Positions 1 through 64,000 of a stretch of 64,000 nt of DNA are shown here, one piece after another. The notes under the pieces were generated by a model, which did no database searches, had not been told where the DNA came from, and was given only the letters and a program-made list of their open reading frames with translations. A program made the position numbers and the translations under genes. Position 1 is the first letter of the stretch. Each line of letters opens with the position of its first letter. The DNA is from an uncultured Pelagibacteraceae bacterium. GTDB taxonomy: Bacteria; Pseudomonadota; Alphaproteobacteria; Pelagibacterales; Pelagibacteraceae. Where the stretch lies: assembly GCA_902587755.1 (NCBI GenBank), contig CACIMN010000002.1, positions 186,001-250,000 on the forward strand, read 5' to 3'.

Positions 1-390
1 GATAAAGGAGAATTGGTTATTGGTGCTGGAACAGATGATTATGTTTCTTATACTCAAAAAGGAAGTCATCAAATAGTTGAAGGTACATTAAATGCTATTT
101 TAGAATTATATCCAATTTTTAGTAGAATGAGAATGTTAAGACAATGGGGAGGAATAGTAGATATTTGTCCTGACGCTAGTCCAATTTTAAGTAAAACTTC
201 TATTAAAGGATTATACTTTAATTGTGGTTGGGGTACTGGAGGATTTAAGGCAACTCCTGGTTCTGGAGATTTATTTGCTCATACTATTGCAAACGATGAG
301 CCTCACAAACTTAATGCTGCATTTAATTTAAATAGATTCGTAAGCGGTGACCTTGTTGATGAACATGGTGCTGCAGCAGTTGCTCATTAA
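1..390 (+). CDS. soxB: Sarcosine oxidase beta subunit, C-terminal part (runs off the left edge)
   Basis: The frame is open from base 1, so only the last 129 residues are present. With the other three subunits this enzyme oxidises sarcosine to glycine, passing the methyl carbon to tetrahydrofolate and electrons to oxygen. The stretch around residues 75-90 ([16 protein letters not shown]) is the conserved C-terminal FAD-domain signature of SoxB-type amine oxidases. The stop overlaps the soxD start by one base (TAATG), the first of several tight couplings in a soxBDAG operon. Family identity is secure from the motif and the following delta, alpha and gamma genes; the N-terminal FAD-binding motif lies outside the window. 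Confidence 0.95.
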
Positions 391-665
391 TGTTTTTAAT
401 AAACTGTCCATACTGTGGTGAAAGAGATCAGCAAGAATTTAAGGCTGGTGGTGAAGCTCATATTGAAAGACCTAAACAACCAACAGAATTAAGTGATGAT
501 GAGTGGGCAGAATATTTATTTATGAGAAAAAATATTAAAGGTATTCAATTTGAAAGATGGAACCATGCACATGGTTGTCGTAAATGGTTTAATATGGTTA
601 GAGATACTTCTAACGATGAAATAAAAGCAATTTATAAAATGGGTGAAAAACCACCTTCTCAATAA
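390..665 (+). CDS. soxD: Sarcosine oxidase delta subunit
   Basis: Small 91-residue subunit of heterotetrameric sarcosine oxidase. The family carries a structural zinc ion. The N-terminal CPYCG pair (Cys6, Cys9) and the downstream HAHGCRKWF motif (about residues 58-66) supply the expected Cys/His ligands. Length is typical. The start overlaps the soxB stop by one base, and the stop at 663-665 is one base from the preferred soxA ATG at 667, so the genes are translationally coupled. No signal peptide; cytoplasmic. Function follows from family knowledge and operon position. Confidence 0.96.
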   Translation: MFLINCPYCGERDQQEFKAGGEAHIERPKQPTELSDDEWAEYLFMRKNIKGIQFERWNHAHGCRKWFNMVRDTSNDEIKAIYKMGEKPPSQ

Positions 666-666
666 A

Positions 667-3600
667 ATGACTAAAAACTTAAGAGTAAAATCCAGTGAGT
701 ACATTGATGAAACTAATAGAATTTCCTTTAAATTTAATGGCAAAACTTACCATGGATTTAAAGGCGATACTTTAGCATCAGCATTACTTGCAAATAATGT
801 TCATTTAGTTGGAAGAAGTTTTAAATATCATAGACCAAGAGGAATTATGACTTCTGGTTCCGAAGAACCAAATGCCATAGTTCAATTAAATCCTGGTACC
901 AACAGAACAGAGCCCAATGTTAGAGCAACAGAAATTGAGATTTATGAAGGTTTAGAGGCATCCAGTCAAAATTGTTGGCCAAGTGTAGAGTTTGATATTG
1001 GTGGAATAAACAATTTTCTCTCACCTTTTTTTCCAGCAGGTTTTTATTACAAAACATTTATGTGGCCTCCTAGTTTCTGGAAGAAATATGAATTTTTCAT
1101 ACGACACTCAGCAGGTTTAGGAAAATCACCAACCTCAAGTGACCCTGACATTTATGACCACCGTAATATTCACTGTGATGTATTGGTTATAGGTGCAGGT
1201 ATATCAGGAATATTAGCAGCAAAAAATGCAGCTAAAAATAATTTTAAAACAATGTTAGTTGATGAAAAAAATGAACTTGGTGGCACAACTATTTTTGAAA
1301 ATAACGAATTTAACAAAATTGATAATAAAACTCCTTCTGAATGGTTAAAAAAAGAAATAGAGGAACTTAAACATATTAAAAACCTTGAAATAAAAACTAG
1401 AACAAGTGTAGCTGCTTATCATCAATATAATTATCTTTTGGCTAGAGAAAATCTAACTGATCATTTAGAGACAAAAGATAAAACAAATAAAATCAGACAA
1501 AGACTTCTGAAAATTAGAGCTAAGAAAGTTATTTTGGCCACAGGTGCTTTGGAAAGACCTTTGATATTTAACAATAATGATAGACCAGGAATAATGCTTT
1601 CATCTGCTGTTAAAAAATATAGTGAATTTTATGGAGTTGCATGTGGTAATAAAAATATATTTTTTACTAATAATGATAGTGCATACGAAAGTGCTTTGTC
1701 ACTATATAACAAAGGAATAAATGTTGAAGCAATTATTGATGTAAGAGAACAATCTGAAAGTAAAATTGTTAAAAAAGTAAAAGAAGCAGGTATTAAAGTT
1801 TACTGGTCACATACAATTGTTGATACTGCTGGATACAAAAGATTAAATAGTGTTTCAATTATGAAGCTATCTAATGATGGTACTTCAGTGACTGGAAGTA
1901 AAATTTCTATTTCATGTGATTGCTTGGGAGTTGCTGGTGGTTGGACACCTGCTGTACACTTATATACACAATCAGGTAGTAAACTAAAGTTCGATGAGGA
2001 AAAACAAATTTTCTTACCAAATCAAAATACATCCGAACAAATAAGTGTAGGATCTTGTGGCGGAGATTTTAAAATTGATGAAATCATTAAAAATTTAAAT
2101 CAAAAGCTTAAAGATACTCTAAATATTGATGAAACAGATTTAGATAGTATTAAAGTTGAGATTGATCAGGAAAATTCAAAAAGAAATATTTGGTTACTAC
2201 CTTCCGATAAACCTTTGGGCAAAACTAAACCATTTGTAGATTATCAAAACGATGCAACGGCTAAAGATATAAAATTAGCATTAAGAGAAGGTTTTAGATC
2301 TATTGAGCATGTTAAAAGATACACGACTACCGGTATGGGAACTGATCAAGGTAAACTAGGAAATATGCACGCATTAGGAATAATTGCAGATACCGCTGGT
2401 GTTAAAATGGGAGAATTAGGAACTACTACATTTAGACCCCCTTACACACCATTAACATTTGGAACTATTGTAGGTCGAAATGTAGGAAAGTTTTTTGATA
2501 TTTTTAGAAGAACGCCAATGAATGATTGGCATGTTGAAAATAAAGCTGAATTTGAAAATGTCGGTCAATGGAAGAGAGCATGGTACTACCCTATTAACGG
2601 AGAAACTATGCATCAAGCAGTTCAAAGAGAAAGTAAAGCTGCTAGAGAAAGTGCTGGTATATTGGATGCCTCAACTCTTGGTAAAATTGATATTCAAGGA
2701 AGTGATGCTTCTGAATTCTTAAATAGAGTTTATACAAATGCTTGGTCAAAATTAGCAGTAGGAAAATGTAGATATGGGCTAATGCTAAATGAAGATGGTA
2801 TGATTTATGATGATGGAGTTACAACAAGATTAGGTGAAAATCATTACATCATGACCACAACAACTGGTGGAGCAGCAAATGTTTTAGGTAAACTTGAAGA
2901 CTATCTTCAAACAGAATGGCCTGAACTTGATGTTTACTTAACCTCTGTAACAGATCATTATGCTACAGCTAGTTTGTGCGGACCTAATAGTAAAAAAATT
3001 CTTAAAAAAATAATTCCTGATTTAGATTTAACAGATGAAAATTTTCCTCACATGTCATTCAAAGAAGCAAATATTGGAAGCATTCAGTGCAGAATAATGA
3101 GGATTAGTTTTACTGGTGAACATAGCTACGAAATCAATGTTCAAGCAAGTTATGGAAAAGATTTATGGAAAAAATGCATAGATGCAGGTCAAGAGTTTAA
3201 TATTACTCCTTATGGAACTGAAACAATGCACTTATTAAGGGCAGAAAAAGGTTTTATAATTGTTGGTCAAGATACAGATGGAACAATGACTCCTATAGAT
3301 CTTCAAATGGATTGGATAGTAAGCAAGAAGAAATATGATTTTATAGGCAAAAGATCTCTTTATAGGTCTGATACAATGAGAGAAGATAGAAAGCAGTTAG
3401 TGGGTTTAATAACAGAAGATCCAAATGTAGTGTTAGAGGAGGGAGCACAAATCGTTTCTGAGTTAAATCAAAGTCCAGTAGAAATGCTTGGACATGTAAC
3501 TTCAAGTTATTTCAGTCCAAACTTAAACAAATCAATTGCACTTGCAGTAGTAAGAGGTGGAAAACACATGATGGGAAAACAACTTTTTGTGCCGATGGAA

Positions 3601-3672
3601 AATAAAAATATTAATGTCACTGTTGCAAATCCAGTATTTTACGATGAGAAAAATGAGAGGTTAAATGCTTAA
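667..3672 (+). CDS. soxA: Sarcosine oxidase alpha subunit
   Basis: Large 1001-residue subunit. In order: an N-terminal 2Fe-2S-like fold segment (about 15-60, with GDTLASALLANNV), a Rossmann nucleotide-binding segment with VIGAGISG near residue 173, and a C-terminal GcvT-like folate-binding half (about 615-990) where the methylene group is handed to tetrahydrofolate. I chose ATG 667 rather than 643 because 643 lies inside soxD and adds eight residues the family does not have; 667 follows the soxD stop directly. The end overlaps soxG by eight bases. In SAR11-like bacteria this operon feeds demethylated betaine and dimethylglycine into glycine. Confidence 0.95.
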   Translation: MTKNLRVKSSEYIDETNRISFKFNGKTYHGFKGDTLASALLANNVHLVGRSFKYHRPRGIMTSGSEEPNAIVQLNPGTNRTEPNVRATEIEIYEGLEASSQNCWPSVEFDIGGINNFLSPFFPAGFYYKTFMWPPSFWKKYEFFIRHSAGLGKSPTSSDPDIYDHRNIHCDVLVIGAGISGILAAKNAAKNNFKTMLVDEKNELGGTTIFENNEFNKIDNKTPSEWLKKEIEELKHIKNLEIKTRTSVAAYHQYNYLLARENLTDHLETKDKTNKIRQRLLKIRAKKVILATGALERPLIFNNNDRPGIMLSSAVKKYSEFYGVACGNKNIFFTNNDSAYESALSLYNKGINVEAIIDVREQSESKIVKKVKEAGIKVYWSHTIVDTAGYKRLNSVSIMKLSNDGTSVTGSKISISCDCLGVAGGWTPAVHLYTQSGSKLKFDEEKQIFLPNQNTSEQISVGSCGGDFKIDEIIKNLNQKLKDTLNIDETDLDSIKVEIDQENSKRNIWLLPSDKPLGKTKPFVDYQNDATAKDIKLALREGFRSIEHVKRYTTTGMGTDQGKLGNMHALGIIADTAGVKMGELGTTTFRPPYTPLTFGTIVGRNVGKFFDIFRRTPMNDWHVENKAEFENVGQWKRAWYYPINGETMHQAVQRESKAARESAGILDASTLGKIDIQGSDASEFLNRVYTNAWSKLAVGKCRYGLMLNEDGMIYDDGVTTRLGENHYIMTTTTGGAANVLGKLEDYLQTEWPELDVYLTSVTDHYATASLCGPNSKKILKKIIPDLDLTDENFPHMSFKEANIGSIQCRIMRISFTGEHSYEINVQASYGKDLWKKCIDAGQEFNITPYGTETMHLLRAEKGFIIVGQDTDGTMTPIDLQMDWIVSKKKYDFIGKRSLYRSDTMREDRKQLVGLITEDPNVVLEEGAQIVSELNQSPVEMLGHVTSSYFSPNLNKSIALAVVRGGKHMMGKQLFVPMENKNINVTVANPVFYDEKNERLNA

Positions 3673-4228
3673 TTATAATTCAGTTATTAAAAATGAAATT
3701 AATCAAGAAGGTGTTTCTGTAAAAGAAATCTCTCCAGTAATGAAAATTAATTTAAGAGGTAAAAAAAGAGAGTTTTTAACAAATGTTGGTAAAAAACTTA
3801 ATATGATCTTGCCTACAGAAGCAAACACATCAACAACAAGTGATAAATTAACAGCAATATGGCTTAGTCCAGACGAATGGATGATAATCTCAAATGAGCT
3901 GGCAAGTAAAGACACTAACAAATCCGATCTATATAAAATGTTATTTAATAGTATTTCAAAAACAAATTTAGGTGCTGTCATAGATGTAACAGATCAATTT
4001 GTTCAATTAGAACTTAAAGGTGAAAATGTCTATGAAATCTTTTCAGCTGGATCTCCTTTTAATTTTAACGAATTTAAAGAAAAAAAAGGATCAACAACTC
4101 AGACCGTTTTAAATCATGTAGATGTAATTCTGCACCATAAAGATGAAAATATTTTAAATCTGTTTGTTAGAAGATCTTTTGCTGAACACCTTTTCTCATG
4201 GATTGAAGACTGTGCTTCAAGATTATAA
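3665..4228 (+). CDS. soxG: Sarcosine oxidase gamma subunit
   Basis: 187-residue protein with the weakly conserved GcvT-like fold of SoxG. Recognisable pieces are IWLSPDEWMI (about residues 65-75), DVTDQFVQLELKG (about 107-119) and the C-terminal FVRRSFAEHLFSWIED. It completes the alpha-beta-gamma-delta complex. The ATG lies inside the last codons of soxA (ATGCTTAA), so it is probably coupled to soxA translation. Its stop is two bases from the stop of the convergent nuclease gene, with no visible terminator between. Confidence 0.93.
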   Translation: MLNYNSVIKNEINQEGVSVKEISPVMKINLRGKKREFLTNVGKKLNMILPTEANTSTTSDKLTAIWLSPDEWMIISNELASKDTNKSDLYKMLFNSISKTNLGAVIDVTDQFVQLELKGENVYEIFSAGSPFNFNEFKEKKGSTTQTVLNHVDVILHHKDENILNLFVRRSFAEHLFSWIEDCASRL

Positions 4229-4230
4229 AC

Positions 4231-4758
4231 TTATTTTTTTCTTCTAAAGTCCCATGGCATTTCAAATTTACCTTGCCAAAGGCCTTTTTTTTCATTTTTA
4301 GCATTAATTTCGTTTGATATATATTTTTTTGAGTATTTTCTATAAGCTACTGCATAACCGTTTGAAACTAGCCAAGAATTCAGATTTAAATTTCTTTTAT
4401 AGCACTCTCCAATTAATCTTTTATATCTGTCAATATTCAAAATTTTACAAGTAATTACTTTGTTATTTATTTTTTTTTGTAATTTTTGAGTTGAAATTTT
4501 TCCGCATGGATAATCTTTAGTAAAGGTAAAAAAAATTATTGTTAAATACGGTTTTTTACACATTTGCTTGAATTCAGGTGCATCAATCCCATGCAATCTT
4601 ATCTTTTTTGAATTTATTTTTATTGTATCGCCATCAATAATTTGAGCACTTCCAGAAATTTCTTTAATCTCTTCAGACCTGACATCGTTATATGTGAGAA
4701 TAAAAAAAATCGAACAGATTATAATTAAAATTATCGCTTTCCTTTTTGTAAAAAACAT
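4231..4758 (-). CDS. Exported thermonuclease-like (SNase-fold) protein
   Basis: 175 residues. An N-terminal hydrophobic segment (about 8-24) after basic residues looks like a signal peptide or anchor, placing the rest in the periplasm. The staphylococcal nuclease fold follows: IDGDTI (about 42-47), RLHGIDAPE with the catalytic Arg, Asp and Glu (about 54-62), and DRYKRLIGEC carrying the second catalytic Arg (about 110). All active-site residues appear present, so a Ca-dependent phosphodiesterase is likely. A roughly 20-residue insertion after the DAPE motif carries two cysteines that could pair. It ends two bases from soxG (convergent). Biological substrate is not deducible; nutrient scavenging from DNA/RNA is one possibility. 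Confidence 0.85.
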   Translation of the reverse strand: MFFTKRKAIILIIICSIFFILTYNDVRSEEIKEISGSAQIIDGDTIKINSKKIRLHGIDAPEFKQMCKKPYLTIIFFTFTKDYPCGKISTQKLQKKINNKVITCKILNIDRYKRLIGECYKRNLNLNSWLVSNGYAVAYRKYSKKYISNEINAKNEKKGLWQGKFEMPWDFRRKK

Positions 4759-4770
4759 ATTTAAAAAATA

Positions 4771-6108
4771 TTATATATTAGCTAATTTATGTTTAATATA
4801 ATATTTAACATAAAATAATAATATCAATGATATCAACCATTGAAAGATAGCCCAAATATAAAAAAAAGTTTTAAAATCTGCATTTAAATACTTTGCAATG
4901 TAAAAGGATAAAACTGGTACTATAACATTTCTGGCAATATTATTAATCATGGCTTTTTCAGATTTTTTTAAAGCCATAAAAAATCCATTTGACAAGAAAA
5001 ATATTGGATAAGCAGGTAAAATAAATGCAGAAATCTTAAGGTACATCGAGCCATGCATAATTACATCTGGGTTTGAAGAAAAGAATTTAGGAACAATGTC
5101 AGCACTTATAAAAATAACTACACCAGCGATTATCATTATTAATAGACCGTATTTTATTGAGGTGAAATAGGATTGCTCCACTCTATCGTAATATTTTGCT
5201 CCAATATTTTGCGCTATTATAGAAATTATTGCTGTATTAATTCCTAATATTGGTAACAAAACTACTTGCTCAATTCTTGTGGCAGATCCATACCCTGCTA
5301 CAGCATATTCACCAAATAATCCAACATATGTAAAAACAACAGTTGCGGCAATAGAATATCCTAATATGGCAATTGTAATTGGCATTGATTGAAAAAAAAT
5401 ATTTTTTAAGAAAAAAAATTTGGCTTTGAGATGGTCTAAAGTTATTTGTTTAATTCTTTGATTATTTAATATTTTTATCAGAATAACCAACAAAGATACA
5501 AATTGAGCAATTAAAGTTGCTATCCCAATACCAGTTATTCCTAATGGTGGTATAAATAAAAAACCAAAAATAAAAATTGGATTTAAAATTATGTTTAAGA
5601 AAAAAGAAAATATTAGAACATTTCTGTAAGTTTTAGTATCTCCTTCTGCGTGTAAGAATGAATTTAATGCTACTACCAAAATAAATAATATCGTACCTAA
5701 AAAAATTACATTTATATATTTGAGTCCAAGGATTGTTACTTCTTGAGAAGAATTCATTAATACGAATATCTTTTCTCCAAAAGCAAATCCTAAAATAGAT
5801 ACAACTACCGAAATTATAATCGAATAAATGATTACATTTCCAAAATAACTTAAAACATTTTTTTCGTTTTTTTCTCCAATGCTGCTACCAATCAATGAGG
5901 TTCCTGCTACAGTAACTCCAATAGATGTCGCAATAATTAAAAAATATATAGGAAAAGATTTGCTCAAAGCAGATAAGGCTTCTGGAGATATTTTTCCTGC
6001 ATAAAAAGTATCTACGATTGTGTAAAGTGTTTGGAATAAGGTTCCTACACTTGCTGGTACAGCAAGTTTTCTTACTAACAACGATACTTCATCTTTTAAT
6101 AAATTCAT
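4771..6108 (-). CDS. MATE-family multidrug/metabolite exporter
   Basis: 445-residue integral inner-membrane protein with about 12 hydrophobic segments spread over the whole length and an internal two-fold pattern. The N-terminal AVPASVGTLFQTLYTIVDTFYAG (residues 17 onward) is the classical MATE first-helix motif, and a related motif recurs after mid-protein. MATE proteins export cationic or amphipathic compounds using Na+ or H+ gradients. The substrate cannot be read from sequence. It lies 14 bases downstream of trhO on the same strand and is probably co-transcribed with it. Confidence 0.92.
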   Translation of the reverse strand: MNLLKDEVSLLVRKLAVPASVGTLFQTLYTIVDTFYAGKISPEALSALSKSFPIYFLIIATSIGVTVAGTSLIGSSIGEKNEKNVLSYFGNVIIYSIIISVVVSILGFAFGEKIFVLMNSSQEVTILGLKYINVIFLGTILFILVVALNSFLHAEGDTKTYRNVLIFSFFLNIILNPIFIFGFLFIPPLGITGIGIATLIAQFVSLLVILIKILNNQRIKQITLDHLKAKFFFLKNIFFQSMPITIAILGYSIAATVVFTYVGLFGEYAVAGYGSATRIEQVVLLPILGINTAIISIIAQNIGAKYYDRVEQSYFTSIKYGLLIMIIAGVVIFISADIVPKFFSSNPDVIMHGSMYLKISAFILPAYPIFFLSNGFFMALKKSEKAMINNIARNVIVPVLSFYIAKYLNADFKTFFYIWAIFQWLISLILLFYVKYYIKHKLANI

Positions 6109-6122
6109 TAATTTAAGATTTG

Positions 6123-7028
6123 TTAATACTCTTTTTGGAAGATATGTCTTTTTCCTGCTTCTTTAGCAAGATTAATTTGTTTCTGTCTCATTCTAAATCT
6201 TGATTTTTGATTATCTGTTAGATTATCGTGACAATTTGGACATGAAACGCCCTCTTCATATTTTTTTGATTTTTTATCCTTAAGAGAAATAGGCTTCCTA
6301 CAACCACTACAGATCGAGTAAGAACCAACTTTTAGACCATGTTTTAAACTAATTCTGTTATCAAAAACAAAACATTCGCCTTTCCATAAACTTTTTTTCT
6401 TATTAGTTTTTTTCAGATAATTTAAAATTCCACCATTTAACTGATAAATGTTATTAAAACCTTTTTTTTCCAAATATACAGATGCCTTTTCACAACGAAT
6501 TCCACCAGTACAAAACATAGCTATAGGTTGATTTTTTTTTAATTTTTTTAGATATTTTGGAAAATCTCTAAAGTTATCAACATCAGGATTGATTGCTCCC
6601 TTAAAAGTTCCAACATCGTATTCAAATGGTTTTCTCGCATCTATTAGAACAGTATCCTTTTCTTTAATCAGCTTATTCCATTTGATTGGATCTACATGGC
6701 TATCTTTTTTCTTTATTCTTTTATTTAAAATTAAGTTCATAGGAACAACCTCGTTTTTGATTTTTACTTTAAGTTTATGAAATGGTTGGAATGAGCTTTT
6801 AGAGACATTGCTAGTGTTAAATTCTTTAAATTTAAGATTTCTTTTTAAATTGTTAATTATGAATTTAATGTCTACAGCTTTACCAGAGATGGTTCCATTT
6901 ACACCTTCTTTTGAGATAATTATTGTGCCTCTAATGTTTTTCTTTTTTAAAGTTTCTAATAAAATTTTTTGATTTTTCTTAAGATAAGAAATTTTAACAA
7001 ATTTATAAAAGCCAACTACTTCAAACAT
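6123..7028 (-). CDS. trhO: tRNA uridine-34 hydroxylase TrhO (rhodanese family, YceA type)
   Basis: 301 residues. An N-terminal acylphosphatase-like domain (about 1-95) precedes a rhodanese domain (about 120-215) with active-site loop FCTGGIRCEKA (Cys near 173). A C-terminal Cys-rich module (CSGCRKP and CPNCHD, about 240-268) probably binds zinc. Family members use O2 to hydroxylate U34 in tRNAs that read NNU/NNA-type boxes, the first step towards cmo5U. Length matches the family. The ATG overlaps the stop of the upstream O-methyltransferase by one base (TAATG), indicating coupling. Confidence 0.93.
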   Translation of the reverse strand: MFEVVGFYKFVKISYLKKNQKILLETLKKKNIRGTIIISKEGVNGTISGKAVDIKFIINNLKRNLKFKEFNTSNVSKSSFQPFHKLKVKIKNEVVPMNLILNKRIKKKDSHVDPIKWNKLIKEKDTVLIDARKPFEYDVGTFKGAINPDVDNFRDFPKYLKKLKKNQPIAMFCTGGIRCEKASVYLEKKGFNNIYQLNGGILNYLKKTNKKKSLWKGECFVFDNRISLKHGLKVGSYSICSGCRKPISLKDKKSKKYEEGVSCPNCHDNLTDNQKSRFRMRQKQINLAKEAGKRHIFQKEY

Positions 7029-7678
7029 TATAATTTTCTACAAACGGTCATTCCATCTCCAAGAGGAATTATTAATTTTTCAACCCTCCTATCCTCTGAG
7101 ATATGACTATTAAAATCTTTTATATTTTTGGTAAATTTATCCTTATTGTTTTCATTAACAACTTCTCCATACCATAAAACATTATCAATGATTATTAGAC
7201 CATTTTGTTTCAATAATTGTAAAGAACGTTCATAGTATTCAATATAATTCATTTTATCAGCATCGATAAAAACTAAATCAAACTTTTCATTTTTAATTTC
7301 GTCTAAACTTTCTAAAGCAGGTTTAATTAATGTTTTTATTTTATGGTCTTGATTAGCTTTTTTAAAAAAATCTATTGCAACTTTATTTGTTTCTTCATTT
7401 TTATCTAAGGCAATTATTTTACCATCATCAGATAATGCCAAGGCCATGGATAGCGTGCTTAATCCTGTAAATGTACCAATCTCTAAAACTTTTTTGATAT
7501 TTGAAATTTTTATAATTAAATGCAGAAATTGGCTTTGTGAAATTGAGATTTGCATTCTTTTGATATCGCCAAGAGATTCGTTGTAATCAATTATTTCTTT
7601 TTGGACTGGATGTAATTCAAATCCATGACTTAGAATGTATTCTTGGAGTTCTTTAGTTATGTTTAGGTCTGAACCCAT
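7028..7678 (-). CDS. SAM-dependent O-methyltransferase (caffeoyl-CoA OMT-like)
   Basis: 216-residue Rossmann methyltransferase. LEIGTFTGLSTLSMALAL (about 62-79) is SAM motif I. The divalent-metal site typical of this family is visible as DADKMNYIEYYE (about 139-150) and IIDNVLWYGEV (about 160-170). Bacterial members act on small catechol-like or unknown acceptors, so the substrate is not assigned. It is coupled to trhO by a one-base overlap and starts five bases after the gatB stop; the gat genes, this gene, trhO and the MATE gene form one tight minus-strand run. Confidence 0.9.
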   Translation of the reverse strand: MGSDLNITKELQEYILSHGFELHPVQKEIIDYNESLGDIKRMQISISQSQFLHLIIKISNIKKVLEIGTFTGLSTLSMALALSDDGKIIALDKNEETNKVAIDFFKKANQDHKIKTLIKPALESLDEIKNEKFDLVFIDADKMNYIEYYERSLQLLKQNGLIIIDNVLWYGEVVNENNKDKFTKNIKDFNSHISEDRRVEKLIIPLGDGMTVCRKL

Positions 7679-7683
7679 AAATT

Positions 7684-9147
7684 CTAAAGTTTTTTCTTTA
7701 AAATCTCATTGACTAATTTAGGATTTGCTTTTCCACCAGAAACTTTCATTACTTGACCTACAAAAAAACCAAATAATTTAACTTTACCTGATTTATATTC
7801 ATTAGCTTTATCTCTATTATCATCAATAACCTTATCTATCAGTGCCTCAAGTGCTTTTGGATCACTCTCTTGTTTTAAACCTTTTTCTTCAACAATTTTT
7901 TTAGGATCCTTGTCGCCTTCCATCATTTGTTCAAAAACTGTTTTTGCAATTTTTCCTGAAATTGTTCCATCTTTAATTAAATTGATTAACTTTGATAAAT
8001 TGCCTGCGCTTATAGGGCTTTCAGTTATTTCTAAATTTTTTTCATTTAACGCTGCAAATAATTCACCAATAATCCAATTTGTTGCAAGTTTAACATCAGA
8101 TTTCTTAATTACATTTTCAAAGTAATTAGATGTTTCAATATCTGAAACTAAAATGTTAGCTTCGTAAGGAGATAACTTGAATTTTTCTATAAATCTTTTT
8201 TTCTTTTCATCTGGTAGCTCTGGAATTTCTGATTTTAATTTTTCAATAAAATCATCTGAAACTTCTAATGGCAATAAGTCTGGATCTGGAAAATATCTAT
8301 AATCATGAGCATCCTCTTTTGATCTCATTGATCTAGTTTCATTTTTTTTAGTATCAAAAAGTCTTGTTTCTTGATCAATTGTTTGACCATCCTCAATTAA
8401 ATCAACTTGTCTATTAGCCTCGTATTCAATTGCCATCTGCATGAACTTTATTGAGTTAACATTTTTGATCTCACATCGGGTTCCAAAATCTTTTGAACCT
8501 TTTTTTCTAACAGATACATTTACATCAGCTCTCAAAGATCCTTCCTGCATGTTTCCATCACAGGTGCCTAAATATCTCATTATAGATCTTAATTTTTTAA
8601 TATAAGCATTTACTTCATCTGGAGATCTTAGGTCGGGTTTGCTTACAATTTCCATTAAAGCCACACCTGATCTATTTAAATCTACAAAAGTATTTTTAGG
8701 ATCTAGATCATGAATGCTTTTACCTGCATCTTGCTCCAAGTGTAATCTTTCTATACCTACCTCTTTTTGACCATCTGACATATCAAGTATTACTTTTCCC
8801 TCACCTACAATTGGATCTTTAAATTGTGAGATTTGATACCCCTGAGGTAAGTCAGCATAAAAATAATTTTTTCTATCAAAGACAGATCTCTTATTGATTT
8901 TAGCTTTTAAACCAATTCCTGTTTTGATAGCTTGTTTTACGCAATATTCGTTTATTACTGGCAACATTCCAGGAAATGCTGCATCAACTAAACTTACTTG
9001 AGTATTTGGCTCAGCTCCAAATTTGGTCGCTGAAGTTGAGAATAATTTTGACTCCGACGTAACCTGTGCATGAACTTCTAAACCAATAACAACTTCATAT
9101 TGATTATCATGTCTATTAATTAGATATTCAGATTTGTTTTTACTCAC
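7684..9147 (-). CDS. gatB: Asp-tRNA(Asn)/Glu-tRNA(Gln) amidotransferase subunit B
   Basis: 487 residues. The N-terminal [12 protein letters not shown] (about 18-29) and central [14 protein letters not shown] (about 156-169) are hallmark GatB motifs; the C-terminal YqeY-like tail binds tRNA. GatB phosphorylates the acyl group of mischarged Glu-tRNA(Gln) or Asp-tRNA(Asn), and ammonia from GatA then amidates it. Translation starts at GTG (9145-9147): GTGA overlaps the gatA stop by four bases, deciding the start. Order gatC-gatA-gatB in one transcription unit. Confidence 0.97.
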
Positions 9148-10601
9148 TTAATCCACCAATCAGTAATATTGTTTTTAAAATTAATTTTTTCTTCCATAGC
9201 ATATGCAATGTTTAAAATATTTTGTTCATCAAAAGCTTTACCAATTATCTGTAATCCTAATGGGTATCCTTTAGCATCATGGCCTGCAGGTATAGAAATT
9301 CCTGGTAAACCTGCTAAATTTACAGGAACAGTAAATATATCGTTTAAATACATTGAAACTGGATCATTTGTTTTTTCACCAATTTTAAAAGCTGAACTTG
9401 GAGTGGATGGAGTTAGAATTGCATCTACTTTTTTATAAGCATCATCAAAATCATTTTTTATAAGTTTTCTTACCTTTTGAGCTTTAAGATAATAAGCATC
9501 ATAATATCCTGAAGATAAAACATAAGTTCCAATCATTATTCTTCGTTGAACTTCGGCACCAAATCCTTCAGATCTAGTTTTTTCATACATATCAATAAGA
9601 TTTTCTCCCTCAGCTCTAAAACCATATTTAACACCATCATATCTAGCCAAATTAGATGAAGCCTCTGCTGGTGCTACTATGTAATAAGTTGGTAGTGCAT
9701 AATTAGTATGAGGTAGAGATATATCAATAATCTCAGCACCACAATCTTTTGCATATTCAATACCTTTTTTCCATAGATCTTCTATTTCCTTAGGCATGCC
9801 ATCTACTCTATATTCTTTGGGTATTCCTATTTTTTTACCTTTAATATCTTTTGTTAAATCTTTGCTGTACTCGTTCCTTTTAAAATCTATTGATGTAGAA
9901 TCTTTTTCATCATAAGTACTAATAACTTCTTGCAACAATGCACAATCTTTAACATTTTGCGCCATTGGCCCAGCTTGATCTAGAGATGATGCAAATGCTA
10001 CAATTCCATATCGAGAGCAACTACCATAAGTGGGTTTTAATCCAACAGTTCCTGTGAATGAAGCAGGCTGTCTTATAGATCCACCTGTATCTGTTCCAAT
10101 AGTTATTGGTGTTAATTGAGCTGCTACTGCAGAAGACGATCCACCAGATGATCCTCCTGGAACTAAATTCTTATCAATTGGGTTTTGTACATTACCAAAA
10201 AAACTAGTTTCATTAGATGAGCCCATTGCAAATTCATCACAATTTAATTTCCCCATTAGGATAGCTCCTTCATTCCAAATGTTTTGTGTGACTGTTGACT
10301 CGTAAGTTGGAACAAAGTTATTTAAAATCTTACTACCTGCTGTAGTTCTTAAATCTGTTGTACAAAATAAATCTTTTACAGCCATTGGAATACCGGGCAA
10401 TTTCAGATTAAGATTAGGTTTTTCATCAAACTTTTTTGCTTTATTTAAAGCATTAGCATAATCTTCAGTTATATATGTATTTAAAGCTTTAGATTTGTCT
10501 GATCTTTCAACAAATGATTTAGTAACTTCACTTGAGGAAAGTTTTTTACTTTTTATATTTTCCACTAACTCAGATAATGATTGTTTAGTTATATCTGACA
10601 T
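9144..10601 (-). CDS. gatA: Asp-tRNA(Asn)/Glu-tRNA(Gln) amidotransferase subunit A
   Basis: 485-residue amidase-signature protein that frees ammonia from glutamine. The catalytic Lys is in AVKDLF (about residue 72). The Gly/Ser-rich segment [15 protein letters not shown] (about 143-157) and [15 protein letters not shown] (about 168-182) hold the two Ser residues of the Ser-cisSer-Lys triad. Length equals the family norm. The ATG overlaps the gatC stop by one base; the stop overlaps gatB by four. Cytoplasmic; essential where GlnRS or AsnRS is missing. Confidence 0.98.
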
Positions 10602-10888
10602 TATTCAATTACCTTTGGTACTACAAAATAATCTTCATTTTCCTTAGGAGAATTTTTTATTACTTGATCTCTTAGGTTTTTACTTTTTACTTCATCTGAT
10701 CTTAGTTTTAAAGTTGTTTCAGCAACAGAAGTTAATGGTTCAACATTGTCAGTTTTTAATTCATTAAGTTTTTCAATAAAATCGAAAATTGAATTTAAAT
10801 CTCCTACAAGTTTCTCTGCTTTTTTCTCATCTACAGAAATTCTTGATAGTTTAGATATGTGCTTTATTGTTTTAAGATCGATACTCAT
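10601..10888 (-). CDS. gatC: Asp-tRNA(Asn)/Glu-tRNA(Gln) amidotransferase subunit C
   Basis: 95-residue linker subunit that wraps around GatA and stabilises the GatAB complex. The sequence begins MSIDLKTIKHISKLSRISV, the usual GatC N-terminus. A start ten codons further upstream is possible but adds residues the family lacks and intrudes on the divergent promoter region shared with ruvX (10889-10938, 50 bases). First gene of the gatCAB transcription unit. Confidence 0.95.
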   Translation of the reverse strand: MSIDLKTIKHISKLSRISVDEKKAEKLVGDLNSIFDFIEKLNELKTDNVEPLTSVAETTLKLRSDEVKSKNLRDQVIKNSPKENEDYFVVPKVIE

Positions 10889-10938
10889 ATGGTATTTAAA
10901 TATGTCGCAAACTATCACTTAAGTTTAAAATATACAAT

Positions 10939-11394
10939 ATGATCACTATTGAAGAATTTAAAAAAAAACAGTCTGAAACCTCTAGATTGATTGGTTTAGA
11001 TCTTGGTTCAAAAAGAATCGGTGTATCAATTTGTGACGAAAAACAGTCAATAGCCACACCCTTTAAAACTATAAATAAGACCAATAATAATGATCTAATC
11101 AACGAATTAAAAAAAATAATAAAGGAAAACAATATTAAAGGAATTGTGATTGGATATCCAATTAACATGGATGGTACGTTAGGTCCTTCTGCTCAATCAG
11201 TAAATGATGTGTCTAAAAATATAGAAAAAAATGTTGATGTAGATGTTTGTTTTTGGGATGAAAGACTTTCAACTGTTGGAGCATTTAATCTATCCAGTCA
11301 GCTAGATATTAATGTAACAAAGCGTGAAAAAAACATAGATCAGAACGCAGCTGCATTTATTCTTCAGGGAGCTATAGATTATTTAAACAATTAA
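10939..11394 (+). CDS. ruvX: RuvX/YqgF family nuclease (putative Holliday junction resolvase)
   Basis: 151 residues, RNase H-like fold. The first catalytic Asp is in LIGLDLGSKRIGV (about residue 21). GIVIGYPINMDGTLGPSA (about 69-86) is the conserved glycine-rich loop, and the acidic WDERLSTVGA (about 107-116) and C-terminal DQNAAAFILQGA complete the signature. The family functions in pre-16S rRNA 5' end maturation and has been linked to Holliday junction cleavage; the rRNA role is better supported by family studies. First gene of a plus-strand run with pyrB and the dihydroorotase-like gene; divergent from gatC. Confidence 0.93.
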   Translation: MITIEEFKKKQSETSRLIGLDLGSKRIGVSICDEKQSIATPFKTINKTNNNDLINELKKIIKENNIKGIVIGYPINMDGTLGPSAQSVNDVSKNIEKNVDVDVCFWDERLSTVGAFNLSSQLDINVTKREKNIDQNAAAFILQGAIDYLNN

Positions 11395-11436
11395 TCCTTG
11401 CCATTTAGAGGCTTTATAGCTATAGAGTTAGTTTTA

Positions 11437-12378
11437 ATGGCAACTAAAACCAATAACGCTATTAAAATCTCACAAAAACATTTGTTAGGTATCCAAGATT
11501 TATCAGTTAATGATATTAATTATATCCTGGATGAGTCAGAAGATTTCATAAAATTAAACCAGAGTAAAAATAAAAAAATTGATGTGTTAAGAGGCAAAAC
11601 ACAAATAAACCTATTCTTTGAGCCATCAACTAGAACTCAAAGTTCATTTGAACTTGCTGGAAAAAGACTTGGTGCAGATGTTATGTCAATGAATATGGGT
11701 AACTCTGCAATTAAAAAAGGTGAAACTTTGATTGATACAGCAATGACTTTAAATGCAATGCATCCAGATATAATTGTGATCAGACATCAAGACTCTGGCG
11801 CTTGTAATCTGTTATCTCAAAAAGTTAATTGTGTTGTATTAAATGCTGGTGATGGTAGACGTGAGCATCCTACCCAAGCATTATTAGATGCATTAACAAT
11901 TAGAAATCGAAAAAAAAAAATTCAAGGATTAAAAATAGCAATATGTGGAGATATCCTTCATTCGAGGGTAGCTAGATCAAATATTTACCTTCTTACAATG
12001 TTAGGAGCTGAGGTTAATATTGTTGCTCCATCAAATCTTATGCCAAAAGAAATTGAAAAATTTGGTGTAAACACTTTTACTGATATGAAAAAGGGTCTCA
12101 AAGATTGTGATATTGTGATGATGCTAAGATTGCAAAATGAAAGGATGACCAGTTCATATCTTTCATCAAATAGAGAGTACTACGAATATTATGGATTAAC
12201 CCCTGACAAACTTGATCATGCAAAATCAGATGCTCTAATTATGCATCCTGGTCCAATGAATAGAGGAATAGAAATTGATACAAGATTAGCAGACGACATA
12301 AATAAAAGTGTAATTAAGGAACAAGTTGAATTAGGTGTTGCTGTAAGAATGGCATGTTTAAAAATATTTTGTGAATAA
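11437..12378 (+). CDS. pyrB: Aspartate carbamoyltransferase catalytic chain
   Basis: 313 residues. [19 protein letters not shown] (about 60-78) carries the carbamoyl-phosphate STRT motif, [12 protein letters not shown] (about 143-154) the HPTQ motif, and [11 protein letters not shown] (about 270-280) the 240s-loop motif. It condenses carbamoyl phosphate with aspartate, the committed pyrimidine step. I start at ATG 11437; a TTG-initiated extension from 11398 is possible but not family-like. No pyrI regulatory chain is present. The stop abuts the ATG of the next gene (TAAATG), a dihydroorotase homologue without its HxH motif, matching the PyrB-PyrC' complexes of other proteobacteria. Confidence 0.96.
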
Positions 12379-13665
12379 ATGAAAAAACAATACTTTATAA
12401 ATGCAAATATTATAGATCCTCATAACTCTATAAACGAAAATGGCGGATTAATAATTGGAGAAGACGGAAAGATAGAGGCTATAGGGAAAAAGGTAAATAT
12501 AAATAATTTACCAACTAGAGAAAAACATACTGACTTAAATAGTAAATATATATTTCCTGGGATAGTAGATATGAGAGTTTTTGTAGGTGAGCCAGGATAT
12601 GAATATAAAGAAAACTTTAGAACTTTGAGTAATGCTGCATTATCTGGCGGAGTTACCTCGGTTGTAACTATGCCTAATACAGATCCAATTATAGACAATG
12701 TATCAATTGTAGATTTTTTAAAAAGAAGAGGACGTGATAAATCTAGAATAAATATCTTTCCTTGCGCTTCATTAACTCAAAACACTGATGGCACTAATAT
12801 GACTGAATTTGGCTTACTAGCTAAAAAAGGAATTATTGCATTTACTGATGGGGTTAAAACAATTCAAAATACTAGACTTATGTCTAGAATTATGAATTCA
12901 GCTAAAGATTTGGGATGTCTTATAATGCAACATGCTGAAGATTATAATTTAGCTAAAAATGGAATGATTAATTCTGGTATTATTGCAACAAAACTAGGCT
13001 TGTCTGGAATACCAGATATTGCTGAAAGAATTATAATAGAAAGAGATCTTACTCTCCTAGAAAAAATAAAATGTCGATATCATATATCTCAACTTTCAGC
13101 AGGGAAATCTGTAGATATAATTAAGGAACGTAAACAAAATGTTAAATTTACTTGCGGTGTATCAATAAACAATCTCTCATTAAATGAAAATGATATTGGT
13201 GATTTTAGAACATTTTTAAAATTATCACCCCCACTGAGAAGAGAGGAAGATCGAGAAGCTTTAGTTCAAGGATTAAAAGATAAAACTATTGATGTAATTG
13301 TTTCTGACCACAAACCTGAAGATGAAGAGTCTAAAAGATTAACTTTTGGACAAGCTGCAACAGGTGCATCTGGTATTGAAACATTGTTGTCTTTAAGTTT
13401 AGAATTATTTCATAACGGATCTGTAAAACTTGAAACTATCATTCAAGCTTTAACCTCCAACCCAGCAAAAATATTAAATATAAATAAAGGTAACCTGTCT
13501 ATTGGTAATGATGCAGATTTTTGTATAGTAGATATCAATAAACCCTGGATTGTAAAAAAAGAAAATTTAATCTCTAAATCTAAAAATACTTCAATTGAGG
13601 ATAAGAAACTTCAAGGAAAAGTAACCAATACATTTGTAAAAGGTATAGAATTATTTAAAATATAA
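12379..13665 (+). CDS. Dihydroorotase-like protein, probably non-catalytic (PyrC' type)
   Basis: 428-residue amidohydrolase-fold protein. In active enzymes the start of the barrel reads D-x-H-x-H followed by LREPG. Here the corresponding segment is VDMRVFVGEPGYEYKE (about residues 63-78): both metal-binding His are replaced (Arg, Phe) and the substrate Arg is Gly. Other landmarks remain, including MQHAEDYNL (about 183), YHISQLSAGKS (about 233) and SDHKPEDEE (about 310). This is the pattern of the inactive PyrC' that assembles with class-II aspartate carbamoyltransferase. The abutting pyrB supports a structural role; a genuine dihydroorotase should exist elsewhere. Many pipelines would name it pyrC. 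Confidence 0.88.
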   Translation: MKKQYFINANIIDPHNSINENGGLIIGEDGKIEAIGKKVNINNLPTREKHTDLNSKYIFPGIVDMRVFVGEPGYEYKENFRTLSNAALSGGVTSVVTMPNTDPIIDNVSIVDFLKRRGRDKSRINIFPCASLTQNTDGTNMTEFGLLAKKGIIAFTDGVKTIQNTRLMSRIMNSAKDLGCLIMQHAEDYNLAKNGMINSGIIATKLGLSGIPDIAERIIIERDLTLLEKIKCRYHISQLSAGKSVDIIKERKQNVKFTCGVSINNLSLNENDIGDFRTFLKLSPPLRREEDREALVQGLKDKTIDVIVSDHKPEDEESKRLTFGQAATGASGIETLLSLSLELFHNGSVKLETIIQALTSNPAKILNINKGNLSIGNDADFCIVDINKPWIVKKENLISKSKNTSIEDKKLQGKVTNTFVKGIELFKI

Positions 13666-13668
13666 AAA

Positions 13669-14247
13669 ATGGAACTTTTTATAATAGGTATAATCTCATA
13701 CCTAATGGGATCAATTCCTTTTGGATTAATTTTAACTAAAGTATTTTTAAAAAAAAATATTAGAGAAATCGGCTCTGGTAATATAGGCGCAACAAATGCT
13801 TTAAGAACTGGTAACAAATTTATTGGTTATTCGACACTAATGCTTGATGTGTTAAAAGCAGTAATACCTGTTTTATATATAAAAATTAATTTCTCTGATG
13901 CAGTATATATATCAGCTTTATGCACTTTTATAGGTCATGTATTTCCAGTATGGTTAAAATTTAAAGGTGGCAAAGGTGTAGCAACATATGTTGGGATACT
14001 TTTTTCATTAAATATTATTTTTGGCATATTATTTGGTATTTGTTGGTTAATAATTTTTTTTATTTCTAAATATTCATCTTTAGCTTCATTGATAGGATCA
14101 CTTTCTATACCCGTTTATATTTTAATCTTTGAGGGTTTAGAAAATGTATTTTTTTACGTAATAATGTTTATTTTAATATTTTATACCCACAGAGAAAATA
14201 TTAAACGCTTGAAAAATAAAGAAGAAACAAAGACAAAAATTTATTAA
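13669..14247 (+). CDS. plsY: Glycerol-3-phosphate acyltransferase PlsY
   Basis: 192-residue membrane protein with about five hydrophobic segments. The three PlsY motifs are visible: YLMGSIPFGLIL (about 7-18), GSGNIGATNALRTGN (about 36-50) and FKGGKGVATYVG (about 100-111). PlsY moves an acyl chain from acyl-phosphate to glycerol-3-phosphate, starting phospholipid synthesis in the inner membrane. It starts three bases after the previous stop, so it is probably part of the ruvX-pyrB unit. Length is normal. Confidence 0.95.
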   Translation: MELFIIGIISYLMGSIPFGLILTKVFLKKNIREIGSGNIGATNALRTGNKFIGYSTLMLDVLKAVIPVLYIKINFSDAVYISALCTFIGHVFPVWLKFKGGKGVATYVGILFSLNIIFGILFGICWLIIFFISKYSSLASLIGSLSIPVYILIFEGLENVFFYVIMFILIFYTHRENIKRLKNKEETKTKIY

Positions 14248-14284
14248 TTTGACTATCAAACTCATTTGAGTAGTTTCTTATTTT

Positions 14285-16868
14285 ATGAATCTAGTCATAG
14301 TTGAAAGCCCTGCTAAAGCTAAAACAATAAATAAATATTTAGGTGATAAATATACTGTTTTAGCTAGCTATGGTCATATTAGAGATCTTCCTTCAAAAAA
14401 TGGTTCTGTTGATCCTGAACAAAATTTTAAAATGGAATGGGAAGTTGATAGCTTTTCAAAAAAATATTTAAAAGAAATTACTGATGCTGCGAAAGATTCT
14501 TCAAAAATAATTCTTGCAACTGACCCAGATCGTGAAGGTGAAGCAATTGCTTGGCATGTAAAAGAATATTTAGATGAAAAAAAACTTTTAAAGGACAAAG
14601 AAATTGAACGTGTAGTATTTAATGAAATAACAAAAAAAGCCGTCACGCATGGTATTGAAAATCCAAGACAGATAGAGCCCTTATTGGTTGATGCATACAT
14701 GGCTAGAAGAGCATTAGATTATTTGGTAGGATTTAATATATCACCAATCCTATGGACTAAATTACCCGGTTCAAAATCAGCAGGTAGAGTTCAATCTGTT
14801 GCACTAAAATTGATCACCGAAAGAGAACATGAAATTGAATTATTCAAACCTGACGAATTTTGGACTTTAAGTATTAATTTTCAGGATAAAAACAAAAGTA
14901 AAATTACAGCAAGTATTTATCAACTTGATGGAGAAAAAATTGAAAAATTCTCATTTAAAAATAAAGATGAAATTGAAAAGGCAATTTCCATTATTAAGAC
15001 CAAAAATTTAACATTACTGACATTTCCTCAAAAGTTGTTAGTAGAAATCCTTCGGGACCATTTACTACTTCAACACTTCAACAAGTTGCATCAAGTAGAT
15101 TAGGGTTTGGTGCATCAAGGACAATGCAAATAGCGCAAAAACTTTATCAAGGAATAGAAATTGAGGGAGATACGGTCGGGTTAATTACTTATATGAGAAC
15201 AGATGGAACAAATTTATCAGCTGATGCCGTCTCAGATTTTAGAAATTTTATAAAAAGAGAATATGGAAATGAATACTTGCCAGAAAATCCAAATAATTAC
15301 TCAGGAAAAAAAGCAAAAAATGCTCAGGAAGCTCATGAAGCAATAAGACCAACTGATATTAATAGAAATCCAATGTCAATAAAAAAATATCTAAGTTCTG
15401 ACCAACAAAATTATACTCTTTAATTTGGTCAAGAGCTTTATCATCTCAAATGGAAACAGCAAAGTTTGATAGAAATACAATAACAATTGAGTCTGAAGAC
15501 AGAAAAACTTTATGTAAATCAAGTGGATCAGTTTTGAAATTTGATGGATTTTTAAAAGTATATTCAAATCAAAGTAAAGATGATGATGAGCAAATTTTAC
15601 CTGAAATGTCGAAAGGACCAATTAATATAGAAGCTCTTATTGATGAACAACATTTTACTCAACCTCCTCCACGTTACTCAGAGGCAAGTTTAGTTAAAAA
15701 ATTAGAAGAGTTAGGAATTGGTAGACCCTCGACTTACGCAAGTATAATTTCAACAATAGCCAATAGAGGCTATACAGAAATAATTAATAAAAGATTTTTC
15801 CCAACTGACAGAGGTAAATTAATTTCTGCTTTCTTAGAAAAATTATTTTCAAAGTATGTAGATTATAACTTTACAGCTGGACTTGAGGACCAATTAGATG
15901 AAATAACTTCTGGAAAAGAAAGTTGGTTAAAAGTTCTAGAGATGTTTTGGAAAGACTTCAATAGTAATGTTTCAGAGGTAAAAGAAAAAAGAACTAGAGA
16001 GGTTTTAGATCTTTTAAATGAGAGTTTGGGAGCATTAATATTTGACACTGATAAAGAAGGAAAGATAGTTAGAAAATGTCAGCTATGTGATACTGGTACA
16101 TTAAGTTTAAAAAATAGTTTTAGAGGAGGTGCTTTTATTGGATGCTCAAACTATCCAGAATGCAAATTTACAAGACCATTATCAAAAGCTAAAGCGGCAG
16201 CTCAGTCACAACTAGCAGAGCCTAAATATCTAGGCAAACATGAAAACGGAAATGATATTTTTCTAAAAAATGGAAGATTCGGTCCCTACCTTCAATATGA
16301 GAAAATTCTTGAAGAAAATATTAAAGAAGAAAAAACTAAAAAAAGAAAAAAAACAAATAAAAAGAAAACAGAAGTAAATGAACTATTAAAAAATGTATCA
16401 ATTCCAAAAGGAATTGAGTTAGAAAGTATAGGTTTAGAAAAAGCAAAATTTTTATGCTCACTTCCTAAATCATTAGGTATTAATCCTGAGAATCAAAAAG
16501 AAATTACCTTAAATACGGGTAGGTTCGGACCGTATTTAAAATGTGAAAATAAATCAGCTAGAATAGAAAATGTTGAAGAAATTTTTTCAATTGGGTTAAA
16601 TAGAGCTATTTCACTCATTGCTGAGGCGAAACCTGGGAGAATGTCATCTTCAATCATAAAAGACTTAGGAGAACATCCTGAAGATAAAAAGCCAGTCCGA
16701 ATCATGAAAGGTCAATATGGACCATACATTAAATACAAAAGTTTAAATGCAACAATACCAGAGGAAAAAGATCCAGTGGAGGTAACAATGGAGGAAGCTC
16801 TTATACTGATTGAGAAAAGAAGAGAATACGATAAGAATAAAAAGTCAAAGGGTAAGAAAAAAAAGTGA
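14285..16868 (+). pseudogene. topA: DNA topoisomerase I, reading frame broken twice as given
   Basis: Three consecutive frames together give one full-length type IA topoisomerase. Part 1 (14285 to about 15010) has the Toprim domain: ESPAKAKTINKYLG and ATDPDREGEAIAWHV. Part 2 (about 15010-15410) holds the active-site Tyr in GLITYMRTDGTNLS. Part 3 (about 15411-16868) holds the rest of the core, a zinc ribbon (CQLCD and GCSNYPEC) and three C-terminal repeats of the GRFGPYLQY type. Each transition equals loss of one base beside short A/T runs (15001-15013 and 15405-15412). Codons on both sides stay conserved, so sequencing or assembly error in an intact gene is more likely than decay; TopA relaxes negative supercoils and is normally essential. 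Confidence 0.9.
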
Positions 16869-17119
16869 AAGCAATATTAATTATTTTAACAGTTTACTTA
16901 ATAAATACTATACCAGTATTAGCTGAAAAAAAAGATTGCTCTGAAATGAAAAAGTTTTCAAAAGAGTACTTAACTTGTACAGCTAAAAATATTAAAGCAG
17001 CTGCTAATAAGAAAAATAAACAAATTAAAGAAGGTTCTGCCAAAAAAACTAAGCAGATAACAGAGGGCACAAAAAAAATTATCAATAATGTAAAGAATAA
17101 AATTAAAAAAAAGGAATAA
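16865..17119 (+). CDS. Small exported Lys-rich protein, function unknown
   Basis: 84 residues. An N-terminal hydrophobic stretch ending VLAEKK (about residues 3-20) looks like a cleavable signal peptide. The mature part is short, very rich in Lys, and contains two Cys (CSEMKKF and LTCTAK, about 15 residues apart) that could form a disulfide. A repeated KQIKEG/KQITEG pattern follows. It starts at GTG, overlapping the topA stop by four bases (GTGA), and ends three bases before the RidA gene, so it is probably translated from the same message. I do not recognise a family. Confidence 0.7.
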   Translation: MKAILIILTVYLINTIPVLAEKKDCSEMKKFSKEYLTCTAKNIKAAANKKNKQIKEGSAKKTKQITEGTKKIINNVKNKIKKKE

Positions 17120-17122
17120 CAC

Positions 17123-17584
17123 ATGAACTTTGAGAATAAGATTCAAGAATTAAAAATTAAACTCCCAGAAGCTAAGCCCCCCGTAGGTTCATATGTTGCT
17201 ACAAAAATTGTAGGAAATCTTTTATTTATATCTGGACAAATCTCGATTGCAGAAAACGGTGAATTAATAAAAGGTAAAATTGGAAAAGATTTATCAACAG
17301 AACAAGGATATGATGCTGCCAAAAGATGTGGATTAAGTATTGTTTCTCAGGCAAAAGTAGCATGTAATGGTGATCTATCTAAAATAAAATCATGTATAAA
17401 ATTAACAGGTTTTGTTAATTCAACAGAAGATTTTACTGAACAACCAAAAGTAATTAATGGTGCTTCAGATTTAATTGCTACAATATTTGGCGATGCTGGA
17501 ATGCACACTAGAGCTGCAGTAAGTACAAATAGTTTACCACTTGGAGTATCAGTTGAAGTAGATGCTATTTTTGAATTAAATTAA
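17123..17584 (+). CDS. RidA/YjgF-family imine deaminase-like protein
   Basis: 153 residues, the longer class of Rid proteins. LFISGQISI (about 33-41) and the C-terminal TRAAVSTNSLPLGVSVEVDA (about 131-150) are the family signature, with the Arg that anchors the substrate carboxylate present. Classical RidA hydrolyses reactive 2-aminoacrylate-type imines from PLP enzymes; this longer subgroup is less characterised, so exact substrate is open. It ends two bases from the stop of convergent ugd. Confidence 0.88.
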   Translation: MNFENKIQELKIKLPEAKPPVGSYVATKIVGNLLFISGQISIAENGELIKGKIGKDLSTEQGYDAAKRCGLSIVSQAKVACNGDLSKIKSCIKLTGFVNSTEDFTEQPKVINGASDLIATIFGDAGMHTRAAVSTNSLPLGVSVEVDAIFELN

Positions 17585-17586
17585 TT

Positions 17587-18885
17587 TTATCTTCCAATTC
17601 CAAAATATTTAAATCCCATTTTTTTAATTTTATTAGGAGAAAAAATATTTCTCATATCGTAAATAATAAGATTTTTATTTTTAGAGTATTTTTTAAAATT
17701 AGTTGACTTAAAATCATTCCATTCTGTATGAATAATTATTAAATCTGACCCTTCAATAGAATCTTGTATTGATTTTGAAAATTTAACATTATTTAATTTA
17801 TTAAATTCTTTTTTAGAACCAGTTGGATCAAAATATTTAATTTTTGCACCTCTTTTAGATAAATAAGGAATTAATTTCAAACTGGAAGAGTCTCTCATGT
17901 CGTCCGTATTGGCTTTGAATGTTACTCCCAAAAAAGATATTTTTTTGTTTTTAATTTTATTTTTCAATATCAAATTTACTCTTTTTTGTAATATATCTGA
18001 TCTGATTTCATTTGATTTAATAACACTTTTAATAACAGATAAATTAGTTTTAAACTTTTTTGCAGTAGAAACTATCGCTTTAGTATCTTTTGGAAAACAT
18101 GATCCTCCATAAGCAGGTCCGGCTCTTAAAAATCTACTTCCAATTCTTTTATCAAGCCCAATACCTATGGAAATATCCTCAACATCAATGCCAGTTTTTT
18201 CACATAAATTTGCAATTTCATTAATAAATGTAATTTTTGTTGCTAAGAAAGCATTTGAAGCATATTTAATTAATTCTGCAGCTCGTCTATTAGTAGGTAC
18301 AAACTTTGCACCTTTAGAAATTAAAGGAGAATACAAATTTTTTAATATTTTTTCAGATTTTTTATCATTACTTCCGATAACAACTCTATCAGGGTAAATA
18401 AAATCTCTAATTGCCTCTCCTTCTCTTAAAAATTCTGGATTTGAAACAACTGAGAAATACCTTCTGTTTACTTTTTTAGAAATAATATTCTCCACCTCAT
18501 CTCCTGTTGTTACAGGAACTGTGGATTTATTTATTATAATTTTAAATTTATTTATAGATTTTGATATTTCTTTTGCTACTGAATATACTTGGCTTAGATC
18601 AGCATTATTACTATTTTTTTTTGTTGGGGTTCCAACACATATAAAAACAATATCTGACCTTTTAACTGCTTCTTTTAAGTTTGTTGAAAAATTGAGTCTT
18701 TTGTTTTTATAATTTTTTAAAACTAATTCCTCTAAACCTGGTTCATAAATTGGTATAATACCTTTTTTTAAATTAGTAATTTTATAAACATCTTTATCGA
18801 CACATATAACATCGTTACCTAAATCAGCAAAACAAACACCACTAACTAAACCTACATAACCTGTACCAATCATGCATAATTTCAT
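17587..18885 (-). CDS. ugd: UDP-glucose 6-dehydrogenase
   Basis: 432 residues. The N-terminal NAD site is MIGTGYVGLVSG (about 5-16). The catalytic Cys is in GGSCFPKDTKA (near residue 260), and ATKITFINEIANLCE (about 216-230) is the conserved central helix. It oxidises UDP-glucose to UDP-glucuronate, a precursor of acidic surface polysaccharides or lipids. The ATG overlaps the galU stop (ATGA), so the enzyme making UDP-glucose is translated immediately before it. Confidence 0.96.
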   Translation of the reverse strand: MKLCMIGTGYVGLVSGVCFADLGNDVICVDKDVYKITNLKKGIIPIYEPGLEELVLKNYKNKRLNFSTNLKEAVKRSDIVFICVGTPTKKNSNNADLSQVYSVAKEISKSINKFKIIINKSTVPVTTGDEVENIISKKVNRRYFSVVSNPEFLREGEAIRDFIYPDRVVIGSNDKKSEKILKNLYSPLISKGAKFVPTNRRAAELIKYASNAFLATKITFINEIANLCEKTGIDVEDISIGIGLDKRIGSRFLRAGPAYGGSCFPKDTKAIVSTAKKFKTNLSVIKSVIKSNEIRSDILQKRVNLILKNKIKNKKISFLGVTFKANTDDMRDSSSLKLIPYLSKRGAKIKYFDPTGSKKEFNKLNNVKFSKSIQDSIEGSDLIIIHTEWNDFKSTNFKKYSKNKNLIIYDMRNIFSPNKIKKMGFKYFGIGR

Positions 18886-19697
18886 AAACTACCTATTACT
18901 TTAGAAGAGTTGATGTAACCTTTCATTGTTCCACAATCAAGATATTTTCCCTCAAAATTATGAGCTACAAATTTCTCTTTATCATTTATTAATTGCTGGA
19001 TTGCATCTGTTATATGAATTTCAGTTCCCCTAACTGGTTTTAATGATTTAAGTTTTTTAAAAATTGTACGGGGCAGTATATATCTTCCTATAACTGCATT
19101 GTTTGATGGTGCTTCTTTGATTGATGGTTTTTCTACAACACCATTAATTATATAATTTCTTTTATTTAATTTTTTATTTAATTTATAAATTCCCCATCTT
19201 GAAACAGTCCTTTTATTTACTTTCATAGATGCCATAACAGAAGCACTGAATTTCTTATGAACTTTAATCATCGCTTTTGAACAATTTTTTTTTATTATTA
19301 AATCATCAGGTAACAACATTAAAAAATATTTATTTTTGATATATTTTTGAGTTTTAAGAACAGCATCACCTGTGCCTTTTGGAATATTTTGATAAACAAA
19401 TTTTATTTTTTTTTTATATTTTAATATTTTTTTATACTCATCGATTATTCTTTGATCTTTCTTTTTTTTAATAATATTTTTATAAAAATTGTCACTGTAA
19501 AAATATTTTTTAATCATTTGTTTCTTAGTAGATATTATAAATACTATTTCTTTAATTCCCGCATCAACACATTCTTCAAGAATATATTCAATTCCAGGCT
19601 TTCCGTTTATAGGTAAGAGCTCTTTAGCAAAGACACTAGTTAACGGCAGTAACCTTGTGCCTAAACCAGCTAGAGGAATAATTGCTTGTTTAATCAT
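18882..19697 (-). CDS. galU: UTP-glucose-1-phosphate uridylyltransferase
   Basis: 271 residues, a nucleotidyltransferase making UDP-glucose from UTP and glucose-1-phosphate. The N-terminal LAGLGTRLLPLTSVFAKELL (about residues 9-28) is the nucleotide-binding signature with the catalytic Lys, and LPDDLIIKKN (about 128-137) gives the metal-binding Asp. It is somewhat shorter than the roughly 300 residues of enteric GalU, mainly through shortened loops. Coupled to ugd (four-base overlap) and divergent from panC across 34 bases. Confidence 0.94.
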   Translation of the reverse strand: MIKQAIIPLAGLGTRLLPLTSVFAKELLPINGKPGIEYILEECVDAGIKEIVFIISTKKQMIKKYFYSDNFYKNIIKKKKDQRIIDEYKKILKYKKKIKFVYQNIPKGTGDAVLKTQKYIKNKYFLMLLPDDLIIKKNCSKAMIKVHKKFSASVMASMKVNKRTVSRWGIYKLNKKLNKRNYIINGVVEKPSIKEAPSNNAVIGRYILPRTIFKKLKSLKPVRGTEIHITDAIQQLINDKEKFVAHNFEGKYLDCGTMKGYINSSKVIGSL

Positions 19698-19731
19698 TTA
19701 AATGTTTTACTTATTAAATATTTTAATACAA

Positions 19732-20547
19732 ATGAAAATTTTATTAGACAATTCTTCATTATTTGAATCATTAAGGCCTTTTAATGACTTGGGTTTTGTA
19801 CCCACAATGGGAGGTATACACAAAGGTCATTTATCACTTATAAATAAATCAAATAGACTCTGTAAAATCACAATTGTTAGCATCTTTGTTAATCCAAAGC
19901 AGTTCAATAATAAAAAAGATTTAAAATCTTATCCTAGAAATATTAATAAAGATCTTAAAATTTTAAAAAAAACTAGAAAAGTTGATTTTGTCTTTCTTCC
20001 AAGTTTCAAAGACATATATAATGATAAAAACAAATCTAAAATTAAACTAAGCAAAAAAGATACAATACTTTGTGCTAAATATAGAAAAGGTCATTTTGAG
20101 GGTGTTTTGGATGTAATGGAGAGACTTACAAAAATTGTTAATCCAAAAAAGATATTTATGGGAGAAAAAGATTTCCAACAATTATACTTAGTTAAAAAAC
20201 GATTAGAAAAAAAATACAAAGCAAAAATTATTCCTTGTAAAACTATTCGTGATAAGAACAATGTAGCTTTGTCATCTAGAAATTTTCTTTTAAATAAATT
20301 AAATTTAAGAGTTGCAGCAAATGTTTACAAAAAATTAGTAAATATTAAAAAAAATATTAAAAAGAATAAAAATATCTTAAACTTTTTAAATTATCAAAAA
20401 GTAAAATTAAAAAATTATTATAAAATTAAAATTGATTATTTAGAATTAAGAAATAAAAAAAACTTAAAAGTTTCAAAAAAAACAAACAACTCAAGATTAT
20501 TTATTGCTTATTATTTAAATAATGTCAGATTGATAGATAATATTTAA
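19732..20547 (+). CDS. panC: Pantothenate synthetase
   Basis: 271 residues. FVPTMGGIHKGHLSLI (about 21-36) contains the HxGH ATP-binding motif. GEKDFQQLYLVKKRL (about 144-158) and LSSRNFLL (about 180-187, the KMSKS-like loop) complete the active site. It joins pantoate and beta-alanine using ATP. I start at ATG 19732; a start ten codons upstream would leave almost no room for a promoter against galU. The C-terminal part is unusually Lys/Asn-rich. Its stop directly abuts the stop of convergent mgtE. Confidence 0.95.
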   Translation: MKILLDNSSLFESLRPFNDLGFVPTMGGIHKGHLSLINKSNRLCKITIVSIFVNPKQFNNKKDLKSYPRNINKDLKILKKTRKVDFVFLPSFKDIYNDKNKSKIKLSKKDTILCAKYRKGHFEGVLDVMERLTKIVNPKKIFMGEKDFQQLYLVKKRLEKKYKAKIIPCKTIRDKNNVALSSRNFLLNKLNLRVAANVYKKLVNIKKNIKKNKNILNFLNYQKVKLKNYYKIKIDYLELRNKKNLKVSKKTNNSRLFIAYYLNNVRLIDNI

Positions 20548-21921
20548 TTACAAAAAATACGCTCCAACACCTAAAAAGGAAACAAAACCGATTACGTCTG
20601 TTATTGTTGTCACAAAAACACTTGATGCAATCGCCGGGTCAATATTCATTTTTTTTAGAGTAAAAGGGACAAGTATGCCGAATAAACCAGCTATGATCAT
20701 TGTTAGTACCATTGAGATTGCTATTATCAATGAAAGAATACTATCTTGAAACCATAATTGAACAATTAAAGCACTTATTGCTGCAAATATAATTCCATTT
20801 AAAATACCAATAGAAAATTCTTTAAATACATTTGATGAGAAATTATTTTGAGTTAAATCATTTGTAGCTATAGTTCTTACTGTAACTGCAAGTGTTTGCA
20901 TTCCAGCATTTCCACCCATAGAAGCTACAATCGGCATTAAGAAAGCTAATACTACCATTTGTTCAATGGTTGCTCCAAATAAACTAATACACCATGTTGC
21001 TAGAAAGGCAGTAAATAAATTAAGTAAAAGCCAATTGAATCTTCTCTTTGTTTTTTTTACAACTCCATCAGTAATTTCTTCATCTCCTACCCCTGCTAAT
21101 CTTAAAGCATCTTCCTCGGCTTCCTCTTTCAAGACAGTTAAAACGTCATCATTCATAATCATACCAACTAATTTATTATTTTTGTCTACAACAGCGGCTG
21201 AATTCAAATTATAATTTTCAAACAAGTTGGCAACTTCCTCTTTATCCATTTCAACAGGAATTAATAATTGAGATTCTGACATAATTGTTGCCATTTTAGT
21301 ATCACGTGGTGTTGTTAAAACTCTAGATGAAGGGACAGTACCAATTGGTTTAAAATCTTCATTTACAATAAAAATTTCTAAAAACTCTTCAGGTAGATCT
21401 TTGTTTTCTCTTAAATAGTCAATTGTTTGACCTACAGACCAATTGCTTGGTATAGCGGTAAATTCACGCTGCATAAGTCTAGCTGCAGTGTCTTCTGGAT
21501 AGCTTAAACTTTCTAGTAAAGCAAATCTATCTTTTGGGGGTAAAGAACTAAGAATTGCATTTTTATCCGCTTCAGGAACATTTTCTAATATAGATATAGC
21601 ATCGTCTGACTCAAGGCCCTTTAGAATGCTAACTATAGAGTCTGAGGATAAATAAGTAATAATTTCTGATTGAATAGATTCATTTAATTCAACAAAAACC
21701 TCTGGATCAATGTTAAAATTATTTAATTTAATTAAACTTTCTCTGTCAACTTCACTAAGGTGTTCAATAATGTCTGCTGCATCAGCAGGGTGCATTTCAT
21801 TAAATGAATTGGTAATAAATTGAGCATCATTGTTAGCTATTCTGCTAGTAACAACTCTTATATATTCTTTATTAAACTCAAAATTTACTTTTTTATCTTT
21901 AGTTTTTTTAGTTAAAGACAT
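20548..21921 (-). CDS. mgtE: Magnesium transporter MgtE
   Basis: 457 residues. A helical N domain with HPADAADIIEHL (about 44-55) is followed by paired CBS domains (about 140-260; MIMNDDVLTVL in the second) and about five membrane helices in the last 165 residues. The pore motif MGGNAGMQTLAVT (about 338-350) and the C-terminal TTITDVIGF with the selectivity Asp are intact. Cytoplasmic N and CBS domains sense Mg2+ and gate the channel. Divergent from lipB across 61 bases. Confidence 0.96.
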   Translation of the reverse strand: MSLTKKTKDKKVNFEFNKEYIRVVTSRIANNDAQFITNSFNEMHPADAADIIEHLSEVDRESLIKLNNFNIDPEVFVELNESIQSEIITYLSSDSIVSILKGLESDDAISILENVPEADKNAILSSLPPKDRFALLESLSYPEDTAARLMQREFTAIPSNWSVGQTIDYLRENKDLPEEFLEIFIVNEDFKPIGTVPSSRVLTTPRDTKMATIMSESQLLIPVEMDKEEVANLFENYNLNSAAVVDKNNKLVGMIMNDDVLTVLKEEAEEDALRLAGVGDEEITDGVVKKTKRRFNWLLLNLFTAFLATWCISLFGATIEQMVVLAFLMPIVASMGGNAGMQTLAVTVRTIATNDLTQNNFSSNVFKEFSIGILNGIIFAAISALIVQLWFQDSILSLIIAISMVLTMIIAGLFGILVPFTLKKMNIDPAIASSVFVTTITDVIGFVSFLGVGAYFL

Positions 21922-21982
21922 AAATCTACCTATAATTTAGATTTGCACTATTAATACATAATAAAGATAATACAAATTATAA

Positions 21983-22600
21983 ATGAACATAGAGATCAAA
22001 AAGTCAATAAAACCAGTAAATTATTTTGATGCTATTAATATACTGGAGTCAAGATTAAAGGATTTATATGAAAATAATGCGCAAGAATTAATTTGGACTT
22101 TGGAGCATAATGAAGTTTTTACAGCAGGAACATCTTATAAAGAAAATGAAATTATTGATAAATCCATTAAAATATTAGAAACGAATAGAGGTGGTAAAAT
22201 TACTTACCATGGACCAGGTCAATTAATTTGTTATTTTGTTTTAGATTTAAGGAAAAAAAAAGATATCAGAAAATTTATAAAAACTATTGAAAAAACAATA
22301 ATTCAAACTTTAAAATTTTATAAAATAGAAACTTTTCCAGATAAAGATAATATCGGTATATGGCATAAATATAATAATGAAGTTAAAAAAATTGCTGCAA
22401 TAGGTATTAGAGTTAGCAGATGGATTGCATATCATGGTTTTGCAATCAATGTAAATAATGATCTAGAAAATTATAAAAAAATTATACCATGTGGTATTTC
22501 AGATAAAGGAGTGACTAATTTAAAAAATATTTCAAATCAGGATTACTCAAATCTAAATGATATATTAATTAAAAATTTTATTTCAAATTTGAAAATCTAA
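21983..22600 (+). CDS. lipB: Octanoyl-[acyl-carrier-protein]-protein N-octanoyltransferase
   Basis: 205 residues. [20 protein letters not shown] (about 70-89), [11 protein letters not shown] (about 152-162) and [13 protein letters not shown] with the catalytic Cys (about 170) are all present. It transfers octanoyl groups from ACP to lipoyl domains, the first step of lipoate synthesis. The gene overlaps the end of convergent rluC by 23 bases, so the last residues of each protein are encoded on opposite strands. Confidence 0.96.
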
Positions 22601-23495
22601 GTCTTTTAGATTTTAAAAGTTTTTTAAAATAATCAGGTAACAATGCTGAATAAGTATGTTTTATGTTATTAATTTTAAATTTAATTTGATATGAATGTAA
22701 CATTAAATTTTTATTAATTCCTTTATTAGAATTTGATAATTTATATTTTGTATCTCCAAATATAGGATTTCCAATTGCATATAATTGTTTTCTTAACTGG
22801 TGTTTTCGTCCAGTAATAGGTTTTAATTCTAATAAACTTGCTTCAGAATTATTATCAATAACTTTAAAAATTGTTTTTGCTTTTTCAATTATTTTTTTAT
22901 CGCCATCGTACCTAATTAAATCATCATCCCATACACCTGATTTTTTATTAATTTCACCTTGGCAGATAGCTAAATATGTTTTGTGTACTTTTCTAAGTCT
23001 AAATAATGAAGTAAGCAATTGAGCGCTTTCTCTATTTTTGGCCATTATAAAAACTCCAGAAGTATCTTTATCTAATCTATGAACAGAATATGGTTTTGTT
23101 CCTTCAAAAATTTCACTTTTAGAAAAAATATCAACTAGATTTTTTTTTGATTTAGTTCCCCCTTGCACCGATATGCCTGATGCTTTGTTTAAAACAATAA
23201 AATTGTCATTGTTGTCAATAATTTGATCTTCATTTGATTTTATAATTTCTTTTGATGGTAAAAACTTAATTTTTTTTTGTTGAATTGTTTCTTTAAATTC
23301 AATGTTGAATATATTTATTTCATCTTTCGTTTTTACTTTAAGGGAGCTTTTAACTTTCTTTCTATTGAGTTTTATTTTTCCTGTTCTTAAGTATTTCTCC
23401 ACAAGTCCTTGTGGAATTTTACCAATTTTTAATCTTAACCATCTGTCCAAACGCATATCATTACACGTTGAATCAACGATGTAAGATTTCTTCAT
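22578..23495 (-). CDS. rluC: Ribosomal large subunit pseudouridine synthase (RluC/RluD family)
   Basis: 305 residues. An N-terminal S4 RNA-binding domain ([15 protein letters not shown], about 15-30) precedes a catalytic domain with [16 protein letters not shown] (about 144-159; Asp nucleophile) and [12 protein letters not shown] (about 228-239). It isomerises uridines in 23S rRNA; RluC (positions 955/2504/2580) is more likely than RluD from the S4 arrangement, but the two are hard to separate by eye. It sits ten bases downstream of rplQ, at the end of the ribosomal superoperon. Confidence 0.88.
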
Positions 23496-23505
23496 GATTT
23501 AAGAT

Positions 23506-23937
23506 TTAAGCTGTAGCTTGTTTTTTCTCTTCAGTTTTAGAAGCTTCTTTTTTTGGTTTATCAACTCTCTTGGCTTCAACATCTCTATCAACAAATTCAA
23601 TTATTGCCATTGGAGCATTATCTCCATATCTAAATCCAGCTTTAATTATTCTTGTGTAACCACCTTTTCTATTCTGGTATCTTTTAGAAAGTGTTTTTTT
23701 AACTTTATTAGCTGATTTAATATCTTGTAGTTTAGAAACCAACATTTTAGTTGTCTGTAAAGTTTCTTTTTTTCCTAATGTTATTATTTTATCCGCTTGA
23801 GGTTTTAAAAATTTAGCTTTTGGCAAAGTAGTTTTGATCTGCTCATACTTAATTAAAGAATTTAACATATTTTTAAGCAGAGCTTTTCTATGCTCTGATG
23901 TTCTATTTAACTTCTTGTTTGCCAAACCATGTCGCAT
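23506..23937 (-). CDS. rplQ: 50S ribosomal protein L17
   Basis: 143 residues; the core [20 protein letters not shown] is diagnostic. Enteric L17 is about 127 residues; here a C-terminal Lys/Glu/Ala tail (about the last 25 residues) extends it. L17 lies at the peptide exit tunnel. Start overlaps the rpoA stop by one base, the usual alpha-operon order rpsM-rpsK-rpoA-rplQ without rpsD. Confidence 0.97.
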
Positions 23938-24965
23938 TAAATTGCTTCCTCCAATTTCTTAGACATTTCAGCAATGTTATCTGGTGGCCAGTTGGGTATT
24001 TCCATTCCTAAATATAAAGACATACCTGTTAAAACTTCTTTTATTTCATTTAATGATTTTCTTCCAAAATTAGGTGTTCTCAACATTTCACCCTCAGATT
24101 TTTGAACTAGGTCTCCAATATAAATAATATTATCATTTTTTAAGCAGTTCATTGATCTGACTGATAACTCTAACTCGTCAACTTTTCTTAGTAAGTTTTT
24201 GTTAAATTCAGGTTCAGTAGAAACTTCTTTTACAGGGGCTTCAACTGGCTCATCAAAATTTACAAACATTTTAAGTTGATCTTGAAAAATTCTAGCAGAA
24301 TAAGCCACAGCATCTTCAGCAGAAATTGATCCGTTAGTTTCAACTTCCATAATTAACTTATCGTAATCTAATGCTTTACCTTCTCTTGCTGTACTTACTG
24401 AATATGAAACTTTTTTAACTGGACTATAAAGTGAGTCTATAGCAATAAGGCCTAATGGTGGCTCTTCAGGTTTATTTAGCTCTGCAGGAACATATCCTTT
24501 ACCTGTATTAACATTCATCTCCATATGAAAAGTAGTATTTTCATCTAGATTACAAATAACTAAATCAGGATTTAAAATTTCAACATCTGCAACTGAAGCT
24601 ATATCTGAAGCTTTAATTTCTCCAGGTCCTTTTGCGTCTAAAATTAATTTTTTTGTACCCTCAGAATTACTTTTTAATGCTAAAGATTTTACGTTTAAAA
24701 CGATATCAGTAACATCTTCTCTAACGCCTTTTATTGAAGTAAATTCATGTAAAACTCCATCAATTTGTATCGATGTTACAGCAGCTCCTCTTATAGATGA
24801 TAACAAAATCCTTCTTAGAGAATTTCCTAAAGTTAATCCATAACCTTTTTCTAAAGGCTCAGCTACAATTTTTGCATGGGTTAAGTCATCACTTATTTGA
24901 ACATCTAATTTAGATGGTTTAATTAATGACTTCCAATTTTTTACATTTACATTCTCGACTTCCAT
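23937..24965 (-). CDS. rpoA: DNA-directed RNA polymerase subunit alpha
   Basis: 342 residues. The N-terminal dimerisation domain includes [20 protein letters not shown] (about 36-55). A linker follows near 240-265, and the C-terminal domain with [17 protein letters not shown] (about 302-318) contacts UP elements and activators. Overlaps rpsK and rplQ by one base each, so alpha synthesis is locked to ribosomal protein synthesis. Slightly longer than the 329 residues of enteric alpha. Confidence 0.98.
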
Positions 24966-25414
24966 TAAACTCTCCTTTTTTTTGGTGGTCTAGTTCCATT
25001 ATGAGGCATGGGCGTAGTATCTTTTATTGACAAAATCTTAAATCCTCTAGCTTGCAATGCTCTTAAAGCTGTTTCTCTTCCTGATCCAGGACCTTTGACT
25101 TCAACAGATAAAGTTTTCATTCCATACTCAAGAGCTTTCGAGGCAGCTGAATCAGCTGCTATTTGTGCTGCGTAAGGAGTTGATTTTCTTGATCCCTTAA
25201 AACCTTTTTGTCCAGCAGATGCCCATGAAATTACATTTCCATTTGTATCTGCAATAGAAATTATAGTATTATTAAATGTTGATTGCACATAAGCAATACC
25301 ATTTAAAATATTTTTCTTAGCTTTCTTTTTTTTTGAATAAGAACTTTTTACACTTTTCTTAATAGACTTCTCTACTTTCTGATCTTTATTCTCAACCTTA
25401 TCAGTTTTAGCCAT
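24965..25414 (-). CDS. rpsK: 30S ribosomal protein S11
   Basis: 149 residues. The S11 core starts near residue 36 ([17 protein letters not shown]) and ends with the conserved [16 protein letters not shown]. Before it lies an extra Lys-rich segment of about 20 residues compared with the usual 129-residue protein; no later in-frame ATG fits, and ATG 25414 sits two bases after the rpsM stop, so the extension seems real. S11 lines the 30S platform near the mRNA exit. Confidence 0.97.
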
Positions 25415-25416
25415 AA

Positions 25417-25800
25417 CTATTTTTTTGTTGGTGTTAATTTTTTTCCAGCAATAGCAATTGCTTTTCCTTTTCTTGTCCTTGCATTACATCTAGTTCTTTG
25501 TCCTCTAACAGGTAATTTTTTTCTATGTCTTGTTCCTCTGTAACAAGCTAGATCAATTAATCTTTTTATACTTAATGAATAATCTCTCCTTAAATCACCT
25601 TCTACTTTAAAGTTTTGATCGATGTACTCTCTAATTTTTAAAATCTCTTCATCTGTTAATTCATTTACTCTTTTAGCTCTTGGAATTTCTAAAGATGAAC
25701 AAATTTGCTGAGAGAATTTATCACCGATTCCATAAATATAAGTTAAACCTATATGAACAAGTTTATTCTGTGGAATGTTTATACCTGCGATACGAGCCAT
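25417..25800 (-). CDS. rpsM: 30S ribosomal protein S13
   Basis: 127 residues; [26 protein letters not shown]-type N-terminus and the basic [20 protein letters not shown] segment (about 90-109) are characteristic. It bridges the 30S head to the 50S subunit. A 55-base gap separates it from adk upstream; rpmJ (L36), commonly located just before rpsM, is not there. Confidence 0.98.
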
Positions 25801-25855
25801 AGTTTTTGTGATAAATTGTGCCTTTTATATAAGAAGATTAATCAAAGTCAACGTC

Positions 25856-26419
25856 TTATAAATTGGTAAAAGCGTCTATTTTCCTTGTTATTTCTTCAAT
25901 TTCTAAGCCTCCATCAATCTCTTTAAAATTTGAATTCTCGGAGTAGAAATTTAGAACTGGTTGGGTTGTTTCCATATATTTCTCATATCTTGAAACTATC
26001 GTATGAGTATCATCATCAGACCTATTTTCTATAATTTTTCTCTTCTCAAGCCTTTTAAGGATTGTTTCTTTATCTACGTTTAAAAATAAAATTAAATCTA
26101 TGCTCTGATTTGAATTTTCTAGTAACACTTCTAAATTTTTAGCCTGGCTTAACGATCGAGGATATCCATCAAAGATTAATTTATTTTTTTTTTGTGGATC
26201 TGATATTAAATTTTCTATAAGTTTATTAACAATATCATCACTTATAAATTTTCCATTCTTCATATCGTTGGATATGGCTTTACCAATATCTGATTTTTTT
26301 TTGATTTCTTCTCTTAAAAGATCGCCTGTTGAAATTTGAAATGCATTTAATTTGTTTACTAGATATTTAGACTGAGTACCTTTTCCAGCACCAGGAGGTC
26401 CAAATAAAATTATATTCAC
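25856..26419 (-). CDS. adk: Adenylate kinase (short form)
   Basis: 187 residues. The P-loop GPPGAGKGTQS (about 7-17), DGYPRSLSQA (about 84-93) and R-DDD near 140 (ENRSDDDTHTIVSRYEKY) are the active-site elements. It lacks the large LID insert of the 214-residue enteric enzyme. It interconverts ATP + AMP and 2 ADP. Translation starts at GTG directly after the secY stop (TAAGTG), so expression is coupled to secY, as in many bacteria. Confidence 0.97.
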   Translation of the reverse strand: MNIILFGPPGAGKGTQSKYLVNKLNAFQISTGDLLREEIKKKSDIGKAISNDMKNGKFISDDIVNKLIENLISDPQKKNKLIFDGYPRSLSQAKNLEVLLENSNQSIDLILFLNVDKETILKRLEKRKIIENRSDDDTHTIVSRYEKYMETTQPVLNFYSENSNFKEIDGGLEIEEITRKIDAFTNL

Positions 26420-27700
26420 TTACTTACCAAATTTTGTTTTTTTAATCAGTTGTTCGTATTGTGAACTCATTAATCTTGTTTGAATTTGCGTCACAGTATC
26501 GATAGCTACTACAACAACAATTAATATAGATGCACCACCTAAATAAAAAGGTATTGGATAGTTTGCAATTAAAAATTCTGGCATCAAACAAACTAGAGTT
26601 AAATAAAGAGCACCAATCGTTGTTAATTTTGTTGAAATATTTTGAATATACAGCGCAGTACTCTCACCTGGTCTAATTCCTGGTACAAATCCTCCATACT
26701 TTCTTAGATTCTCGGCAGTTTCCGTTGGATTGAATGTTATAGAAGTATAAAAAAAAGTGAAAAATATTATTCCCGATGCATACAAAAGCATATAAAGAGG
26801 TTGTCCTTGAGTAAAATAAGAGCTCAAGTTTAAAAATGTTTCATTGTTAGAAAATGAAAAATTTGAAAAAGTTACTGGTAATAATAGAAGAGCAGAAGCA
26901 AAAATTGCAGGAATTACTCCAGCCTGATTTATTTTTAAAGGTAAATGTGATGACTCTCCTCCATACATTTTGTTACCCATTTGTCTTTTGGGATAATTAA
27001 TTAGAATTTTTCTTAATGCTCTTTCCATAAATACAACAAATAAAATTACCAATATTAACAAAACAAATAGTGCCAAAATCATAAAAGTAGAAACAGCACC
27101 TGTTCTTCCTAATTCAAAAGTTGTAACTAAAGCTCTTGGAATTTCAGCTACGATACCAGCAAATATTATTAGTGATATACCGTTACCAATCCCTCTTTGA
27201 GTAATTTGTTCACCTAACCACATTAAAAATATTGTTCCTGCAACAATAGTTGTAACTGTTGTTATTTTGAAAAAAGTTCCTGGATTAATTACTAAGTCAG
27301 CCGATGACTCTAAACCAACAGATAAACCATATCCTTGAACTGTTGCAAGCAACACTGTTCCATATCGAGTAATTTGTGTAATTTTAGCTCTTCCTGTCTC
27401 ACCTTGAGCTTTAAGATTTTTAAAATAATCAGAAACCCCAGTTAAAAGTTGAACTATAATTGCAGAAGAAATATAAGGCATTATACCTAATGCAAATATC
27501 GCCATTCTGCTAACTGCACCTCCAGCAAAGACATTAAACATGCCTAGCAATCCTTTTTGATTGCCTTCCATCATTATTTTTAATTGCTCCGGATCTATAC
27601 CTGGTAAAGGTACAAAAGTTCCAAATCTATAAACTGCTAATATTAAAATAGTAAATATAATTCTATTTCTTAAATCATTTGTTGATGATGATGCGCTCAT
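26420..27700 (-). CDS. secY: Protein translocase subunit SecY
   Basis: 426 residues with ten hydrophobic helices. FVPLPGIDPEQL (about 29-40), the plug-region GMFNVFAGGAVSRMAIFALGI (about 53 onward) and YGGFVPGIRPGE (about 335-346) are SecY hallmarks. It forms the inner-membrane channel with SecE (at 50381-50572) and SecG. Nine bases downstream of rplO; immediately followed by adk. Confidence 0.98.
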   Translation of the reverse strand: MSASSSTNDLRNRIIFTILILAVYRFGTFVPLPGIDPEQLKIMMEGNQKGLLGMFNVFAGGAVSRMAIFALGIMPYISSAIIVQLLTGVSDYFKNLKAQGETGRAKITQITRYGTVLLATVQGYGLSVGLESSADLVINPGTFFKITTVTTIVAGTIFLMWLGEQITQRGIGNGISLIIFAGIVAEIPRALVTTFELGRTGAVSTFMILALFVLLILVILFVVFMERALRKILINYPKRQMGNKMYGGESSHLPLKINQAGVIPAIFASALLLLPVTFSNFSFSNNETFLNLSSYFTQGQPLYMLLYASGIIFFTFFYTSITFNPTETAENLRKYGGFVPGIRPGESTALYIQNISTKLTTIGALYLTLVCLMPEFLIANYPIPFYLGGASILIVVVVAIDTVTQIQTRLMSSQYEQLIKKTKFGK

Positions 27701-27709
27701 ATAAACAAA

Positions 27710-28162
27710 CTATTTTTTTAATTGAATAGATCCACCAATTTTTTCTAGTTTTTCTATTGCTGATTTAGAGGCTAGGTCAGCTTCAATATTAATTTTATTT
27801 TTTACTTCCCCAGATCCTAAAATTTTTAATTTTTTCGAGTTTTTATTTATTAATTTAAGTTTTTTTAATAATTCAGAATTTAATACTTCATTTGGATTAA
27901 TATTTTTTTTGTCTATTAAAGATTGAATTTTATCTAGATTTAAAATTGCAACACTCTCTTTTGATATTGGGTTAAAACCTCTTTTTGGAAGTCTTCTGTA
28001 CAAAGGCATTTGACCACCTTCAAAACTTTTTATGGCTACTCCAGATCTTGATTTTTGACCTTTAACACCTCTGCCTGATGTTTTGCCTTTACCAGAACCA
28101 ATTCCTCTTCCAACTCTGATTTTAGCTTTATTGATTTTTTCTCTATTATTTAAAGTAATCAT
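27710..28162 (-). CDS. rplO: 50S ribosomal protein L15
   Basis: 150 residues. The Gly/Lys-rich N-terminus [17 protein letters not shown] (about 17-33) and the [19 protein letters not shown] segment (about 45-63) identify L15, a late 50S assembly protein. Start overlaps the rpsE stop by one base, leaving no room for rpmD (L30), which normally lies between them. Confidence 0.97.
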
Positions 28163-28677
28163 TATCCTCTTTTTTCAACTATTTCTGAAATTTTTTTATT
28201 TCTAATTGCTGATATTTGTTTTGGTGAACTTTGTTTCATCAATGCTTTCATTGTTGCTCTGATAACATTGTGTGCATTAGAAGTTCCCATAGATTTTGCA
28301 ACAATATCTTTTACTCCTAGAACTTCACATACTGCCCTAACCGGTCCACCTGCAATTATTCCTGTCCCCTTAGATGCTGCTCTTAACACTATTCTACCTG
28401 AGCCATCTTTTGCCTTAACGTCATGATGTATTGTTCTACCTTCTCTTAGTGGTATATGGGTAAGTTTTCTTCTTGCCATTTCATTTGCTTTTTTTATTGC
28501 ATCAGGCACTTGTTTAGCCTTAGCGTGAGCTATACCAATTTTTCCTGCTTGATTTCCAACAACCACAAGCGCTGAAAATCCAAATCTTCTCCCACCCTTT
28601 ACAACTTTTGTAATACGATTTATGTGAACTAATTTTTCTAATATATCATCAGTTTTTTTGTTTTTTAAATTTTCCAT
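28162..28677 (-). CDS. rpsE: 30S ribosomal protein S5
   Basis: 171 residues. The double-stranded RNA-binding N-terminal part includes [18 protein letters not shown] (about 25-42), and [20 protein letters not shown] (about 105-124) lies in the C-terminal part. S5 helps decoding fidelity and mRNA unwinding at the entry pore. Follows rplR by two bases and overlaps rplO by one. Confidence 0.98.
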
Positions 28678-28679
28678 AA

Positions 28680-29036
28680 TTAAAATTTCATTCCATTTTC
28701 TCTTAAGGTTTCTGCAAAAACTTTAATTCTACCATGATATTTATAAGAACCTCTATCAAAATAAATTTTAGTAATTTTTTTCTCTTGTGCTTTTTTAGCT
28801 AATTTTTGAGCAACCAATTTAGATAGCTCAGTTTTATTAACTTTGTCTACTGATCTAAGATCTTTTTCTACAGATGAGGCAGATAACAAGGTTACATTTT
28901 TTGTATCATCAATTATTTGAGCTGAAATATTTTTTGATGATCTAGAAATACTTAATCTAAATCTATCTTTTGAAGCAACTTTTTTAACTTTGTTGCTAAC
29001 TCTAAATCTTTTTCTGATACTAGTGTTTAGTTTCAT
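28680..29036 (-). CDS. rplR: 50S ribosomal protein L18
   Basis: 118 residues, normal length. The basic N-terminus, [17 protein letters not shown] (about 28-44) and the C-terminal [23 protein letters not shown]-type ending are diagnostic. It binds 5S rRNA in the central protuberance. One-base overlap with rplF upstream. Confidence 0.97.
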
Positions 29037-29575
29037 TACTTTTTCTTTCCTTCTTTTTTGAGAACATATTGACCTTTTTCTCGAACACCTTTGCCTTTAT
29101 AAGGTTCTATCTTTCTTAACGTTTTAATTTTAGATGCTACTTCGCCAACTAGCTGCTTATCAGATCCTGTGATTTTTAATGTTGTTTGTTTTTCAACGGC
29201 AATTTTAATACCTTCTGGTATATCAAAATTGATATCATGGCTATAACCTAACTGTAAATTTAACTGATTTCCTTTTAACGCTGCTCTATAACCAACACCA
29301 ACTAATTCTAAAGTTTTTTCATAACCTGTGCTGGATCCAATAACAGCATTATTGATTAAACTTCTATTCATGCCCCAAAGTCTTTTTGAGTTTTGATCTA
29401 CTTTTTTTGGTTTAATAGATATTTCTTTTCCTTCAATTATGTCTAAATTAAACATATCTAAATCAACATTGATTGATTTTTTACCTAAGGGTCCCTCAAT
29501 ATTTATAATATTACCGGCTAAGGCAACCTTAACTTTTTCAGGGATCGATATGTTTATTTTACCTATTTTAGACAT
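29036..29575 (-). CDS. rplF: 50S ribosomal protein L6
   Basis: 179 residues, two repeated L6 folds. [21 protein letters not shown] (from about residue 90) and the C-terminal [21 protein letters not shown] are characteristic. It sits near the factor-binding centre. One-base overlaps with both rpsH and rplR. Confidence 0.97.
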
Positions 29576-29970
29576 TAAAATACCTTACAAATTATTTCGC
29601 CACCAACTTTTTGTTTTCTTGCATCTATATCAGTCATTACTCCTTTTGGAGTTGAAACAATAGCAATTCCTAAACCATTATTTATTTTAGGTAAGCTATC
29701 AGCAGATGAAAAAATTCTTCTCCCAGGTTTTGATACTCTTTCAAAAGCACTAATTACTGGATTACCTGAATGGTACTTAAGTTCTAATGATAGCATCGGT
29801 TTCTTTTCTTCAGAACTTACTTTAAAATCTTTAATAAAACCTTCGTTTTTAAGTATATCTGCAATTTTTGTTTTAAAATTAGAAGAAGGTAATTCTACTT
29901 TTTTATGATTTCTAGCTTGAGCATTTTTCACTCTTGCAATCATATCTCCTATTGGGTCACTTAAACTCAT
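29575..29970 (-). CDS. rpsH: 30S ribosomal protein S8
   Basis: 131 residues, normal length. DPIGDMIARVKNAQ (about 5-18) and the C-terminal GLGIAIVSTPKGVMTD (about 99-114) are S8 signatures. It binds the central domain of 16S rRNA and in other bacteria autoregulates the spc operon; I see no leader of its own because it follows rpsN by 11 bases. Confidence 0.98.
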   Translation of the reverse strand: MSLSDPIGDMIARVKNAQARNHKKVELPSSNFKTKIADILKNEGFIKDFKVSSEEKKPMLSLELKYHSGNPVISAFERVSKPGRRIFSSADSLPKINNGLGIAIVSTPKGVMTDIDARKQKVGGEIICKVF

Positions 29971-29981
29971 AATTTTCCTTT

Positions 29982-30287
29982 CTACCAGCTAGATTTAACT
30001 AAGCCAGGTATCTTTCCTTGTAATCCTAATTGTCTTAATGCAATTCTTGAAATCTTTAATTTTCTGTAAACACCGTGAGGTCTTCCAGTAATCTCACATC
30101 TATTCATAACTCTTATTTTTGCTGAGTTTCTTGGCAATTTAGACAATTTTTGCTGCGCTTTAAATCTTTCTTCTAATGGAATCTTTTTATCCATTACAAT
30201 CTTCTTTAATGCTTGTCTTTTTTTATAAAGCCTATCTGAAAGCTTAATTCTTTTTTTATTTTTATTAACAGCGCTTAACTTTGCCAT
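29982..30287 (-). CDS. rpsN: 30S ribosomal protein S14 (zinc-independent form)
   Basis: 101 residues, the long form without CxxC zinc ligands. LPRNSAKIRVMNRCEITGRP (about 51-70) and the C-terminal LRQLGLQGKIPGLVKSSW are diagnostic. Situated two bases after rplE in the spc order. Confidence 0.98.
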   Translation of the reverse strand: MAKLSAVNKNKKRIKLSDRLYKKRQALKKIVMDKKIPLEERFKAQQKLSKLPRNSAKIRVMNRCEITGRPHGVYRKLKISRIALRQLGLQGKIPGLVKSSW

Positions 30288-30289
30288 AT

Positions 30290-30844
30290 TTAATTATCTC
30301 CTTTTTTAATAAATGGAAAATTCATTTTTTCTAGTAAAGCGAAACTATGCTCTTTATTTATTGCTTTAATAACTATTACTATATCTAAACCTCTAACTTT
30401 GTCTGCTCTATCAAAGCTTACTTCCGGGAAAATTATATGTTCTTTAATTCCAAATGTATAATTACCAAATTTATCAAAACCTTTTGATGACAAACCTCTA
30501 AAATCTTTAATTCTTGGTAATGCAATATTCACTAATCTATCTAAGAATTCATACATTCTATTTTTTCTTAAAGTTACTTTTAAACCAGCGTTTGATCCTT
30601 TTCTTGTTTTAAAGTTCGCAACTGATTTTTTAAATTTTGTTGTTACTGGTTTTTGTCCTGTAATTTTAGCCATATCTTCTTCACATGATTTTAAAATCTT
30701 AGAATCTGAAGCATCTAAACCAAGACCCATATTTAAAATAACTTTCTCAATTCTTGGAGCCATATAAATATTCTTAAAACCAAACTGGTCTTTTAATGCA
30801 GGTTGAATTTCTTTATTAAATATTTCTTTTAATCTTGGTGTCAT
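30290..30844 (-). CDS. rplE: 50S ribosomal protein L5
   Basis: 184 residues. IEKVILNMGLG (about 32-42), the TGQKPVTTKFKKSVANFK segment (about 60-77) and the C-terminal FGIKEHIIFPEVSFD (about 131-145) identify L5, which carries 5S rRNA into the central protuberance and contacts P-site tRNA. One-base overlap with rplX. Confidence 0.98.
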   Translation of the reverse strand: MTPRLKEIFNKEIQPALKDQFGFKNIYMAPRIEKVILNMGLGLDASDSKILKSCEEDMAKITGQKPVTTKFKKSVANFKTRKGSNAGLKVTLRKNRMYEFLDRLVNIALPRIKDFRGLSSKGFDKFGNYTFGIKEHIIFPEVSFDRADKVRGLDIVIVIKAINKEHSFALLEKMNFPFIKKGDN

Positions 30845-31089
30845 TATTTTTTAGCCTCTTTTTTCTTAGCCGCTTTTTCATCAATTAGTTTTAAGTTTGA
30901 AATATGTATAAAACTTTCTTTAGGAAAAATTCCACCTTTTTTCTCTTTGGTTGTTTTAACGTGCTTTTTAACCATGTTTATTTCTTTAACCTTTGCTCTG
31001 TTATTAACTCTATCAATTTCAATAACTTCACCTTCTTTTTTTTTATCTTTTCCAGTTAAAACTCTAACTTTCAAACCTTTTTTAATCAT
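30844..31089 (-). CDS. rplX: 50S ribosomal protein L24
   Basis: 81 residues with a KOW motif ([15 protein letters not shown], about 8-22). Shorter than the 104-residue enteric protein, and it ends in a Lys/Ala tail. L24 initiates 50S assembly. One-base overlaps with rplN and rplE. Confidence 0.96.
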
Positions 31090-31457
31090 TATAAAACCTC
31101 CGGTGCCAATGAAATAATTTTCATTTGACCTCTGCTTCTTAATTCTCTTGTAACTGGACCAAAAATCCTTGTTCCAACCGGTTCTCCTTTGTCATCAACT
31201 AAAACAGCTGCATTATTATCAAATCTTACTTTAGAACCATCATTTCTATGAATTCCCTTTTTAACCCTTACAACTACAGCCTTATGGACAGATCCTTTTT
31301 TAACTTTTCCCTTAGGTATCGCCTCTTTAACTGAAATTACAATAGTATCACCAATGCTAGCGTATCTTCTTTTTGATCCACCTAATACCTTAATGCACTC
31401 TATTCTTTTTGCACCAGTATTGTCAGCTACTTGTAATTCTGTTTGAACACCAATCAT
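31089..31457 (-). CDS. rplN: 50S ribosomal protein L14
   Basis: 122 residues. [17 protein letters not shown] (about 11-27), the basic loop [20 protein letters not shown] (about 67-86) and [13 protein letters not shown] (about 97-109) are all present. It forms part of the intersubunit bridge region. One-base overlap with rpsQ. Confidence 0.98.
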
Positions 31458-31693
31458 TATTTTGTACTCTCCATAACTTGAAATTTTTTATTTTTAGAAA
31501 AAGGTTTGCTCTCAATAATTGAAACTTTGTCACCAGTTTTGAACTTATTGTTTTCATCGTGAGCGTTATAGTTTTTTCTAACTCTGATTACTTTTTTTAA
31601 AACTGGGTGAGAATATTTACGTTCTACCATTACAGTAACCGTTTTATTTGGTTTGTCGCTTATAACTACACCTGTAAGTATTTTTTTAGGCAT
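31457..31693 (-). CDS. rpsQ: 30S ribosomal protein S17
   Basis: 78 residues of OB-fold. [19 protein letters not shown] (about 8-26) and [18 protein letters not shown] (about 54-71) are the family signature. Overlaps rpmC by eight bases and rplN by one. Confidence 0.98.
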
Positions 31694-31877
31694 TTGCTTT
31701 TCCTTTTAAAATTGTTTTTAATCTTGCTATTGTTTTTCTAGTTTCCCCAATTTTAGAAGGGTTTGTTACTTGTGAATTCATTTTTTGAAATCTGAAATTA
31801 AAAAGATCTTTTTTAAGTTTATCAATGTTCTTCACAATTTCGTCCTTTGATAATTTTTTAATTTCTTGTTTTTTCAT
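31686..31877 (-). CDS. rpmC: 50S ribosomal protein L29
   Basis: 63 residues, a two-helix protein with [20 protein letters not shown] (about 27-46). L29 sits at the exit tunnel near L23 and contacts trigger factor or SRP. Overlaps rplP by one base and rpsQ by eight. Confidence 0.96.
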
Positions 31878-32287
31878 TATGCAAATCTCTTAATTGTTTT
31901 AGTCTTTATAGGTAATTTTGCTGATGCTTTGTATAAAGCTTCTTTTGCAATTTGTTCCGAAACACCATCAACTTCAAATAATATCCTTCCTGGTTTTACT
32001 CTGCATGCGAAGTATTCTGGTGAACCCTTTCCTTTACCCATTCTGACTTCTATTGGTTTTTTTGAAACTGGTATATTTGGAAATATTCTTGTCCAAACTC
32101 TTCCTTGTCTTTTCATATGTCTTGTTAAAGCAACTCTTGCAGCTTCAATCTGTTTTCCAGTAACTCTTTCAGGTTGTAAAGCTTTTAATGCGTAAGCACC
32201 ATAGTTAATAGTGCTTGCTCTTGCAGCATTACCATGAATTCTACCTTTATGCGCTTTTCTCCACTTTGTTCTTACTGGTTGAAGCAT
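31877..32287 (-). CDS. rplP: 50S ribosomal protein L16
   Basis: 136 residues. The basic N-terminus with [14 protein letters not shown], the central [20 protein letters not shown] (about 63-82) and [20 protein letters not shown] (about 86-105) identify L16, which touches aminoacyl-tRNA near the peptidyl transferase centre. One-base overlaps at both ends. Confidence 0.98.
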
Positions 32288-32967
32288 TATTGTTTACCTT
32301 CCTTTGGTGTTACCTTGTTAGTCTCTTGACTAAATTCTCTAGCAAACACCTCACCTTTATAAATCCAAACTTTAATTCCAATAATTCCGTAAGTTGTAAG
32401 AGCTTCTGCCTCTGCATAATCTATATCAGCTCTTAGTGTATGTGATGGAATACTTCCATCTCTTAACCACTCTGTTCTTGCAATTTCATTTCCACCTAGT
32501 CGTCCACTAACTGAAACTTTTATTCCTTTGGCGCCCAATCTAATACATGATTGCATTGCTCTTTTCATGGCTCTTCTATAAGAAATTCTTTTAACAAGCT
32601 GTTGTGCAATATTTTCTGCAACCAAATAAGAGTTTGTCTCAGGTTTTTTTACCTCTTTTATATTTAAATTTACTTCATTTGAAGTTAATTTTGAGAGATT
32701 GTTTTTAATTTTGTCTATATCACTTCCTTTTTTTCCAATCACAAATCCTGGTCTAGAAGTATAAATTGTGACATAACACTTATTAGATGTTCTTTCGATC
32801 ATTACCTTAGATACACCAGAGTTGATTACATTTTTCTTTATATATTCCCTTATTTTAAAATCTTCGATTAGGTAATTTCCAAAATCTTTTTTCTTAGCAT
32901 ACCATACAGAGTCCCATCCTCTGTTGACACCCAATCTAAAACCTACAGGATTAACTTTTTGCCCCAT
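32287..32967 (-). CDS. rpsC: 30S ribosomal protein S3
   Basis: 226 residues. [13 protein letters not shown] starts the protein. The KH domain includes [17 protein letters not shown] (about 73-89), and the C-terminal half has [20 protein letters not shown] (about 156-175). It lines the mRNA entry pore with S4 and S5. It overlaps the end of rplV by 17 bases, the longest overlap inside the ribosomal block. Confidence 0.98.
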
Positions 32968-33349
32968 GCTTCTCCATTTGTTTTGCTTCTGATAAAATTA
33001 TTGTAACAGTTGACCAAGGTTTTAATATTGGTGCCGCTCTTCCTTTTGCTCTTGGTCTAAATCTTTTCATAACTATTTTTTTTCCACAATATGCCTCTTT
33101 AACTATTAATTTATCAATATCATATTGAAAGTTATTTTCTGCATTAGCAACCGCAGAGCTTATTGTTTTTCTAACATCTCTAGTAACTCTCTTTTCTGAA
33201 AACTGTAAATCTCTAATTGCAACATCAACTTTTTTACCAACGATACTTCTAAGTATTGGATTTAACTTTCTAATACTGGATCTAATACCGTTATTAACAG
33301 ACTTAACTGTTTTTTCCTTTGATTTATCTATTTTCTTTTTTTTCCCCAT
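32951..33349 (-). CDS. rplV: 50S ribosomal protein L22
   Basis: 132 residues. The core contains [20 protein letters not shown] (about 29-48) and the tunnel hairpin with [20 protein letters not shown] (about 96-115). A Lys-rich N-terminal extension of about 20 residues makes it longer than the 110-residue enteric protein. L22 lines the exit tunnel and is a macrolide-resistance site. Confidence 0.97.
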
Positions 33350-33351
33350 AA

Positions 33352-33648
33352 TTATTTCTTCTCTGCTGTTGCTGGTTTAGCTTTTTTATCAGCTGGTGTA
33401 TGACCAAAGAACGTTCTTGTTGGTGCAAACTCACCTAATTTATGTCCAACCATATCTTCTGAAACAGTTATTGGTATAAATTTTTTTCCATTATAAATTT
33501 GGAAACTTACCCCAACAAAATCAGGTAAAATTGTAGATTTTCTTGACCAAGTTTTAATAGGAATTTTCTTTGGATCATCTTTATATTTGTCAACTTTCTT
33601 CATCAAGCTTTCTTCTACAAACGGACCTTTCCAAACTGCTCTAGCCAT
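33352..33648 (-). CDS. rpsS: 30S ribosomal protein S19
   Basis: 98 residues. [14 protein letters not shown] (about 8-21), [20 protein letters not shown] (about 34-53) and [15 protein letters not shown] (about 68-82) are diagnostic. It ends in a short Lys/Ala tail. Located in the 30S head; follows rplB by an overlap of one base. Confidence 0.98.
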
Positions 33649-34487
33649 TACTTAGTATCCTTCCTCTTATTTCTTCTCTTAACTATAAATTTATCTGTTC
33701 TCTTATTATCTCGTGTTTTTAAACCTTTAGCAGATTGTCCTGTAGGCGAAACTGGATGTCTTCCTCCAGCAGATTTTCCTTCACCACCTCCATGTGGGTG
33801 ATCAACTGGGTTTTTAACAACGCCTCTAGTATGAGGTCTTCTGCCCAACCATCTTGATCTACCTGCTTTTCCAATTTTAATATTTTTTTGATCTGGATTA
33901 CTTAAAATTCCAATTGTTGCTAAGGCTCTTGAATCTATTTTTCTAACTTCGCCTGAGGCTAATTTTATTAAACTATAGTTTCCATCTAGACCACTAATAG
34001 TAACTGATGAACCAGCAGCTCTAGCGATTTTTCCACCACCACCTGGTTGTATTTCAACATTATGTATATTGATACCCACTGGTATATCTTGTAATGGCAT
34101 ACAATTACCTACTTTAATTTCTTTTTTAGAACCGCTTTCAACTTTGTCTCCAACTTTAATTTTTTGTGGTGCTAAGAAATATGAGTGAGTACCATCCTCA
34201 AATTTAACTAGCATAATGTAACATGATCTATTTGGATCGTACTCTATTCTTTCAACCGTAGCTTCCATGTCGAATTTTTTTCGATAAAAATCCACGTGTC
34301 TGTACATTTTTTTATGTCCACCAGCTCTATTAATAGAGGTAATATGACCATTATTATTTCTTCCTTTCATCGCATTTTTAGGTGAAACTAAGGTCTTGAA
34401 TGGTTTACCTTTCCATAAACCAGTTCTATCAACTAAAATGGTACCTCTTGTAGATTTTGTATATGGTTTAAAAGTTTTTAATGCCAT
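33648..34487 (-). CDS. rplB: 50S ribosomal protein L2
   Basis: 279 residues. The C-terminal [20 protein letters not shown] (about 224-243) holds the functional His of the peptidyl transferase region, and [19 protein letters not shown] (about 42-60) is the N-terminal RNA-binding segment. Needed for subunit association. Three bases after rplW. Confidence 0.99.
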
Positions 34488-34490
34488 TTA

Positions 34491-34784
34491 TTAAATTCCT
34501 GTTGTTAGATCAATGCTTTGACCTTTTTTTAAAGTAATTATTGCTTTTTTATATCCAGATACTTTTACTTTTCTACCTCTAGTAACTTTTGTTCTGTTCT
34601 GTTTGTTAATAATATTTATCTTTGTCACATTAACTTTAAATATTTTTTCAATATTCTTTTTTAAGTTTTCCTTATTTGCTCCATCTGGAACTTTAAATAC
34701 AATTTTATTTAATTCAGATAAGTTAGTTGATTTCTCAGTAACCACTGGAGAAAGAATTTTGTCGTATAAATGAATTTTTTCCAT
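34491..34784 (-). CDS. rplW: 50S ribosomal protein L23
   Basis: 97 residues. ILSPVVTEKSTNLSELNKIVF (from about residue 10) is the family signature; the basic loop with TKVTRGRKVKVSGYKKAII-type residues lies in the middle. It is the docking site for trigger factor and SRP at the tunnel exit. Two-base spacing to rplD. Confidence 0.97.
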   Translation of the reverse strand: MEKIHLYDKILSPVVTEKSTNLSELNKIVFKVPDGANKENLKKNIEKIFKVNVTKINIINKQNRTKVTRGRKVKVSGYKKAIITLKKGQSIDLTTGI

Positions 34785-34785
34785 A

Positions 34786-35409
34786 TTATAAATATCTCTT
34801 TTCTAGTTCTTTTACAGAGCTTTCTGTGAAAACTACTTTTTTAAATTTAATAATGTCATAAGCGCTGAAATGATTTACATCTGTAACTTTAACATTTGGA
34901 ATATTTCTCACTGATTTTTCAATTTTTTCTTTAGAATTTTTATCTAAAATTATTAGTGAATTTGTAATTTCAAGTTTATTAATAATTGAGTTCATCTCTT
35001 TTGTTTTTTTAATTTCAGAACTAAAATCATTTAATATTAATAAATTTTTGTTATTATTTTTTTCTGTAATTAATGAAGCTACGCTTTGTTTTTTTTCAGT
35101 TTTGTTTAGTTTTCTTTTTTTATAAGCCAATTCGCCTTTGGGTCCATGAGCAATACCACCGCCAACAAATATTGGGGCTTTTCTACTAGCATGCCTTGCA
35201 CCACCAGTACCTTTTTGAGCATATATTTTTGAAGTTGGTCCTTTTACTTCATTTTGTTGCTTTGTTTTGGCATGTCTTCCTTTGTAATTAGCATTTGTTT
35301 TATAAAGAACAGCGCTAACTAATTTATAGTTAATTTTTGCAGAAAAAATCTTATCCAAAACTTCAATACTATCTTTTTTTCCGTCTATGCTAATTTTATC
35401 TAATTTCAT
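34786..35409 (-). CDS. rplD: 50S ribosomal protein L4
   Basis: 207 residues. The extended tunnel loop with KIYAQKGTGGARHASRKAPI (about 62-81) and FVGGGIAHGPKGE is clear. In enteric bacteria L4 also represses the S10 operon through its leader; here there is no S10 leader because rpsJ follows fusA directly, so that control is probably absent. Confidence 0.97.
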   Translation of the reverse strand: MKLDKISIDGKKDSIEVLDKIFSAKINYKLVSAVLYKTNANYKGRHAKTKQQNEVKGPTSKIYAQKGTGGARHASRKAPIFVGGGIAHGPKGELAYKKRKLNKTEKKQSVASLITEKNNNKNLLILNDFSSEIKKTKEMNSIINKLEITNSLIILDKNSKEKIEKSVRNIPNVKVTDVNHFSAYDIIKFKKVVFTESSVKELEKRYL

Positions 35410-36119
35410 TATTTTTTCTTTTTCTCAGGTGTTTTTTTAGCTTCTTCAGCAGCTGCTTGTTTCTCACCAATTGTCATTTTGCTTATATTTTTCACTGATT
35501 TTTTAACCATTACTTCAGAATTTTTTGAACCAGGTATTGATCCTTTTAAGTAAAGAAGTTCGTTTTCTAGGTCCGTTTTTATTATTTCAATATTTTGCAT
35601 TGTTCTTAGCTTGTCACCCATATGACCAGCCATTTTTTTACCCTTAAAAACTTTTCCTGGATCTTGACTGTGCCCAGTTGAACCATGAGCTCTGTGTGAT
35701 ATTGAAACACCGTGACTGGCTCTTAAACCTCCAAAATTATGTCTTTTCATAGCACCTGCAAAACCTTTACCAATTGTCTTTGATCTTGTGTCTACAAATT
35801 TAATATCTTTAAATATTTCTAAACCAAACTCGTTTCCTTCTTTGTAAACAGATGTATCATTTACTCTAAATTCTTTTAATTTTTTCTTAGCTTCAGTATT
35901 TTTTTTAGCAAAAACACCTTTCATTGATTTTGTTAGTTTTGAATTTTTAATTTTTCCATATCCAAGCTGAACAGCTTTGTATCCTCTTTTTTCCTCCTCA
36001 ATGACCTGAATAACTCTAGCTTTTTCAACCTTAAGTACAGTCACAGGAACTAATTGACCAGATTTATAGAACTCTCTAGTCATTCCTATTTTTTTTCCTA
36101 ATAAAGATATCTCACTCAT
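35409..36119 (-). CDS. rplC: 50S ribosomal protein L3
   Basis: 236 residues. LLGKKIGMTREFYKSGQLVPV (from about residue 5), FAGAMKRHNFGGLRASHGVS (about 140-159) and HRAHGSTGHSQDPGKVFKGK (about 161-180) identify L3. A Lys/Ala/Glu C-terminal tail of roughly 20 residues goes beyond the enteric 209-residue form. L3 nucleates 50S assembly. Confidence 0.98.
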   Translation of the reverse strand: MSEISLLGKKIGMTREFYKSGQLVPVTVLKVEKARVIQVIEEEKRGYKAVQLGYGKIKNSKLTKSMKGVFAKKNTEAKKKLKEFRVNDTSVYKEGNEFGLEIFKDIKFVDTRSKTIGKGFAGAMKRHNFGGLRASHGVSISHRAHGSTGHSQDPGKVFKGKKMAGHMGDKLRTMQNIEIIKTDLENELLYLKGSIPGSKNSEVMVKKSVKNISKMTIGEKQAAAEEAKKTPEKKKK

Positions 36120-36121
36120 GG

Positions 36122-36430
36122 TTAAATTTTTATCTCCACATCTACACCAGAAGCCAAATCAAGTTTCATCAAAGCTTCTACAGTTTGTGGTGTTGGTTCA
36201 ATAATATCGATTAATCTTTTGTGTGTTCTTGATTCAAATTGTTCTCTACTTTTCTTATCTATGTGAGGTGATCTTAATACAGTATATCTTTCAATTCTTG
36301 TAGGTAATGGAATAGGTCCCTTAATTGTAGCTCCAGTTCTTTTTACTGTGTTTACAATTTCCTCTGTAGAAGCATCTAGAACTTTATTATCGTAAGCTCT
36401 TAATTTTATTCTTATATTTTGCTTTTCCAT
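36122..36430 (-). CDS. rpsJ: 30S ribosomal protein S10
   Basis: 102 residues. [16 protein letters not shown] (about 6-21), [20 protein letters not shown] (about 38-57) and [12 protein letters not shown] (about 65-76) are the S10 signature. It also serves as NusE in antitermination. The ATG overlaps the fusA stop by one base; the usual tufA between fusA and rpsJ is missing. Confidence 0.98.
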
Positions 36431-38508
36431 TATCCTGCTACCTTTTTAGTTACTTCGTCTTGAACATTTTGAGGAACTTTAGAATAATGATCAAAGAACA
36501 TTGAATATTGCGCTCTACCTTGTGACATTGATCTAAGATTATTTATATAACCGAACATATTTGCTAGAGGAACCATAGCTGTAATTACAGTAGCATTTCC
36601 TCTTTGCTCTTGAGTACTAATTTGACCTCTTCTACTATTTAAATCACCAATAACATCTCCCATATAATCTTCAGGAGTAACAACTTCTACTCTCATTATT
36701 GGTTCTAAAAGTTTTAAACCACCTTGAGTACAAGCTTCTTTAAAACATGCCCTACTTGCAAGTTCAAAAGCTAAAACGCTTGAGTCAACATCGTGATGTA
36801 AACCGTCAACAATAGTTACTTTGTAATCAATCATTGGGAAACCTGCTAAAATTCCAGTATCAGAGACAGTTTCAATGCCCTTTTCAACACCAGGAATAAA
36901 TTCTTTTGGAATAGCTCCACCCTTTATAGCACTTTCAACTTCCCTTCCTTTACCTGGTTCTTGAGGTTCAACAAATAATTTAACTTTAGCAAACTGACCA
37001 GCACCTCCACTTTGTTTTTTATGGATGTATTCGTACTCAGCAGATTTTTCTATAGTTTCTCTATAAGCAACTTGTGGAGCACCTACGTTTGCTTCAACTT
37101 TAAATTCTCTTTTCATACGATCAACAATAATATCTAAGTGAAGTTCGCCCATGCCTTTTATAATTGTTTGACCTGACTCTTCATCTGAAGAAACTCTAAA
37201 TGACGGATCCTCTTTTGCTAATCTTGCTAATGCTTCACCCATTTTTTCTTGGTCACCTTTTGTTTTTGGCTCTACAGCAATTTCAATTACTGGATCAGGA
37301 AACTCCATTGGCTCTAATAAAACTGGATTTTCCTTGTCACATAAAGTGTGACCAGTCATAGTATTTTTTAATCCTGCTAGCGAAACAATATCACCTGCGT
37401 TTGCCTCTTTAATATCTTCTCTTGAATTAGCATGCATTAAAAGCATACGGCCAACCCTTTCTTCTTTATCAGTTGAAGAGTTGTATACAGCAGTTCCAGA
37501 CTTAATTGTTCCAGAATAAATTCTTACAAATGTTAACGAACCTACAAATGGATCGTTTGCAACTTTAAAGGCCAAACCTGAGAAAGAAGAACCATCATCA
37601 AATTTCATCTCAACTTCATCTTCTGAACCAACTTTTGTGCCTTTAATTGAGCCAATATCTACTGGGCTTGGCAAGTAATTTACAACTGCATCTAGTAAAG
37701 GTTGAACACCTTTATTTTTAAACGCAGATCCAGTTAAAACTGGGACAAAATTAAAATTCAATGTTCCTTTTCTTATACACTTTACTAAATCTTCCTCCTT
37801 AATTTCCTCTCCATTTAAATAAGACTCCATTAATTTTTCGTCTTGCTCTACAGCAGTTTCAATTAATTCTGTTCTATATTTTTCTGTAATTTCTTTAAGA
37901 TCTTTAGGAATATCTTTGTATTCCCATTCAGCACCTAATGCCTCATTTTTCCAAACTTGAGCTTTCATTTTAACTAAATCAACAACTCCGGTTAAAGAGG
38001 CTTCAATTCCAATAGGAACTTGTAATACTAATGGCTTAGCACCCAATCTATCTTTAATCATGTCAACACATCTAAAGAAATCAGCACCTGTTCTATCTAG
38101 TTTATTTACAAAACAAATTCTTGGAACTTTATATTTATCCGCTTGTCTCCATACTGTTTCTGATTGTGGTTCAACACCTGCTACACCATCAAAAACAGCT
38201 ACGGCACCATCTAAAACTTTTAAAGATCTCTCTACTTCAATAGTAAAATCTACGTGACCTGGGGTATCAATGATATTAACTCTGTGATCATTCCAAAAAC
38301 AAGTAGTTGCTGCAGAGGTAATTGTAATTCCTCTTTCTTGTTCTTGCTCCATCCAATCCATGGTTGCTGCACCATCATGCACTTCACCAATTTTATGGCT
38401 CTTACCTGTATAATATAAAATTCTTTCTGTAGTAGTTGTTTTCCCAGCATCTATATGGGCCATGATGCCAATATTTCTATATTTATCTAATAAATGAGTT
38501 CTAGTCAT
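36430..38508 (-). CDS. fusA: Elongation factor G
   Basis: 692 residues. GTPase motifs [19 protein letters not shown] (about 17-35), DTPGHVDF (about 81-88) and [10 protein letters not shown] (about 135-144) are intact. Domain IV and V follow, with [15 protein letters not shown] in domain IV. It drives translocation and ribosome recycling. Six bases after rpsG, one-base overlap with rpsJ. Confidence 0.99.
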
Positions 38509-38514
38509 GTCTTA

Positions 38515-38985
38515 TTACCACCTAAAATGAGCAAATGCCTTGTTAGACTCTGCCATTTTATGTACATCCTCTCTTTTTTTAACAGCAGCTCCTTTTTTTT
38601 CATAAGCATCATAAAGCTCATTAAAAATTTTATCTGCCATATGTTTATCTTTTCTTTTTCTTGCTGATTCTACTAACCATCTAATTGCTAAGGCTTGTGC
38701 TCTTTTACTTTTTACTTCAACAGGAACTTGATAAGTTGCACCACCTACTCTTCTAGATCTAACTTCTACTGTTGGTTTGATATTATTAATTGCTTCATTA
38801 AAAATATTAATTGGCTCATCTTTTGTTTTTGTTTTAATTTTATCGATAGCGTCATAAACTATTTTAGCAGCAATACCTCTTTTACCATCGTACATAATGT
38901 TGTTGATTAATTTTGGAATGATAGTTGATTTAAATTTTGGATCTGGAACTACATTTTTTTTTGGTTGAGTTTTTTTTCTAGACAT
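38515..38985 (-). CDS. rpsG: 30S ribosomal protein S7
   Basis: 156 residues. VRSRRVGGATYQVPVEVKSK (about 76-95) and ALAIRWLVESARKRKDKHMA (about 99-118) are diagnostic. It nucleates 30S head assembly. The ATG overlaps the rpsL stop by one base. In enteric bacteria S7 autoregulates str through the rpsL-rpsG spacer; no spacer exists here. Confidence 0.98.
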   Translation of the reverse strand: MSRKKTQPKKNVVPDPKFKSTIIPKLINNIMYDGKRGIAAKIVYDAIDKIKTKTKDEPINIFNEAINNIKPTVEVRSRRVGGATYQVPVEVKSKRAQALAIRWLVESARKRKDKHMADKIFNELYDAYEKKGAAVKKREDVHKMAESNKAFAHFRW

Positions 38986-39356
38986 TATTTACCTTTTTTT
39001 GTTCCGTATAAAGATCTTCTTTTTTTCCTGTTTGCGACGCCTTGCGTATCTAGATTACCTCTAAGAATATGATATCGAACTCCTGGTAAATCTTTTACCC
39101 TACCACCTCTAATCAGTACTACCGAGTGTTCTTGAAGATTGTGACCTTCACCAGGAATATAAGCTGTAACCTCAAACCCATTTGACAATCTTACTCTAGC
39201 AACTTTTCTTAAGGCAGAGTTTGGTTTCTTGGGAGTTGTTGTATAAACTTTTACACAAACACCTCTCTTTAAAGGCTGTTTTTGTAAAGCAGGAACTTTA
39301 TTCCTTGCTACTGGTTTGGCTCTTTTTTTTCTTAACAACTGATTAATAGTTGGCAT
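38985..39356 (-). CDS. rpsL: 30S ribosomal protein S12
   Basis: 123 residues. The decoding loops [20 protein letters not shown] (about 41-60) and [10 protein letters not shown] (about 90-99) are intact; the Lys of [10 protein letters not shown] is the residue altered in streptomycin-resistant strains, and the sensitive-type Lys is kept. First gene of the str-S10-spc-alpha part, preceded by a 164-base leader with a promoter-like element and a hairpin. Confidence 0.99.
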
Positions 39357-39389
39357 AAATTTTTAAATTAATTAATTTATTTTTAGATG

Positions 39390-39411
39390 AAAATAACTGA
39401 CAGGTTATTTT
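39390..39411. promoter_or_regulatory. Leader hairpin upstream of rpsL
   Basis: AAAATAAC and GTTATTTT form a perfect 8-bp stem around a six-base loop, 34 bases upstream of the rpsL start. No T-run follows on the transcribed strand, so it looks more like an RNA leader structure than a terminator. A regulatory role is inference. Confidence 0.5.
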
Positions 39412-39463
39412 GTGGCAGCGTTTAGTACTGCTAGAGCACTACATTCCAACCAAAAATATCGCC

Positions 39464-39491
39464 AAATTACTTATTAATAACTCTTTGTCAA
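39464..39491 (-). promoter_or_regulatory. Candidate promoter for the rpsL (str) operon
   Basis: Read on the minus strand: TTGACA at 39491-39486, 16 bases, then TAATTT at 39469-39464, about 108 bases before rpsL. The -35 is a perfect consensus match, notable in a genome where such matches are rare. It lies in the only sizeable gap (39357-39520) within the ribosomal/RNAP block. Confidence 0.55.
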
Positions 39492-39520
39492 ACTAAAACT
39501 GCTATTTTTAGGCAATTTTT

Positions 39521-42500
39521 TTACTGATTTATCTGTGTTTCTTCAGGTTCTGAGGACTCTATTTTATCCTGCTCTGCTAAGAAATTATTATCGTCTTCTA
39601 GAGCTTTATTATTCCATCTATTTTTAATATTACCAGTACCTGCCGGAACTAATCTTCCAACAATTACGTTCTCTTTTAAGCCATTTAATGGATCGACTTT
39701 TCCTTTAATTGCAGCATCTGTTAGTACCCTTGTAGTTTCTTGGAACGAAGCTGCTGAAATAAAAGACTCAGTTTGAAGTGAAGCTTTAGTGATACCCATT
39801 AGAACTCTTTCTCCAACTGCAGGTGTTTTACCCTCTGCAGCTAATTTTTCGTTAGAATTCTCAAACTTAATCCTATCAACTACTTCACCAGGTAAATAAC
39901 TTGAGTCACCAGATACTTTAACCTCAACCTTTTTAAGCATTTGTCTTAAAATAGTTTCAATATGTTTATCGTTAATTATTACACCTTGCAATCTATAAAC
40001 TTCTTGGACTTGATTAACAAAATATTCAGTTAACTCTTTAATACCTAAAATTCTTAAAATATCATGTGGCAATGGTTGACCATCTAAAAGATATTCTCCT
40101 TTTTGAATCTTTTCACCTGGGTTAAAATTAATATGTTTACCTTTTGGAATTAAATAATTTGAAGGTTCTGATCCATCATCAGGAACAATAGATACTCTTT
40201 GTTTACCTCTTACCTCTTTACCAAAAACAACATTACCATCATTTTCTGCAATGATCGCGCTATCTTTAGCTTTTCTAGCCTCAAATAACTCAGCAACTCT
40301 TGGAAGACCTCCAGTGATATCTTTTGTTTTTGTAGTTTCCTTTGGTAATCTTGCAATTACGTCACCTGCATAAACTTTTTGACCGTCTTTAATAGATAAA
40401 ATCGAATCTGGTACTAAATAATATCTAGCTTCATTATCATCAGCTTTTTTAATTACATTTCCTTTTTCGTCTCTAAGAGTAATTCTAGGTTTTAAATCAG
40501 TACTTTTTGATTGGCCTCTCCAATCAATAACTGATTTAGAAGAAATTCCAGTTGCATCATCAGTAGTTTCTTGAATTGAAACGCCATCTATTAAATCTAC
40601 ATAACTGGCTGTACCACTTTTCTCTGCTATAACTGGGGTGGTATATGGATCCCATTCACATATTTTAGTATTTGCTTTTACTTTGTCTCCGTTGTTGAAA
40701 AATAGTCTTGATCCATAAGCGACTTTATAAACTGCTATCTGAACTCCTTTATCATCCTCTATAGAAAGTTGGGTATTTCTTCCCATAACAATTAGATTCT
40801 TTTTAGAGTCCTCTAAAATATTTGAGTTTATTATTTTTAATGTTCCATCGCTTTTTGTTACTATTTGAGAATCTTGTTTAACTGAAGCTGTTCCTCCTAC
40901 GTGGAAAGTTCTCATTGTTAGCTGCGTTCCTGGTTCTCCAATTGATTGAGCAGAAATCATTCCAATAGCTTCACCTACATGAACCATTTTACCTCTTGAT
41001 AAATCTCGCCCATAGCATGTAGCACAAACACCTTCTTTGGAACTACATGTCATTACAGAATAAACTTTTATCGATTTAACACCTGCTGCATCAATTTTAT
41101 CGCAACCTGCCTCATCAATCATTTCAGTTTTTTTAATAATTACTTCGCCCGATAAAGGGTTTTTAACTTCAGCTGCTGTAACCCTTCCTAATGCTCTTTC
41201 AGATAAACTAACTACAACATTACCACCCTCCAAAATTTCAGAAAGCTCAATAAATCCAGGATCATCACATTTAACTTTGGTTATTGTTAAGTCTTGAGCT
41301 ACATCACATAGTCTTCTTGTTAAATATCCAGAACTTGCTGTTTTTAGAGCAGTATCTGCCAATCCTTTTCTAGCTCCGTGAGTTGAATTAAAGTACTCTA
41401 AAGCAGTTAATCCCTCTTTAAAGTTTGAAATAATAGGGCTTTCAATAATTTCCCCTGACGGCTTAGCAATCAGACCTCTCATACCAGCTAATTGTTTCAT
41501 TTGAGCAGCAGATCCTCTAGCTCCGCTATCAGCCATCATAAATACAGAATTTATTTTTAATCCTTCATTAGTTTTTTCTGTAGCAGAAATCCCCTTCATC
41601 ATTTCACCAGCAACTTTATCGGTACACTTAGACCAAGCATCAACAACTTTGTTATATTTTTCACCCCTTGTAATTAAACCTTCAGCATATTGAGTTTCAT
41701 AATCTGCAATTAGTTTTTTAGTATCATCAATTAATTGAGTTTTATTTTCTGGAATGACAAGATCATCCTTTCCAAATGAAATTCCTGCTTTAAATGCATG
41801 CTTAAATCCTAAATCTTTTAGCTGATCACAGAAAATTACAGTTGTTTTTTGACCACAAAATCTAAATACTTCATCGATTATTTCTGAAACAACTTTCTTG
41901 GGTAATAATCTATCTACTAAAGAAAACTTAATGTTGCTGTTCTTAGGTAATAAATTTGCTAATAAAAATCTTCCAGCTGTAGAAGTATATTTTTCCATTT
42001 TTTTATTCCCTTGATCATCTACAGTCTCAAATCTTGAAATAATAGTACTATGAACATTTATTTGATCAGAGGCTAGAGCAAATTCAATTTGATCTGAATT
42101 TGTAAAATATCCAGCTGGTTTATCAGATATAGGTTCTTGTGAAAGATAGTAAATTCCTAAAATCATATCCTGGCTTGGAACAATGATTGGTTTACCATTT
42201 GATGGAGAAAGAATATTATTTGTAGATAACATTAAAATTCTTGCTTCTAATTGTGCCTCTAAACTTAATGGAACATGAACTGCCATTTGGTCACCATCAA
42301 AATCAGCATTAAATGCTGCACAAGTTAAAGGGTGTAATTCAATTGCATCTCCTTCAATCAATTTTGGCTCAAATGCTTGAACACCAAGTCTATGAAGTGT
42401 TGGCGCTCTATTTAAAAGCACAGGATGCTCTCTAACAATTAATTCTAAAGCATCCCAAACTGCATTTGTTTCTTTTTCGACTAATTTTTTAGCTTGTTTG

Positions 42501-43693
42501 ATTGTTGATGCTAATCCTAATTTATTTAATCTTGCATATAAAAACGGTTTAAACAATTCTAAAGCCATTTTCTTTGGTAAACCACACTCATGAAGTTTCA
42601 AATCAGGACCTACAACGATTACTGATCTTCCTGAGTAGTCAACTCTTTTACCTAATAGATTTTGTCTAAATCTTCCTTGTTTACCTTTTAACATTTCAGC
42701 AAGAGATTTAAGTGGTCGCTTACCTGTTCCTGTTATTACCCTGCCTCTTCTACCATTATCAAATAGAGCATCTACAGACTCCTGAAGCATTCTTTTTTCA
42801 TTTCTTACGATGATATCTGGAGCTTTAAGATCCATTAATCTTTTTAATCTATTATTTCTGTTAATTACTCTTCTGTATAAATCGTTAAGATCTGAGGTGG
42901 CAAATCTTCCACCATCAAGAGGAACTAATGGTCTTAATTCTGGTGGTATAACTGGTACAACAGTCATAATCATCCACTCAGGTTTTTGACCTGTTTCAAT
43001 AAATGACTCTATTAATTTTAATCTTTTAATTGCTCTTTCTTCGTTAACTTTTGATTTGGTTTCTTTAATAAAGCTAACAAGATTTTTTCTTTCTAATTCT
43101 AAATCTAAATTTTTCAGCATCTCAAGAACAGCTTCTGCTCCTATGCCAGCTGTAAAACTTTCTTCACCAAATTCATCCTGATATTTTGCTAATTCTTCCT
43201 CATTTAAGAGTTGATTTTTTTGTAAACCAGTTAAACCAGGTTCTACTACTATAAAGTTTTCAAAATAAAGAACTCTCTCTATTTCTTTTAATTTCATATC
43301 TACTGCTAAAGCAATTCTGCTTGGAAGAGACTTTAAGAACCAAATATGTGCTACTGGTGTAGCAAGGTTAATGTGACCCATTCTTTCTCTTCTTACATTT
43401 GATTTTGTAACTTCAACACCACATTTCTCACATATAATTCCTCTAAATTTCATTCGTTTATACTTACCGCATAAACACTCATAATCTTTTATTGGTCCAA
43501 AAATCCTTGCGCAGAATAAACCATCTTTTTCAGGTCTAAACGTTCTGTAATTAATTGTTTCAGGCTTTTTAATTTCCCCAAATGTCCAAGATTTAATCTT
43601 CTCTGGGCTTGCAAGTGAAATTTTGATGCTATTAAAATTTTGAGCTTCTGAAATTTCGCCACCCTTAAATAGATCTGTTAATTCTTTTTTCAT
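39521..43693 (-). CDS. rpoC: DNA-directed RNA polymerase subunit beta'
   Basis: 1390 residues. The N-terminal zinc finger [20 protein letters not shown] (about 73-92) is present, the catalytic Mg site [15 protein letters not shown] lies near 463-477, and the second zinc site is seen near residues 880-900 ([13 protein letters not shown]). The trigger loop region follows with [16 protein letters not shown]. One-base overlap with rpoB. Close to the enteric length of 1407. Confidence 0.99.
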
Positions 43694-46600
43694 TAATTAA
43701 GCTCCACATTTAATGCTAATGATTTAATCTCTTTGACTAAAACGTTAAATGATTCTGGTATCCCAGACTCAAAATTTTCCTCACCCTTAACTATTGTTTC
43801 GTAAACTTTTACTCTTCCTGCAACGTCATCAGATTTAACAGTTAAAATTTCCTGCAATGTATATGATGCACCATATGCTTCAAGAGCCCAAACTTCCATT
43901 TCACCAAATCTTTGACCACCTAATTGTGCCTTACCACCAAGTGGTTGTTGAGTAACTAAACTATAAGGTCCGGTAGATCTCGCATGAATTTTATCCTCAA
44001 CTAGGTGATGAAGTTTTAGCATGTAAATTATTCCAACAGTAACAGGTCTATCAAATTTCTCCCCTGTTCTTCCATCCCATAAATAAGTTTGGCCAGATCC
44101 AGGCAAATTTGCTAGTTCAAGCATCTCAGTAACATTTTTTTCTTTAGCACCATCAAAAACAGGCGTTGAGATTGCGATACCATTTTTTAAATTTTCACAA
44201 AGATCCTTAAATTCGCTCTTACTTAACTTGTCAACTTTGTCTTTAAAAATTTCTTCTCCGTAAACAGATTTTAAGAATTTTTCAATTTTTTCTGTTCTTT
44301 CAATTTTTTTATTATTTTCATTAACTAAATTTTTAACTTGTTCTCCAAATTCTTTACATGCCCAACCCAGGTGTGTCTCTAAAATTTGCCCAACGTTCAT
44401 CCTGCTTGGAACACCCAGGGGATTTAGTACAATATCAACTGGTCTTCCATCTTCTCTATATGGCATATCTTCAACAGGTACGATTTTACTTACAACACCT
44501 TTGTTTCCATGTCTTCCAGACATTTTATCACCAGGTCTTAATCTTCTTTTTATAGCAACGAATACTTTTACCATTTTCATGACACTTGGTAATAAATCAT
44601 CACCACTTCTAATTTTTAAAACTTTATCCTCAAATCTTTCAGTTATGTCTTGTTTTGCCTTATTAAATTGATCTTTTAACTGTGTTAATGTTGCTTCATC
44701 ATTTATATTACCTACTGTGATTTTGAAAACATCATTAATTGATAGTTTATTAATTGTGTCAAAATCTAACTTAGTTCCCTTGGATAATTCTTTTACATTT
44801 TTAGTTAAAGAGGATCCTGACAGGAATTGTGAAGCTCTTTGCTTAATACTTCTTTCTAATATTTCTTCCTCAACAATTTTATCTTGTTGAACTTGTTCAA
44901 TTTCAGCTCTTTCAATAGTTATTGATCTTTCGTCTTTCTCAATTCCATGTCTATTGAATACTCTTACATCAACTACTGTTCCACTTGATCCTCTAGACAT
45001 TCTTAGAGATGTGTCTGTTACATCTATAGCTTTTTCTCCAAAAATTGATCTTAATAATTTTTCTTCAGGACCAGATGCTGAGTCACCTTTTGGAGTAACT
45101 TTACCTACTAAAATATCTCCAGCATTTACTTCTGCACCAATATAAACTATTCCTGACTCATCAAGGTTTTTTAAAGCCTCTTCATTTACATTTGGTATAT
45201 CTCTTGTTATTTCTTCTTCACCAAGTTTAGTATCTCTTGCCATTATTTCATATTCTACAATATGAACAGACGTAAATACGTCATCAGTAACGCATCTTTC
45301 TGAAATTAAGATTGAGTCTTCAAAGTTGTAACCTTGCCATGGCATAAATGCTACGGTAACATTTTTACCCAAAGCAAGCTCACCTAATTTTGTTGATGGG
45401 CCATCTGCAATAATATCACCTGATTTTACTTTGTCTCCAACTCTAACAAGTGGTCTTTGGTTAATACAAGTATTTTGATTTGATCTTTTAAATTTTTGTA
45501 GATTATATATATCTACACCAGACTTACTAAAGTCTGTTTCCTCAGTTACTTTAATTACAATTCTTTTACCATCTATCTTATCAACGACACCATCACGTTT
45601 AGCAACAATAGTTACACCTGAATCTAGAGCAACATCACTTTCTATACCTGTGCCAACAAGTGGAGATTCAGGCTTCAACAATGGAACTGCTTGTCTCATC
45701 ATATTTGATCCCATCAATGCTCTATTCGCATCATCATTTTCTAAAAATGGAATTAAGGATGCTGCAACCGAAACTAATTGTTTTGGTGATACGTCAATAT
45801 AATCAATTGAATCAGGTTTAGCTAAAAGAAAGTTTAGATTTTGTCTGCATGAAACTAACTCCTCAGTAATTTTACCATTTTTATCAAGTTTTGTATTTGC
45901 TTGAGCAATTGTAAATTTAGTTTCTTCCATTGCTGATAAGTATTCAACTTTATCTTGAACAACACCGTCTTTTACTTTTTTATAAGGGCTTTCAATAAAG
46001 CCATACTTGTTTATTTTTGCATATGTAGATAAACTGTTAATCAAACCAATATTTGGACCTTCAGGCGTCTCAATTGGGCAAATTCTTCCATAGTGAGTTG
46101 GATGGACATCCCTGACTTCAAAACCTGCTCTTTCTCTTGTTAAACCTCCCGGACCTAATGCGGAAACTCTTCTTTTATGAGTAATTTCAGATAAAGGATT
46201 TGTTTGATCCATAAACTGAGATAGTTGTGAACTTGCAAAAAAATCTTTTAATGAAACTGTTAATGGTTTTGCATTAATTAAATCTTGTGGCATTGCTGAC
46301 TCAACATCTAAAGTTGTCATTTTTTCTTTGATAGCTCTTTCCATTCTGTAAACACCAATTCTAGCTTGATTTTCAACTAATTCTCCAACAGAACGAACCC
46401 TTCTATTACCCAGGTGATCTATGTCATCAACTTCATCTTTACCATCACGTAAATCCAACATTTTGTGAATTATTGCTATGATATCATCATTTCTTAATAT
46501 TGTTATTTTGTCTGAACATTCTTGATTTAACCTTGAGTTCATTTTTACCCTACCAACGTCTGACAAATCATATCTATCTGAGCTAAAAAAAAGATTATTA

Positions 46601-47781
46601 AATATTTGTGTAGCTATCTCTATAGTTGGTGGCTCACCAGGTCTCAACATTTTATAGATTTCTGTGATTGCTTCGTCTTTAGTATTATTTTTATCAGCTA
46701 GAATAGTTGTAAGAAGGTAAGGTCCCTTGTTTATAGAGTTTGTGATAGAAATTTTAAGTGAATGTATATTTGCGTCTAAAATTTGTTGAATTATTGTATC
46801 ATTTAATTCAGTACCAATTTTAAATACACCATTTTCTTCTTCATTAACTTTAACATCTCTATGTAAAAACTTCCCAAATAATGATTCTCTTGAAACTAAT
46901 ATGTCTTTAAGTCCATCATTGGCTAATTTTTTTGCACTTAAGAAATTAATTTTGTCTCCTAATTTAATTACTACATCACCAGTCTTTGCATCAACTACTT
47001 CTTCTGATAAATTTTTAGCTTTGTAGTTTTCTGGATTAAATTTAGTTTTCCATTTTTCTGTTTTTGGATCAAAAGTATATTGTTCATTCTCATAGAACTC
47101 ATCTACTATTTCTGATTTTGTGTAGCCTAAAGCTAATAATAGAGTCGACGAAAAAATTTTCTTTTTTCGATCAATCTTAAAATATAGAAAATCTTTAACA
47201 TCATATTCAAAATCTAACCAAGAACCTCTGTTAGGTATTACTCTGCAATTAAATAAAAGTTTACCACTTGCATGAGTTTTTCCTTTATCATGATCAAAAA
47301 ATACACCGGGGCTTCTATGCATTTGGTTCACAACAACTCTTTGAACACCATTAGTAATAAAAGTTCCACTATTAGTCATCATGGGTACTTCACCCATATA
47401 AACTTCTTGTTCCTTTGCAGATAAAATATCTTTTGTATTGTTTTCTTGATCTATTTCATACACTACTAATCTTAAAGTACATTTAAGAGCCGATGAATAT
47501 GTAAGACCTCTTGCTATACACTCTTCAACATCAAATTTCGGTTTTTCTAATCTGTATGAAACATACTCTAATGTTGCTTTATCATTTAAATCTTCGATTG
47601 GAAAAATACTCTTGAATACTCTATCAAAGCCTTTTGTAAGTTCAGCTTCTTCAGCACTAAACTCTGTTAATTCTTTATAAGAATTTTTTTGTACTTCAAT
47701 TAAGTTAGGGATGGATAAACTTTCCTTTAGTTTACCAAAACTTTTTCTTATATTTTTCTTTTCAGTAAAAGATAATTGCAT
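43693..47781 (-). CDS. rpoB: DNA-directed RNA polymerase subunit beta
   Basis: 1362 residues. The rifampicin pocket is readable as [20 protein letters not shown] (about 519-538) followed by [20 protein letters not shown], with sensitive-type residues at the main positions. [17 protein letters not shown] (near 1085-1101) and the C-terminal [19 protein letters not shown] complete the active centre. It follows the rplL-rpoB hairpin gap and overlaps rpoC by one base. Confidence 0.99.
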
Positions 47782-47791
47782 TTATGTTTAT

Positions 47792-47820
47792 AAATACTGA
47801 TTAAAAAATAATCAGTATTT
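47792..47820. terminator. Hairpin between rplL and rpoB (attenuator-like)
   Basis: AAATACTGATTA and TAATCAGTATTT form a perfect 12-bp stem with a five-base loop, in the 57-base gap after rplL and before rpoB. On the transcribed strand it is not followed by a long U-run, so partial rather than full termination is expected. In enteric bacteria an attenuator at this exact place reduces rpoBC transcription relative to rplJL; the parallel is inference. Confidence 0.75.
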
Positions 47821-47838
47821 GAATTCTTTCTATTTAAT

Positions 47839-48204
47839 TTATTTAAGTTCTACTTTAGCGCCAGCAGCTTCTAACTTAGCTTTGATCTCTTCAGCGTCTT
47901 TTTTATTTACACCTGATTTAACTTCTTTTGGTGCTCCCTCTACAAGATCTTTAGCTTCTTTTAAACCTAATGAAGTAGCTGCTCTTACTTCTTTGATAAC
48001 ATTAATTTTTTTATCACCTGCAGAAACTAACATGATTGTAAAATCATCTTTATCTTCTGCTGGAGCCGCACCACCTACTGCTGCTGGAGCTGCTGCTGCC
48101 ATTGGAGTTACACCCCATTTTTCTTCTAATTGTTTTGAAAGTTCAGCTGCCTCTGCAACTGTCAAACTTGATAAGTCTTCAATAATTTTATTTAGGTCAG
48201 GCAT
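47839..48204 (-). CDS. rplL: 50S ribosomal protein L7/L12
   Basis: 121 residues, the exact enteric length. An N-terminal dimerisation helix, an Ala/Pro/Gly hinge (about 35-52) and a C-terminal domain ending GAKVELK with [20 protein letters not shown]-like residues. Several copies per ribosome form the stalk that recruits translation factors. Follows rplJ by five bases. Confidence 0.98.
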
Positions 48205-48209
48205 ATTTA

Positions 48210-48731
48210 TTACTCTTTGGGTTGTGTTTCAGAATTTTCTGCGGACAAACTACTCATTTTTTCTGAATGTGCAAGCAAAATACTGATTAATTTAGATGCA
48301 GAAGCGTTCAAAATACCCACAATATTGGCTCTCGCTTCATCTAATGTAGGCAAACTAGCTACATTTTGTACACCGGCCTGATCTAAGACCTCGTTATCCA
48401 TAATTCCACCAATTAATTTCAAGTTTTCGTTATCTTTTGCAAATTTTGAGAGAATCCTTGCAGACATTATGGCATCTTCTCCAAATGCAACTGCTGTGGG
48501 ACCAGTAAATAAATTTGACAAATCTTTACACTTTGTTTTTTCTAAAGCTAATTTTGTGATCCTATTTTTTGTTATTTTGAAAATTATTCCATGTTCTCTC
48601 ATTTTCGTTCTCAATTCATCTAATTGAGTCATAGTTAAACCTTGATAATGAGTAACCATTACAGCTTTACTTTTTTCAAACTTACTAGTCATTTCCTTAA
48701 TATAATTTTTTTTTTGTTCTTTGTTCATCAT
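48210..48731 (-). CDS. rplJ: 50S ribosomal protein L10
   Basis: 173 residues. [23 protein letters not shown]-type N-terminal segment (from about 24) and [15 protein letters not shown] (about 80-94) are characteristic. It anchors L7/L12 to 23S rRNA. Two adjacent ATG codons (48731 and 48728) could start it. With rplA ending two bases upstream there is no room for the autoregulatory leader known in enteric bacteria. Confidence 0.97.
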
Positions 48732-48733
48732 AA

Positions 48734-49423
48734 CTATATCGATTTCCCTAATTTAACTTTATATGAAACACCCATTGTTGATGTAGCAAATACACTTCTA
48801 ATTAAGTCACCTTTTAAAGTATTGTTTGATTTTTCTTTCTCTAAAGCATCTAAAATCGCATTGTAATTTTTTAGCAATTGATCATCACTAAAAGATTTTT
48901 TACCAATACTAACTCCAATATTTCCATCTTTATCATTTCTAATTTCTACTTGACCAGATTTAGCATTAGTTACAGCTTCTTTAATATTTTCAGAAACTGA
49001 ACCAAGTTTGGGATTCGGCATCAAACCCTTTGGACCTAAAACTTTCCCTAATTTAGAAAGTTTAATCATCATTCCTGGTGTACAAATTAATTTTTCAAAA
49101 TCCAGCTCTCCACCTTTAATTCTTTCTACGAACTCATCACCACCTACGATATCAGCACCAGCATCTTTTGCGTCTTTTGCTTTGTTATCTTCACAAATTA
49201 CAGCAACTTTTACTTTCTTACCTGTTCCACCAGGTAAATTAACTACTGTTCTTATATTAACTTCGCTTTTCTTTTGCTTGTTATTTATTTGAAAATTTAA
49301 ATCTAAAGATTCGTCAAATTTGGTTGTGCAATTTTTCTTAAGTTCAGGTAACAACTTCTCTATATACTCCGAGTTTAAGTCTTTTGTCATTTCGGGTAAT
49401 TTTTTATATCTTTTTGAAGCCAT
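48734..49423 (-). CDS. rplA: 50S ribosomal protein L1
   Basis: 229 residues. VNLPGGTGKKVKVAVI (about 62-77), TPGMMIKLSKLGKVLGPKGL (about 116-135) and MPNPKLGSV are family signatures. It forms the mobile stalk that releases deacylated tRNA from the E site. One-base overlap with rplK. Confidence 0.98.
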   Translation of the reverse strand: MASKRYKKLPEMTKDLNSEYIEKLLPELKKNCTTKFDESLDLNFQINNKQKKSEVNIRTVVNLPGGTGKKVKVAVICEDNKAKDAKDAGADIVGGDEFVERIKGGELDFEKLICTPGMMIKLSKLGKVLGPKGLMPNPKLGSVSENIKEAVTNAKSGQVEIRNDKDGNIGVSIGKKSFSDDQLLKNYNAILDALEKEKSNNTLKGDLIRSVFATSTMGVSYKVKLGKSI

Positions 49424-49848
49424 TATTCTTTTACCTCAATACCCATTGATCTAGCCGATCCAGCTATAATTTTTATAGCTTCTTCAATGTCAAAAGCATT
49501 TAAGTCATTCATTTTTTCTTTTGCTATACTTTCTAATTGTTTTTTTGTAATTGAAGCAACAATATTTCTCCCAGGTTCTTTTGAACCACCTTTAAGTTTT
49601 ACTGCCTCTTTTATATAAAAAGATGCTGGGGGTGATTTAATTTTAAAATCAAATTTTTTATCTTTATAAACAGTAATTTCAACTGGAACAGGTTTACCTG
49701 CCATCGATTTAGTTTTGTCATTAAAGGCTTTACAAAATTCCATAATATTTACACCACGTTGACCTAATGCAGGACCAACTGGTGGTGCTGGATTAGCCTG
49801 ACCGCCTTTAATTTGTAATTTAATAAATCCGCTTATTTCTTTTGCCAT
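49423..49848 (-). CDS. rplK: 50S ribosomal protein L11
   Basis: 141 residues. [20 protein letters not shown] (about 9-28) with the thiostrepton-site prolines and the C-terminal [11 protein letters not shown] identify L11, part of the GTPase-associated centre. One-base overlaps with nusG and rplA. Confidence 0.99.
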
Positions 49849-50378
49849 TAACTTACTTTCTCAACCTGATTATATTCTAAATCTACAGGTGTAGGACGAC
49901 CAAATATAGAAACTGACACCTTAAGTCTAGCTTTTTCTTCATCAATTTCTTCAATCATTCCTGTAAATGAGGCAAATGGACCGTCTACAACCTGAACTTT
50001 TTCTCCAACACTGTAATCAACGCCAGATTTTGGCTGGGCTACACCATCCTTTATCTGGCCTAAAATTTTCTCCACTTCTTTATCTGACACCGGCACCGGG
50101 ATACCCTTAGTACCCAAAAAACCGCTAACTCTCTTTATATTTTTAATCATATGATAAATATTATTATCCATTTCACTTTTAATTAATACATATCCAGGAA
50201 AGTATTTCTTTTTTCTTTGAACTCTTTTGCCTCTCTTAACCTCAGTAACATCGTGGGTAGGTACAATAATCTCTTCAAACTTATCAGCAATTTTAGCTTT
50301 ATCTGCCTCTTCTTTAATTAAAGAGGCTACTTTATTTTCAAAACTAGAATGAGACTGAACAATATACCAATTTTTCAT
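49848..50378 (-). CDS. nusG: Transcription termination/antitermination protein NusG
   Basis: 176 residues. [15 protein letters not shown] (about 3-17) opens the NGN domain, [11 protein letters not shown] (about 57-67) lies in its core, and the KOW domain has [17 protein letters not shown] (about 130-146). It binds RNA polymerase and links it to Rho or the ribosome. Two bases after secE. Confidence 0.98.
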
Positions 50379-50380
50379 TA

Positions 50381-50572
50381 TTATAAGCTCACTTTAAGCA
50401 AAAGTTCTAGAAAAAATTTCAAAACCTGATCTAAAAGTAGAAAAAATAAAGACATGACAACAGCCATTGCAAATACCATCAATGCGCCTTGCAATGTTTC
50501 CTTCCAAGTAGGCCACGTAACTTTAAATGCCTCTTGCTTTACTTCTTGTATAAATTTTATTGGATTTCTCAT
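50381..50572 (-). CDS. secE: Preprotein translocase subunit SecE
   Basis: 63 residues, the short single-helix form. FIQEVKQEAFKVTWPTWKET (about 8-27) is the conserved amphipathic segment, followed by one transmembrane helix (about 30-56). It clamps SecY in the inner membrane. Located between tRNA-Trp and nusG, the usual alphaproteobacterial context. Confidence 0.96.
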   Translation of the reverse strand: MRNPIKFIQEVKQEAFKVTWPTWKETLQGALMVFAMAVVMSLFFLLLDQVLKFFLELLLKVSL

Positions 50573-50590
50573 ATTTTCATAAGTTCAAAT

Positions 50591-50666
50591 TGGCAGGAGC
50601 GGAGGGACTCGAACCCTCAGCCTCCGGTTTTGGAGACCGGCGCTCTACCAATTGAGCTACACTCCT
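50591..50666 (-). tRNA. tRNA-Trp (anticodon CCA)
   Basis: 76 nt including an encoded CCA. The acceptor stem AGGAGUG/CGCUCCU pairs fully with one G-U; the anticodon loop CUCCAAA gives CCA. The T loop GGUUCGAGUC is canonical. It lies between tuf and secE on the same strand, the classic tufB-trpT-secE arrangement, so it is probably cut out of the same transcript. Confidence 0.98.
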
Positions 50667-50676
50667 ATTTATAGAG

Positions 50677-51867
50677 CTACTCTATAATTTTAGTTACTAC
50701 TCCTGCTCCAACAGTTCTTCCACCTTCCCTAATTGCGAAGTTTAATTTCTCTGACATAGCGATTGGAGTAATTAGTTTAACAGTGAATTTAGCATCATCA
50801 CCTGGCATAACCATTTCTGTACCAGCAGGTAACTCTACTTCACCTGTAACATCTGTTGTTCTAAAATAAAACTGAGGTCTGTATTTAGTAAAGAAAGGAG
50901 TGTGTCTTCCACCCTCATCTTTTTTAAGTACATAAGCTTGAGCTTCAAATTTAGTATGTGGAGTAATTGAGCCAGGTTTACAAAGAACTTGACCTCTTTC
51001 GATATCAGTTCTCTCAATACCTCTCAATAAAATTCCAACATTATCACCAGCTTCACCTGAGTCTAAAAGCTTTCTAAACATTTCAACTCCAGTACAAACT
51101 GATTTTTTGGTTTCTCTAATTCCAACTATTTCAACTTCTTCACCAGTTTTAATTACGCCAGACTCAACTCTTCCAGTGGCAACTGTTCCTCTTCCAGAAA
51201 TTGAGAATACATCCTCAACTGGCATCAAGAATGGTTTATCAACTTCTCTAGCTGGTTGTGGAATATGTTCATCAACAGCTTTCATCAATTCTAAAATAGA
51301 ATTTTTTCCAATTTCATCATCTCTTCCTTCAACTGCTGCTAATGCAGAACCTTTAACTATAGGTGTTTTGTCACCAGGATATTTATAAGAAGTTAAAAGT
51401 TCTCTAATTTCTTCTTCAACAAGTTCTATCATTTCTTTATCATCAACTTGATCTACCTTGTTAAGATAAACAACAATTGCAGGAATACCAACTTGTCTTC
51501 CTAAAAGAATATGCTCTCTTGTTTGTGGCATTGGACCATCTGCTGCGTTAACAACTAAGATTGCTCCATCCATTTGTGCTGCACCAGTGATCATATTTTT
51601 AACATAATCGGCGTGACCAGGACAGTCTACATGAGCATAATGTCTTTTCTCAGTTTCATACTCAACGTGTGCTGTTGAAATTGTAATACCTCTTTCTTTT
51701 TCTTCTGGTGCTTTATCGATCTGATCATAAGCAACTGCAGTTCCACCACCAGCTTGTGCCAACACATTTGTGATTGCGGCAGTAAGAGTTGTTTTACCAT
51801 GGTCGACATGACCTATAGTCCCAATGTTACAATGGGGTTTATTTCTTACAAATTTTTCTTTTGACAT
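50677..51867 (-). CDS. tuf: Elongation factor Tu
   Basis: 396 residues. [14 protein letters not shown] (about 19-32), [13 protein letters not shown] (about 81-93) and NKVDQVDD (about 136-143) are the GTPase motifs; the C-terminal [21 protein letters not shown] matches domain III. It delivers aminoacyl-tRNA to the ribosome. The second tuf usually found between fusA and rpsJ is missing, so this may be the only copy. Confidence 0.99.
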
Positions 51868-51911
51868 TATATTTACCTCAGTTTTTTTTGTTTCTTCTAA
51901 TTTTAATTTCT

Positions 51912-51985
51912 TGGAGCGGGTAAAGGGAATCGAACCCTTACATCCAGCTTGGAAGGCTAGCGTTCTACCATTGAACTACACCCGC
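51912..51985 (-). tRNA. tRNA-Gly (anticodon UCC)
   Basis: 74 nt with an encoded CCA. The acceptor stem is GCGGGUG/UACCCGC (a G-U pair at the inner end); the anticodon loop CUUCCAA gives UCC, reading GGA and GGG. It sits 44 bases upstream of tuf, matching the tyrosine-glycine-tufB order of many proteobacteria. Confidence 0.98.
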
Positions 51986-52030
51986 ACAACCCCAAGAGTA
52001 ACACTCCATGCTATTTAAAATCTCATTAAA

Positions 52031-52116
52031 TGGTGGAGGGGGAAAGATTCGAACTTTCGAAGACCGAAGTCAACGGGTTTACAGCCCGCCCCATTTGACC
52101 GCTCTGGAACCCCTCC
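52031..52116 (-). tRNA. tRNA-Tyr (anticodon GUA)
   Basis: 86 nt with an encoded CCA and a long variable arm. Acceptor stem GGAGGGG/CCCCUCC pairs perfectly; anticodon loop CUGUAAA gives GUA. First gene of the long minus-strand block, preceded by a promoter-like element at 52164-52191. Confidence 0.98.
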
Positions 52117-52163
52117 TTTGGGGAAGTGTCCCCTTGTTCAATAAAGCTTCAAATAACATGCGT

Positions 52164-52191
52164 TTTATATATTTTATTTATGCAAATGCAA
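52164..52191 (-). promoter_or_regulatory. Candidate promoter for the tRNA-Tyr/tuf/rpoBC block
   Basis: On the minus strand: TTGCAT at 52191-52186, 16 bases, TATAAA at 52169-52164, then a short GC-rich ACGC discriminator; the tRNA begins 47 bases downstream. The rest of the 52117-52245 gap shows only a small GGGG-CCCC hairpin near 52120-52134. Confidence 0.55.
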
Positions 52192-52245
52192 CACGTGATT
52201 TAGTAAGAAAATATTAAAAAAACCGTGTAAAACACATATTAATTT

Positions 52246-52989
52246 ATGAATAAATCATCTTTTTTCATTGTTGGACAACATGCAGTAATCGGGGCTCTGA
52301 GAAACCCTAAAAGGAAGGTTTTAAGAGTCTTTTTAACTGAAGAGTCTAAAAAAAATATTCATAGAAAAAACCCCAATAAAAATATTTTAGAAGATGTAAA
52401 GGTTTACTTTAAATCAAAAAAAGAATTAGACAAATATACCTCTAAAGAACAGTTGATACATAATGGATACGTTGCTGAAGTGGAACACTTAGATCAACCA
52501 GATCTAAAACAATTTATTAAAGGTAAAAATAATTTAACTTTTGTATGTCTAGATGAGGTTACAGATCCAAGAAACATTGGTTCATTGATAAGAAGTGCTG
52601 CATCATTTGATATAGATGGATTAATAATTAAAGAAAGACATTTTCCTCAAGAAAGTAAGCTTATGTATAAATCAGCAAGTGGATGCATGGAACATGTAAA
52701 TATATTTCAAGTATCAAACATTAATTCCACCTTAAAAAATTTAAGAGAAAAAAATTTTTGGGTTTATGGTTTTGATGCAAAAGGTAAAAAAAATTTTACA
52801 GACATAAAATGGGAAGGAAATAATATCCTTCTATTTGGATCTGAAGGGTTTGGAATGAGAAAGCATACGAGTAAATATGCAGATTTTTTTGTTAAAATTA
52901 ATATTAGTGAGGACATAGAAAGTTTAAATATTTCAAATAGTGCTGCAATTGTGTTTCATCACCTTAGTTATTTAAAAAAAAAGTGTTGA
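52246..52989 (+). CDS. rlmB: 23S rRNA/tRNA 2'-O-ribose methyltransferase, SpoU family (RlmB-like)
   Basis: 247 residues. An N-terminal substrate-binding domain beginning FFIVGQHAVIGALRNPKRKV (about 5-24) is followed by the knotted SpoU domain: LDEVTDPRNIGSLIRSAASF (about 103-122), LFGSEGFGMRK (about 197-207) and LNISNSAAIVFHH (about 226-238). RlmB methylates G2251 of 23S rRNA; related TrmH-group enzymes act on tRNA, so the target is by family resemblance. The N-terminal domain favours RlmB. Followed 33 bases later by tRNA-Thr. Confidence 0.88.
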   Translation: MNKSSFFIVGQHAVIGALRNPKRKVLRVFLTEESKKNIHRKNPNKNILEDVKVYFKSKKELDKYTSKEQLIHNGYVAEVEHLDQPDLKQFIKGKNNLTFVCLDEVTDPRNIGSLIRSAASFDIDGLIIKERHFPQESKLMYKSASGCMEHVNIFQVSNINSTLKNLREKNFWVYGFDAKGKKNFTDIKWEGNNILLFGSEGFGMRKHTSKYADFFVKINISEDIESLNISNSAAIVFHHLSYLKKKC

Positions 52990-53014
52990 TTATTAAACAA
53001 ATAGTTAATAATTA
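52986..53014 (+). promoter_or_regulatory. Candidate promoter for tRNA-Thr
   Basis: TTGATT at 52986-52991, 17 bases, TAATTA at 53009-53014, ending nine bases before the tRNA. It overlaps the last codon of rlmB. Spacing is ideal but the -35 match is moderate. Confidence 0.4.
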
Positions 53015-53022
53015 TTACGCAT

Positions 53023-53098
53023 GCCCTTGTAGCTCAGCTGGTAGAGCAATTGATTTGTAATCAATAGGTCCGCGGTTCGAATCCGTGCGGGGGCACCA
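53023..53098 (+). tRNA. tRNA-Thr (anticodon UGU)
   Basis: 76 nt with an encoded CCA. Acceptor stem GCCCUUG/CGGGGGC (with two G-U pairs); anticodon loop UUUGUAA gives UGU; T loop GGUUCGAAUC is canonical. It converges on the minus-strand methyltransferase gene, whose stop is 17 bases away. Confidence 0.98.
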
Positions 53099-53115
53099 TC
53101 ATAAAAAAATTCAAA

Positions 53116-53958
53116 TTACTTATTTGGTTTAAAGATTAACCAATTCATTTCACAGGGCCGCCCTTCCGACATCATCAACCATCTTTCATCATCAGGCAAA
53201 AATTTTATTTCATCAAAATCAAAAGGGTTTCTACCTGTATTTTTTAATTTTTCACAGGAGAAATTATTATTCATCATTTTATAAAACTCTGAAATTTTTT
53301 CCTTATCTTTGTAATAATCTTCGTGATTTTCTATTAAATGAAAGCTTTCTTTAATAAAATTTAAATTATCTGGATTATAAAGATCAAATTCATATCCCTC
53401 AATATCAACTAAAAATAAAGTTTTTTTAATTTGATCATGGTTTAATTCTTTAAAAACTAAATTGAAATTTGCCTCATTAAAAATTTTTATTTTATTTTCA
53501 ACATCATTAAGTTTTGAATTTTTTTTAAGTATCTCCCTAGTATTTTCATTAATTTCAAAACAGATACATTTTTCAAAATAATTATTTTTTAATAGACCAA
53601 TAGCGTGATATCCTTCACCAGATCCAAAATTTACCAAGTACTTTAAATCATGATCTTTTTTTAATTGTACAATTTTATTTTGAACTTGTTCTTCATAAAT
53701 ACCAAGTAATTTAGGAGATAAATCACAATCAATCAAATTTTTCCAATTTTGATCTTTAGATAGTTTTAATGATTTGTATAATCCAGCTCTAACAATACCA
53801 TTTGTTAAATCAAAAATTTTATTATCTAAGTAAGATTTTTTTTTATGAATGAACGAGCTATATCTAGTTTTTAAACCAATTTTTTTCAAAAAATAATGAA
53901 CTAAATAACCAACACCTCTATGTTCAAATTTTAAATAAATTTTTTTAAAATAATTCAT
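53116..53958 (-). CDS. Putative SAM-dependent methyltransferase (FkbM-like fold), target unknown
   Basis: 280 residues from ATG 53958 (the frame also opens at a TTG one codon earlier). YLVNFGSGEGYHAIGLL (about 108-124) resembles SAM motif I, CFEINENTREIL (about 135-146) motif II, and LFLVDIEGYEFDLYN (about 181-195) resembles the acidic segment of FkbM-type enzymes. The N-terminal 100 residues are basic and not recognised. The acceptor is unknown; glycan or lipid methylation is possible. It lies downstream of the small membrane peptide gene and nadK on the same strand. Confidence 0.65.
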   Translation of the reverse strand: MNYFKKIYLKFEHRGVGYLVHYFLKKIGLKTRYSSFIHKKKSYLDNKIFDLTNGIVRAGLYKSLKLSKDQNWKNLIDCDLSPKLLGIYEEQVQNKIVQLKKDHDLKYLVNFGSGEGYHAIGLLKNNYFEKCICFEINENTREILKKNSKLNDVENKIKIFNEANFNLVFKELNHDQIKKTLFLVDIEGYEFDLYNPDNLNFIKESFHLIENHEDYYKDKEKISEFYKMMNNNFSCEKLKNTGRNPFDFDEIKFLPDDERWLMMSEGRPCEMNWLIFKPNK

Positions 53959-53980
53959 CAATAGATACTCAGCTCAAAAT

Positions 53981-54118
53981 TTACCAGGCTGTTAATTTCC
54001 AGCACTCACTTACGTCCTCAATACGAACATAACAACCTAGAAAAGACATAATTTTAAAAGCACAGAAACCTCCAACCAAAATAATTATCATCAACACAAA
54101 AGGATTAATTTTTTTCAT
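53981..54118 (-). CDS. 45-residue single-pass membrane peptide, unknown
   Basis: A short open frame reading MKKINPFVLMIIIILVGG-like: basic N-terminus, one hydrophobic helix (about residues 7-28), then CYVRIEDVSECWKLTAW with three Cys in the whole peptide near and after the helix. It starts three bases after the nadK stop and ends 22 bases before the methyltransferase ATG, exactly filling the gap between them, which supports a real gene. No family recognised. Confidence 0.6.
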   Translation of the reverse strand: MKKINPFVLMIIILVGGFCAFKIMSFLGCYVRIEDVSECWKLTAW

Positions 54119-54121
54119 TCA

Positions 54122-54892
54122 CTAACTAGTCTCTCTTCTAATTTGTTCAATTTTAATCTTTTTTTGTAGACTTCTATTTTTGTCATAAAGAAGGTTAAAC
54201 TTTATTTTATTATTAGTTTTAATTACGATTGATTTAGCGTTTCTTACTTCTAAATTATCTGCTACTGCACTAATAGGTCTCTTAGATGGGTTTAAGTTGG
54301 TTATGACTATTTTTGATTTATCATTTACAATTTTACCCTTCCATCTTCTGGGTCTAAATGCACTTATTGGAGATATTGATAGTTTTTTTGAATGAAGACT
54401 TAAAATAGGTCCATGAACTGAAAGATTATAAGCTGTACTTCCTGCTGGAGTTGATACAAGCACACCATCTGAAACTAATTTTTTAATTATTTGTCTTGAA
54501 CCTTGTTTAATTGATAATGAAGCTGCTTGTCTGCTTTGTCTCAGTACAGAAACTTCATTTATTGCTATTGATCTTTTAATTAGATTATTTTTATTCTTAA
54601 CAATCATTTCTAAAGAAGAAATTGAAACCAAATTTGCTTTTGATAAATTTTTAATAATATCTTTTGAGGAAAATTTATTCATAAGAAAACCATAATTCCC
54701 TGAATTAATTCCATAAAAATGTTTTATAGAGTTTTTATTCTTTTTAAGTGTTTGAAGCATAAAACCATCTCCACCAATCACTATAATAAGATTCTCTTTT
54801 TTAAAATTACTAGACTTAATTTTTTTTAATAATAAATTTTTAATCTTTGACGATTTTTTATTTTTATCTGAAATAATTTGAAGTTTACTCAT
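54122..54892 (-). CDS. nadK: NAD kinase
   Basis: 256 residues. IVIGGDGFMLQTLKK (about 37-51) is the GGDG nucleotide motif, YGINSGNYGFLMN (about 59-71) the second motif, and DGVLVSTPAGSTAYNLSVHG (about 138-157) the catalytic/NAD motif. It phosphorylates NAD to NADP and is normally essential. Its ATG lies four bases from the tRNA-Leu 3' fragment (54897-54952), so the ancestral state was probably a tRNA-Leu/nadK transcript; the insertions have removed its original upstream region. Confidence 0.95.
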   Translation of the reverse strand: MSKLQIISDKNKKSSKIKNLLLKKIKSSNFKKENLIIVIGGDGFMLQTLKKNKNSIKHFYGINSGNYGFLMNKFSSKDIIKNLSKANLVSISSLEMIVKNKNNLIKRSIAINEVSVLRQSRQAASLSIKQGSRQIIKKLVSDGVLVSTPAGSTAYNLSVHGPILSLHSKKLSISPISAFRPRRWKGKIVNDKSKIVITNLNPSKRPISAVADNLEVRNAKSIVIKTNNKIKFNLLYDKNRSLQKKIKIEQIRRETS

Positions 54893-54896
54893 TTAA

Positions 54897-54952
54897 TGGT
54901 GCCCTCGGCCAGACTCGAACTGGCACTCCGCAAGCGGCAAGGATTTTAAGTC
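54897..54952 (-). repeat. Displaced 3' half of tRNA-Leu(UAA), att-like repeat 1
   Basis: 56 bases identical to 56144-56199: the CCA end, T arm, variable arm and anticodon stem-loop of tRNA-Leu. Immediately after TTTTAAGTC the sequence turns foreign (TACTCCCG...). No 5' half follows, so it cannot make a tRNA. It marks the left boundary of the island beside nadK. Confidence 0.93.
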
Positions 54953-55013
54953 TACTCCCGTTGTCATTCGCCAAGTCAATTCAAGCTTTTTAATTTTTTT
55001 CATTTTTTTTCAG

Positions 55014-55053
55014 TGCACATTAATGCACATTTTTGTGCATTAGTGCACATTGT
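55014..55053. repeat. Helically phased TGCACATT array
   Basis: TGCACATT at 55014, 55024 and 55044, with a 6/8 match (TGTGCATT) at 55034, gives four copies with a strict 10-bp period. The block is also partly palindromic. Located about 60 bases inside att repeat 1, it resembles recombinase arm-binding or operator sites. Confidence 0.7.
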
Positions 55054-55080
55054 TTTAGTTGGTAGTTGTAGGTAGACCAT

Positions 55081-55105
55081 AAGTCCTTCACGTCTACCAA
55101 GTTCA
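55081..55105 (-). repeat. Degenerate tRNA-Leu 5'-half relic
   Basis: 21 of 25 bases match the D-arm/anticodon-side part of tRNA-Leu at 56195-56219 (AAGTCCTT, GTCTACCAA and TTCA shared). Probably the decayed right end of an older insertion; it could alternatively come from a divergent leucine tRNA carried by an element. Confidence 0.5.
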
Positions 55106-55121
55106 TAAATCATATAAATTC

Positions 55122-56126
55122 CTATAAACTCACTTTATATTGTAATGGTGTGAGATTAAAATTTTCCTCAACACTACCTTTTTTCATATACATCTTACCT
55201 ATCATTTTTTCAGGTAAAAATTCGTAAACTCTGTAGATATAAAAATTTTTTTTGTTTTCTTTAGAAAAATTTAATTCACCAGGGCTAATATAAAAATCTG
55301 TACCAATTGGACCCTTTGTTGTCTTAACCTCAATAAATCTCTCTGTACCATCTTCATTGTAAGATAAAATATCATAACCAGCAGAGTCATTTGATAATGA
55401 AACATGTTTTATTTTATCTATTAATTCTTCTTTATTCATCTTTTGTAATCTTTCTTTTTCATAATCCATTATATACAGCTCACCTTTATCACCTATGTCT
55501 TTAAGTTTTTTATCTGACTCGGGATTGTTAAAAACCTTCAATTGTTTAAACTTATCTCTTTTAACCCCTTCTCTTTTCTTCTTTGTCTTTTTTTCAGGAG
55601 CATCACTAACTATAAATTTCTCTTGCTGGACTTGCTTTTCAATGTTCAGACCAGTTTCTAATTTAATATCGAGTTCATTCAGTAAGGCTTCATCAATTGG
55701 CCAATTCATTAACTGCCAATTAAAGTTTACTGGCTCATTATCTTTTCCACTGTCCTCATCGTGATTTAAGTATTTAAGTGTCCCTAAATAGTAGTAATCT
55801 TGATTTGTATTAGCTCTATAAAATAAAAAAATATTATTACTTACTTCATCATGATTTATTAAATCTATAATCTTTTGTGTTTTTAAAGTATTCTTTGGTT
55901 GTGATTGCCATCTGAAAACACCATCTTCAGTAAAACCTTCATCAAACTCATGTTCACCTACAACAGTTCCTGCTGTAACCATGAAAACAAAATCATTTGA
56001 ATTTTCTACTCTAACTAATCCTTGTAGACCCCAAGTACCAGCAGACTTTATAAATTTTGTGTTAGGTGAAAGAGTGCCATGAATTTCTTCACGACTATAT
56101 GAACTGTAGAGCTCAAGCTTTTTCAT
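55122..56126 (-). CDS. DUF3427/DUF3883-like protein, candidate PD-(D/E)xK nuclease
   Basis: 334 residues. The first part (about 1-140: LYSSYSREEIHGTLSP, VFRWQSQPKN, YYYLGTLKYL) resembles the DUF3427 domain seen at the C-terminus of some helicase-like defence proteins. A charged linker follows. The last 100 residues resemble DUF3883: GDKGELYIMDYEKERL, then AGYDILSY and RFIEVKTTKG, which supply the Asp and Glu-x-Lys of a PD-(D/E)xK active site. I start at ATG 56126; the longer frame to 56180 runs into tRNA-Leu. The start is 17 bases from the tRNA 3' end, so read-through from the tRNA promoter is likely. Anti-phage or restriction function is inference. Confidence 0.7.
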   Translation of the reverse strand: MKKLELYSSYSREEIHGTLSPNTKFIKSAGTWGLQGLVRVENSNDFVFMVTAGTVVGEHEFDEGFTEDGVFRWQSQPKNTLKTQKIIDLINHDEVSNNIFLFYRANTNQDYYYLGTLKYLNHDEDSGKDNEPVNFNWQLMNWPIDEALLNELDIKLETGLNIEKQVQQEKFIVSDAPEKKTKKKREGVKRDKFKQLKVFNNPESDKKLKDIGDKGELYIMDYEKERLQKMNKEELIDKIKHVSLSNDSAGYDILSYNEDGTERFIEVKTTKGPIGTDFYISPGELNFSKENKKNFYIYRVYEFLPEKMIGKMYMKKGSVEENFNLTPLQYKVSL

Positions 56127-56143
56127 GTTAGTAGATTTGTGTG

Positions 56144-56229
56144 TGGTGCCCTCGGCCAGACTCGAACTGGCACTCCGCAAGCGGCAAGGATTTTAAGTCC
56201 TTTGTGTCTACCAATTTCACCACGAGGGC
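56144..56229 (-). tRNA. tRNA-Leu (anticodon UAA), intact copy
   Basis: 86 nt with an encoded CCA and a long variable arm. Acceptor stem GCCCUCG/CGAGGGC pairs perfectly; anticodon loop CUUAAAA gives UAA. It is the only intact copy among several fragments in the next 7 kb. Its 5' flank (56234 onward) differs from the flank shared by the displaced 5' halves, implying the working gene now uses an element-supplied promoter region; TTGATT and TAAGTA 17 bases apart on the minus strand (about 56270-56242) are candidates. Confidence 0.98.
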
Positions 56230-56293
56230 ATTATTTGAACTGTGTTTACTTACTTTTTTTATCATTAAAAATCAAATTTTTTATTTATCATTA

Positions 56294-56314
56294 CTACACT
56301 AGAACTACACTAGT
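56294..56314. repeat. Left paired repeat of mini-island B
   Basis: Two copies of CTACACTAG separated by AA (11-bp period), about 95 bases from the anticodon core. The same 21-base unit, with one C-to-T difference, recurs at the right end of the island in direct orientation. Confidence 0.8.
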
Positions 56315-56333
56315 CAAATAATCCTCTTTTTCA

Positions 56334-57554
56334 TTAAGTTGGTGAAAATATTTGCTCCATCACATAAAATAATATTTCTTGAACACCTAAATTTACAGCG
56401 TATCTAATAAATATATCCTTTTCATTAATATTCAATTGCTCTTCGGTATAAGGAGTTTGATAAGATAGACTTAGAGTATAAAATCTAAATTGTTCATAAC
56501 TAAGTATCGTTCCGTTGCCTGAACCAATTAAATTTGGACTAATATTTTTTTTATGATCACGTTTGATTTCTGATATGACTTTTTTAAATCTTTTATCTTT
56601 AGATCCTTCAGTATATTTTGTCTTTTCATAATGAATTGCTGAAAAAAAGTCCCCTGTACCATCATATTCATACTGTTCAGAATATTCATTTTTTAGGTCA
56701 TAAACATAATAGTTTTCACCTTTTAGAAATAAAAAATGAGAAAGTTTGCTTTTGTATATACTGTTTTCAATTGTATCTAATAAGTTATGACTTCTAATGC
56801 TGTCAATTTTATAAAATTTCTCATAAAAATCTGAAATAAGTTTTTTTATATATCTGTTATTATAAATTACTTTAGTAAAGTGATTAATCTTATACTTAAT
56901 TATTGAGTCTGAAAATGGATCTTTTGGTTTTGCTTTTTTTTCTTCAAATGGACCGAGATCACATATAATTTTTACTGATGCTAAAAGATAACCGTATATA
57001 AAAGCATCAGAAAAAAGTTTTTCCCATTTCTTTCCTGTTATTATTTTTTCTTGATCTGAGGGTCCTTTAAAAAATGGAATTTTTGTTTTATTACAATAAC
57101 TATAATAATAATAGTTTTTTGGATTATGATTGTTGCTATAAAATGTTTGTTTACCAGGAAGAGCGTACTCTTGACCATATTTTGTCTGTTGTTTAAACGG
57201 AAATGTTCTATCATCTTCAGATTTTTGAGGTGTTTTATCAACCGATAATTTTAATAAATTGTATATATTTTCCTTAAATTTTTTACTTTGACCTTCGGTC
57301 TCAAACGATCCTTTTTTAAAATCTTTAAAAAATTTTTCATAAAAATGTTCTGTAATTTTTAATTTATTTCCACCCCAAGCATTATTACCTGCTGTGAAAT
57401 AATTTAACTCTATCTCTCTAGCAAATGATTTTGTTACAGATTTCCACACGTCAAACTTTGCTTCAGAAATTTTAGGAGTAGTTTTTTTAATTTCTTTTTT
57501 TATTAATTCTCTTATTTTTTTATTTTTTTCCTTAATATCTTTTTCTAAAATCAT
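56334..57554 (-). CDS. Unrecognised 406-residue protein, cargo of mini-island B
   Basis: Lys/Tyr/Phe-rich, no signal peptide and no clear membrane helix except a mildly hydrophobic FIYGYLLASVKIICDLG (about residues 186-202). Basic N-terminal 30 residues look helical. A Tyr run (NYYYYSYC, near 146-153) and ENYYVYDLKNEYSEQYEYDG (near 283-302) are unusual. I recognise no catalytic motif or family. It occupies nearly all the island between the two paired repeats, which argues for a role useful to the element or host, such as defence, but that is only context. Confidence 0.6.
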   Translation of the reverse strand: MILEKDIKEKNKKIRELIKKEIKKTTPKISEAKFDVWKSVTKSFAREIELNYFTAGNNAWGGNKLKITEHFYEKFFKDFKKGSFETEGQSKKFKENIYNLLKLSVDKTPQKSEDDRTFPFKQQTKYGQEYALPGKQTFYSNNHNPKNYYYYSYCNKTKIPFFKGPSDQEKIITGKKWEKLFSDAFIYGYLLASVKIICDLGPFEEKKAKPKDPFSDSIIKYKINHFTKVIYNNRYIKKLISDFYEKFYKIDSIRSHNLLDTIENSIYKSKLSHFLFLKGENYYVYDLKNEYSEQYEYDGTGDFFSAIHYEKTKYTEGSKDKRFKKVISEIKRDHKKNISPNLIGSGNGTILSYEQFRFYTLSLSYQTPYTEEQLNINEKDIFIRYAVNLGVQEILFYVMEQIFSPT

Positions 57555-57585
57555 ATTAGTGTACCTAATTTATATCGTTCTACCT

Positions 57586-57595
57586 CTAGTGTAGT
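57586..57595. repeat. Inverted arm-type copy in mini-island B
   Basis: CTAGTGTAGT is the reverse complement of ACTACACTAG, the unit repeated at 56294-56314 and 57619-57639. It lies 31 bases upstream of the cargo start and 23 bases inside the right paired repeat, so it may double as an operator. Confidence 0.65.
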
Positions 57596-57618
57596 AAAAC
57601 ATTTCGTCATTCTACCAA

Positions 57619-57639
57619 CTACATTAGAACTACACTAGT
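57619..57639. repeat. Right paired repeat of mini-island B
   Basis: CTACATTAG-AA-CTACACTAG-T, direct repeat of 56294-56314 with one mismatch in 21, ending 54 bases before the core of att repeat 3. The bracketing by identical paired units supports an element with its own recombinase specificity. Confidence 0.8.
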
Positions 57640-57693
57640 TCAATTTTATCAAAAAATGTTGAGTTTATTAGTGAAACCTTAGATTTGAATACT

Positions 57694-57780
57694 TTTTAAG
57701 TCCTTTGTGTCTACCAATTTCACCACGAGGGCATTAATGAATTTCATTTGTGTTTAAGCTAATATTTATAATTGAACAAG
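57694..57780 (-). repeat. Displaced 5' half of tRNA-Leu plus flank, att-like repeat 3
   Basis: 87 bases identical to 63341-63427: TTTTAAGTC core, the tRNA-Leu 5' half (to 57732) and 48 bases of upstream flank. Similarity fades but continues for about 30 more bases. No 3' half precedes it; the sequence before the core is unrelated. Within 57555-57858 the only other contents are the paired repeats. Confidence 0.93.
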
Positions 57781-57815
57781 ATTAATAAGTAAAATTTTTT
57801 AATTTATCCCTCAAG

Positions 57816-57834
57816 GTACAAGTTTAGTACAAGT
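57816..57834. repeat. Left paired repeat of mini-island C
   Basis: GTACAAGT-TTA-GTACAAGT, two units with an 11-bp period, about 115 bases inside the core and 25 bases past the stop of the large coiled-coil gene. Recurs at the right end with one mismatch. Confidence 0.8.
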
Positions 57835-57858
57835 TCTCCTATAATATCCTTAAAAAAA

Positions 57859-60800
57859 TTAATCGCCTGGATTTACTGTGACTGTTAAACCACTAGCAGC
57901 CTCAGCTTCAGCAACTGCTTTTTTATGCTCACCACATGCTGCTTCTGCTTGGCCACCTGAATTATTACATCCCCACTCTGAATTAGCGGCTGCATCTGTC
58001 AAACCTGTGTAAACAACTTTTTGACTCCCAGTTACATTTACACCTGTTCTTCCAACTATTACTGCTATTGAACCATCAGAATTTTGAACTAATTGAACAA
58101 CATTCTTTTCTGCTCTTACACCTTCGACAATTTCATGCGCAGCAGCCTGAACAACTTGAGTAACTTCTTTTGCAGCTTCTGTAGCAGCTGATGAAGCGGC
58201 ACTAGCAGCTTCACTTGCAGCTGATGCAACCTCCGTTGTTGAAGATGCAGCTGCTTTAGCCGCATTTACAGCATCTACAACTTGTTGCTCAGCAGCAACT
58301 TGACCTCTCGCTTGTTCAAGCATTGCCTCAACATTTTGACCTGATGCTTTCGCAGCTTCTAATCTTGCAACAGAATCTTTCGCTTTTTGTAGTAGTGCTT
58401 CTGCACCACCCTCTTCCATAATATTAAACTTTCCACTAAAAAATTCTTTTGTAACTTCTCCTGTTGCTTCACCAATTGCACTGTCTAAGACTAAACCTTT
58501 AGTATTTACAGTAGCTGCAGCTAAAGCATCATCATAACCAAATGGCGACTCAACTCCATCGGCAATTTGTTTGTTAAAAGTTTCTAACTCCGATTTAGAA
58601 ATATTAAATGCACAATCTCCTCCTGAACACATTCCACCTTGATTAATGTCCCCTGTTCTTACAAAAACATATCCTGAAGCTGCAACCTTTTTTCCTAAAT
58701 CTCCACTAGGTCCACATTGATCACCACTACAAATAATTCCTCCATACAAAGCATTTCCTGTATGACTATCTATTACCTGTCTTCCAGTTTTTGGATCAAT
58801 AAGTGAATAGGTTCCCTCAGTCATTTCATCAGTAGCAACGAGACCTTTTGCTGTTTCAAGACCAAACATACCTGAATTAATTTTTTCAGCAGCTATTTCA
58901 GATAATTGTATGTTTAAATCACCTGTAGCATCAATTTTACCTACACTTAAAATTTGTTCTCTTGTTACTGCTCCAGCTAAATAGACTTGGTTACCTCTAG
59001 TAAATGTACCTACAGGAGCTTCAAAATCACCAACATCATCAGTTAAAGTATCAGTATCGACTATTCTCATTAAATCAGTTCCTTCAATTTGAACTATTGA
59101 TTTATTTTCTAGTTTTGCAACAGCTTCAACAATTTTTTCATTTACATTAATTCCTGATTTAATTGCTTGTGTCATTGCAAGATCAGCTTTGATTTCAATT
59201 GCATTGTTAAGCTCTTGGTTCAATTTAGATATTTGATTTGAAATATCTGGAGTTTCAGTTTCAAGAGTTGTTAATTCATTTGTAAGAGATGCTAATTGAG
59301 AATTAATTTCTGTTGATTGATCCTCATAAGCTTTCAATTGACTATCTAATTGAGCTATTTGACTTTCAAATTGGACTTTTAATGCATTAGCTTCATCAGT
59401 TGCTTTTCCCTGACTTTCGATTTGATTTGCAATAGTAGTTAATTGAGTATTAAGTTTAGAATCTAAGTCTGCTCTTTGACCTTCAAGTTCATTCATTTTA
59501 TCACTTAAAGGATTTAATTGTTCTTGAAGTGAAGCTAAGTTTTGAGTTTTTTCAGCAATTAAACTTTCTTTAGAGCTAAATTGATTTGATAAATCACTAA
59601 TCTGATTTTGAATTTCACTTTCTGAGGTTTTAAGTGAAGTTAATTCATTTTCTAATCTTGATATCTCTGTAGTTAAATTTTTACTTTGTTCTTTAGTTAA
59701 ATTTAATTCATTTGATAAACTTTCAGCTTTTGCGTTTAAAGCATCGATAAGAACATTACTTTCACCAAATACACCTTTTAATTCACCCTCAAGTTCTGCT
59801 CTGTTTGCTGTATCAAGAGCTAAAGGATCATTGTAATATGCGTTTATGTATTCAAAGTCATCTACAAAGCCATATTTTTTAGATCTAACAATAGCTGCTG
59901 TTTTAATATTTGAAGCTTCCCAATATGGTCCTGTCATATATTCACTAACAGGTTTTTCTCCAAGCTCACCTAATTCTTTTAAAGCCATTTCTACAGCATA
60001 AGATTCATCTAAATTTCCATTGCTAGCAATATCTACTAATTTTGCTCTTAGCTTAACTGGATCTAAATCTGCAACAAAATCAGCATCATCCTCAAAAGTT
60101 GGTATCTCTTTTAAAATACCACTGATTTTACTTTTATATTCGCTTAAATCTTTGGATTCCTCGGCAACAATTTGTTCATATTGTTTTTTAGCATCTTGAA
60201 CAGCGTTAATTAAATTATCCCTTGCTTGTCTTGTTGCATTATTTTTAATTGACGAAATTTCATTATGTAAATTATTTATCTTATTTATATTTTGAAAAGT
60301 AGGATCCTCAAAGGTTGCAAATCTTTCATAAAACATATTAATTCTTTGATCAACTAGGTTCTGCCTTTTGTTAACCCAGTTAGAATTTCCCCAATCAGGA
60401 TTGGAGTTAAGTTGACTTATTTGGCTTTCAATATCTTGAAATCTTGCTGTAGCATCTTGAATTTGTTTTTCATATTCAGCATATAATTGATCTCTATTTT
60501 TATCAAAATCATTTATTTCTCTCTGTAATTCAGCTATCTGATTTTGTTTTATTCCTATTTGCTCGTTGTCTATCAATTTTTCAACTTCTTTATTTATTGC
60601 CTCAAACTCTGGTGTTCCAGGTGTTCCTGATCCATAATTAAATAAATATGTTCTAAGATTTCTAATTTGATCTAAATCTTTTGTTTTTTCTTTTATGTTT
60701 TCATTAATTTGTTGTTTTACATTATTTAATTCTATTGAAGCATAAACAGCTTCTTGGATAGCTCTATCTTCTGCTACAATTACATTTATATCTCCATCTG

Positions 60801-62307
60801 TAATTTTATTAAAATACCAACCATCAGGTAATATTGCTTGTGGATTTTTTTCTAATGCTTTGTAGATTTGTTTTGTAATTGATTTTTGTTTATCCCAATC
60901 ATCATTTTCAATTGCAGTTAATCCTTCATTAATAAAATCTTGAGAAAAACCAACTAATTTTGAGTATTTTTCAAGTTCAAAAGCTCTATATTGTTTTGGA
61001 TCTGGATTTAAAATAGCTTGTACTTCTCTAACTGCATACTCGGCTTGAATATCATAGTTATCTGCATTTACGTTTCCTAATGCAGAATAGTAATATTGAA
61101 ACGCTTCAACTTCTTTGTCTAAAGCTCTATCAAAATCTCTTTGAGCAAAGTCTCTCTGCAAAGTAACAGTTTCTAATTTTTCATTTAATTCATTTAATTT
61201 TCCACCTAAATCAGTATTTTTTAATTGATCTAATTCTAATTCTTTTTTTGAAAATATACTTTGATTTACTGATAGTTGTTCATTTAAATTTTTAATATTA
61301 TTCTGCAATTGAGACTTAGATGCAATATCATTAGCCAATTCTAAATTTAAGCCTTGAACCTGTTCTTGAAGTGAATTTGATTGTTCTTCAGCTGTTTTTA
61401 TTTGATTTGTAAGATCACTTAATTGACTATTAAATTGATCTGCTAACTCTTTACTTTTGTTGATTTCCTCATCAGATAAAATTGTTGAAGATTGTTTTAA
61501 AATCTCCTCATTATATTTAGCTAAAAGATCAGTTTTTTGATTTTTTAGATCTGTGATTTGACCTGATAAAGGATCAATTTTTGTTTGTAGTTCATTTAAT
61601 GAATTTTTTTTATCTAGAATTTCTAAATTATTAGCCTGAAGTTTTTGTTCAAGTGTTGAGATATTTGTATTTATCTCGTCATCAGAAATTATTTGTTTAC
61701 CATCATCTGTAAGAATGTCACCTTTCCAAGAATTTGCCCATTCTTCTTTAGTCCAAGTTGACATTTCTTTTTTCTTTTCAACAGCGATAGCAACATCAAT
61801 GGTCTCAATACCAATCTGATCTAGTGTTTCAACTATTCCAAAAGCATCTAATCCTTCCTCACTGATATCAACCATACCTGAAATTAAATCATTTAATTTT
61901 TCTTCTTTTACTTCTTTCATCTCTGCAGTGATTTCATTCACAATTTTCATATTTTCTTCACCAAAGCTTCCCATATCTGCTTTTGACATATCTGATGAAA
62001 ATTCTTGGGGCACTAATGCGTTAGTACCAGCTAATGATTTTTCGATAAATTCTAAAGCTTTAATAGCACTCTCTTCATTACCGTCCTCTAAAGATTCTTT
62101 TACAAATTCAGTTACTTTATCTATTTGCTCAAAAGCTTTATCCATTTTAACTGCTTCAATAACTTCGCTTGTATCAACATCATTAAAATCTTTTTTAGCA
62201 GCATCAATTGAATCAACAATATCTCTTAATTCCTGATCAAGTGCTATTGATGGATTGGAAAAAAATAAAAATAATAATGTTAAAAAATATAAATTAATTT
62301 TTCTCAT
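57859..62307 (-). CDS. Very large exported coiled-coil protein, unknown (1482 residues)
   Basis: An N-terminal hydrophobic segment ending SIALDQ (about 1-24) is a signal peptide. Two long heptad-rich coiled coils follow (about 206-376 and 849-1036), separated by a mixed helical region. A Gly/Cys-bearing segment near 1185-1230 (ICSGDQCGPSG and MCSGGDCAF) and a C-terminal pair near 1448-1460 could form disulfides. An Ala-rich helix (about 1326-1400) precedes the end. No membrane anchor is obvious at the C-terminus. Composition is less Lys-rich and more Gln/Glu/Ala-rich than neighbours. It overlaps the preceding 287-residue gene by four bases (ATGA). A periplasmic or surface structural role is plausible; no family recognised. 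Confidence 0.75.
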   Translation of the reverse strand: MRKINLYFLTLLFLFFSNPSIALDQELRDIVDSIDAAKKDFNDVDTSEVIEAVKMDKAFEQIDKVTEFVKESLEDGNEESAIKALEFIEKSLAGTNALVPQEFSSDMSKADMGSFGEENMKIVNEITAEMKEVKEEKLNDLISGMVDISEEGLDAFGIVETLDQIGIETIDVAIAVEKKKEMSTWTKEEWANSWKGDILTDDGKQIISDDEINTNISTLEQKLQANNLEILDKKNSLNELQTKIDPLSGQITDLKNQKTDLLAKYNEEILKQSSTILSDEEINKSKELADQFNSQLSDLTNQIKTAEEQSNSLQEQVQGLNLELANDIASKSQLQNNIKNLNEQLSVNQSIFSKKELELDQLKNTDLGGKLNELNEKLETVTLQRDFAQRDFDRALDKEVEAFQYYYSALGNVNADNYDIQAEYAVREVQAILNPDPKQYRAFELEKYSKLVGFSQDFINEGLTAIENDDWDKQKSITKQIYKALEKNPQAILPDGWYFNKITDGDINVIVAEDRAIQEAVYASIELNNVKQQINENIKEKTKDLDQIRNLRTYLFNYGSGTPGTPEFEAINKEVEKLIDNEQIGIKQNQIAELQREINDFDKNRDQLYAEYEKQIQDATARFQDIESQISQLNSNPDWGNSNWVNKRQNLVDQRINMFYERFATFEDPTFQNINKINNLHNEISSIKNNATRQARDNLINAVQDAKKQYEQIVAEESKDLSEYKSKISGILKEIPTFEDDADFVADLDPVKLRAKLVDIASNGNLDESYAVEMALKELGELGEKPVSEYMTGPYWEASNIKTAAIVRSKKYGFVDDFEYINAYYNDPLALDTANRAELEGELKGVFGESNVLIDALNAKAESLSNELNLTKEQSKNLTTEISRLENELTSLKTSESEIQNQISDLSNQFSSKESLIAEKTQNLASLQEQLNPLSDKMNELEGQRADLDSKLNTQLTTIANQIESQGKATDEANALKVQFESQIAQLDSQLKAYEDQSTEINSQLASLTNELTTLETETPDISNQISKLNQELNNAIEIKADLAMTQAIKSGINVNEKIVEAVAKLENKSIVQIEGTDLMRIVDTDTLTDDVGDFEAPVGTFTRGNQVYLAGAVTREQILSVGKIDATGDLNIQLSEIAAEKINSGMFGLETAKGLVATDEMTEGTYSLIDPKTGRQVIDSHTGNALYGGIICSGDQCGPSGDLGKKVAASGYVFVRTGDINQGGMCSGGDCAFNISKSELETFNKQIADGVESPFGYDDALAAATVNTKGLVLDSAIGEATGEVTKEFFSGKFNIMEEGGAEALLQKAKDSVARLEAAKASGQNVEAMLEQARGQVAAEQQVVDAVNAAKAAASSTTEVASAASEAASAASSAATEAAKEVTQVVQAAAHEIVEGVRAEKNVVQLVQNSDGSIAVIVGRTGVNVTGSQKVVYTGLTDAAANSEWGCNNSGGQAEAACGEHKKAVAEAEAASGLTVTVNPGD

Positions 62308-63167
62308 GATTTATCTTTAGTTGATTTTTTTTCCTCAGCTCTTTCCTCTAGTTTTTTCTTTAAATTAGATATTGTTGCTTTATAAATATCAAGTTTATCT
62401 TGTCTGTCTTTAATATCTTTATTAACTGTAATATTGTTGTCAGTTGGAACACCCATTTCTAAAAATTCTCCTAACAGCCAAAATTTTTGAATAGCCTCTT
62501 TGACTGGTGTATCCATGTCCATACCAAGAGCCTTTCGCATATTTTTTCTTCCATCATTCATTCCAAATAAAGATCTAATTGCATCTTCGTCTCTTTTCTT
62601 TTTTGAAAATAATCCTTTCTTATAATCATCTTCTTTAAATCTTTTAATCGCTTTTCTAGTGTCGTATAATCTTGATGCATAGAACACTTCATACATAGCC
62701 ATTGATTTGATCATTTTTCCTGGATACTTTTGACCCCAAGATGGGCTTTTGCCAAAATTACCCCACATGTAGGATCCTGCTTTTTGACCAACACATTTCA
62801 TTCCTTTTCCACATCCTACAAATTTTTTTAACATTCCTTCTGTATAAAAAGATTTATCGAACTTAATTATTTCACCAAGTTCCTCTATTTTTTTTAAAGT
62901 AATTTCATCTTTATCTTTATCTTTTTTACCAAATAATTTTTTGTCATTGGTTTTTTTGCTTTTTATAGAAAATTTCTTTTTGGTATTACTTTTTTTCTCT
63001 TTTGTGGGATTTTCTAAAAATTCTATTGATTTTTCATATTCTACTTTTGAAATTCCACCAGCTTCATAGATTTTTTTTAATTCTTCTTTTTTTTGATCAA
63101 TAGTTTTTGCAACTGCACTAAAAGATATTAAGACTGACACAATTATACAAAAAACAAATTTTCGCAT
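62304..63167 (-). CDS. Exported protein with SHOCT-like segment, partner of the coiled-coil protein
   Basis: 287 residues. A signal peptide (about 1-20, ending SAVAK) is followed by KKEELKKIYEAGGISKVEYE (about 26-45), which resembles the short SHOCT oligomerisation motif. A Lys-rich linker (about 55-90), a central folded part with two Cys (VGCGKGMKCVG, about 116-126) and many Trp/Tyr/Met, and a charged C-terminal helix complete it. First gene of a two-gene operon: its TGA overlaps the ATG of the 1482-residue gene. The coupling and shared export signal suggest the two proteins work together outside the cytoplasm. Confidence 0.72.
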   Translation of the reverse strand: MRKFVFCIIVSVLISFSAVAKTIDQKKEELKKIYEAGGISKVEYEKSIEFLENPTKEKKSNTKKKFSIKSKKTNDKKLFGKKDKDKDEITLKKIEELGEIIKFDKSFYTEGMLKKFVGCGKGMKCVGQKAGSYMWGNFGKSPSWGQKYPGKMIKSMAMYEVFYASRLYDTRKAIKRFKEDDYKKGLFSKKKRDEDAIRSLFGMNDGRKNMRKALGMDMDTPVKEAIQKFWLLGEFLEMGVPTDNNITVNKDIKDRQDKLDIYKATISNLKKKLEERAEEKKSTKDKS

Positions 63168-63195
63168 AAGAAATAATATTATTTTATCTTTCTAA

Positions 63196-63214
63196 GTACA
63201 AGTTTAGTATAAGT
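63196..63214. repeat. Right paired repeat of mini-island C
   Basis: GTACAAGT-TTA-GTATAAGT, direct repeat of 57816-57834 with one mismatch in 19, located 127 bases before the att repeat 4 core and 28 bases upstream of the operon start. Confidence 0.8.
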
Positions 63215-63258
63215 CTGCACAAATTAATTAAGACTTATTTTCTAAACTTAATTGAAAG

Positions 63259-63273
63259 CCAATTTAAAATTGG
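63259..63273. repeat. Perfect palindrome near the right end of mini-island C
   Basis: CCAATTT-A-AAATTGG, a 7-bp perfect inverted repeat with a one-base centre, about 90 bases upstream of the 287-residue gene. It fits an operator-type site. The remaining 63168-63477 gap holds the repeats, a doubled GGACTACC motif near 63291-63312 and the tRNA-Leu fragment. Confidence 0.5.
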
Positions 63274-63340
63274 GAGATTTTAAAGGATGTTTAGACTACC
63301 TTGGACTACCACGGACTGACTCATTTGTGAATCCCTCGGC

Positions 63341-63427
63341 TTTTAAGTCCTTTGTGTCTACCAATTTCACCACGAGGGCATTAATGAATTTCATTTGTGT
63401 TTAAGCTAATATTTATAATTGAACAAG
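63341..63427 (-). repeat. Displaced 5' half of tRNA-Leu plus native flank, att-like repeat 4
   Basis: Same 87 bases as 57694-57780. It lies beside the chromosomal HAD gene, so it is probably the original 5' half and promoter side of tRNA-Leu. Joining 54897-54952 to 63350-63379 gives exactly the 86-nt tRNA-Leu. The preceding bases (ATCCCTCGGC) are unrelated to the tRNA 3' half. Confidence 0.93.
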
Positions 63428-63477
63428 GATAATATGTAAAATTGTTATTTATTTAAATATTTTATAAATATTAACTG

Positions 63478-64000
63478 ATGGAAAAAGCTTTCAAAGTTTT
63501 AATATTTACGGATCTTGATGGATCACTTCTTCATAGAGATACATTCAGATTTGATGAAATAAAAGATTATTTAAAAGAGATTATCTCTAAAGGAATTTTT
63601 ATAATACCTAACACTAGCAAAACGGATAAAGAGATTCTAGAATTTAATAACGAATTAGGAATAAAAATACCTTATATCTCTGAAAATGGAGCTTCAATTA
63701 ATGGCTTAGATTTGTTAAATAAAGATTTACCTCAACAATTAATACTTAGCAGAGAAAAGGAAACTCTTTTAAATATTTTTAAAAAAACAGTTTCATCAAA
63801 CCTACAAAATAAATGTAAATGGTTATCTGAAATGGATGAGGATAGACAGAGTTTAATTTTAGGTTTAAAATATCAAAAACTCAAAAGTGCTTTATATCGT
63901 AAATATACTGTTCCTTTTATATTTAACGGAAATAAAAATGAGAAAAAACAATTAGCAAAAATTTTAAAAAATAAAGGTCTTTTCTTACAAGAAGGTGGTA
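63478..64000 (+). CDS. HAD-IIB phosphatase, mannosyl/glucosyl-3-phosphoglycerate phosphatase-like (partial)
   Basis: The frame starts at ATG 63478 and is open at the right edge (174 codons seen). IFTDLDGSLLHRDTF (about 9-23) is HAD motif I with both catalytic Asp, and IIPNTSKTDKEI (about 42-53) contains motif II. ISENGASI (about 68-75) is typical of the MPGP/YedP branch of Cof-type HAD phosphatases, which finish synthesis of the compatible solutes mannosylglycerate or glucosylglycerate. A matching synthase is expected just downstream. Divergent from the ancestral tRNA-Leu position. Confidence 0.8.
   Translation, partial: MEKAFKVLIFTDLDGSLLHRDTFRFDEIKDYLKEIISKGIFIIPNTSKTDKEILEFNNELGIKIPYISENGASINGLDLLNKDLPQQLILSREKETLLNIFKKTVSSNLQNKCKWLSEMDEDRQSLILGLKYQKLKSALYRKYTVPFIFNGNKNEKKQLAKILKNKGLFLQEGG

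Follow-up and report, generated by a model that had tools for sequence, protein, structure and literature searches.

The window (the whole 64,000-nucleotide stretch of DNA that was analysed) comes from a SAR11/Pelagibacter genome which is 96% complete, and holds one intact tRNA-Leu(UAA) gene (56144-56229, minus strand), the sole tRNA-Leu(UAA) called by ARAGORN, together with three broken copies of it. A lone 3′ half, an exact 56-nt copy of that part of the intact gene, lies at 54897-54952 (minus strand) and forms the left edge of island A; a displaced 5′ half at 57694-57732 (minus strand) is both the right edge of island B and the left edge of island C; and the outermost displaced 5′ half, with its upstream flank (flank U), is found at 63341-63379 (minus strand). 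The conserved flanks of the locus are nadK (54122-54892, minus strand), which is on the tRNA 3′ side and adjoins tRNA-Leu in nearly all relatives, and a HAD phosphatase gene (63478-64000, plus strand), which begins 99 bp beyond the outermost half and continues past the window end.

All of the breaks are at TTTTAAGTC, which covers the anticodon loop and the first part of the anticodon stem; after position 54001, the plus strand has this sequence at 54944, 56191, 57694 and 63341 only. Chance is very far from explaining exact repeats of 39-56 nt, and the 5′ halves at 57694 and 63341 are 96% identical to each other over 106 nt, upstream flank included. ARAGORN and the repeat comparison thus bear out the original prediction, made from this DNA alone, of one intact tRNA-Leu with three exact copies broken at the anticodon, and the predicted 86-nt tRNA gene is indeed rebuilt from the outermost halves (54897-54952 plus 63341-63379). 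A group I intron between the halves was rejected, as Rfam gave no intron match there, just tRNAs and one chance match.

Three segments lie between the halves: A (one gene), B (one gene) and C (two genes), with every cargo gene on the minus strand, as had been claimed. Island A encodes a 331-aa protein with DUF3427 and NOV_C (55122-56117), which is close to the PADLOC candidates PDC-S36 / PD-T4-1 and so resembles candidate defence proteins. The island B protein (406 aa, 56334-57554) belongs to no recognised family, and its predicted structure was an unusable model (pLDDT 34). Island C encodes a 1482-aa coiled-coil protein with a hydrophobic N-terminus (57859-62307), which is probably exported, and a 287-aa protein, also with a hydrophobic N-terminus and of no family (62304-63167); family matches for the B and C proteins gave nothing beyond the coiled coil.

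There is no integrase inside A, B or C and no resolvase in the window's genome, and serine recombinases are absent across 121 genomes. The single tyrosine recombinase of this genome lies ~35 kb outside the window and is a 325-aa protein of the Xer-like type, found as one copy in nearly every relative. The predicted absence of an integrase therefore stands.

A tRNA-Leu hotspot across the genus

Among 151 genomes of the genus, retrieval via nadK gave the locus for 107; 104 of these loci have an intact tRNA-Leu, usually directly next to nadK. Behind the tRNA, 56 of the 104 have no displaced 5′ half, 36 have one and 12 have two, these counts being lower bounds because many contigs end early; among the 63 loci with at least 10 kb beyond the tRNA, 34 carry at least one. 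Three loci (L035, L048 and L049) are empty, with HAD starting exactly 99 bp after the tRNA, and the outermost half of the window stands at just this distance from HAD. In a pattern search, 279 of 399 genomes had the 5′ half, in up to four copies (the reversed control gave zero matches), and the displaced halves are exact in 46 of 60 cases.

Stacks are also present in the closed genomes G384 and G298. Assemblers can be confused by exact repeats, but an assembly or amplification artefact has next to no probability, as the same structure recurs in constant orientation in dozens of independent single-cell genomes as well as in closed ones. The tRNA-Leu locus is a genus-wide hotspot and no artefact. 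The original prediction had named two outcomes that would speak against it, the same full arrangement in every relative and an assembly artefact; the comparison of related SAR11 genomes which it proposed gave instead empty sites, single elements and other stacks, with closed and single-cell genomes in agreement, and so neither outcome holds.

Two further features of the flanks were noted. Beyond HAD in L035, L036, L048 and L049, the HAD gene and a 406-aa neighbour are bounded on the outer side by a further 5′ half, partly decayed, which gives the pair the look of an older, fixed insertion; there is no such outer half beyond HAD in the window's genome (L321). On the nadK side, the tRNA is separated from nadK by 0.2-5 kb of extra sequence in sixteen loci (L050, L054, L058, L063, L137, L145, L151, L155, L157, L165, L166, L168, L169, L176, L188 and L189). 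Insertion of an A-type element was rejected as the cause of this gap, since no 3′ half remains in these loci, except for a decayed one in L151.

Cargo genes and their spread

We defined 57 intervals between successive 5′ halves, excluding those that contain HAD. Their median length is 2.7 kb, 97% of their ORF length is on the strand pointing towards the tRNA, and a single interval (L126) contains an integrase. Cargo families were surveyed with 120 proteins of at least 140 aa, taking the best 25 of ~100 or more families per library; the recognisable cargo includes restriction-modification systems of several types, pilin-like proteins (14), caspase and trypsin-like proteases, an autotransporter and others, with neither an integrase nor a phage structural protein among these best 25. 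Runs of pilin-like genes with the N-terminal methylation motif occur as cargo in L054 (2548-8234, oriented), L034, L038 and others, and possibly provide variation in phage receptors or in uptake.

Homologues of the 287-aa island C protein are found behind the same tRNA in G022, G054, G076 and G111. Others lie across nadK, on its other side (G054:C1:230336-231139 and G073:C8:31360-32103), which suggests that this is a second variable spot.

An island encoding an 831-aa protein is first in one stack and second in another (L131 and L156), and the two copies are 96.8% identical in DNA, although the nadK genes of the same hosts are 72% identical. The island A gene has 94% nucleotide identity to a gene of L171, in a match that barely exceeds the reading frame, and the L171 copy sits in a satellite-type frame with TACGAG repeats; L148 and L177 likewise have common cargo in different frames. 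By these sequence comparisons, cargo genes move between frames and the mini-islands spread horizontally. Passage between cells may take place via virions, vesicles or natural DNA uptake.

Element ends and their probable helpers

The left and right ends of one element carry a common motif, which varies between elements; usually TTTATCTCTCT comes first and a tandem pair, for example GTACTGGTnnnGTACTGGTT, after it. Of the 57 elements, 49 have a tandem repeat in their left end (versus 4% of shuffles), and in 38 of these 49 the repeat pair is 84-85 nt from the 5′ half. As an independent set, we took another 43 elements with a single end type out of GTDB genomes, which in part overlap those of the first set; in 34 of 37 cases, the left 7-mer recurs at the right end of the very same element, compared with 12% for other elements and 4% for differing motifs, and none of 10,000 permutations gave own-end pairing as high (p < 1e-4). 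From their position and pairing, we infer that these repeats are putative arm-type sites, which would be bound by an integrase.

Both islands with a 5′ half at their edge have such pairs. In island C, the left repeats (57803-57835, plus strand) read TTTATCCCTC...GTACAAGTTTAGTACAAGTT and the right ones (63183-63214, plus strand) TTTATCTTTC...GTACAAGTTTAGTATAAGT, so that GTACAAGTTTAGTACAAGTT at 57816 is nearly repeated at 63196. Island B carries ACTACACTAGAACTACACTAG on the left (56293-56313, plus strand) and, as its near copy, ACTACATTAGAACTACACTAG on the right (57618-57638, plus strand). The ends of some other elements are decayed (L056, L066 and L133). Among 84,980 species genomes, 86 stretches show the commonest end type, and all of them are SAR11; this type and the exact arm and end patterns of the mini-islands gave zero contigs in IMG/VR, a collection filtered for viral genes and lacking the typical ends, and neither an excised circle nor an attP was observed for any mini-island.

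These pairs also bear on whether modules are exchanged by homologous recombination between the repeated halves and conserved flanks, and not by site-specific integration. Repeats of 39-106 nt are on hand for this, homologous recombination is frequent in SAR11 (PMC7542561), and the presence of the A gene in two frames with gene-exact limits is unexplained by an integrase alone. However, homologous recombination alone can neither make the first insertion into an empty site nor explain element-specific arm repeats paired at both ends, and we regard it as very improbable. Sequential site-specific insertion, on the present sequence evidence, is as good as shown.

Candidate helpers were found by scanning IMG/VR for the tRNA 5′ half, which gave 23 contigs. 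Three of them are circular satellites (L102, 7.7 kb; L117, 7.85 kb; L121, 8.9 kb) whose genes include those for a primase and a tyrosine recombinase of 545-549 aa, with no structural protein recognised among the proteins scanned. Integrated counterparts exist: L126, in the tRNA-Leu island of G120, encodes a primase and a 551-aa relative of the satellite recombinase, G168 (L202) holds an integrated satellite of the same kind, and in G202 a satellite adjoins the tRNA with three further intervals behind it. (For INT551 in IMG/VR, a single-sequence search gave 0 matches and an alignment-based search 7 loci.) The satellite integrase is present in just 6 of 399 genomes, broken in two of the six (G158 and G159), and cassettes therefore far outnumber resident helpers.

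Island C and most of its relatives have the same end anatomy as the circular 7.7-8.9 kb satellites that use the same tRNA half, and the right attachment arm of C (63303-63340, plus strand; ...GGACTGACTCATTTGTGAATCCCTCGGC) has the same form as in the INT551 satellites. Over the 60 bp before the core, mini-islands and INT551 satellites are up to 80% identical; each satellite has 15-20 mini-islands at 60% or more over these right 60 bp, a level which none of 18 further viral contigs reaches, whether they have another integrase or none that was identified. Satellite L126 and mini-island L129 both carry TGTGCTGGTCTTGTGCTGGTT and GGACTGACTCGTCTGTGAATCCCTCGGC (arm repeat and core flank), and satellite G168 (L202) and mini-island L044 have right ends in common over >40 nt. 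A satellite with the ACAAGT arms of C was not found; matches were chance ones lacking the tRNA half.

At least two more viral integrase groups (282-297 aa) have the same tRNA-Leu 5′ half as attP, with other arms (L103, L106, L108, L112, L114, L116, L119 and L122). Such podophage-type integrases and the 515-aa relatives were rejected as helpers, for they use the tRNA 5′ half but their ends are unlike those of the mini-islands.

The match to satellites could also mean that mini-islands are decayed relics, like CIMEs, which have lost their integrase and are now fixed, moving at most with a neighbour by accretion. The decayed ends in L056, L066 and L133 and the broken integrases in G158 and G159 fit such decay, and stacking is typical of accretion (PMC5704250). 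Yet comparison against the satellite proteins revealed no remnant of them in any mini-island, most mini-islands bring the host-like flank U and not the satellite flank, so many displaced halves are exact and arm repeats so regularly paired, and a whole mini-island was recently transferred between distant hosts (L131/L156). That the mini-islands are relics is thus unlikely.

Island B has a third kind of frame. The flank upstream of the intact tRNA (flank V, 56230-56290, minus strand) differs from the flank U of both displaced halves and is common to the B-type elements L050, L128 and L233; we take it that V is brought in by island B. The B-type frame consists of flank V, ACTACACTAG repeats and a common right end, and these three elements share it; in L233 the cargo includes a B protein homologue (35%), and in L050 and L128 it is a different gene. 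No helper with ACTACACTAG arms was found for B, the matches being chance ones without the tRNA half.

Island A belongs to this stack, as the original prediction had it, but is not of the same kind as B and C, as its end is that of a tRNA-splitting pelagiphage. Its left end (54944-55051, plus strand) consists of the 3′ half, TTTTAAGTCTAC and TGCACA-type repeats at 55014-55051, the same form as attL of the G072 prophage L125 and attP of phages L229 and L230. Phages of this type split the tRNA (attL in L125, 351-1559; the attR form in L105) and carry an intact tRNA-Leu(UAA) of their own (L229:8235-8320 and L104:10130-10215); no replacement tRNA was seen for the G072 prophage itself, where the contig ends. 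A short core, a split tRNA and a phage-borne replacement tRNA are thus found among L125, L105, L229 and L104, and the SAR11 pelagiphages L229 and L104, which target tRNA-Leu(UAA) without restoring it, match the tRNA-dependent lysogeny described for actinobacteriophages (PMC10865867). It is the probable helper of island A that shows this likeness, and not the islands themselves. The right end of A carries a full 3′ half, which the pelagiphage type would not give directly; our guess is that A arrived as an element with a replacement tRNA, which later recombined with the resident 5′ half. Also in the left end of A, at 55071-55105, an inverted repeat (GGTAGAC/GTCTACC) is accompanied by a degenerate version of the tRNA 5′ half.

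Mode of mobilisation and known systems

We propose that each of A, B and C is a distinct small integrative element lacking an integrase, and that they entered in succession at the tRNA-Leu(UAA) anticodon loop. Strand exchange would likely occur in the 7-bp loop TTTTAAG, with the anticodon stem as the core inverted repeat. B and C would each bring a tRNA 5′ half and promoter region at one end; recombination would join this incoming 5′ half to the resident 3′ half, so that the tRNA is rebuilt, the old 5′ half is displaced outward and the newest element always adjoins the tRNA. The predicted order of entry (C, then B, then A) fits the anatomy, because a new element enters at the intact tRNA.

As both sets of arm-type sites are kept but the integrase is absent, the recombinase must act in trans, and as the ends copy the docking sites of satellites and phages, the elements probably borrow the integrases of these. 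We therefore consider it likely that they are cassettes mobilised in trans by satellite or phage integrases, a reading which is firmest for the C-type elements. We infer that helpers drive the movement: for C this would be the 545-551 aa tyrosine recombinase of satellites using the same tRNA half, for A the 349-aa integrase of the tRNA-splitting pelagiphages, and for B a putative recombinase with ACTACACTAG arm sites. Of the earlier suggestion of mobilisation in trans, like phage satellites, the first part gains support from the arm-type repeats matched to satellite and phage integrases, and the likeness to satellites holds for integration sites only. We see roughly even chances that SAR11 trade genes as integrase-less cassettes, which would make these elements either a third layer of parasites or an integron-like system founded on phage attachment sites: the arm repeats would direct a given satellite or phage integrase to its cassettes in the manner of address labels, cargo would hop between labels, and the tRNA-Leu anticodon loop would be a docking port common to phages, satellites and cassettes.

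SAR11 are among the most abundant marine bacterial groups, with very small genomes and varied defence and surface genes. Many minimal cassettes moved by phage or satellite integrases would be a route by which genes arrive in SAR11 without visible mobile machinery and, if this is true, new genes such as phage defences enter on borrowed integrases. It would then be expected that a satellite with GTACAAGT arms exists for C and a ACTACACTAG recombinase for B, and that the arm motif covaries with the integrase N-terminal domain. As natural collections of arm sites and the integrases that go with them, the elements would be useful for studying site choice by tyrosine recombinases.

Phage satellites of marine bacteria (VEIMEs, tycheposons; PMC11389934) are small and targeted to tRNA genes. 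So are the mini-islands, which lack the integrase and replication gene of their own that the probable helpers L102, L117, L121 and L126 have; these helpers, with integrase and primase, resemble VEIME or tycheposon satellites. Having neither, the mini-islands would depend on a satellite as a satellite depends on a phage.

We found no description of this element family in the open literature that was searched; the nearest ideas are CIMEs, CALIN arrays, the microcin H47 island and the Dehalococcoides islands. A tRNA genomic island, as defined in Islander, has a restored target, a displaced fragment at the other end and an integrase inside (PMC4383910); the first two are found here and the third in 1 of 57 intervals and in none of A, B and C. 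The genomic island for microcin H47 also has no integrase, and has been shown to excise and integrate with proteins of the host background; it differs in being a single island with long repeats and multiple crossover points (PMC3191183). The ssrA islands of Dehalococcoides carry cargo in tandem at a single RNA gene and have displaced fragments as their boundaries; they are like the mini-islands in both respects, but many have their own serine recombinase module (PMC3146451).

CIMEs, which are described as decayed remnants of ICEs or IMEs, and tRNA accretion stacks share with the mini-islands the absence of integration genes, the retention of att sites and tandem stacking; here too attL and attR are kept while integration and transfer genes are absent. 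The mini-islands differ from CIMEs in being a large family of one to few genes, with element-specific paired arm sites and without remnants of satellite proteins. Integron cassettes and CALIN arrays are similarly recombinase-less, with the newest cassette at a fixed entry point and the recombinase acting in trans. In place of attC sites and an integron integrase, however, we find phage-type att ends and a genome whose only tyrosine recombinase is Xer-like, and the mini-islands are set apart from integron cassettes by entry at a tRNA anticodon loop, by att sites with arm sites and by the tRNA half that they bring along.
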